DNA from: Flavobacteriaceae bacterium | GTDB taxonomy: Bacteria; Bacteroidota; Bacteroidia; Flavobacteriales; Flavobacteriaceae | Assembly (NCBI GenBank): GCA_002700465.1 | Contig: PADT01000058.1 | Coordinates: 4,492-37,453, forward strand | DNA: 32,962 bases | Direction: 5' to 3' | Shown here: piece after piece, positions 1-32,962 of the stretch | How the letters are laid out: each line of letters starts with the position of its first letter | Position numbering within the stretch: position 1 is the stretch's first letter | The notes under the pieces: model-generated | The model's input: the letters and a program-made list of their open reading frames with translations, nothing else | Database searches by the model: none | What the model was told of the DNA's origin: nothing | Position numbers and translations under genes: made by a program

Positions 1-180
1 CTCAAAAAAAGATTAAGCTCCAGAAACAAAGATTCTAATGAATCAATTGAAGCAAGAATTCAAAAAGCTCAAAAAGAAATAGAAAAAGAATCGGAGTTTG
101 ACCTTAGCATTATTAATAATAATCTTGACTTAGCCAAGAAAGAATCATTCGATATCGTTAAAAAATTTCTTGCTAAATGA
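1..180 (+). CDS. gmk: Guanylate kinase, C-terminal 59 residues (5' end outside window)
   Basis: Frame 1 is open from the first base to a TGA at 178-180. The peptide starts LKKRLSSRNKDSNESIEAR and ends KKFLAK. The pattern of an R-L-x-x-R loop, then E-S-IEARI, a lysine/glutamate helix, FDLSIINNNLD and a closing helix is the normal guanylate kinase C-terminus (GMP + ATP to GDP + ADP). The nucleotide-binding P-loop lies upstream of the window, so the identification rests on this tail only. The stop overlaps the nadD start (ATGA), so the two genes are translationally coupled. A gmk-nadD pair is common in Flavobacteriia. Confidence 0.85.
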   Translation, partial: LKKRLSSRNKDSNESIEARIQKAQKEIEKESEFDLSIINNNLDLAKKESFDIVKKFLAK

Positions 181-746
181 ACAAAAATATAGGATTATTT
201 TTTGGAACTTTTGACCCACTGCACAATGGTCATATTGCTATTGCTAAATATTTTTTAAAAAAACTGGATTTAGATCAAATATGGCTGGTTATTACACCAA
301 TAAGCCCTTTTAAACAAGCGAATAAATTAACAAATTATTATACTAGATTTAAAATCATTAATAATTACTGCAAAAAAAACAGCAAAATAATTTGCTCTGA
401 TATTGAATTTAATTTAAAACCTCCCTACAATACATCTGATACAATGATGTATTTAAATAAAAAATATCCAAAAACAGATTTTAAAATTATATTAGGTGAA
501 GACAATTTAAACACTCTTCATTTGTGGAGCAATTATGAATTAATTTTAGAGCATAAAATATGTGTCTATCCTAGAAAAAGTGCTTCTAAAGAAAAAAGTA
601 AATTAATAAGTCACCCAAATGTAAATCTGTATAATGCTCCAATTATGGAGATTTCTTCTACTCTTATTAGAAAAAATATTTTAGAAAAAACTTCAATATC
701 TCATCTTGTTCCTAAAGAAATTGAAGAAATGTTAATTGAAAAATAA
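177..746 (+). CDS. nadD: Nicotinate-nucleotide adenylyltransferase NadD
   Basis: Transfers AMP from ATP to nicotinate mononucleotide to give deamido-NAD in NAD biosynthesis; cytoplasmic. The 189-residue length is normal. The N-terminus carries the nucleotidyltransferase signature GTFDPLHNGH (residues 10-19, HxGH-type). The C-terminus carries the second signature SSTLIR (160-165). Both are the ATP-binding motifs of the NadD/CoaD superfamily. LGEDNL in mid-protein corresponds to the substrate loop that in NadD usually reads GxDNL. The ATG at 177 overlaps the gmk stop by four bases, which supports this start. No rho-independent terminator with a U tract follows, only a dyad at 790-819. Confidence 0.95.
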   Translation: MNKNIGLFFGTFDPLHNGHIAIAKYFLKKLDLDQIWLVITPISPFKQANKLTNYYTRFKIINNYCKKNSKIICSDIEFNLKPPYNTSDTMMYLNKKYPKTDFKIILGEDNLNTLHLWSNYELILEHKICVYPRKSASKEKSKLISHPNVNLYNAPIMEISSTLIRKNILEKTSISHLVPKEIEEMLIEK

Positions 747-789
747 ATTCTATTCTCAGAGCATAATCAAATATTTAACCAATTATTAA

Positions 790-819
790 CAATTTGAATC
801 AATTTTTTTATTCAAATTG
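790..819. repeat. 10-bp perfect inverted repeat between nadD and moxR
   Basis: CAATTTGAAT at 790-799 is the exact reverse complement of ATTCAAATTG at 810-819, with a 10-base, T-rich spacer. It lies 43 bases after the nadD stop and 45 bases before the moxR start. It could be a weak terminator for gmk-nadD, although there is no T tract after the right arm on the + strand, or an operator for the Bat operon. The AT-rich 118-base gap holds no other obvious element. TAGTTTTA at 828-835 resembles the Bacteroidota -7 element TAnnTTTG, but no TTG lies 17-19 bases upstream of it. Confidence 0.45.
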
Positions 820-864
820 CACCCCCTTAGTTTTATAAGTAAATTTATCTTAAATAAGTAAAAA

Positions 865-1860
865 ATGAATAAAGAAATTAATATTAAAGAAATTAACGAA
901 TTAATTGAAAAGGAAAGTGCTTTTATCGACATGCTATTACTTGAAGTTAATAAAGTAATTATTGGTCAAAAACACATGATGGAAAGGTTATTAATTGGTC
1001 TTTTAGGCCAGGGTCATATTCTTTTAGAAGGAGTTCCAGGTCTTGCAAAAACATTAGCTATAAACTCTTTAAGCAAAGCTGTAAAAGGAAGTTTTAGTAG
1101 AATACAATTTACACCTGATTTATTACCAGCTGATGTAGTGGGAACTATGATTTATAATATGAAAGAAAATGATTTCTCGATAAAGAAAGGTCCTATTTTT
1201 GCAAACTTTGTTCTCGCAGATGAAATAAATAGAGCCCCTGCAAAAGTACAATCAGCTTTATTGGAATCCATGCAGGAAAGACAAGTTACTATTGGAGATT
1301 CAACATTTAAGTTAACTCCACCTTTTTTAGTAATGGCAACTCAAAATCCAGTTGAGCAAGAAGGTACATATCCACTTCCTGAAGCACAAGTGGATAGATT
1401 TATGTTGAAAACTATAATCGATTATCCCAAAATTGAAGACGAGCAATTAATAGTAAGAGCTAATATTAACAACAGCTTTGGAGAGATCAAACCTGTTGTT
1501 TCTGTTAAACAAATTATTAAAGCTCAAGAATCTGTTCGAAAAGTTTACATGGACGAAAAAATAGAAAAGTACATTCTAGATTTAGTTTTTGCAACCAGAT
1601 ATCCTGAAAAATACGGTTTAGAAGATTTGAAACCGTTAATAAACTTCGGCGCATCGCCAAGGGGAAGTATTAACCTAGCGAATGCAGCTAGATGTTATGC
1701 TTTTATAAAAAGACGGGGATATGTTGTGCCTGAAGACGTAAGAGCTGTAATCCATGATGTTTTAAGACACAGAATAGGTCTTACCTATGAGGCAGAAGCA
1801 GAAAATATTTCAAGTGAGGAAATAATTAATAAAATAGTTAATCAAGTAGAGGTTCCTTAG
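865..1860 (+). CDS. moxR: MoxR-family AAA+ ATPase heading the Bat operon
   Basis: A 331-residue MoxR-type AAA+ protein (AAA_3 plus C-terminal lid). Walker A is GVPGLAKT (residues 56-63) and Walker B is VLADE (116-120), followed by INRAPAKVQSALLESMQE as in all MoxR proteins. The sensor region reads ATQNPVEQEGTYPLPEAQ. MoxR ATPases act as chaperones that mature or remodel von Willebrand factor A (vWA) domain partners, and two such proteins and a DUF58 protein are encoded directly downstream. It is the first gene of a co-directional run reaching 9657, so the promoter should lie in 747-864. The next gene follows after 40 bases. The exact client is not known from sequence. Confidence 0.95.
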   Translation: MNKEINIKEINELIEKESAFIDMLLLEVNKVIIGQKHMMERLLIGLLGQGHILLEGVPGLAKTLAINSLSKAVKGSFSRIQFTPDLLPADVVGTMIYNMKENDFSIKKGPIFANFVLADEINRAPAKVQSALLESMQERQVTIGDSTFKLTPPFLVMATQNPVEQEGTYPLPEAQVDRFMLKTIIDYPKIEDEQLIVRANINNSFGEIKPVVSVKQIIKAQESVRKVYMDEKIEKYILDLVFATRYPEKYGLEDLKPLINFGASPRGSINLANAARCYAFIKRRGYVVPEDVRAVIHDVLRHRIGLTYEAEAENISSEEIINKIVNQVEVP

Positions 1861-1900
1861 AGAACAAAATACTATTTTCTAATTCATAACTTTCATTATT

Positions 1901-2767
1901 TTGGAAACTAAAGATTTATTAAAAAAGGTCAGAAAAATTGAAATCAAAACCAGAAGATTAAGTAATAATATTTTTGGCGGAGAGTACCAAAGTACATTCA
2001 AAGGCCGAGGTATGACTTTTAGTGAAGTAAGAAATTATCAGTTTGGAGATGATGTTAGAAGCATTGATTGGAATGTTACCGCAAGATATAATGAGCCTTT
2101 TGTGAAAGTTTTTGAAGAAGAAAGAGAGCTTACACTAATGCTTGTAGTAGACGTGAGTAGCTCGGGTTTGTTTGGTACTGATAATGCCTTGAAAAAAAAT
2201 ATAATTACGGAAATTTCTGCAACTTTAGCATTTTCTGCTCTTCAAAACAACGATAAAGTAGGTTTGATATTGTTTAGTGATCAAATTGAGTTATTTATTT
2301 CTCCTAGCAAGGGTAAAACCCATGTTCTTAGAATTATTAGAGAGTTAATAGAATTTAAGCCAAAAAGTAAAAAAACAAATATTAGTACTGCTTTGGAATT
2401 TTTAATTAGTGTTTTGAAAAAAAAATCCATTGCCTTTATTTTATCAGATTTTATTTCATCAAATTATGAAAAAACATTAAAAATTGCGTCTAAAAAGCAC
2501 GATTTAACAGGTATAAAAGTATTTGATAAACTTGAAGAGTTTATCCCAAATTTCGGATTAGTTCAAATGTTTGATCAGGAAACTGAACAAATTCAATTAG
2601 TTGATACTTCATCAAAATTTGTAAGGAATAATTACAAGAAACAAAGGACGTTAAAATTTAAGGAATTCAATGATTTGTTCAAAAGAAACGGGGCAGGCAC
2701 AATTCTTTGTCGAACAGACGAAAGCTATATTAAAAAATTACTAAACTATTTTAAAACCCGTGGTTAA
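1901..2767 (+). CDS. DUF58 / vWA-like protein of the Bat operon (TTG start)
   Basis: A 288-residue soluble protein. The DUF58 signature runs from about residue 36 (RGMTFSEVRNYQFGDD, then RSIDWNVTARY) into a vWA-like beta strand ending in DVSSS (84-88), the MIDAS metal-site motif. No signal peptide or membrane segment is seen, unlike BatA and BatB. The start is TTG: there is no upstream in-frame ATG or GTG, and METKDLLKKVRKIEIKTR is the usual N-terminus of flavobacterial members. DUF58 proteins regularly sit next to moxR and are presumed ATPase partners; that role is inferred from context. The 3' end overlaps the next gene by eight bases. Confidence 0.9.
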   Translation: METKDLLKKVRKIEIKTRRLSNNIFGGEYQSTFKGRGMTFSEVRNYQFGDDVRSIDWNVTARYNEPFVKVFEEERELTLMLVVDVSSSGLFGTDNALKKNIITEISATLAFSALQNNDKVGLILFSDQIELFISPSKGKTHVLRIIRELIEFKPKSKKTNISTALEFLISVLKKKSIAFILSDFISSNYEKTLKIASKKHDLTGIKVFDKLEEFIPNFGLVQMFDQETEQIQLVDTSSKFVRNNYKKQRTLKFKEFNDLFKRNGAGTILCRTDESYIKKLLNYFKTRG

Positions 2768-4328
2768 TAAGAAAATTTTAATATCGTTTTTGTTTTTAAG
2801 CCTAAGTTTTGGGCTATTTTCTCAAACTCCAATAAATTTAAAGTCTAAAGTAGATACACTTTCTATTAAAATCGGAGAAGAAATTAAGTACGAATTTTCC
2901 TTCGTTGCTGATTCATTGAATGATTTTGAATTTAAATTACTAAAATTCAACCCTCCTATTGACGTGATTCAAGAATTTCAAATAGACACATTATATGAAG
3001 ATAACACGGTAAGGTTTGTTAAAAAATATTCATTAACAAGTTTTGAGCCAGGGTCATTTTCTATAATTCCACCTATCAAAATTTTAGATCAAATAATTAA
3101 ATCTCGAGATTCAATTATTATCAGTGTTTCAAGTGTTAAAGTCGACACTGTCAGCAAGAAATTTTTTGACATAAAAAATATAATTCAAGTTGAAAGAAAT
3201 AATGAAGGTTGGTGGAAAAAATATTTTTTGATTCTTAGTATAATTTCAATTCTAATATTATCTGTTAAGCTTTACAAGGAATCTAAATACTTTAATTCAT
3301 CAAAAGAAATCATTACTCCTCCACTTGAGAAAGCGATTGAAGCATTAAAATCACTAGAGCTGAATGAATCTAATAACCAATCAGATTACAAAGAATATTA
3401 TTCTAAATTAACAGAAATTGTAAAAGGCTATTTTGAAGAAGAGGTTAAAGTAGACGCCTTAGAAAGCACAACTAATGAATTAATAGTAAAACTAGAATTA
3501 TTAAAGGATGCGGGTCAATTAGACATTTCAAAAGAAACTTTGAAAAACTTTAAATCAGTTTTATCCACAGCTGATTTGGTAAAATTCGCTAAATCAGCAC
3601 CTGGTTCTAAAACAGCAATTTTAGATAAACAACTTTTAGAGACAGTTCTTGTTGACACAAAAGAAGCAATCCCTGAACCCTCTGAAGAAGAGCTATTACA
3701 AAACGAAGAGTATCTAAAGAAAATTCAAGGTGAAAAGAAAAGAAAATTTCTTATAAATATTGCCAAAACATTAATTACAATAATTTTCATTTCTCTTATT
3801 GTAAGTATTTCAATTTTTGGATGGGAAGAAGTTAAAGATAATGTGTTTGGAAATTCGACAAAAGAACTTTTACAAAAAGAAGATTGGGTTGTAAGTAGTT
3901 ATGGAGCTTTTCCAATTAAAATATCATCACCAGATGCATTAATAAGAAACGATTCAAAAACAGGGCAATTGTTTAGCCTTCAGGGTTTAGAAGATCCGTT
4001 TAGCCTAACTATTAATACAAAACCAATTAATAAAGAGGATGAAATTCAGTCAATTCTCATAGAAAAATTAAAATCGAAGGGAGCCCTAAACATATTAACA
4101 CAACAGGAAGAGTTTACACTTGATAACGGGATAACTACAACTAGGTATTATGGCTCTTTTGATTATATTAATAAAGAAAATATTTCAATCAAAAAAGAAT
4201 ATTCCAGCTTATCGTTTTTTGAAAATGGTGGAAATCAAACTTTAAATATTATTTACGATAGGAATAATAGATATGCAAAACAAATTAGAACTAGAATTGA
4301 AAGTTCAATAGATTTTAATAATAAATAA
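2760..4328 (+). CDS. Bat-operon membrane protein, two-pass, 522 residues (GTG start)
   Basis: Not a named family to me beyond its constant position between the DUF58 protein and BatA in Flavobacteriia. It has an N-terminal signal peptide (cleavage near FSQ, 20-22) and a BatD-like beta-rich exported domain (about 25-130). A first membrane helix (about 155-172) is followed by a cytoplasmic helical stretch (about 185-330) containing YYSKLTEIVKGYFEEE, as in DUF4381/BatD cytoplasmic tails. A second membrane helix (about 331-353) precedes a C-terminal domain (about 360-522) that I do not recognise and that would be exported. The GTG start at 2760 overlaps DUF58 by eight bases, and batA follows after one base. 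It may scaffold the vWA proteins across the membrane, by inference. Confidence 0.85.
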   Translation: MVNKKILISFLFLSLSFGLFSQTPINLKSKVDTLSIKIGEEIKYEFSFVADSLNDFEFKLLKFNPPIDVIQEFQIDTLYEDNTVRFVKKYSLTSFEPGSFSIIPPIKILDQIIKSRDSIIISVSSVKVDTVSKKFFDIKNIIQVERNNEGWWKKYFLILSIISILILSVKLYKESKYFNSSKEIITPPLEKAIEALKSLELNESNNQSDYKEYYSKLTEIVKGYFEEEVKVDALESTTNELIVKLELLKDAGQLDISKETLKNFKSVLSTADLVKFAKSAPGSKTAILDKQLLETVLVDTKEAIPEPSEEELLQNEEYLKKIQGEKKRKFLINIAKTLITIIFISLIVSISIFGWEEVKDNVFGNSTKELLQKEDWVVSSYGAFPIKISSPDALIRNDSKTGQLFSLQGLEDPFSLTINTKPINKEDEIQSILIEKLKSKGALNILTQQEEFTLDNGITTTRYYGSFDYINKENISIKKEYSSLSFFENGGNQTLNIIYDRNNRYAKQIRTRIESSIDFNNK

Positions 4329-4329
4329 A

Positions 4330-5331
4330 ATGTTTAATAATATTACATTTTCCAACCCTGAATTTTTATGGCTTATTATAGGCGTGATCTTCTTTGTTGT
4401 TGTTAATTATAAAATTAAACATCTCAAAAACCCCAAACTTAGCATATCTTCAATTGATTCGTTTAGTAAATCATCTCTAAAAACCACTATTTTCCCTTTT
4501 TTAGATTTATTAAGATATACAGCTTTAGTTTCTTTAATTATAGCTTTAGCCAGACCACAAATAATTGATATCTCGACAGAAACTAAAAAAAGCAGAGGGA
4601 TTGATATTGTGATAGCAGTAGATGTCTCTTCAAGCATGCTTGCCCAAGATTTAAAACCTAATAGACTAGAAGCGTTAAAAGAAGTTGCTAAAGAATTTAT
4701 TTATGATAGAGTTAATGATAGAATTGGCCTTGTTGTTTACGCAGGAGAAAGTTATACCAAGACACCTGTTACTACTGATAAATCAATTATAGTTAAGTCC
4801 TTAGATGAAATAATTTTTGATGGAATTATTGAAGACGGAACAGCAATTGGGATGGGTTTAGCGACTTCCGTCAATAGACTTAAAAACAGTAAAGCTAAAA
4901 GTAAAGTTATTATTTTACTTACTGATGGAGTCAACAATTCAGGATTTATCGACCCAAATACTTCTGCTGATTTAGCCCTTTCATTTGGAATCAAAACATA
5001 TACAATCGGACTAGGAAGCAATGGAAATGCCCTTGCTCCCATAGCTTTAAATCCGGACGGTTCTTTCAGATACGGTTTGACAAAGGTTGAAATTGACGAA
5101 AAACTTTTAGAATCCATAGCTTCTAAAACAGGGGGATTATATTTTAGAGCTACAGATAACAAAAAACTTAAAGAAATATATCAAGAAATTAATAAACTTG
5201 AAAAAACTGATGTGGAAGAATTTAAATATTCAAATGCGCAGGAAATTTATAGAGTATTTGTTTTATTTTCTATTATTTTAATATTCTTAGAGTGGATTTT
5301 AAGAACAACATTATTTAAAAGTTTTATATAA
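4330..5331 (+). CDS. batA: BatA, membrane-anchored vWA protein
   Basis: A 333-residue aerotolerance protein. Layout: an N-terminal hydrophobic segment (about 9-26), a second one near 58-74 followed by ALARPQ, then a vWA domain with the complete MIDAS motif DVSSS (98-102) and SMLAQDLKPNRLEALK, a later LLTDGVNNSG strand, and a closing transmembrane helix (about 309-330). The vWA domain is therefore held at the membrane by helices on both sides. Bat proteins were defined in Bacteroides fragilis as aerotolerance factors; the molecular job is still unclear. The gene starts one base after the preceding stop, and batB begins immediately after its TAA. Confidence 0.93.
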   Translation: MFNNITFSNPEFLWLIIGVIFFVVVNYKIKHLKNPKLSISSIDSFSKSSLKTTIFPFLDLLRYTALVSLIIALARPQIIDISTETKKSRGIDIVIAVDVSSSMLAQDLKPNRLEALKEVAKEFIYDRVNDRIGLVVYAGESYTKTPVTTDKSIIVKSLDEIIFDGIIEDGTAIGMGLATSVNRLKNSKAKSKVIILLTDGVNNSGFIDPNTSADLALSFGIKTYTIGLGSNGNALAPIALNPDGSFRYGLTKVEIDEKLLESIASKTGGLYFRATDNKKLKEIYQEINKLEKTDVEEFKYSNAQEIYRVFVLFSIILIFLEWILRTTLFKSFI

Positions 5332-6363
5332 GTGTACCAGTTAGAAGAGACATATTATTTTTATTTATTAGTAATAATTCCAGTACTTGTTATAGGGTTT
5401 TTATTTTTAAGCAGTTGGAGAAACAGAATACAAATCAAATATATCTCGTCTGATTTACTTAAGGTATTGAGCCCTAACATTTCTACTTTTAAACCAAAAA
5501 TTAAATTACTCTTTTTAATTCTTTTTATATTATTTTCAACCATATCACTTGTCAATCCAAAAATCGGGACAGAGCTTAAAACTGTTAAAAGAGAGGGTGT
5601 TGATTTAGTTTTTGCTGTTGATGTTTCAAAAAGTATGTTGGCGGAGGATATTGCTCCCAATCGTTTAGAAAAAGCTAAAAGAATAGTTTCAGAAATTATA
5701 AATAATTTAAATAACGACAGGGTAGGTGTAATTGCATATGCTGCTTCAGCACTTCCAATACTTCCAATTACGGATGATTATTCAACTGCTAAAACCTTTT
5801 TACAAAGTTTAACAACGGACATGTTATCTTCTCAGGGAACAGCAGTTTTGGAGTCCATTAATTTGGCAAAAGAGTTTTACGACGATGAAAATCAAACCAA
5901 TAGAGTTTTATGTATCCTTTCTGATGGTGAAGATCATGAAATCGAAAATAAAAACATTACAGAAATTGTAAAGAATTCAGGAATTACAATTATTACAATT
6001 GGACTAGGTTCAATAAAAGGAGCTCCTATACCTTTAAAAGAAAAAGACATAGTTAAGTCATATAAAAAAGATCAAAATGGGGATGTTGTTATCACAAAAC
6101 TAAATATGGATTTGTTAAAAAATATAGCAAATTCGTCTAATGGAATTTATATTAATGGAGTTAACACAGAATTAGTTGTACAAGCTATTATTGAAAGATT
6201 AAAAGAAATGGACAAAAAAGAATTTGAGTCTAAACAATTTGTAGCTTATAAGGATCAATTTCAGTGGTTTATAGGATTTGCAATTCTTTTTCTAAGTTTG
6301 GAATTAATTGTATTTGAAAAGAAAACATTTTGGGTAAAAAAACTAAATTTATTTAATGAATAG
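5332..6363 (+). CDS. batB: BatB, membrane-anchored vWA protein (GTG start)
   Basis: A 343-residue paralogue of BatA: two N-terminal hydrophobic segments (about 9-27 and 57-74), a vWA domain with MIDAS DVSKS (97-101) followed by MLAEDIAPNRLEKAKR, ILSDGEDHE further on, and a C-terminal transmembrane helix (about 309-326). The GTG at 5332 directly abuts the batA stop, and the resulting start MYQLEETYYFYLL fits the family N-terminus. BatA and BatB share the DVS-SMLA-D--PNRLE core, consistent with duplication and possible hetero-oligomer formation. The 3' end overlaps batC by eight bases. Confidence 0.93.
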   Translation: MYQLEETYYFYLLVIIPVLVIGFLFLSSWRNRIQIKYISSDLLKVLSPNISTFKPKIKLLFLILFILFSTISLVNPKIGTELKTVKREGVDLVFAVDVSKSMLAEDIAPNRLEKAKRIVSEIINNLNNDRVGVIAYAASALPILPITDDYSTAKTFLQSLTTDMLSSQGTAVLESINLAKEFYDDENQTNRVLCILSDGEDHEIENKNITEIVKNSGITIITIGLGSIKGAPIPLKEKDIVKSYKKDQNGDVVITKLNMDLLKNIANSSNGIYINGVNTELVVQAIIERLKEMDKKEFESKQFVAYKDQFQWFIGFAILFLSLELIVFEKKTFWVKKLNLFNE

Positions 6364-7120
6364 AGTCGTTTTAATATTATTGTTTTTTATTATTAAAGTT
6401 AATTCTCAAGAACTAAAGATAAATAAGGATTCAAATAATTTGACTTTGGATGGTAATATTGAATTTGCCGACAAGAATTTAATTGAAGCCGAAAAATTTT
6501 ATAGAAAATCAATTTCCAAGGATTCTTTAAACATTAACGCTTCTTATAATTTAGCAAATTCATTTTACAGAAATGAATTGAAACAGGAGGCAATAAATCA
6601 ATATAAATCTTCTATTAAAAAAACTAAAAGCAAAGAAACTCTTCACAAATCGTTTCATAACTTAGGCAACATTTACATGCAGAACGAAGATTATCAAAAT
6701 GCTGTCAATTCATTTAAAAATGCACTACTTAATAATCCGACGGATGACGAAACAAGGTACAATTATGCATTGGCCAAAGAATTATTGAAAAACGAACAAA
6801 AAGACAATAAAAAAGACGATAAGGATAAGAAAAACGACAAAGATAAAAAGGACAAAAAGGACAAGAAAAACGACAAAGATAAAAAGGACAAAAAGGACAA
6901 GAAAAACGACAAGGATAATAAAGAAAAAAAAGACGAAAAGAAAGACCAGAAAAAAGATAATAAAGAAGATAAAAAAGAAAAACCGAAGCCAAATAAAATA
7001 TCTCCAGAGCAACTGAAAAACTTGCTAAAAGCAATGGATAATCAAGAAAAAAAAGTTCAACAAAAAATTAACAAAAAGAAAATGAAAGGAAGTCCTGTTA
7101 AGAATAAAAAAGATTGGTAA
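6356..7120 (+). CDS. batC: BatC, periplasmic TPR protein with Lys/Asp-rich tail
   Basis: A 254-residue protein: a short signal peptide (MNRVVLILLFFIIKVNSQ), then at least two tetratricopeptide repeats (about 30-140, for example SFHNLGNIYMQNEDYQNAVNSF and a preceding NINASYNLANSFYR unit). After these comes an extremely charged Lys/Asp/Asn stretch (about 146-205) encoded partly by three 36-base tandem repeats, and a basic C-terminus with SPEQLKNLLKAMDNQEKKVQ. The TPR part is presumed to bind other Bat proteins. The low-complexity tail is likely an extended flexible linker. It begins inside the end of batB and is followed by batD after seven bases. Confidence 0.9.
   Translation: MNRVVLILLFFIIKVNSQELKINKDSNNLTLDGNIEFADKNLIEAEKFYRKSISKDSLNINASYNLANSFYRNELKQEAINQYKSSIKKTKSKETLHKSFHNLGNIYMQNEDYQNAVNSFKNALLNNPTDDETRYNYALAKELLKNEQKDNKKDDKDKKNDKDKKDKKDKKNDKDKKDKKDKKNDKDNKEKKDEKKDQKKDNKEDKKEKPKPNKISPEQLKNLLKAMDNQEKKVQQKINKKKMKGSPVKNKKDW
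6821..6928 (+). repeat. Three 36-bp tandem repeats inside batC
   Basis: Copies lie at 6821-6856, 6857-6892 and 6893-6928. Copies 1 and 2 differ at one base. Copy 3 drifts in its second half. Each unit encodes KDKKNDKDKKDK (KDKKNDKDNKEK in the last copy), in frame with batC, so changes in copy number would alter the tail length by 12 residues without breaking the frame. On the opposite strand the region reads as spurious open frames rich in Phe/Leu/Val, which are shadows of the repeat. Confidence 0.9.
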
Positions 7121-7127
7121 TTAAAAT

Positions 7128-8897
7128 ATGAAATTTAGATTTTATATATTTTTTGTTTTAGCTGTAATTAGCAATATAAATGCTCAGGACAACGCTGTTA
7201 CTTTTGAGGCTGTTTTGACAAAAAAATCTTTAGGAATTAATGAAAACCTTAGGGTTGATTTTAAAATGAATAAAGACGGTGATAATTTTACTCCGCCTAG
7301 TTTCAAGGGCTTTACAGTTGTTGGGGGCCCTAACCAATCTGTTAGTAATATGTGGGTAAACGGTAAGAGAACTTTCTCCAAAACTTATTCATATTTTTTA
7401 AGTCCAATTAAGAAAGGTTCGCTTACAATTGGACAAGCTACTATAGAAATAGAGAATAATATTTATAAAACCTTACCAGTAAAAATTAGTGTGAGTGAAT
7501 CCGTTACTGTAAGTAAAGATCCAAATGACCCTAGTTATGTTGTTAACGAAAATTTACATTTAGTAGCTGAGATTTCTAACAGCAGTCCTTATTTAAATGA
7601 GGGAATTTCTGTTGTATATAAGTTATACTATTCTCCTCAAATTAATGTTACTAATGTTGGGGAAATTGAAACCCCTGAATTTGAAAATTTTTGGTCTCAA
7701 AATATAAAAATTCCAAGATTACAAATAGAGCGAGGTTCTTTTAAGGGTGATAATTATAATTTTGTTACTTGGAAGAAAACAGTTTTATATCCACAAAAAT
7801 CAGGAAAACTTGAAATCCTACCACTTTCATTAGACGTCTCTGTTGATGTTCCTACAAATAGAAGAGATTTTTTTGGGAATAGAATATATAATCAAGTTTC
7901 AAAAAAAGTAACGGCAGGGAAAAGGTCAATTAATGTTAAAGCATTACCTATTAATGCTCCAGAAAGTTTTAACGGAGCAGTTGGAAAATTTGAGATTAAA
8001 TTAAATACGAATAAAACAGAACTGAATGCTTCAGAATCTTTGCAAGCGACTGTTAAAATTTCTGGAAATGGGAATTTAAAACTATTCTCTCCTCCATCTA
8101 TTCAGGTGCCAAGTTCCCTTGAGAAGTATGATCCTGAATACAATGAAAAAGTATCAACAAGCTTGGCAGGAATGAAAGGTTTTATTTCAAATACTTATAC
8201 GTTAGTCCCTCAATTTCAAGGAAAATATCCTATAAACTCAGTTGAATTCACATTTTTTAATCCTCAATTAAATAAATATGAATCAATTAACTCTGATGAA
8301 ATAATAATTAATGTTTTAGAGGGGCCAATGTCTTTAGATGAAAGTAATACTAATATCCCAAATACTGAGACAACAAAAAACATTTTGCCTTCACTCAATC
8401 AATTTAAATTTATTAAAACTGAATCTGATTTTGTCAAAATTAACTCCAAACCTTTTATATATTCAATAAGTTTTTATTCAATTTTAATATTTCCAATATT
8501 ATTAATTTTGATATTACTAATATTTTTTAAGTCAAAGAATATTTCAAGTTCAAAATTAAAAGAATCAAAATCTAGAAGAGCTAACAAGCTGGCTAAAAAA
8601 TATTTATCAGATGCCAGAAAAAATTTAGACAATAAAGATGTTTTTTATATCGCATTGGAAAAGGCACTTCATAATTTTTTAAAATCAAAATTTTCAATTG
8701 AAACTTTTGACTACAGTAAAGAAAAGATTTACAACTTGCTTTTAAGAAAAGAGATTGAAAAAGAATCTTTAGAGCTGTTTATTAAGCTAATTGAAAATTG
8801 CGAGTTTGCAAGATTTACTCCAGCTTCTAATGTTGCAATTAATAACGATTATGAAAATGCAGTTCAGGTTATTACAGAAATTGATAAAGTAATTTAA
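7128..8897 (+). CDS. batD: BatD, exported beta-rich protein with C-terminal anchor
   Basis: A 589-residue BatD-family protein. It has a signal peptide ending near NINAQ (16-20), a long exported region built of repeated beta-sandwich units (GNGNLKLFSPPSIQVPSS in the third unit is typical), one transmembrane helix (about 447-468), and a cytoplasmic helical tail to the C-terminus containing SRRANKLAKKYLSDA and the E-FARFTP-S motif found in BatD tails. It likely presents adhesion-like domains in the periplasm while the tail contacts the MoxR/DUF58 machinery; that topology is inferred. BatE begins two bases after its stop. Confidence 0.92.
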   Translation: MKFRFYIFFVLAVISNINAQDNAVTFEAVLTKKSLGINENLRVDFKMNKDGDNFTPPSFKGFTVVGGPNQSVSNMWVNGKRTFSKTYSYFLSPIKKGSLTIGQATIEIENNIYKTLPVKISVSESVTVSKDPNDPSYVVNENLHLVAEISNSSPYLNEGISVVYKLYYSPQINVTNVGEIETPEFENFWSQNIKIPRLQIERGSFKGDNYNFVTWKKTVLYPQKSGKLEILPLSLDVSVDVPTNRRDFFGNRIYNQVSKKVTAGKRSINVKALPINAPESFNGAVGKFEIKLNTNKTELNASESLQATVKISGNGNLKLFSPPSIQVPSSLEKYDPEYNEKVSTSLAGMKGFISNTYTLVPQFQGKYPINSVEFTFFNPQLNKYESINSDEIIINVLEGPMSLDESNTNIPNTETTKNILPSLNQFKFIKTESDFVKINSKPFIYSISFYSILIFPILLILILLIFFKSKNISSSKLKESKSRRANKLAKKYLSDARKNLDNKDVFYIALEKALHNFLKSKFSIETFDYSKEKIYNLLLRKEIEKESLELFIKLIENCEFARFTPASNVAINNDYENAVQVITEIDKVI

Positions 8898-8898
8898 A

Positions 8899-9657
8899 AT
8901 GAAAATATTAATTATTTATTGTTGTTTGTTTTTTTCGGGATTAGCGTTCTCTCAAACAGAAAATGAACTATATTTTAAATCTGGCGTTGAGTTGTACAAC
9001 AATGGAAACTATAATGAAGCAATAAATTCATTTGTTAAAATAATTAATAATGGAGAGCATTCAGGTTCATTATATTTTAATTTAGGGAATAGTTATTATA
9101 AACTAAATGACACTCCTAACAGTATTTATTATTTTGAAAAAGCTTTAAAATTAAATCCAAATGATAAGGATATAATTAACAATTTAACATATTCTCAAAA
9201 TATGTTAATCGATAAAATTGACCTGTTGCCGTCAAATCAATTATCTGATTTTCTTAATTCTGTATCTATGTTTTTTTCAGTAAATCAATGGTTAAGCATT
9301 GGGATAGTTCTAATTTATATTTTTTTAATTTTATTTATATTATATTATTTTAAAAGAGATAGTAATTCAAAAAAAAAATACTTTACATTTTCATCAATTC
9401 TTTTTTGTATTTCTATAGTTTTTGTTTTAACAGGAATTTCAAAATTTGAAAATCAAAAATCTAACATAGAAGCTATAATCTTTGAGAAAAAAATAGATTT
9501 TAGAACAGAGCCTAATTACAGAAGTGAAATTCAATTTAATTTACATGAAGGAACTAAAGTCAATATAAAAGAGGAGCTTGATGATTGGGTTTTAGTGGAG
9601 TTAAGAAATGGAGCAAGTGGATGGATGGAATCAAAATCAATTAAAAAAATTGATTGA
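8899..9657 (+). CDS. batE: BatE, TPR protein with SH3-like C-terminus
   Basis: A 252-residue protein: signal peptide (cleavage near LAFSQ, 15-19), TPR units (about 21-97, GVELYNNGNYNEAINSF and LYFNLGNSYYKLND), two transmembrane helices (about 131-153 and 161-182), and a bacterial SH3-type domain (about 199-252; FRTEPNYRSEIQFNLHEGT, then WVLVELRNGASGWM). SH3b domains often bind cell-wall peptides. It is the last gene of the Bat operon. Its last 21 bases overlap the 3' end of the convergent cvpA gene, leaving no space for a terminator. Confidence 0.92.
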   Translation: MKILIIYCCLFFSGLAFSQTENELYFKSGVELYNNGNYNEAINSFVKIINNGEHSGSLYFNLGNSYYKLNDTPNSIYYFEKALKLNPNDKDIINNLTYSQNMLIDKIDLLPSNQLSDFLNSVSMFFSVNQWLSIGIVLIYIFLILFILYYFKRDSNSKKKYFTFSSILFCISIVFVLTGISKFENQKSNIEAIIFEKKIDFRTEPNYRSEIQFNLHEGTKVNIKEELDDWVLVELRNGASGWMESKSIKKID

Positions 9658-10158
9658 ATTACCGCTTACATTAAAAAAACTTAACAATTGATTTCCTGCG
9701 TTTAAAATAGGACGGTATAAAAAAGTTGACTCAATGTTTTCATTGTCAATAAAGGAGAACTCTGAGTTTATATTTTCAAAAAACACAAAACAAAAAGAAA
9801 CTATTAATACGTATTTGATAGCTCCAAATAATCCTCCAAACAATTTATTTAAGAATCCTAAAAAAAGAATTTTAGCAATTTTTGTCAATGCTTTTCCGGC
9901 AACAGAAATACTAACAATAATTATAACAAAGGTAAAAGCAAATGAAAAAATTTTTATATAGGATTGTTCAATTGACTCTAATTGATTTGGGAAAGTAGTA
10001 CTAATAAAATCAAATGTTAGCCCAGAAAACTTTAAAGATCCATAGGCTCCAAGAATTAGGGCCAATATTGACGTCAACTCTATTATTAAGCCTTTGGAAA
10101 AACCTCTATAAAATCCAAGGGCTGTTAAGCATACAATAAAAATATCTAAGTAATTCAA
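9637..10158 (-). CDS. CvpA family membrane protein (TTG start chosen)
   Basis: A CvpA-like protein with about four transmembrane helices and the family signature of a first helix followed by GFYRGFSKGLIIEL, a glycine-rich second helix (ALILGAYGSLKFSG) and two later helices. CvpA homologues are inner-membrane proteins linked to colicin V secretion and envelope stress. An ATG at 10224 would add 22 residues and overlap the divergent gene at 10215. The TTG at 10158 gives MNYLDIFIVCL, which matches the usual family start and leaves a 56-base divergent promoter gap, so I prefer it (173 residues). The C-terminus overlaps batE by 21 bases. Confidence 0.82.
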   Translation of the reverse strand: MNYLDIFIVCLTALGFYRGFSKGLIIELTSILALILGAYGSLKFSGLTFDFISTTFPNQLESIEQSYIKIFSFAFTFVIIIVSISVAGKALTKIAKILFLGFLNKLFGGLFGAIKYVLIVSFCFVFFENINSEFSFIDNENIESTFLYRPILNAGNQLLSFFNVSGNSINFFN

Positions 10159-10214
10159 GATTTTATTTACAAATATAAGTATATTGTTTTCATACAATTT
10201 AAATTTTTTTTTAA

Positions 10215-10571
10215 ATGGAATCAAAGAAGACCTTAAGTGAGAAGTGGAAAAATATTTTAAACATAATAAGTGAGAAATTTAATAAAGGAGATGACTTAGA
10301 TATTGAAAGTGTTATTTATCTAATTGGGGTTCAAGAATTTGGAAATCCAAACATGAAATTTAATAAAGATCAAAAAATTGACCTTATGCATATTGCAGTA
10401 TGCCGCTTATTAGAGCCTTATGGATTTTATGAGTTTGACTATGTCGATAAAGATGGTTGGCCACACTATAAAACAATAAATAAATTACCAAATTTAAAAT
10501 CAGGAGAACAAAGTATTTTAATGAAAGAGTCTATAATTAATTATTTTATTGAAAAACAACTAATTGAATAA
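10215..10571 (+). CDS. Conserved small soluble protein upstream of pheS
   Basis: A 118-residue protein, acidic and probably all-helical, with no signal peptide or membrane segment. I do not recognise a named domain. Visible features are an N-terminal SEKWKNILNIISEKF helix, an IESVIYLIGVQEFG segment, a DLMHIAVCRLLEPYGFYEF segment and a DKDGWPHY turn. The conserved-looking aromatic/Gly/Pro residues suggest a genuine fold. It lies 40 bases upstream of pheS on the same strand and is probably co-transcribed with it, since the gap holds no evident promoter. Similar small proteins sit next to pheS in other Flavobacteriia, as far as I recall. Confidence 0.75.
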   Translation: MESKKTLSEKWKNILNIISEKFNKGDDLDIESVIYLIGVQEFGNPNMKFNKDQKIDLMHIAVCRLLEPYGFYEFDYVDKDGWPHYKTINKLPNLKSGEQSILMKESIINYFIEKQLIE

Positions 10572-10611
10572 ATGAAAATGAGTATTTTTGAATCAATGAT
10601 TATATCAATTT

Positions 10612-11631
10612 ATGATTGAAGAAATACAAAAAAAAATTCAACAAGCATTAAGTTTTTCAGCAAAGAATAATGATGAGCTTGAAAAATTTCGAATAGATTT
10701 TATTGGAAAAAAAGGATTTGTAAGTCATTATTTTTCTGAGTTTAAGAAGGTTGAGCCTTCAGATAAAAAGGAGTATGGATTAGCAATTAATGAATTAAAA
10801 AATGTTGCGTTAAAAAAAATCAAAGAACTTAAAGAAACTCTTGGAGGTGACGATGGGAACAAGGTTAAAGATTTAGATTTAACGAAACCTGCTTCAATGA
10901 TTGAACTTGGGTCAAGACATCCTATTTCAATTATTCGAAATAAAATAATTGACATTTTTTATAAAATTGGATTTAACGTTTCTGAAGGGCCAGAAATTGA
11001 AGATGATTGGCATAATTTTACAGCTTTAAATTTACCAATGCATCACCCAGCTAGAGACATGCAAGATACTTTTTTTATAAAAAAAGATCCAGATCTTCTT
11101 CTAAGAACACATACCTCTTCTGTTCAAATTAGACATATGGAAGAAAATGAACCTCCAATACGAACTATTTCACCTGGCCGAGTTTATAGAAATGAAGATA
11201 TATCAGCTAGATCACATTGTTTTTTTCATCAAATAGAAGGACTCTATATTGATGAAAACGTTTCGTTTGCTGATTTAAAACAAACTTTACTTTATTTTAC
11301 TAAGGAATTATTTGGTAAATCTAAAATAAGATTAAGACCATCCTATTTTCCATTTACCGAACCTAGTGCCGAGGTTGATATATATTGGGGTTTAAATTCT
11401 GAAACTGATTATAGAATAACTAAAGGGACAGGTTGGCTAGAAATAATGGGCTGTGGAATGATTGACCCAAATGTTTTAGACAATTGTAAAATAGATTCAA
11501 CTAAATATTCAGGCTTTGCTTTTGGAATGGGAATCGAAAGAATCGCTATGCTTCTTTACCAAATTGAAGACATTAGAATATTATATGAAAATGACGTAAG
11601 GTTTATTAATCAATTTAAAGATTCAATCTAA
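10612..11631 (+). CDS. pheS: Phenylalanine-tRNA ligase alpha subunit PheS
   Basis: Catalytic subunit of the alpha2-beta2 phenylalanyl-tRNA synthetase, which charges tRNA-Phe using ATP. The 339-residue length is standard. It has an N-terminal coiled-coil region (about 1-90) that contacts tRNA, then the class II catalytic core: [26 protein letters not shown], motif 2 ([21 protein letters not shown]) and motif 3 ([19 protein letters not shown]). The beta subunit gene is not in the window. The 3' end overlaps the convergent gpsA by nine bases. Confidence 0.97.
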
Positions 11632-12612
11632 CTCTTCAGTTAATTTTTTTATTATTGTTTTAGGATTTGAATTTTTATAAAGAATTTGATATGCGCAGGA
11701 AATTATATTAAATTCATCGGAATTACTTTCAGTTAATTCATACGCGTTTTTGGTAGCATAATAACCTTCAGAAATCATAGACATTTCAGAAATAGCTGCT
11801 TTCAAAGTATACCCTTTACCTATCATATTTCCTAGAGTCCTGTTTCTGCTAAAAGAAGAATAACATGTAACTAATAAATCTCCTAAGTATTCCGAATCGT
11901 TTATATCTCTGTTGGTTTTATATATTTTGTATACAAACTTTTTCATTTCTCGAACACAACTACTAATTAACACACTTTGAAAATTATCTCCATATCCTAA
12001 CCCATGGCATATGCCTGCAACTACAGCGTAAACATTTTTTAACATTGCAGCATATTCAACTCCCATAGTATCTTTGGAGACTTTCACATTAATATAATTT
12101 GACATTAACGAATTTGCCATTTCTTGTGCTTTTATCTCATTTTTACAAGCAATTGTTAAGTATGATAATTTTTCAAGAGCAACTTCCTCTGCATGACAAG
12201 GTCCTGTGATAATTCCAATTTTTGAAAAAGAGATATTATAAAACTCATTTAAATGTTCACTAACGATTAAGTGAGACTCTGGGACAACTCCTTTTAAAGC
12301 TGAAAATAGAGTTTTGTTTTCAATAAGATCACTTATTTTATTTAGTTCAGTCTCTAAAAAAGGGGAAGGAATTGCTAAAATAATTATTTCGGATCTATCT
12401 ACGATTTCTCTAATTGAGGAACTGGGATTTATTTTTGATTTATCAAAAACCACAGATCGTAAGTACTTTGGATTTCTTCCTTTATTTCTTATAAACTGAG
12501 CATCCTCATCTTTTCTTACATACCAGTTAACAATATTATTGTTTTCACAAAGCATCTTTACGATTGCAGTTCCCCAACTTCCCCCGCCAAGCACAGCATA
12601 TTTATTATTCAT
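11623..12612 (-). CDS. gpsA: Glycerol-3-phosphate dehydrogenase [NAD(P)+]
   Basis: Reduces dihydroxyacetone phosphate to sn-glycerol 3-phosphate for phospholipid synthesis. The 329-residue length is normal. It has the Rossmann signature GGGSWGTA (residues 9-16), [13 protein letters not shown] at the end of the NAD domain, the FSALKGV and GPCHAEEVA segments, and the catalytic-lysine region [24 protein letters not shown]. The family usually has GPSFAxE where this has GPCHAEE, a variant also seen in other Bacteroidota as far as I recall. Its 126-base upstream gap holds a strong hairpin (12709-12732) and an ACAAAATTTTGT palindrome (12626-12637). Confidence 0.95.
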
Positions 12613-12625
12613 TTTATAAAGATTA

Positions 12626-12637
12626 ACAAAATTTTGT
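12626..12637. promoter_or_regulatory. 12-bp palindrome 14 bases upstream of gpsA
   Basis: ACAAAATTTTGT is a perfect palindrome directly upstream of the gpsA ATG. It may be an operator or simply an AT-rich coincidence. On the - strand it contains AAATTTTG, one mismatch from the -7 element TAnnTTTG, but no suitably spaced TTG is present. The rest of 12613-12708 shows no gene. Confidence 0.3.
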
Positions 12638-12708
12638 GAATCCGCTAGATAATTTAAAATTAAATTTAATGATAATAAAGTTTAAGAATTTAATAATGGT
12701 TTGGTTTG

Positions 12709-12740
12709 CGCTCTCTTAATTTTAAGAGAGCGTTTTTTTT
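12709..12740 (+). terminator. Strong hairpin with T8 tract, terminator-like on + strand
   Basis: CGCTCTCTTAA (12709-12719) pairs perfectly with TTAAGAGAGCG (12722-12732). Eight T residues follow at 12733-12740. This is a canonical intrinsic terminator for transcription on the + strand, but no + strand gene lies upstream of it (gpsA is on the - strand). On the - strand the same hairpin sits seven bases after the stop of the 149-residue membrane gene, where it could end the long heme-locus transcript, although it has no U tract in that direction. The T run overlaps that gene's stop codon. Confidence 0.7.
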
Positions 12741-13188
12741 ATATCCAATTTTCAAATGGTATGGCTAGCAATATTAACAAAAATCCAATTAGGTAAAATA
12801 TTCCTAGCCGCATATATCTTTTATAATTAGTTTTTGCTTTTTTGAAAAGAGACCACCCAATTGTGACAGAAAGTAATCCTAAAATATTTAATAAAGGGTG
12901 TTTCAATAAATAAAAAAAATATTGATCATTCTGAGCTACTTGTTCAATTCCATTCTCCCACCATTTAAATTTAGGAGATATAAAATATAAGACAGTTCCA
13001 ATAGCAAATTGAATATGTGAGAATATAAGTGTAAAAAGAGCAATTCTTAAATCTAAAGGCTTAAAAATTTTATTCAAATAAGCGTTGATAAAAAATCGTA
13101 AAATGGAATAAAATATAATTACAAGGGTTAGAATAGCCCAAAGAGAATGTAATTGTAAAACCCAACTAAAAATTATATCGATACTCAT
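12739..13188 (-). CDS. Four-helix membrane protein with conserved histidines
   Basis: A 149-residue protein with four predicted transmembrane helices (about 8-34, 47-70, 97-113, 124-145). Histidines at 14 (LQLHSLW), 58 (IFSHIQF) and 97 (LLKHPLL) fall in or at the ends of helices, a pattern seen in small b-type cytochrome-like proteins of Bacteroidota; heme binding is inferred only. An FISPKFKWWENG loop lies between helices 2 and 3. It is the last gene of the nine-gene - strand run that starts with hemA, five bases after the ABC gene, which would fit a heme-protein role but does not prove one. Confidence 0.75.
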   Translation of the reverse strand: MSIDIIFSWVLQLHSLWAILTLVIIFYSILRFFINAYLNKIFKPLDLRIALFTLIFSHIQFAIGTVLYFISPKFKWWENGIEQVAQNDQYFFYLLKHPLLNILGLLSVTIGWSLFKKAKTNYKRYMRLGIFYLIGFLLILLAIPFENWI

Positions 13189-13193
13189 GATAT

Positions 13194-14816
13194 TTAAAAA
13201 TCACTAGCCTTTATTAAAGACTTAGTATATGTTTTTTTTGGGTTATCGAACAAAAAATCAGTTTCATTGAGTTCAATGATTTGTCCCTTTTTTAACACAA
13301 TTAACCTGTCTGTAAAATATTTAATAACCGACATATCGTGTGAGATAAATAGAAATGTAAACAGATATTTCTCCTTTAAATCACTTAGTAAATTTAAAAT
13401 TTGCGCTTGAATAGAAACATCTAATGCAGACACTGATTCATCACATATTATAATTTCCGGATTTAAAGCTAAAGCTCTTGCTATGACTATTCTTTGTCTT
13501 TGCCCACCAGAAAATTGATTAGGGAATTTTTTAAAATCACTTTCGGATAATCCAACCTGATTCAAAAGTTCTATAGCCCTACATTTCATTTCATGTTTAG
13601 AATTAAAAATTTTGTGTGCAATCATTGGCTCAATTATCGATTTACCAATTGAAATTTCTGAATTTAAAGAAGAGTAGGGGTCTTGAAATATTAATTGAAC
13701 TTTTTTTCTGAAAATTGAATTGGAGATATCATTTGTATTTTGATTTTTAAAAAGAATTTCCCCATTATTAATTTTAATAAGCCCTAATATAGATTTAGCT
13801 ATTGTAGATTTTCCAGAACCGGATTCACCAATAATCCCCAGTGTTTCTCCTTTATACAGATCAAACGAAATATCTTTAAGTATCTGATTGTTTTTATAAA
13901 AAACAGTTAAATTATTAATTTTTAATATTGGATTTTTGTTATAAATTTTTAAATGATGATCTGCTCTTTCTTCTTTAGAAATAATTTTATTTTTCTTATT
14001 TGTTGAAGTAATTAGTCTATTTGGCCTATTATTTTTTGGAGGAGAAGAGTTTATTAAATGCTTAGTATAATTTTCTTTGGGAGAATTAAATATTTGTGAA
14101 GAAAACCCTTTTTCAATAATTATCCCATTTTTTAATACAATCAAATTATCAACAAATTTTGAAACTAACTTTAAGTCATGAGAAATAAATAGAACACTCA
14201 TACTGTATTCGTTCTGTAAGGATTTAATTAAAGAAATAATATCATTCCTTACAAGACTGTCTAAGGAAGTTGTTGGTTCATCGGCAATTAATAGTTTAGG
14301 CTTGCATGCTATTGCTATTGCAATCATTATTCTTTGTTGTTGCCCACCGCTTAGCTGAAAAGGATATTTTTCAAAAACTAATTTAGGATTTTTTAATTGA
14401 ACCTTTTTGATGAGTTCAATAGATCTTTTTTTGGCTATTTTTTTACTTATTTTTTCATGATTAATAATAATCTCAGAAATTTGATCACCACATTTCATAG
14501 TTGGATTTAAAGAACTCATTGGTTCTTGAAAAATCATTGATATCTCTTTCCCTCTTATTTTTTGATATTCTTTTTTGGACAATTCATTTAACTCCCTTCC
14601 GTTAAAAATTATTTTCCCTTCAGTCTTTAAGTTTTTTAAGTGAATTAAGTCTAAAACAGATAAGGCAGTAAATGATTTACCGCTTCCAGATTCACCAACA
14701 AGCCCTAAAACTTCATTTTTTTTTAAATCAAAAGAAACATTTGATAAAATAATTTGATCACCAATTTTGATGGTTAATTTTTTTATTGAGAGAAGTTTAT
14801 TATTGCTCATAATCAA
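13194..14816 (-). CDS. Double-ATPase ABC transporter protein, oligopeptide (DppDF/YejF) type
   Basis: A 540-residue fusion of two ABC ATPase domains. Domain 1: Walker A GESGSGKS (41-48), signature LSGGQQQR (155-162), Walker B LLIADEPTTSLD (175-186). Domain 2: Walker A GESGSGKS (330-337), signature FSGGQRQR (435-442), Walker B IIICDESVSALD (455-466). Both have the H-loop ISHD. Each domain ends in the oligopeptide-type C-terminal segment (NSPKENYTKHL; NPKKTYTKSL). Both sites look catalytically intact. No permease or binding-protein gene is nearby, so partners must be elsewhere. An alternative start is ATG at 14810. Its start overlaps the end of the serine hydrolase gene by 17 bases, so the two are probably coupled. 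Confidence 0.92.
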   Translation of the reverse strand: MIMSNNKLLSIKKLTIKIGDQIILSNVSFDLKKNEVLGLVGESGSGKSFTALSVLDLIHLKNLKTEGKIIFNGRELNELSKKEYQKIRGKEISMIFQEPMSSLNPTMKCGDQISEIIINHEKISKKIAKKRSIELIKKVQLKNPKLVFEKYPFQLSGGQQQRIMIAIAIACKPKLLIADEPTTSLDSLVRNDIISLIKSLQNEYSMSVLFISHDLKLVSKFVDNLIVLKNGIIIEKGFSSQIFNSPKENYTKHLINSSPPKNNRPNRLITSTNKKNKIISKEERADHHLKIYNKNPILKINNLTVFYKNNQILKDISFDLYKGETLGIIGESGSGKSTIAKSILGLIKINNGEILFKNQNTNDISNSIFRKKVQLIFQDPYSSLNSEISIGKSIIEPMIAHKIFNSKHEMKCRAIELLNQVGLSESDFKKFPNQFSGGQRQRIVIARALALNPEIIICDESVSALDVSIQAQILNLLSDLKEKYLFTFLFISHDMSVIKYFTDRLIVLKKGQIIELNETDFLFDNPKKTYTKSLIKASDF

Positions 14817-15969
14817 ACCTTACACTATCAAGCATTATTATTGCTTCATTTAAATAAACATCAAAATCCTTTGGTCTATCACTGTTTTTTTCAAGATTTT
14901 TTTCTCCAAGTCTTACCACTATAATATCTTTTTCAGGGACAACAATTACATATTGACCCAATATCCCTCTCATTGCAAAAAATTTATTTTCTTTAATTTC
15001 TCCCAACCAAAATCCATATCCATATTCTGGGCTTTTTTCAAATCTAGGCTTAATCGATTTTGCCACAAAAGAGGAGTCTAATATTTGAATTCCATTCCAC
15101 TTTCCATAATCTTTGTAAAGTTTCCCAAATCTAGCAAAATCCCTAGCATTAGAGTTGAAACAACAATATGCTTTTATAGTATTATTTTTTTTTCCATCAA
15201 TTTGCCAAAGTGAACTGTTTTCAAATCCCAGAGGTTCTAAAAACCATTCTTGTACTAAATTTGATATTTTTTTTTGAGTAGCTTTTTCAACGACCATAGA
15301 AAGAAGCTGGGTGCTGGCACTATAATATTTAAAACTTTTTCCAGGCTCTTCAATAATAGCTCTAGATTTTATTAATTCATTAAGTTCGCTTGAAATATAA
15401 GATCTTGCTGTAACACCAAATATGTCTGTATAACTTTCGTCCCAATCTAAACCTGATGCCATACTTGATAAATCTCCAATAGTTAGTTTTTCCGCTAAAC
15501 CGTCGGAATATCCATCAATATATGAGCCTACCTTATCATCAATACTTTTAAAATATCCATCTTGAATAGCTTTCCCCATAGTGGCTGATACAATACTTTT
15601 TGCCATTGAGAAAGAATTACTATAGGAATTTTTACCGTAACCTTGATAATATTTTTCATGCCATATAGAATCGTTTTTTATTATTAAATAAGCTACAGTT
15701 CCAAGTTCTGCATGAATTTTTTTTAAATTTTCGGTTTCATTAATAGTATTATAGTTTTTGTGAATTGGCCATGGTTGAGGGGAAGTGCTTTTAGAAAGGA
15801 TTATGTTTTCGAAATATTTGTAGTCAGTAATATCCGCATTAGTTCTTTGCATTTTAAAGACGGTGCCAACTAATTCAGACAAATAAACAATATCTGAACT
15901 GAAATTAACCGCAACAAAAAATAAAAATAAGGATATTACTAAAACAATTTTATTTTTTAAACGTTTCAT
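14800..15969 (-). CDS. Beta-lactamase-like serine hydrolase (class C/PBP4* fold)
   Basis: A 389-residue protein with an N-terminal hydrophobic segment (about 8-25) that is a signal anchor or signal peptide, so the enzyme acts in the periplasm or at the envelope. The catalytic SxxK is SMAK (121-124). The second motif lies at YYSAS (215-219), where Ser-Ala replaces the Asn of a typical YxN. A third motif candidate is RGILGQY (334-340), replacing KTG/HxG. This pattern matches the serine hydrolase (beta-lactamase) family whose substrates (peptides, esters, amides) cannot be read from sequence. It lies 20 bases after hemB and overlaps the oligopeptide-type ABC gene, which hints at a peptide or cell-wall-fragment substrate. 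Confidence 0.88.
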   Translation of the reverse strand: MKRLKNKIVLVISLFLFFVAVNFSSDIVYLSELVGTVFKMQRTNADITDYKYFENIILSKSTSPQPWPIHKNYNTINETENLKKIHAELGTVAYLIIKNDSIWHEKYYQGYGKNSYSNSFSMAKSIVSATMGKAIQDGYFKSIDDKVGSYIDGYSDGLAEKLTIGDLSSMASGLDWDESYTDIFGVTARSYISSELNELIKSRAIIEEPGKSFKYYSASTQLLSMVVEKATQKKISNLVQEWFLEPLGFENSSLWQIDGKKNNTIKAYCCFNSNARDFARFGKLYKDYGKWNGIQILDSSFVAKSIKPRFEKSPEYGYGFWLGEIKENKFFAMRGILGQYVIVVPEKDIIVVRLGEKNLEKNSDRPKDFDVYLNEAIIMLDSVRFDYEQ

Positions 15970-15989
15970 ACACTACTAATGTATGAAAA

Positions 15990-16964
15990 TTAAGAGAGTA
16001 ATTTTATAGCGTCTTTTGCAAAGTATGAAGCAATAATATCTGCTCCAGCACGTTTCATTGAAACAAGTTGTTCCATCATAACTTTATCGTGATCGAGCCA
16101 GCCTTGTTTTGCGGCTGCTTTAAGCATTGAGTACTCCCCGCTGACTTGGTAAATTGCTAATGGACAATGAACCTGGTTTTTTAAATCACGCAAAATATCT
16201 AAATAACTTAAGCCAGGCTTGACCATTATAATATCAGAACCTTCTTCAATATCAGATTTTGCTTCTAAAATTGCCTCTGATCTATTATGAAAATCCATTT
16301 GATAAGTTTTTTTGTCCCCAAATCCAGGTTTTGAATCTAAAGCATCTCTAAATGGACCATAAAAACTAGAGGCATATTTAACTGCATAGCTCATTATCCC
16401 TGTATCATGAAATCCATTATTTTCAAGCGCTTTTCTAATAGATAAAACTCTACCGTCCATCATATCACTTGGAGCAACAACATCAGCTCCTGCTTCAGCA
16501 TGACTTAAAGCCATGTCAGACAAAACTAAGTTAGTTGGATCATTTAGGATTTTATTGTCTTTTACTATTCCGTCATGACCATAAGTTGAGTAGGGATCTA
16601 AAGCAACATCTGTCATAATTGTCATTTCAGGAACACTACTTTTAATATCTTTTATAGCTCTTTGCATGAGACCATTCTTATTAACAGCTTCATTTCCAAA
16701 ATTATCTTTTAAATGATCTTCTACCTTAACAAATAATAAAACAGCTTGAACACCAATATTCCAAAGTTCTTTAACTTCTTTTTTTACAACATCTAAACTG
16801 TATCTATAATAATTAGGCATTGAAGGAATTTCTTCCTTTAGGTTAGATCCTTCAATTATAAAAAGAGGAACAATAAAGTCGTGAGGACTTATGCGCGTCT
16901 CTTTGATTAAATTTCTTAAAGATTGCTTTGAACGAAGTCTTCTATTTCTGTTTAATGGATACAT
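15990..16964 (-). CDS. hemB: Porphobilinogen synthase HemB, zinc-site-less type
   Basis: Condenses two 5-aminolevulinate molecules to porphobilinogen. The 324-residue length is normal. Schiff-base lysines are K196 (YAVKYAS) and K249 (IMVKPG). The metal-site stretch is DVALDPYSTYGHDG (119-132), with Asp/Ala where Zn-dependent enzymes such as E. coli HemB have cysteines; this matches the Mg2+/metal-independent class exemplified by Pseudomonas. An N-terminal arm (RLRSKQSLRNLIKET) needed for octamer assembly is present. It is the sixth heme gene in the - strand operon, nine bases after hemF. Confidence 0.97.
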   Translation of the reverse strand: MYPLNRNRRLRSKQSLRNLIKETRISPHDFIVPLFIIEGSNLKEEIPSMPNYYRYSLDVVKKEVKELWNIGVQAVLLFVKVEDHLKDNFGNEAVNKNGLMQRAIKDIKSSVPEMTIMTDVALDPYSTYGHDGIVKDNKILNDPTNLVLSDMALSHAEAGADVVAPSDMMDGRVLSIRKALENNGFHDTGIMSYAVKYASSFYGPFRDALDSKPGFGDKKTYQMDFHNRSEAILEAKSDIEEGSDIIMVKPGLSYLDILRDLKNQVHCPLAIYQVSGEYSMLKAAAKQGWLDHDKVMMEQLVSMKRAGADIIASYFAKDAIKLLS

Positions 16965-16973
16965 ATTTTTAAT

Positions 16974-17873
16974 TTAAACCCAATTTTTAGGAGATTCTAA
17001 TATTTTGACAAGTTTTTCTTCATCACTTTGTTTTTCAGGCTTAAAATCATAGATCCATTTAACTTTGGGCGGCATACTCATAAAAATACTTTCTATTCTG
17101 CCTTTGGTTTTTAATCCAAACAATGTCCCTTTGTCATGAAGAAGATTAAACTCTACATATCTTCCTCTTCTAATTTGTTGCCAATTTAAATTTAAGCTAT
17201 TATACGTTTCTTCTTTTCTTTTTTCAACAATTGGAATATAAGAATCTAAAATACATTGTCCCATATCTTTTATAAATGAAAACCATTTATCAATCGACAT
17301 TTCATTATTTTCTCTACAATAATCAAAAAACAATCCTCCAACTCCTCTTGCTTCATTTCTGTGCGAATTCCAAAAGTATTCATCACATTTATTTTTATAG
17401 CTAGTATAAAAACTTGAATCGTATTTATCACAAGAATTTTTGCACTTAGTGTGAAAATGAATAATGTCTTTTTCAAAAATATAATAGGGTGTTAGGTCAA
17501 GACCTCCTCCAAACCATCTGTCTCTTAATTTTTCGTTTTCGTAGAGTTCAAAGTATCTAAGATTTGCATGAAATGTAGGAATCATTGGATTTTTAGGATG
17601 CAATACAATACTTATTCCGCATGCATAAAAATCTGAATTAGTAGCTTTTAACATGGTTGACATTGAATCTGGAAGTTTGCCATATACTTTTGAAACATTT
17701 ACACCACCTTTTTCAAAAACATTTCCATTTTCAATAATCATCGTCAAACCACCCCCGCCAGCTTCTCTTAACCAAGAATCTTTTTTAAACTTTTCTAAAC
17801 CATCGATATCTTCTAAAGTCAATGTTAGATTTTTTTGAAGAGAATCAATATATTTAGAAAAAGCATTTTTCAT
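16974..17873 (-). CDS. hemF: Oxygen-dependent coproporphyrinogen III oxidase HemF
   Basis: Decarboxylates coproporphyrinogen III to protoporphyrinogen IX using O2. The 299-residue length is standard. Recognisable segments are WLREAGGGGLTMIIENG, HPKNPMIPTFHANLR (metal/substrate His), WFGGGLDLTPYY, NEARGVGGLFFDY, and RRGRYVEFNLLHDKGT. The start ATG shares one base with the hemE stop (TAATG), so the genes are coupled. The O2-dependent enzyme fits an aerobic marine organism. No HemN gene is in the window. Confidence 0.97.
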   Translation of the reverse strand: MKNAFSKYIDSLQKNLTLTLEDIDGLEKFKKDSWLREAGGGGLTMIIENGNVFEKGGVNVSKVYGKLPDSMSTMLKATNSDFYACGISIVLHPKNPMIPTFHANLRYFELYENEKLRDRWFGGGLDLTPYYIFEKDIIHFHTKCKNSCDKYDSSFYTSYKNKCDEYFWNSHRNEARGVGGLFFDYCRENNEMSIDKWFSFIKDMGQCILDSYIPIVEKRKEETYNSLNLNWQQIRRGRYVEFNLLHDKGTLFGLKTKGRIESIFMSMPPKVKWIYDFKPEKQSDEEKLVKILESPKNWV

Positions 17874-18910
17874 TACTCAGAATAATTTTTAACGGTCTCT
17901 ACAAAAACTTTTACATTGTCAACAGGTGTATTTGGAAGTATTCCGTGGCCTAAATTTGCAATATATTTATCTTTTCCAAATTCATCTAACATTTGAGTCG
18001 TTTGCTTTATTAGTTCTTTTTTAGGCGAAAATAATCTGCTTGGATCTAAGTTGCCCTGTAAGGTAATATTATTGTTTGATAAGTAGCGTGCATTTCTAGC
18101 TGAGCAGGTCCAATCAATTCCAAGACCAGACGCTCCAATTTTTGAGTATGCATTAATAGAGTGCCAACAACCTTTAGGGTAAATTATTACAGGAGTAATC
18201 TTTTTCAAAGCATTTGTAATTTCTTCAATATATGGATAAGAAAAGAATTGATAATCCGTATGCGAAAGAACTCCCCCCCACGAATCAAAAATTTGAATAG
18301 CGTCTGCACCTGCTTCAACTTTCTTTTTTAAATAATCTATAGTTATTGAAGTTATTTTGCTTAAAAGCATTTTAGCAAGCTCCGGATTTTCAAAACAAAA
18401 CTTCTTTGCAATATCAAAGTTTTTTGAGCCACTACCCTGAACCATATAGCAAAGTATAGTCCATGGTGACCCAGCAAATCCAATCAAAGGAATGTCTTTA
18501 GGAAGTTCTTTTTTAGTCATTTTAATTGCTTCAAAAACATAATTTAATTTTTCTTCTACATTTTTAATATCTAAATTAATCACGTCAGATTTTTTTCTAA
18601 TAGGACACTCTATGTACGGACCAAAATTATTTTTCATTTCAACATTAATTCCCATTGCTTGAGGAATTACTAAAATATCACTAAAGATTATTGAGGCGTC
18701 TAATCCAATTTGTTTAATTGGCATTAAAGTTATTTCAGTGGCTAGTTCTGGTGTTTGACATCTTGTAAAAAAATCATATTTATTTTTTAAAACCATAAAA
18801 TCCGGCAAGTATCTTCCTGCTTGCCTCATAATCCATACAGGAGGCCTTTCTACGGTCTCTCCATTTAAAGCTCTCAAAAAAAGAGGGGTTTCGTTTTTAA
18901 TCATTTTCAA
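17873..18910 (-). CDS. hemE: Uroporphyrinogen decarboxylase HemE
   Basis: Removes four acetate carboxyls from uroporphyrinogen III to give coproporphyrinogen III. The 345-residue length is normal. The family N-terminal signature [17 protein letters not shown] is present, as are [43 protein letters not shown] and [11 protein letters not shown]. The 5' end overlaps hemD by 14 bases and the 3' end overlaps hemF by one. No inserted gene separates hemE and hemF, whereas some flavobacteria carry an acetyltransferase gene there, as I recall. Confidence 0.97.
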
Positions 18911-19565
18911 ATAATTTAATTGTTTTGTGAATTACATTTTCAATTGTTGGCACATTGCAACTTAAAACTTTGTTTGAATATTTATGAGCATATTTTGATG
19001 TGGTTTTTCCAATACATACACAATATGAATTGTTCAACGAATTGTTTATTAAGTAGCTTTTTATACCACTAGGACTATAAAATAAAATTGCATCAAAAAT
19101 TTGATTGTACTTTATTGGTCTTGCTATGTTATTGTAAGCAACTACCTCCTTTAATTCAATATTTTTTTTATTAAAAAAATCAGAAAACTCTTCATTTTTG
19201 ATGCTACTTCTACAAAAAATGAATTTTTCATTCTTAGCTTTCTTTAATATAAAATCAGCCAAATTTGATGAGTTTTGAGTCATTTTCGTAATTTTTTGCC
19301 CTTTTTTAATTAAAAGTTCTTTTGTGTTTTTACCTACACAATAAATCTTATTAAAAAAATTATCAATATTTTGATTACTTGAAAAAACTGCTTCAACAGC
19401 ATTTTTACTTGTGAATATCCAACTTCCATTATGTTTTGGAAGGTTTAATTTTAAAAGTTGGATCGAAATAAAATCATCATGATGTAAATCAAATTTTAAA
19501 TCGTCGAAAAGATATTTTAAATCTTTACTTAATTTTTTTGTTGAAAGAATTTTAATTTTTTTCAT
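18897..19565 (-). CDS. hemD: Uroporphyrinogen III synthase HemD
   Basis: Cyclises hydroxymethylbilane to uroporphyrinogen III with inversion of ring D. A 222-residue two-domain protein. Sequence is poorly conserved in this family, so the call depends on a few segments ([58 protein letters not shown]) and on its position between hemC and hemE. It overlaps hemC by 14 bases and hemE by 14 bases. Confidence 0.93.
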
Positions 19566-20469
19566 TTTCTTTCTTGAGTTCTTGCAGTATTTTTTTACCT
19601 CCGTTTTTTAAAATCTTTTTGAACATTTTTTCGCCAGCTTTCAAATCGTTACAATCAAATCTGTCTTCAACCCTGATCATGTTTTTTGAATCCAATGTGG
19701 AGATACTTGCATTAAAGACAAGCTTATCGCCTTCTATTTTTGCAAATGCAGAGATTGGTACAGAACAACCACCATTCATTAATTTTAAAAATTGTCTTTC
19801 CTGGCTAACACAGTGAAATGTTGAATTACACGAAATAGATTTTAATAAATTATTAAATTCATTTTCATTAGCTCTAGAGGCTATTGCAATTGCTCCTTGT
19901 GCTGCGGAAGGTATCATCCAGTCTAATATTAATTTGTTTTCTGGATAGATTGATAATCGATCAAGTCCTGCCTTAGCAAATATTGCTCCGTCCCAATTAT
20001 TTTTTTCAAGTTTTTTTATTCTTGATCCTACATTTCCTCTGAGAGATACAATTTTATGATTTGGGTATTTATTTTTCCATTGTGTTTCTCTTCTAATACT
20101 GCTTGTTGCAATAGTTAGATTCTTGTTAAAATTGATGTTTTTTTCTTTAAAAATTAAAACGTCTTTGGGGCTCGCTCTTTTAAAAACACAGTGAATGGAT
20201 AATCCTGATGCTAAATTTATTGGAACATCTTTAAAACTGTGAACAGCTATATCAATGGTGTTATTTAATAAAGCTTGATCTAAGCTTTTTGTAAAAATTC
20301 CACTCACTCCAAAATCATATAAAGGCGTAATTTGATTAACGTCTCCCTCCGATTTTATTTTAACTAACTCACAATCTATCCCAAGTGATTCAAGTTTAGT
20401 TTTCGCGTAATTAGCTTGCCAAACAGCTAGCTTACTTTCTCTAGTGCCAATTTTTATTTTAGTAATCAT
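19552..20469 (-). CDS. hemC: Hydroxymethylbilane synthase HemC
   Basis: Polymerises four porphobilinogens into hydroxymethylbilane. The 305-residue length is normal. It begins IKIGTRESKLAVWQA (substrate-binding arginine region). The catalytic aspartate is D81 in AVHSFKDVP. ATSSIRRETQW and LRGNVGSRIKKL carry the cofactor-carboxylate-binding arginines. C235 in NGGCSVPIS is the dipyrromethane attachment cysteine. It overlaps hemA by 11 bases and hemD by 14 bases. Confidence 0.97.
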   Translation of the reverse strand: MITKIKIGTRESKLAVWQANYAKTKLESLGIDCELVKIKSEGDVNQITPLYDFGVSGIFTKSLDQALLNNTIDIAVHSFKDVPINLASGLSIHCVFKRASPKDVLIFKEKNINFNKNLTIATSSIRRETQWKNKYPNHKIVSLRGNVGSRIKKLEKNNWDGAIFAKAGLDRLSIYPENKLILDWMIPSAAQGAIAIASRANENEFNNLLKSISCNSTFHCVSQERQFLKLMNGGCSVPISAFAKIEGDKLVFNASISTLDSKNMIRVEDRFDCNDLKAGEKMFKKILKNGGKKILQELKKENEKN

Positions 20470-21730
20470 TGTGATTAAGTTGAAAAATTGTTTTTATAGA
20501 TTTCAATTCTTCTTCAAAATCATCGCTGTCTCTTAAATGATTAGCAATTTGATTTGTTATTTTTTGAATTAAGTGTTCAGAAACTTCTTTGACATTTTCG
20601 TCATCGAATGAGGATGCTTTTTTCTTAAGAATATTGATTTTATTTTCTTGAATTTTTTTTAGTTTTATTTTAAGAGCGTTAACCGTTGGAGCAAACCTTC
20701 TAGTTTCAACCCATAAATAATAATCTTCTGTTATTTCTTTAATTATTTTTTCAGCTTTTGGTATGAACTTTTTTCTGGTTTCTAAAGTCTTGTTCGTTAC
20801 CATGGAGAGATAATCTAGATCTAACAAATCTATATATTCAAAAGATCCAAGCTCTTCATCAACATTTTTTGGGACTGATAAATCCAAAATTGTAAGCGAT
20901 TTAGATTTAGACACCATTTCGCTAAGTACAGTTGGTTTGTTGCTAGCAGTGGCTACAATTAAAATGTCAGTTTTTGATATTTGATGATTTAAATCTGAAA
21001 TATTTTTTACCAAAACTTCAAATTTACCAGCTATAAGTTTAGCTTTCTCTTCAGATCTATTTATTAAGGTTATGTGTTTATTGGAGGTATGTTTTACTAG
21101 GTTTTCACATGTATTTCTTCCGATTTTACCTGTTCCAAATAAAAGAATTTTTTTTGATTTTAAATCTGAAATATTATCTAATATATATCGAACAGCTGCA
21201 TATGATACTGAAGTTGCACCTGAAGATATTTTTGTTTCATTTTTAATCCTTTTACTTGCATGCTTAACCATATTAAATAACCTTTCAAACGAAGGATTAA
21301 CTGCATTTAGTTTTTTTGATCTTAGAAAACTATTATTTAATTGAGCAATAATTTCAAAGTCTCCTAAAATTTGACTGTCTAGTCCAGTACCTACTTTAAA
21401 AATATGATTCACAGCTTCTTCTCCTTTAAAAATGTAACCAAATTTTTTAAATTCTTTAACAGTACCATTAGAATGTTTGCAAAGTAGTTCTATAAGCAGA
21501 TTAAAATCTAAAGTTGAAGAATAAATTTCAACTCTATTGCATGTAGAATTAACAACTAAATTGTCTACACCCGCTTGTAATGAGTCCTTAATAAGATGTT
21601 TGGATTGATCCAGGCTTAAGCTGAACATTCCTCTTACAGAAGTATTGGCATTTTTATAGCTTATTCCAATAACGTTAAAAAAAGGAGCTTTCAAATAATG
21701 AATTATTTCGACTGTAAAAATAATACTCAC
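20459..21730 (-). CDS. hemA: Glutamyl-tRNA reductase HemA (GTG start)
   Basis: Reduces glutamyl-tRNA to glutamate-1-semialdehyde with NADPH, the committed step of C5-pathway heme synthesis. The 423-residue protein has the catalytic cysteine C64 in NSTCNRVEIY, the GTGLDSQILGDFEIIAQ segment, the Rossmann motif GTGKIGRNTCENLVKH and the C-terminal dimerisation helices. The start is GTG at 21730; no closer ATG precedes the conserved FNVIGISYKNANTSVRG segment. It leads the - strand heme operon, with 160 bases separating it from the divergent AraC gene. The downstream aminomutase hemL is not in the window. Confidence 0.96.
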   Translation of the reverse strand: MSIIFTVEIIHYLKAPFFNVIGISYKNANTSVRGMFSLSLDQSKHLIKDSLQAGVDNLVVNSTCNRVEIYSSTLDFNLLIELLCKHSNGTVKEFKKFGYIFKGEEAVNHIFKVGTGLDSQILGDFEIIAQLNNSFLRSKKLNAVNPSFERLFNMVKHASKRIKNETKISSGATSVSYAAVRYILDNISDLKSKKILLFGTGKIGRNTCENLVKHTSNKHITLINRSEEKAKLIAGKFEVLVKNISDLNHQISKTDILIVATASNKPTVLSEMVSKSKSLTILDLSVPKNVDEELGSFEYIDLLDLDYLSMVTNKTLETRKKFIPKAEKIIKEITEDYYLWVETRRFAPTVNALKIKLKKIQENKINILKKKASSFDDENVKEVSEHLIQKITNQIANHLRDSDDFEEELKSIKTIFQLNHNDY

Positions 21731-21842
21731 TTTAGTTAAAAAATAACTCTAAAGGTTCTATAAATAACTCCACAAGTTTTTTATTGAAAAGTATGGTTAA
21801 AATAATGTAAAATTTTATATTTTTACAGATGTAATAGATAAA

Positions 21843-21890
21843 TTCTAAATCATTAATTTAGAACGCTTCTAAATTAAAATTTTTTTTTGA
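21843..21890 (+). promoter_or_regulatory. Alternating TTCTAAAT/ATTTAGAA repeats forming two exclusive hairpins before araC
   Basis: TTCTAAAT (21843-21850), ATTTAGAA (21856-21863) and TTCTAAAT (21867-21874) alternate. The middle arm can pair with the left one (8 bp, 5-base loop) or, in an extended form, with the right one: 21853-21863 with 21867-21877, 11 bp, loop CGC. The second hairpin is followed, two A residues later, by nine T residues (21880-21888) and then the AraC ATG at 21891. This has the shape of an attenuator or a regulator operator with three half-sites. The stem has only one G-C pair, so a structural role is weakly supported. Confidence 0.45.
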
Positions 21891-22772
21891 ATGAATTTAA
21901 AAAGTATCGCAAAAGGATCAACTGAAAGTTTTACAGTTGATGATGGTATAATTTTATTAAAACAAACCAATGATAATGAATTTGTCTCAAATTTTAATTT
22001 CAATATTAGTAAAGACTATATTCAATTTCATTTTTGTTTGAAAGGAACTTCAAAATTTTTATTTAATCAAGGATCTTATGTTTTTAATGTTGAAAATGAA
22101 AATTCGATTTTATTATATAATCCAAATAAAGAACTGCCAATAGATCTTTTATTAGACTCAAACAGCCAAGTTTTATCAATATTAATTTCAATAAAAAAAT
22201 TTCATAGTTTATTTTCAGACGAATCAGATCAAATTTCCTTTTTAAATAATGATAATATTGGAAATAAACTTTATAAAGAAAAACAAATTGGTCCAATGAT
22301 TGCAATAATATTAAACCAAATGTATCAGCAATCTTTAAATCTTTCAATGTATAAATTATATTTAAGAGGCAAGGTTTTTGAACTCATGAGTTTATATTTT
22401 AGCAAGGATAAAGAAATGGATATTGAGCAATGTCCTTTTTTGGCTGATGACAACAACATTAAAAAAATTAAAAAAGCAAAAGAAATTATAATTTCTAGAA
22501 TGATTGAACCACCAACTCTTGTTCAGCTTGCAAAAGAGGTCGATATAAGTTTAAAAAAATTAAAACAAGGTTTTAAACAAGTTTATGGAACTTCTGTTTT
22601 TTCTTTTTTGATTGATTATAAAATGCAAGTATCTAAAAGGCTTTTGTCCTCAGGTGAATATAATGTAAATGAAGTTGCTCTTAAAGTGGGGTATAGTACC
22701 GCAACTCATTTTATAAATGCTTTTAAAAAAAAATTTGGTACTACTCCAAAAAAATACTTAATGACAATTTAA
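21891..22772 (+). CDS. AraC-family transcriptional regulator of the heme locus
   Basis: A 293-residue regulator with an N-terminal sensory part (about 1-170, beta-rich, cupin-like) and a C-terminal AraC double helix-turn-helix (about 193-290). The first HTH is TLVQLAKEVDISLKKLKQGFK; the second is NVNEVALKVGYSTATHFINAFKKKFG, ending TPKKYL. Between them, C181-P182 in EQCPFLADD forms a Cys-Pro dipeptide like those of heme-regulatory motifs, which with the heme-gene context suggests sensing of heme or an intermediate (inference). It is divergent from hemA (160-base gap) and four bases upstream of hemH, so control of both arms of the locus is likely. Confidence 0.92.
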   Translation: MNLKSIAKGSTESFTVDDGIILLKQTNDNEFVSNFNFNISKDYIQFHFCLKGTSKFLFNQGSYVFNVENENSILLYNPNKELPIDLLLDSNSQVLSILISIKKFHSLFSDESDQISFLNNDNIGNKLYKEKQIGPMIAIILNQMYQQSLNLSMYKLYLRGKVFELMSLYFSKDKEMDIEQCPFLADDNNIKKIKKAKEIIISRMIEPPTLVQLAKEVDISLKKLKQGFKQVYGTSVFSFLIDYKMQVSKRLLSSGEYNVNEVALKVGYSTATHFINAFKKKFGTTPKKYLMTI

Positions 22773-22776
22773 TAAT

Positions 22777-23796
22777 ATGAAAGGAGCTTTACTTGTTAAT
22801 TTAGGTTCGCCTGATAGCACTGAGTCTAAAGATGTAAAAAAATATTTAAAAGAGTTTTTAATGGACGAGCGAGTCATTGACGAACCTCTTTGGCTAAGAA
22901 CAATTTTGGTTAAAGGAATTATTTTAAATTTTAGACCTAAAAAATCTGCAAAAGCATACAAAAAAATATGGTGGGATGAAGGATCTCCATTAATTGTTCT
23001 TTCATACAGGCTTTTAGAAAAAGTTAAAAAAATGACATCAGTTCCTATATCCCTTGCTATGCGTTACGGAAATCCATCAATACACTCGGGGATTAAAGAG
23101 TTAGTAGACAAAGGAGTAACAGAAATCTTACTTATTCCGCTTTATCCTCAACATGCAATGGCTTCAACTGAAACTATTTTAGTCTTAGCTGAAAAAATAA
23201 AAAACGAATTTTTTCCTAAAGTTGAGTTTACAAACCTTCCAGCTTTTTACAATCATAACGATTACATAAGAGTTCTTTCTAATTCAATCCAGAGTTATTT
23301 GAAAAATAAAGAATGGGATCATTTACTTTTTTCTTATCATGGCATTCCCGAAAGACACATTAGAAAAACAGATATTACCAAGTCACATTGTAAAATTGAT
23401 GGTAGTTGTTGTCAAACAAAATCACCTGCTCATCAATTTTGTTATAGACATCATTGCTATGAAACTACAAAACAAGTTGCTGATTATTTAGAGCTTAAAG
23501 AAGGAACATATTCTAGTTCTTTTCAGTCCAGATTAGCTGGACAGCCGTGGCTCAAACCATATACAGATAAAGTTGTAGAAAATTTCGCTCAAACTGGAAC
23601 TAAAAACATGGCAATTGTTACACCTGCTTTTGTTTCGGATTGTTTAGAAACTCTAGAGGAGATTGGAATGGAGGCTAAAGAAGATTTTATTGAAAAAGGG
23701 GGAGAAAAATTTCATGTAGTTCCTTGTTTAAATGACGATAAAGAATGGGTAAAAACTCTAAGTAGATGGATTGATGAATGGGCAAATATTAAATAA
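22777..23796 (+). CDS. hemH: Ferrochelatase HemH
   Basis: Inserts Fe2+ into protoporphyrin IX to give protoheme. The 339-residue protein begins GALLVNLGSPDSTES, with the typical ferrochelatase start, and has SLAMRYGNPSI, LIPLYPQHAMASTET, the catalytic-histidine segment LLFSYHGIPERHIRKTD, SSFQSRLAGQPWLKPYTD and VTPAFVSDCLETLEEI. A cluster of four cysteines lies in CKIDGSCCQTKSPAHQFC, with a fifth shortly after (HHCYE); such a cluster is seen in flavobacterial ferrochelatases as I recall. It follows the AraC gene by four bases and precedes hemJ by 11, forming one transcription unit. Confidence 0.97.
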   Translation: MKGALLVNLGSPDSTESKDVKKYLKEFLMDERVIDEPLWLRTILVKGIILNFRPKKSAKAYKKIWWDEGSPLIVLSYRLLEKVKKMTSVPISLAMRYGNPSIHSGIKELVDKGVTEILLIPLYPQHAMASTETILVLAEKIKNEFFPKVEFTNLPAFYNHNDYIRVLSNSIQSYLKNKEWDHLLFSYHGIPERHIRKTDITKSHCKIDGSCCQTKSPAHQFCYRHHCYETTKQVADYLELKEGTYSSSFQSRLAGQPWLKPYTDKVVENFAQTGTKNMAIVTPAFVSDCLETLEEIGMEAKEDFIEKGGEKFHVVPCLNDDKEWVKTLSRWIDEWANIK

Positions 23797-23807
23797 TTTT
23801 TACCATA

Positions 23808-24341
23808 ATGGAATATTTTAGTTACATAAAATCGTTACATATAATATTTGTTATAACTTGGTTTGCAGGCCTTTTTTACATACCGAGACTGTTTATTTAT
23901 TTTATTGAAGCTTCATCAAAACCTAGTCCCGACAAAAAAATTTTAATGGACCAATTTACTGTAATGATGAATCGTTTATGGTTTGTAATAACATGGCCGT
24001 CGTCTGTTTTAGCCATTTTATTTGGATTTTGGATGGTTGTTTTAGTCCCAAATTGGTTATTAGAAAATTGGATGATAGCCAAGTTAGGATTTGTATTTTT
24101 ATTAATTATCTATCATTTAAAAACTCATTTTATTTTAAAAGAATTAAACTCAGGTATTATAAAATATTCTTCTAATTTTATGAGAATATGGAATGAAGTA
24201 ACTAGTGTGATATTAGTATCAGTTGTATTTCTAGTAGTTTTAAAAAACAACATAAGTTGGTTAAAACTTACAATTGGTTTGATAATATTTATAGGTTCTT
24301 TACTGGTTCTTATTAGGTTGTATAAAAGATTTAGAAATTGA
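23808..24341 (+). CDS. hemJ: HemJ-type protoporphyrinogen IX oxidase (membrane)
   Basis: A 177-residue membrane protein with four predicted helices, of the HemJ/UPF0093 (CopD-like) family. The N-terminal signature YIKSLHIIFVITWFAGLFYIPRLFIY includes conserved H11 (a heme-b ligand candidate) and the Arg after it. RLWFVITWPSSVLAILFG and WMIAKLGFVFLLIIYHLKTH follow, with a further histidine pair. HemJ oxidises protoporphyrinogen IX to protoporphyrin IX, the step between hemF and hemH. No HemG or HemY gene is in this window, so HemJ likely supplies the step. The stop overlaps the histidine-kinase start by four bases. Confidence 0.92.
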   Translation: MEYFSYIKSLHIIFVITWFAGLFYIPRLFIYFIEASSKPSPDKKILMDQFTVMMNRLWFVITWPSSVLAILFGFWMVVLVPNWLLENWMIAKLGFVFLLIIYHLKTHFILKELNSGIIKYSSNFMRIWNEVTSVILVSVVFLVVLKNNISWLKLTIGLIIFIGSLLVLIRLYKRFRN

Positions 24342-25792
24342 TTAGTAATTTAAAATTTAACACAAATTTATCATTAAGAGCTAGAATTTTTTTAGCTATG
24401 ACCATAATAGTTGTTGCTACTTTTGTGTTAATTTCTTTAATTACAATTCCACAATTTAAAACTCAGTCCGAAAAATACCATTCAAAAAGATTGGAGAGAA
24501 AAGAAGCTCAAATCCAACGTAGTATTGCTTACTTTTCCCAAGAAACCTCGACTCAGTTAAATCCAAAAAAATTAGATTCAATTTTGAGTGAAAAAATTTA
24601 TCAAGTTTCAGATGTTCAAAGCGTAAAGTTTAGTATATATTCTTTAAATGGAAACTTAATAAGCTCAACTCTTCCTAAAAACGAAATATCTTTTATTAGT
24701 AAAGAGCTTTTAAATAAAATTCTTAAACAAAAAGATTCTAAAATTATTCAAATTACACAAAAAGATGAAATACAATACAGATCCTCTTTTTCGCTAATTT
24801 TAGATGATAATTTTAATCCACTTTGGATTTTAAACCTTCCTTATTATGATGATGATAACTTAAACTCTTATGAATTAGAGTCGTTTCTAATAATTTTAGG
24901 AGAAGTATATTTTTTTCTTTTTATTCTGTCAATTATTATTTCATATTTCGTTTCACAGTATATGACAAAGGCAATTTCAGAAATCGCTTTAAAAATGAAA
25001 CAAACACGTTTAGACAAAAGAAACTCTAAAATTAAAATTGATGCTAGGAGTAAGGAAGTTAGAAGCTTAGTAGAATCGTATAACAATATGGTTGACGTGC
25101 TTGATAAAAATGTAAAAGAACTATCAAAATCTAATAAGGAACAAGCATGGAGAGAGATGGCCAAACAAGTAGCGCATGAAATTAAAAACCCATTAACTCC
25201 GATGAAACTAAGTGTTCAAAGTTTTGAAAGAGATTTTAGAAACGACAAGAAACATAAAGATAAAGTTGAAGATTTTTCTCAAACAATAATTCAACAAATC
25301 GATACAATGAGTTCAATTGCCTCAGCTTTTTCAAATTTTGCAGAGATGCCCACTCAACAAGGAGAAAAATTAAATATCGTTAAAGCCGTTAGGCTTTCAT
25401 TAGAAATTTTTAAAGAAAAAGACATTGTTTTTAAATCCAATGAAGACAAAATAATTATAAATATAGATAGGCCTCAAATTGTAAGGATAATGACTAATTT
25501 GATAAAAAATGCTATCCAGGCATGTGAAAATATTAAATCACCAGTAATTAAAGTTTCTATTAAAAAAATGTCAAAAACCGTTAGTATTTCAGTTAAAGAT
25601 AACGGAAACGGAATACCATTAAATATTAGAAAAAATATTTTTGAACCCAACTTCACGACAAAATCTGGAGGTATGGGACTTGGATTAGGAATGGTAAAAA
25701 ATCTTGTTAATTCCTATGAGGGAAAAATAGATTTTGAATCAAAAGTTAATAAGGGGACTACATTTAAAATTACTTTTCCAACATTGGATTAG
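24338..25792 (+). CDS. Membrane sensor histidine kinase (TTG start, orphan)
   Basis: A 484-residue kinase: transmembrane helix about 18-38, an extracytoplasmic sensor domain (about 40-180), a second helix (about 184-206), a HAMP linker (about 207-260), and the kinase core with phospho-accepting H280 in AKQVAHEIKNPLTPMK. The N box is NLIKNAIQAC, the G1 box DNGNGIP (421-427) and the G2 box GMGLGLGM (445-452). The HEIKNPLTPM type resembles NtrY-like kinases. TTG at 24338 overlaps the hemJ TGA by four bases, so it is probably co-expressed with hemH-hemJ. No response regulator is adjacent, and the signal is unknown. The 3' end overlaps the convergent bacilliredoxin by four bases. Confidence 0.92.
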   Translation: MISNLKFNTNLSLRARIFLAMTIIVVATFVLISLITIPQFKTQSEKYHSKRLERKEAQIQRSIAYFSQETSTQLNPKKLDSILSEKIYQVSDVQSVKFSIYSLNGNLISSTLPKNEISFISKELLNKILKQKDSKIIQITQKDEIQYRSSFSLILDDNFNPLWILNLPYYDDDNLNSYELESFLIILGEVYFFLFILSIIISYFVSQYMTKAISEIALKMKQTRLDKRNSKIKIDARSKEVRSLVESYNNMVDVLDKNVKELSKSNKEQAWREMAKQVAHEIKNPLTPMKLSVQSFERDFRNDKKHKDKVEDFSQTIIQQIDTMSSIASAFSNFAEMPTQQGEKLNIVKAVRLSLEIFKEKDIVFKSNEDKIIINIDRPQIVRIMTNLIKNAIQACENIKSPVIKVSIKKMSKTVSISVKDNGNGIPLNIRKNIFEPNFTTKSGGMGLGLGMVKNLVNSYEGKIDFESKVNKGTTFKITFPTLD

Positions 25793-26199
25793 CAAAACTG
25801 ATCGTAAGCTTGCTTAAGATTTTCGCTTATAATTTCAGCAGATCTCCCTTCAATATGATGTCTTTCTAACATATGGACAAGATCACCATCTTTAAAAATT
25901 GCAATACATGGCGATGAAGGAGGGAAAGGAATCATTAATTTTCTTGCGGCATCAGTTGCCTCTTTATCAACTCCAGCAAAAACAGTAAATAATTTACCCG
26001 GTTTTTTTTCGTTAATTAATGAAGATTTAACTCCCGGTCTAGCATTGGCAGCAGCACAACCACAGACAGAGTTTACTATTAGAACAGCAGTTTCGCTGTT
26101 GGGAACTTGACTATTAACTTCATCAGAACTTGTAAGCTCAACAAATCCTGCAGAGGTTAAATCATCTCTCATCGGTTTTACTAATTCAGCTGGATACAT
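25789..26199 (-). CDS. BrxA/BrxB-family bacilliredoxin (DUF1094)
   Basis: A 136-residue thioredoxin-fold protein. The active site is C46-G-C48 in VNSVCGCAAANARPG, the YphP/BrxA signature. A further cysteine is the last residue (C136). The family removes low-molecular-weight thiols (bacillithiol in Firmicutes) from protein cysteines. Bacillithiol occurs in some Bacteroidota, so the redox role is plausible but the thiol used here is not known. GVDKEATDAARKL and PPSSPCIAIFKDGD are typical of the family. A strong -7 promoter element lies 21 bases upstream. Confidence 0.93.
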   Translation of the reverse strand: MYPAELVKPMRDDLTSAGFVELTSSDEVNSQVPNSETAVLIVNSVCGCAAANARPGVKSSLINEKKPGKLFTVFAGVDKEATDAARKLMIPFPPSSPCIAIFKDGDLVHMLERHHIEGRSAEIISENLKQAYDQFC

Positions 26200-26219
26200 A
26201 TTTTATAATTTTATTGTAG

Positions 26220-26227
26220 CAAAGATA
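26220..26227 (-). promoter_or_regulatory. -7 promoter element TAnnTTTG for the bacilliredoxin gene
   Basis: Read on the - strand this is TATCTTTG, an exact match to the Bacteroidota housekeeping -7 consensus. It would give a short leader before the start codon at 26199. No TTG is seen at the expected -33 position, so the call rests on the -7 box and its placement. Confidence 0.5.
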
Positions 26228-26262
26228 ATAAAGAATGATTTAAATGTGTGTATTAAATTCGG

Positions 26263-26985
26263 ATGACATTTGTAAATTTGAATAAATTTTTGAAAATGAA
26301 TAAATTATTATTCGCTTTAATTGGATATTATTTTTTAAGATTTCCTGGGGCTGTTTTGGGATATCTTATAGGCTCTTTTTTCAAGTCAGGAGTTAATAAA
26401 ATTTCAAATAAAGAATTTGAACTTAATCTACTAGCTCTGGCTTCATTAGTAATTAAGGCCGACGGAAAAGTGACACAAAACGAATTAGATTTTGTAAGAA
26501 GATATTTTGTTTCTGCTTATGGCAAAATGAGAGCTAATGAAGTTTTTAAAATATTCAATCAGAATATAAAAAACAAAGGGATTTCGCTTAATAAAATTTC
26601 AACTTTATTTAACACAGCTTTAAATTATGAAAGCAGACTTCAAGTAATTCATTTTTTATTTGGAATCGCTAAGGCAGATGGGAACATAAGCAAATTAGAA
26701 ATAGAAAAACTATTGGAGTTTTCTAATTTATTCAAGTTATCATATGCAGATTTTTTGAGTATAAAAGCCATGTTTATTGAAGAAACAGACAATGCTTATA
26801 AAATTTTGGAGTTAGAAAAATCTGCGACTAATGATCAGATTAAAAAATCCTATAGAGATTTAGCAAAGAAACATCATCCTGATAAAGTTCAGCATCTTGG
26901 AGACGCATATGTGAAGGCCGCTCAAGATAAATTTCAAAAAATTCAAAAAGCTTATCAAAATATAAAAGTTGAAAGAGGTTTTTAA
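26263..26985 (+). CDS. TerB-DnaJ domain protein (DjlA-like co-chaperone)
   Basis: A 240-residue protein with an N-terminal hydrophobic segment (about 14-40, FALIGYYFLRFPGAVLGYLIGSFF), a helical TerB-like domain (about 50-160; ADGKVTQNELDFVRR and a second ADGNISKLEIEKL), and a C-terminal J domain (about 176-236) with the HPD motif at 205-207. This arrangement is that of DjlA, a membrane-anchored J-protein that stimulates DnaK. An alternative start is ATG at 26296 (MNKLLFAL), which keeps the membrane helix. I keep the first ATG without a deciding ribosome-binding site. HupE-like and dCMP deaminase genes follow closely. Confidence 0.9.
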   Translation: MTFVNLNKFLKMNKLLFALIGYYFLRFPGAVLGYLIGSFFKSGVNKISNKEFELNLLALASLVIKADGKVTQNELDFVRRYFVSAYGKMRANEVFKIFNQNIKNKGISLNKISTLFNTALNYESRLQVIHFLFGIAKADGNISKLEIEKLLEFSNLFKLSYADFLSIKAMFIEETDNAYKILELEKSATNDQIKKSYRDLAKKHHPDKVQHLGDAYVKAAQDKFQKIQKAYQNIKVERGF

Positions 26986-26998
26986 TTATATTTAAAAA

Positions 26999-27568
26999 AT
27001 GTATGATTTAATCTTTTATTTAGAACTTGGTCTTTTTCATGTCCTTGATTGGTCTGCAATTGATCATTTACTTTTTCTTTGTGCACTTACAATAGTTTAC
27101 ACTTTTAAAGATTTTAAAACAGTTTTTTGGATTGTAACCTTTTTTACCCTTGGACATACTTTATCATTGTTATTGTCATCTTTTAACATAGTTAAACCTC
27201 CGTCCCAACTTATTGAATTTTTAATTCCTACAACAATAATTTTAACATCTTTATATAATATTATAAATTATAAAAAGAATCAGAATAGTTTTTTTGAATA
27301 TATGTTTTCAATCTTTTTTGGATTAATACATGGATTCGGTTTCGGAAATTATTTTGAGATGCTAACGGACTCCTTGGACACAAAATTAATCCCTCTTTTA
27401 GGGTTTGCTGCTGGAGTTGAAATATCGCAATTGATTATAGTTTTAGTAATATTAATTATTAATACTATTTTAAATAAAATCAAGTTAATTCCGCTAGGCA
27501 AATATGTTAAAACGGTATCAATTGTTATAATACTATTATCGTTAAATTTGATTTATCAAATGATTTAA
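26999..27568 (+). CDS. HupE/UreJ-family membrane protein
   Basis: A 189-residue protein with about six transmembrane helices. The N-terminal motif GLFHVLDWSAIDHLLF (H14, D17, D22, H23), TLGHTLSL (H53) and GLIHGFGFGNYFE (H111) mark the HupE/UreJ-2 family. These conserved His/Asp residues suggest metal-ion (Ni or Co) binding or transport. No hydrogenase or urease gene is visible nearby, so the ion and purpose are not known. It is 13 bases after the DnaJ-type gene and one base before comEB. Confidence 0.87.
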   Translation: MYDLIFYLELGLFHVLDWSAIDHLLFLCALTIVYTFKDFKTVFWIVTFFTLGHTLSLLLSSFNIVKPPSQLIEFLIPTTIILTSLYNIINYKKNQNSFFEYMFSIFFGLIHGFGFGNYFEMLTDSLDTKLIPLLGFAAGVEISQLIIVLVILIINTILNKIKLIPLGKYVKTVSIVIILLSLNLIYQMI

Positions 27569-27569
27569 T

Positions 27570-27995
27570 ATGGATCTAATCAAACAAAAAAAGTATGATG
27601 TTGCTTATTTAAAAATGGCGCAAGAATGGGCTAAATTATCCTATTGTAAAAGAAAGCAAGTAGGAGCTTTGATTGTAAAAGACAGAATGATAATTTCAGA
27701 TGGTTACAATGGTACTCCAACTGGATTTGAGAATACATGCGAAGACGACGAAAACTGCACTAAATGGTATGTTCTTCATGCAGAAGCAAATGCGATTATG
27801 AAAGTCGCCGCCTCAACTCAATCAAGTAAAGATGCTACTTTATACGTTACCTTGTCTCCATGTAGAGATTGTAGTAAACTAATCTTTCAATCGGGAATAA
27901 TAAGGGTTGTTTATAACATTGAATATAAAGACAAATCCGGAATAAATTTTTTAAAAAAAGCTGGTATAGAAGTTATTCATATTCCAGAAATTTAA
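27570..27995 (+). CDS. comEB: dCMP deaminase (ComEB-like)
   Basis: A 141-residue Zn-dependent deoxycytidylate deaminase, making dUMP for thymidylate synthesis. The zinc and catalytic residues are H70-A-E72 and C98-x-x-C101 in HAEANAIMK and SPCRDCSKL. The N-terminal KRKQVGALIVKD and SDGYNGTPTGFENTCED segments match the family. It is cytoplasmic and about the usual length. Its stop overlaps the convergent 63-residue gene's stop by four bases. Its product feeds the same deoxynucleotide pool as the NrdAB genes 2 kb away, though the two are not in one operon. Confidence 0.95.
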   Translation: MDLIKQKKYDVAYLKMAQEWAKLSYCKRKQVGALIVKDRMIISDGYNGTPTGFENTCEDDENCTKWYVLHAEANAIMKVAASTQSSKDATLYVTLSPCRDCSKLIFQSGIIRVVYNIEYKDKSGINFLKKAGIEVIHIPEI

Positions 27996-28183
27996 TCCTG
28001 TTTATTTTTTATTTTTTTTGAAATAAATAAAATAACCAAAAGAAGAATTGTACAGGCGCAAGCTAATAAACCAGTTAATCCAATTTTACTGTCGTTAGAA
28101 AAAATATTTTCAAAATCTATTTTTGTTAGATTAAAAATAAAAAGTAAAACTGCTATTGCTATAAAGAAATAAATTTTTTTCAT
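27992..28183 (-). CDS. Small two-helix membrane protein, 63 residues
   Basis: Reads MKKIYFFIAIAVLLFIFNL..., with two predicted transmembrane helices (about 4-19 and 32-53) and a lysine-rich C-terminus (KKIKNKQD). No recognised domain. A longer frame from 28228 would overlap marC, but ATG at 28183 leaves only one base after the marC stop and gives a clean membrane-protein start, so I choose it. Two cysteines lie in the second helix (LACACTILLLV). It is probably co-transcribed with and downstream of marC, and its function is unknown. Confidence 0.72.
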   Translation of the reverse strand: MKKIYFFIAIAVLLFIFNLTKIDFENIFSNDSKIGLTGLLACACTILLLVILFISKKIKNKQD

Positions 28184-28184
28184 A

Positions 28185-28754
28185 CTAAAATAGGCCTTGA
28201 ATATTACTTGCAAACAATTTGACTGCAATCGCCATCAAAATTACACCAAAAATTTTTCTTATAACACCAATACCTGATTTTCCAAAAATTCTTTCAATTT
28301 TATCGGAGAATTTCAAAACTAAATAAACAAATAAAACATTAACTACAATAGCTATAATAATATTTATTAGCTCAAATTCTGCTCTTAAAGACAGTAATGT
28401 TGTTAAAGTTCCAGCACCTGCAATTAATGGAAAAGCAATTGGGACTATTGAGGCAGTTTCAGGCGTTTCGTCTTTATAAATAGAGACGCCAAGTACCATT
28501 TCTAATGATATAAAAAAGATTACAAATGCTCCAGCTACAGCGAAAGAATTGACATCAATTCCTATTATATTTAAAATTTCTTCTCCAATAAATAAAAAAG
28601 CGATCATTATTATCACAGAAACAATTGAGGCTTTTTCAGATTGAATATGTCCAACTTTTTTTCTTAGTTCAATGATTATAGGAACACTACCGATAATATC
28701 AATTACAGCAAAAAGAATCATCCCAACTGTAAATATTTCTTTCGGATTAATCAT
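28185..28754 (-). CDS. MarC-family integral membrane protein
   Basis: A membrane protein of about 189 residues with six predicted helices. The N-terminus INPKEIFTVGMILFAVIDIIGSVP is the MarC signature (the Asp-Ile-Ile-Gly-Ser-Val-Pro segment), followed by KASIVSVIIMIAFLFIGEEIL and AGAFVIFFISLEMVLG. MarC proteins were once linked to multidrug resistance, but their function is undetermined. The first possible ATG is at 28787, adding 11 residues. ATG at 28754 is the better fit to the family start and leaves 67 bases to the divergent DUF3109 gene. Confidence 0.87.
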   Translation of the reverse strand: MINPKEIFTVGMILFAVIDIIGSVPIIIELRKKVGHIQSEKASIVSVIIMIAFLFIGEEILNIIGIDVNSFAVAGAFVIFFISLEMVLGVSIYKDETPETASIVPIAFPLIAGAGTLTTLLSLRAEFELINIIIAIVVNVLFVYLVLKFSDKIERIFGKSGIGVIRKIFGVILMAIAVKLFASNIQGLF

Positions 28755-28821
28755 AATTTTTTTTTTGTAAATATAATTCATATTCAAAATATTTGATTAA
28801 CTATTTTATTAATTTCATAAA

Positions 28822-29391
28822 ATGTTTAGGATTGGAAAAACTTTAGTTTCTGAAGAAATAATTGAAAATAATTTTCATTGTAATATTTCAAAGTGTAAAG
28901 GAGCCTGCTGTGTTGAAGGAACAGCTGGCGCACCATTAGAAAAAAACGAAGCTCAATTGTTAAATGAAAATTTTGATAAAATCTCAAAATATTTATCATC
29001 AAGAGCAAAAAAAACTATTATTTCTAATGGTAAGTACGTAACTCTAAGTGACGGAAAATTAGAAACTCCTTTAATAGATTCAAAGGCATGTGCTTATGTA
29101 CATTATGAAGACAACGGCTCATTGGCTTGTGGTATTGAAAAAGCATATCTTAACAAAGAAATAAGTTTTAATAAGCCAATTTCATGTCATTTATATCCCG
29201 TTAGAGTTAAAGAATATTCTGAATTTACAGCTGTAAATTATCACAATTGGTTTATTTGCTCTGACGCTTGTAGTTTAGGAAATGAATTAAAAAAGCCAGT
29301 TTACGAATTTGTAAAAGAAGCATTGATAAAAAAATTTGGAAATGAGTGGTTTTTAGAGCTTGAAAAAATAGCCAAAAATCAAATTAAATAG
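28822..29391 (+). CDS. DUF3109-family cysteine-rich protein
   Basis: A 189-residue soluble protein with nine cysteines. Four (C20, C25, C29, C30) are in HCNISKCKGACCVEG; others are at C90, C103, C122, C146 and C150. The N-terminal block and SCHLYPVR match the DUF3109 family, which resembles YkgJ-type putative Fe-S or Zn proteins. Metal binding is inferred from the cysteine pattern. It has no signal peptide. It is divergent from marC and precedes the long nrd leader region; no terminator is evident after it. Confidence 0.9.
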   Translation: MFRIGKTLVSEEIIENNFHCNISKCKGACCVEGTAGAPLEKNEAQLLNENFDKISKYLSSRAKKTIISNGKYVTLSDGKLETPLIDSKACAYVHYEDNGSLACGIEKAYLNKEISFNKPISCHLYPVRVKEYSEFTAVNYHNWFICSDACSLGNELKKPVYEFVKEALIKKFGNEWFLELEKIAKNQIK

Positions 29392-29514
29392 TGTACTGTA
29401 TTAGAATACAACAACTAATTTATTATAACTAATTAATAATCAAACAATTGCACTTAAAGGTTTTAAAAAATAAAAAAACAGAGCATTTTCAAATTGTTAA
29501 GAACTAAGCTGGTT

Positions 29515-29523
29515 TGTGAATAA
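29515..29523 (-). promoter_or_regulatory. DnaA-box-like site TTATTCACA
   Basis: Exact match to TTATNCACA on the - strand, 21 bases downstream (start to start) of one TTGTTAAGAACT copy. A nine-base match can arise by chance, so binding is only suggested. E. coli nrdAB is known to be regulated by DnaA through such boxes. Confidence 0.4.
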
Positions 29524-29820
29524 GTACTGCTTTTATTTTTGGAAACATTTTAGAATCTTTGTCTTAATCAACAAGCGGAAATTTTTATTATTTTTTAAAT
29601 TATAATTAATTAACATGTCTCTTGTTGAATTGTTCTCACAAAAAAAACAGTAATATTCAATTTAATTATTGAAAACTTATTCTGTGTTTTGACGTGATTT
29701 AACGAAAGTTAAAACAGTAGAAGTAGTAGTTGAATAATTATTAAATAAGACTTTAAATAATTAAAGTTAGAGGCAGATAACTCTCTTTTTTATTTAGTAA
29801 ATATTTAAAAAAAATTAACA

Positions 29821-29850
29821 AAAATTTTGTTGAAAATTTTGTTAAGAACT
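29821..29850. repeat. Tandem AAAATTTTGTT repeats with 12-base period near nrdB
   Basis: AAAATTTTGTT occurs at 29821-29831 and 29833-29843. The second runs into GTTAAGAACT, completing the second TTGTTAAGAACT copy (29839-29850). It is followed by TTGTAAAG, continuing an 11-12-base rhythm of TTGT motifs, close to one helical turn, which would put a bound protein on one face of the DNA. It lies 78-107 bases before the nrdB ATG. Confidence 0.6.
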
Positions 29851-29927
29851 TGTAAAGTCACTGTTTTAAAATGATGAAATAAATTAGATATTTTTATATA
29901 TCACAAGAATTATAAATTTTGAACCAA

Positions 29928-31202
29928 ATGAAGATAGATCAAATAATTAAGAGAGATTTCAACACAAAAGCTTTTCATTTAGAAAAAGTTACAGAGGCAA
30001 TTCACAAAGCAATGGTTGCTGTTGAAGTTGGTACTTATGAGAATGCACAAGACATTGCATTGTCAGTTTACAAAACATTATTAGATCGTAAAAACGAGCA
30101 TAAAGAATACATACCAACAATTGAAGAGGTTCAGGATATTGTTGAAACTCATCTTATGGAAAGCAAGTTTCCAGAAGTAGCAAAAGCATACATTTTATAT
30201 CGTAATAAAAGAAGTCAAAAAAGAGAATCTGATATTTTCGAAAAACGAATCAACTTAAAACCTTACGAATATCCACATCTTTATGAATATGTACCAGCCA
30301 TAAGACACTCTTATTGGATTCATTCAGAATTTAATTTTACAAGTGACATTCAAGATTTTAAGTCTCGTTTAACTGAGTCAGAAAGAAGTGCAATTAAAAA
30401 TACAATGTTGGCAATTTCTCAAATTGAAGTCGCTGTTAAATCTTTTTGGGGAGATCTTTATCATAGAATTCCAAAACCTGAGATTGGTTCAGTCGGATCA
30501 ACGTTTGCAGAAAGTGAAGTTCGTCATGCGGATGCCTATTCTCACTTACTAGAAATACTAGGATTGAACTCTGAGTTCAAAGAGCTTAAAAAGAAACCAA
30601 GTATTATGAAAAGGGTACGCTATTTAGAAACAGCACTTAAAAATTCAAAAAGTGATGATGATAAAGAATATGCTGAATCTATTCTTTTATTTTCATTATT
30701 TATTGAACATGTTTCTTTGTTTTCGCAATTTTTAATCATCATGGCTTTTAATAAACATAAAAACATGTTGAAAGGTATTTCCAATGTTGTTGAGGCAACC
30801 TCAAAAGAAGAACAGATTCACGGTGATTTTGGTATTGATTTAATTAAAATCCTTCAGAAAGAACACCCAGAATGGTTCACCCCAGAATATCATGAAGATA
30901 TTCAAAACCTGTGCAAAGAAGCATTTGAAGCAGAGCAAGATGTTGTGGATTGGATTTTTGAAGATGGAGAGCTTGACTTTTTACCAAAAGATGTGATTAA
31001 TGAGTTTTTAAAAAATAGATTTAATAATTCTTTAGAAAGTATTGGAATTGATAAAGTATTTGAGGTCGATCAAAATTTAGTTTCACAAACTGAATGGTTC
31101 GATGATGAGATTATTGGGACTAAACATGGTGATTTTTTTGTAAAAAGATCTATCAACTATAGTAAGAGAAGCCAAAGTATAACGAATGACGACTTATTTT
31201 AG
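29928..31202 (+). CDS. nrdB: Ribonucleotide reductase beta subunit NrdB with N-terminal ATP-cone, class Id-like
   Basis: A 424-residue radical-generating subunit. Residues about 5-95 are an ATP-cone (KRDFNTKAFHLEKVTEAI, ending FPEVAKAYILYRNKR), a domain normally on NrdA; the ferritin-like core follows (about 120-400). Metal-site residues: E167, E197 and H200 in ESEVRHADAY, then E260, E295 and H298 in EEQIHG. Y204 is at the usual radical-tyrosine position, and K171 lies four residues after E167. The E..K..E..H..Y spacing matches what I recall for the dimanganese class Id enzyme of Flavobacterium johnsoniae; ATP-cone NrdB is described from Leeuwenhoekiella blandensis. A TTG at 29919 would add three residues; ATG is preferred. 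nrdA starts three bases after the stop. Confidence 0.94.
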   Translation: MKIDQIIKRDFNTKAFHLEKVTEAIHKAMVAVEVGTYENAQDIALSVYKTLLDRKNEHKEYIPTIEEVQDIVETHLMESKFPEVAKAYILYRNKRSQKRESDIFEKRINLKPYEYPHLYEYVPAIRHSYWIHSEFNFTSDIQDFKSRLTESERSAIKNTMLAISQIEVAVKSFWGDLYHRIPKPEIGSVGSTFAESEVRHADAYSHLLEILGLNSEFKELKKKPSIMKRVRYLETALKNSKSDDDKEYAESILLFSLFIEHVSLFSQFLIIMAFNKHKNMLKGISNVVEATSKEEQIHGDFGIDLIKILQKEHPEWFTPEYHEDIQNLCKEAFEAEQDVVDWIFEDGELDFLPKDVINEFLKNRFNNSLESIGIDKVFEVDQNLVSQTEWFDDEIIGTKHGDFFVKRSINYSKRSQSITNDDLF

Positions 31203-31205
31203 AAA

Positions 31206-32962
31206 ATGCAAACAAACATAACAGCCGAAGAAAAACAAACAAAATCATCACAAGATTCAACTCAAGCTAGAGAAAACTCAAATAAAAGAATGGGTTTGAG
31301 TTCCGAAAAACCGTTTGAGTGGCTAAATGAAAATAGTAGAAAATTTTTAGCTGCTGGTTATCTAGGAGAGGGATTGTGTGCAGAAGAACGTATTGCTGAT
31401 ATTGCTAAAAGAGCTGAAGAAATACTTCAAATGCCCGGCTATGCAAACAAATTTTATCATTACATGTCAGAAGGATATTATTCGTTGGCATCTCCTGTTT
31501 GGTCAAACTTTGGAAAAGAGCGTGGTTTACCAATCAGCTGTTTTGGCTCTCATGTAGATGATGACATAGGTAACATCTTATACTCCCAATCTGAAGTGGG
31601 CATGATGTCAAAATTAGGTGGAGGAACTTCGGGTTATTTTGGTAAAATTAGACCACGTGGAGCTGCTATAAAAAATAATGGTGAAGCCTCAGGAGCGGTT
31701 CATATTATGAGATTGTTTGAATCTATGGTAGACGTTGTAAGTCAAGGTTCGGTAAGACGAGGACGTTTTTCTCCTTATTTACCAATTGATCATGCTGATA
31801 TTATGGAATTCCTAGAAATAGGCTCAGAAGGTAATCCTATCCAAGAGTTAACTCATGGAGTCACTGTAACTAATGACTGGATGCAAGAGATGATTGATGG
31901 CGATGTTGACAAAAGAACAGTATGGGCTAAAGTTTTACAAAGTCGTGGAGAAATGGGTTACCCTTACATCTTCTTTACAGATAATGCAAATAACGGCGCT
32001 GCTGACGTATACAAAGATAAAGAGTTGCCAATCTATGCAAGTAATTTGTGTACGGAAATAATGTTGCCTTCTAATCATAATTGGTCTTTTGTTTGTGTTT
32101 TGTCAAGCATTAACTTATTACATTATGATAAGTGGAAGGATACAGATGCCGTTCAAACGATGGTTTATTTTTTAGATGCGGTAATCACTGAGTTTTTAGA
32201 AAAATTAGAGTCCTATAAGAACTCACCAGATAGAGAAGATCAACAGACATTTCTATTTATGGAGAGAGCATATAATTTTGCAAAAGAAAATAGAGCATTA
32301 GGAATGGGAACTTTAGGATGGCACTCTTTACTGCAATCTAAAATGCTGCCATTTGATAGTCAAGAGGCCTACGATTTAAACAGTGAAGTTTTTAGAACTT
32401 TAAAAGAACTTTCTTATAAAGCGTCTGAACATTTGGCACAAAAATTTGGAGAACCAGAACTGCTAAAAGGATATGGTAGAAGAAATGCGACTTTGAATGC
32501 TATAGCACCAACTACATCGTCTGCTTTTATACTGGGGCAAGTATCTCAAGGCATAGAACCAATATGGTCTAATATTTATGTCAAAGACATTGCGAAAATA
32601 AAAACAACTGTTAAAAATCCTTTTTTGATAAAGCTTTTACAAGAAAAAGGAATGGACACACCAGACGTTTGGAGAGATATAAGAGACAGAGACGGTTCTG
32701 TTCAACATCTTGATTTCTTGTCTGATATAGAAAAAGATACATTCAAAACTTACTCAGAAATTGACCAGTTAGTGATTATTTATCAAGCAGCCAATAGGCA
32801 AAATCACCTGGACCAAGGTCAGTCGCTTAATATCATTATACATCCTGACACACCTACCAAGGAGATTAATAAGATTCATATTACTGCATGGAAACTGGGC
32901 TTAAAATCTCTTTATTACCAGCACAGTATGAACGCAGCACAAAAATTCAAGCAAAAGAAAGA
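31206..32962 (+). CDS. nrdA: Ribonucleotide reductase alpha subunit NrdA, 5' 585 codons (3' end outside window)
   Basis: Reduces ribonucleoside diphosphates to deoxyribonucleotides. The frame is open to the window edge. The N-terminus (about 1-30) is a polar tail and is followed directly by the catalytic domain (EKPFEWLNENSRKF), so there is no ATP-cone. Visible catalytic features: C112 in ISCFGS and C297 in FVCVLSS (redox pair), N280-L-C282-T-E284 (radical cysteine site), APTTSSAFILG and the radical-transfer tyrosines Y570-Y571 in SLYYQHS. The C-terminal cysteine pair that accepts electrons lies beyond the window. Allosteric activity control would have to come from the ATP-cone on NrdB. Confidence 0.95.
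   Translation, partial: MQTNITAEEKQTKSSQDSTQARENSNKRMGLSSEKPFEWLNENSRKFLAAGYLGEGLCAEERIADIAKRAEEILQMPGYANKFYHYMSEGYYSLASPVWSNFGKERGLPISCFGSHVDDDIGNILYSQSEVGMMSKLGGGTSGYFGKIRPRGAAIKNNGEASGAVHIMRLFESMVDVVSQGSVRRGRFSPYLPIDHADIMEFLEIGSEGNPIQELTHGVTVTNDWMQEMIDGDVDKRTVWAKVLQSRGEMGYPYIFFTDNANNGAADVYKDKELPIYASNLCTEIMLPSNHNWSFVCVLSSINLLHYDKWKDTDAVQTMVYFLDAVITEFLEKLESYKNSPDREDQQTFLFMERAYNFAKENRALGMGTLGWHSLLQSKMLPFDSQEAYDLNSEVFRTLKELSYKASEHLAQKFGEPELLKGYGRRNATLNAIAPTTSSAFILGQVSQGIEPIWSNIYVKDIAKIKTTVKNPFLIKLLQEKGMDTPDVWRDIRDRDGSVQHLDFLSDIEKDTFKTYSEIDQLVIIYQAANRQNHLDQGQSLNIIIHPDTPTKEINKIHITAWKLGLKSLYYQHSMNAAQKFKQKK

Follow-up and report, generated by a model that had tools for sequence, protein, structure and literature searches.

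A class Id ribonucleotide reductase with the ATP-cone on NrdB

How does a marine flavobacterium come to carry a class Id ribonucleotide reductase (RNR) at the chromosomal position where other species of its genus carry a class Ia enzyme? We addressed this question in a window of 32,962 nucleotides, i.e. the whole stretch of DNA that was analysed, which ends within the RNR operon. All features described here lie on the forward strand unless stated otherwise. The nrdB ORF (29928..31202) begins with the ATG at 29928, its stop codon ends at 31202, and its product comprises 424 amino acids. The ORF, the Pfam domains and an ungapped match to the L. blandensis NrdB 5olk (query residues 2-424, 698 bits) identify it as the class Id radical-generating subunit with an N-terminal ATP-cone. 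A preliminary description of this DNA had expected the cone at about residues 5-95, and Pfam placed it at residues 5-96 (29940..30215; PF03477, 70.9 bits, cut-off 25.8), with Ribonuc_red_sm at residues 107-381. The catalytic subunit gene nrdA (31206..32962) was assigned to class Id by TIGR02510 (747 bits, cut-off 602), its best PDB matches (6dqx and 6dqw) and Pfam. As had been described, no ATP-cone was found on NrdA (31206-32962), in which Pfam matched only all-alpha and barrel domains. The gene is cut and the C-terminal tail is missing because the contig ends at the last base of the window; in the relatives G015 and G002 the NrdA C-terminus is KKECESCEG.

The metal-site stretch of NrdB (30426..30821) was mapped onto L. 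blandensis, with residue numbers taken from PMC6754362 and PMC5794259. In the 5olk alignment E170/K174/W177/E200/H203/Y207/E263/T294/E298/H301 of L. blandensis correspond to E167/K171/W174/E197/H200/Y204/E260/T291/E295/H298 of the window, and the F. johnsoniae NrdB 6cwo aligned ungapped over residues 101-424 with an offset of 80. E167, K171, E197, H200 and Y204 lie where the preliminary description had put them. All ten residues were invariant in 82/82 NrdB rows, namely the window, G012 and 80 BLAST-chosen genome loci, all kept, which are the best 80 of 495 relatives and hence the nearest ones. In every row the first ligand is Glu (E167) instead of Asp, followed by Lys at +4 (K171) and Trp a further three residues on (W174), and in the window the Tyr is retained with a Thr partner (Y204, T291). 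According to PMC6754362, Glu replacing Asp as first metal ligand is a criterion for class Id (NrdBi, Lys subgroup). Of the residues compared at the dATP-dependent cone interface and at R102 of L. blandensis, D70, M77, K86, I89, R92 and R99 are kept in the window. At two interface positions the window departs from L. blandensis, with E73 in place of D76 (E in 82/82 rows) and L90 in place of I93 (71 of the 82 rows with L and 11 with I); both changes are conservative. The assignment of the operon as a class Id (NrdAi/NrdBi) RNR of the L. blandensis type is well supported by these comparisons, and homology likewise supports well the earlier view of a class Id-like metal site and of an on/off switch carried by the radical subunit.

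From these residues, the NrdB cofactor is predicted to be an Mn2 centre that is activated by superoxide and lacks a tyrosyl radical; class Id enzymes are characterised by an Mn2(IV,III) cofactor formed with superoxide and by the absence of such a radical. By analogy to L. blandensis, dATP would drive NrdB into an inactive β4 state via a cone binding two dATP, and ATP would favour the active dimer. Class Id is further characterised by the lack of a nearby encoded NrdI (PMC8463856), and Pfam found no NrdI among the three upstream neighbours scanned; downstream the window contig ends in nrdA. An advantage of class Id in iron-poor sea water, as proposed in the preliminary description, is unsupported. 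For viruses, PMC12918982 speaks against it, since class Ia and class Id populations were distributed nearly identically and both rose with predicted iron.

Class Ia and class Id operons share one chromosomal slot

Among 22 genomes of the genus, 14 carry class Id and 6 class Ia, 2 have neither and none has both; class III was found in 0/22, and class II gave no match. The class Ia operon, with its cone on NrdA, is eukaryote-like and probably of the iron type. In G010 the cone lies on NrdA (Pfam), and the best PDB match of NrdB is 1h0n, an R2/M2 chain of mouse.

Both operons occupy the same slot, whose left neighbour in the window is a DUF3109 gene (28822..29391; PF11307 and synteny). Both flanks were seen at 6/6 class Ia loci (DUF3109 was not called in G006) and at 7 of the 14 class Id loci; four further class Id loci showed the left flank only and two the right flank only. 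In the remaining one, G002, the contig end truncates nrdB, and nrdA runs opposite to the flanks; this operon is likely a separate acquisition. At the borders between the two types, homology on the left extends 39-50 nt into the class Ia nrdB in 4 of 5 Ia/Id pairs with a left side, and homology on the right begins 0-23 nt past the class Ia nrdA stop in 7/8 pairs. Class Ia adjoined DUF3109 in only 5/8 other class Ia loci fetched.

The region upstream of nrdB appears to carry traces of a former class Ia operon. A conserved block of 78 nt (29494..29571), the putative retained class Ia promoter, is on average 88% identical across 11 class Id genomes, versus 63% and 60% for the neighbouring stretches of 78 nt, and is 85% identical to the block of the 6 class Ia loci. 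Inside it lies TTATTCACA (29515..29523, reverse strand), a DnaA-box-like sequence, which occurs as TGTGRATAA at this position in 6/6 class Ia loci and in all 11 class Id loci with full upstream sequence; TTATNCACA had 2 matches in the window, no more than expected by chance. Further downstream, an alignment of 11 class Id and 6 class Ia upstream regions places at 29615..29653 what is left of the class Ia nrdB start, a decayed stretch corresponding to its first ~13 codons. Taken singly, this scar scored beyond all 300 shuffles in 5/11 class Id genomes (G015, G012, G001, G004 and G005) and was weak in G017 and G011; it was not detectable alone in the window, G003, G013 and G021 (300 shuffles). 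The leader between scar and nrdB (29654..29927) has no counterpart in class Ia loci and would have come with the class Id operon. It contains a second copy of TTGTTAARAACT (29839..29850), the first being located at 29494-29505; one copy was found in 6/6 class Ia and two in 11/11 class Id loci with full upstream sequence.

The class Id operon has moved between species

RNR type changed four times on the rpoB+gyrB+parE tree, three of which are forced by well-supported branches, and three times on the rpoB tree. The sisters G004 (class Id) and G009 (class Ia) were joined with a support of 100/99 on the three-gene tree. Each RNR allele is monophyletic within the genus.

Four-fold degenerate sites revealed recent transfer. 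G001 and G004 were 82% identical in nrdBA versus 44% in core genes (p=7e-32), and the window and G003 86% versus 67% (p=4e-9); G020 reached 75-76% with G005 and G021, versus 43-46% in the core. Overall, 11/106 like-type pairs showed an nrdBA excess over the core, none the reverse, and none of the 15 class Ia pairs was among them; 7 of the 11 include one genome, G020. Constraint may account for some of this excess because class Id pairs generally lie slightly above core identity (median +5 points, 72/91 positive; class Ia +0.5, 8/15). In G004 the transferred tract starts within the tail of the DUF3109 gene and reaches as far as the nrdA stop. A tree of the downstream genes c8/c10 gave five type changes; we set its grouping aside, as it conflicts with the core tree, e.g. 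by placing G013 with G006/G007, and recent transfer was not seen at the four-fold sites of these genes.

The genus appears to have a single RNR locus, with the class Id operon as one allele. No second RNR was found in the 67% complete genome of the window or in the other 13 class Id genomes, except in G020, where a 3,088-base contig, probably a contaminant, encodes a class Id NrdB lacking the cone. A second RNR may have been missed in any one class Id genome because most of these assemblies are incomplete (51-93%, with 90% reached by G010 and G016 alone, both class Ia). Across the family, the cone-NrdB enzyme was the only RNR found in 21/249 genomes. This distribution runs against a 2018 statement in PMC5794259, according to which species with a β-cone NrdB also encode another RNR.

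How the exchange may have occurred

Our preferred explanation, to which we assign a probability of about 0.8, is that a manganese-type RNR displaced an iron-type RNR in the slot by homologous recombination, and that species have since exchanged the class Id cassette. The ancestor would have carried the eukaryote-like class Ia operon, with the cone on NrdA and, by eye, an Asp/Tyr metal site. A class Id operon that brought its own leader would then have taken the place of the class Ia genes, from roughly the 13th codon of nrdB until shortly past the nrdA stop, with the old class Ia promoter left behind. We infer this direction of replacement, and the role of homologous recombination in the shared flanks, by which the cassette would later have been exchanged among species, so that sister species have ended up with different RNR classes. 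Related bacteria appear in this way to have been exchanging one class of an essential enzyme for another at a fixed chromosomal position.

Both operons might instead have coexisted at or near the locus in the ancestor, with one lost in each species and no later exchange. Monophyly of each allele within the genus is what old coexistence predicts, and 21/249 family genomes do carry at least two NrdB, one of the class Ia kind, and in G022 alone was the second identified as class Id. However, no genome of the genus holds both types, class Ia loci have the TTGTTAARAACT motif once and lack the class Id leader, synonymous sites date movement of class Id operons between species to long after their split, and the G004 tract borders at the operon, which together make differential loss improbable. 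We consider it more improbable still that contigs of different species were joined at the nrd operon during assembly or binning. The genomes seem for the most part to be metagenome assemblies, and in 7/14 class Id genomes the contig breaks off within or at the edge of nrdBA, versus 2.2-3.9 expected (P 0.002 to 0.05 depending on the counting scheme), an excess on which we do not build. Yet class Ia lies on long contigs of 396, 125 and 121 kb, and on one of 131 kb about 1 kb from its end, class Id lies on contigs of 858 and 101 kb, and identical borders and the promoter block recur in several loci of both types. The preliminary description implied a plain, vertically inherited class Id RNR in an unremarkable place. 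The metal site common to all 82 rows and the class Id operons found in the same neighbourhood in many of the best 80 loci are consistent with this, but G004/G009 and G001/G004 already contradict it, as do the trees, scar, promoter and synonymous-site results in general, and we regard it as the least credible of the explanations.

Comparison with known systems and significance

The closest described system is NrdAi/NrdBi of L. blandensis (5olk, 6sf4, 6sf5; PMC5794259, PMC6754362, PMC8350387), which shares the metal site, the cone position and a cone-less NrdA. In contrast to L. blandensis, the window RNR is the only one found (67% complete genome) and lies in a class Ia slot. The F. johnsoniae class Id RNR (6cwo) matches in the Glu/Lys/Tyr site positions and, unlike the window NrdB, has no ATP-cone (PMC8463856, PMC6754362). 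Grx-ATP-cone-NrdB of Facklamia ignava (PMC6187632), as described in PMC6754362, is also a β-cone class Id protein, with an extra glutaredoxin domain that the window NrdB lacks. The eukaryote-derived class I RNR of marine Bacteroidetes (PMC3019208) resembles the alternative, class Ia allele of this locus; it differs from the window enzyme in class, in bearing the cone on the other subunit and in an Asp/Tyr pairing (PMC8463856; by eye here).

The preliminary description rightly noted that the architecture was known from Leeuwenhoekiella. Its claim that the combination is novel did not hold, since the L. blandensis NrdB unites β-cone and class Id and was crystallised with Mn (PMC5794259, PMC6754362), and the metal-site and cone residues tested also occur in the 80 nearest genome loci. 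The enzyme combination is known and its chromosomal setting looks new; in the open-access literature searched, with subscription papers mostly outside, we found no description of an in-place exchange of RNR class. This chromosomal context, which was not visible in the preliminary description, is the more surprising part.

Sister species that differ in RNR class at one locus are near-matched natural pairs, in which fitness effects of the metal and of the place of the allosteric switch can be asked. The β-cone enzyme appears able to serve as sole RNR, and if it does, its dATP switch would be the only cone-type control of dNTP synthesis in the cell. Tentatively, and with more doubt than confidence, we suggest for the sole RNR of this pelagic genus a two-allele system, iron-type with an α switch versus manganese-type with a β switch, in which promoter block and flanks, both shared and conserved, would permit exchange by homologous recombination and shifting selection by metals, oxidants or phage would keep both alleles circulating.

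Related loci in phages and other genera

A phage origin of the operon was considered and rejected, as the sampled phages are not the near donor. Of 146 viral-contig relatives the best 80 were compared; in 73 of them the match starts no later than residue 16 and so includes the cone, and identity is 50-72% across all 80. All 941 matches in phage records are below 60%, versus 77-99% for the best 80 of 495 bacterial loci.

A search for the start of class Ia nrdB in other genera covered the loci L013-L082 except L040, which had too little upstream sequence, and thus 69 of 70. L074, where the operon lies outside this slot, scored 34 against a maximum of 27 in 60 shuffles, L077 equalled its shuffle maximum, and the remaining loci of the 69 fell below theirs. 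Similarity to the promoter block is kept in many slot-located loci (L013, L024, L028, L034, L036-L039 and others), and a TTGTTAARAACT-type motif occurred within 700 nt in 32/69 loci, in some twice. As in G002, the operon is opposite to its flanks in L014, L016, L023, L025-L027, L029 and L035, and in several distant loci (L049, L052-L055, L057, L058, L063 and L081) a DUF3109 homologue follows nrdA in reversed orientation.

One RNR type per genome at a shared chromosomal slot

We searched 22 genomes of the window's genus with the RNR profiles PF00268, PF02867 and PF13597 and found class Id in 14, one of which (G002) was counted on nrdA only, class Ia in six, neither type in two that are 62% and 67% complete, and both types in none. 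Class III was found in 0/22 of these genomes and class II gave no match. Taking completeness as the detection probability, the chance of having overlooked a second RNR is about 1e-9 for all 14 class Id genomes and about 1e-5 for all six class Ia genomes. One genome with the cone form of class Id, G020, has in addition a class Id NrdB that lacks the cone, on a contig of 3,088 bases (L118), beside a gene that looks by eye like an ABC ATPase; this contig is probably contamination.

The class Ia operon encodes an NrdB of 325 aa (best PDB match the R2/M2 chain 1h0n, 491 bits) and an NrdA of 814-817 aa, with an ATP-cone on the one class Ia NrdA tested, and the class Id operon mostly encodes 424 and 592 aa. 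Both share the same neighbours, namely dCMP deaminase-like, MarC and DUF3109 genes upstream and c8 (about 788 aa) and c10 downstream. Both flanks are present at 6/6 class Ia loci (G006 lacks a DUF3109 ORF call) and at 7/14 class Id loci; contig ends leave the left flank alone in four class Id loci, window included, and the right alone in two, and G002 is inverted. Among eight other class Ia loci fetched, DUF3109 adjoins the operon in five (G023, G030, G031, G037, G038) and not in G022, G033 and G035. Four of these five belong to other families of the order, and on this distribution we read class Ia as the older occupant of the slot. PMC3019208 proposes a eukaryote origin for a class I RNR of marine Bacteroidetes.

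Several class Id loci retain a scar of the class Ia nrdB. When class Ia loci are aligned with class Id loci, four of the five pairs that have a left side keep the left homology until 39-50 nt into the class Ia nrdB, and in the G007/G015 pair it ends 23 nt short. Homology resumes on the right 0-23 nt past the class Ia nrdA stop in 7/8 pairs and after 90 nt in G016/G015. The remnant of the class Ia start shows decay, with loss of the ATG in several loci. Against 300 dinucleotide shuffles it exceeded all in G015, G012, G001, G004 and G005, was weak in G017 and G011, and was not detectable on its own in G013, G021, G003 and the window.

In several relatives' loci (L014, L016, L023, L025-L027, L029, L035, and L115 of G002) the class Id operon lies in the same neighbourhood in opposite orientation to the flanks, which suggests separate insertions into the slot. 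Half of the class Id contigs (7/14; G000, G002, G003, G011, G014, G020, G021) break inside or at nrdBA, as might happen if the operon is common to strains with differing flanks.

A conserved block upstream of the scar

In contrast to the decaying remnant behind it, a 78-nt block 5' of the scar (29494-29571 in the window), which contains TTGTTAARAACT and a DnaA-box-like TTATTCACA, stays conserved, with 88% identity among 11 class Id genomes and 63% and 60% in the flanking stretches. Among loci whose upstream sequence is complete, TTGTTAARAACT occurs once in 6/6 of class Ia and twice in 11/11 of class Id, the second copy lying about 90 nt 5' of the class Id nrdB (61 in G005, where the ORF call begins earlier); the count in the window taken alone is unremarkable. 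We infer that the class Id operon employs both the old promoter and its own. Similar blocks occur in relatives (L013, L028, L034, L036-L039 and others), and the block, kept though the original gene is gone, may serve pelagic relatives as a common RNR promoter.

Exchange between species

On the rpoB+gyrB+parE tree (22 genomes, 20 labelled) RNR type changes four times, and well-supported branches force three of these changes. As few changes were needed in 60-62/500 label shuffles, and therefore RNR type does not clearly follow ancestry. Three changes were found on the rpoB tree (17 labelled genomes), three on that of the upstream flank genes (17 rows) and five on that of the downstream ones (14 rows). 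Within the genus each allele is monophyletic, class Ia with 100/100 (6 rows) and class Id with 100 (SH-aLRT only; 12 rows, G002 and G020 left out). The class Id genome G020 clusters with the class Ia genomes G008 and G010 (84/76 and 90/80, rpoB+gyrB+parE), and with G008 on rpoB (100/99).

At four-fold sites, identity of nrdBA exceeds that of core genes in G001/G004 (82% vs 44%, p=7e-32), in G020 compared with G005 and G021 (75-76% vs 43-46%) and in window/G003 (86% vs 67%). An excess of over 15 points at p<1e-6 was found in 11/106 like-type pairs, seven of which involve G020, and the reverse in none; all 15 class Ia pairs lack it. Class Id pairs overall lie about 5 points above core (72/91 positive), and therefore constraint or earlier exchange may account for some of the excess; the class Ia median is +0.5 (8/15 positive). 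Codon bias alone does not account for the large excesses, because nrd identity matches the core level in several pairs, e.g. G004/G012 and window/G004. The G001-like tract in G004 takes in the final 150 nt of the DUF3109 gene and extends as far as the nrdA stop. The findings are most simply explained if class Id is the allele that invaded and class Ia is the older one. Downstream, c8 and c10 (loci L105 of G009 and L113 of G004) contain an exchange tract of their own: identity between G004 and G009 is 94-99% starting in the first third of c8, compared with 79-90% upstream of the operon.

Cone-bearing class Id NrdB as the only RNR found

NrdB was found in 239/249 family genomes searched, all at least 85% complete except the window's own. 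We examined further 49 genomes whose best NrdB is not of the class Ia kind; G273 and the window's genome are not among these 49. A class Id NrdB of cone length is present in 39/49, together with class II in 16 and without it in 23. Of these 23, two carry class III, and one more has a sub-threshold fragment that contains stops. In the remaining 21 genomes the cone (92/92 columns) and all ten metal-site residues were verified; completeness reaches 94% or more in 16, of which one has 8% contamination, and four (G099, G180, G190, G192) are single-contig genomes. The statement in PMC5794259 that every cone-NrdB species encodes other RNRs is not borne out by the present collection.

The enzyme of the window

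As in the preliminary description, the cone lies on NrdB (ATG at 29928, 424 aa, cone at residues 5-96) and none is present on NrdA, which starts at 31206 and is truncated by the contig end. The alignment with 5olk, the dATP-bound L. blandensis NrdB, is gap-free over residues 2-424 and places the metal-site residues named in that description on the L. blandensis positions. Ten site residues (ligands, Lys, Trp, and Tyr with its Thr partner, numbered as in PMC6754362 and PMC5794259) equal those of L. blandensis and are unchanged in 82/82 NrdB rows, which include all 80 genome loci, the best 80 of 495 relatives. The combination of cone and class Id, which had been put forward as the novelty, is already described, since according to PMC6754362 L. 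blandensis NrdB has a cone and was crystallised with manganese, and a Mn2(IV,III) cofactor correlating with activity was obtained in Facklamia ignava NrdB. By analogy, ATP would hold the window's NrdB as an active dimer, dATP would shift it to a β4 tetramer, and superoxide would convert its Mn2(II,II) centre into the oxidant. In PMC12918982 viral class Ia and Id populations show near-identical distributions, both increasing with predicted iron, and therefore a simple low-iron explanation is not favoured.
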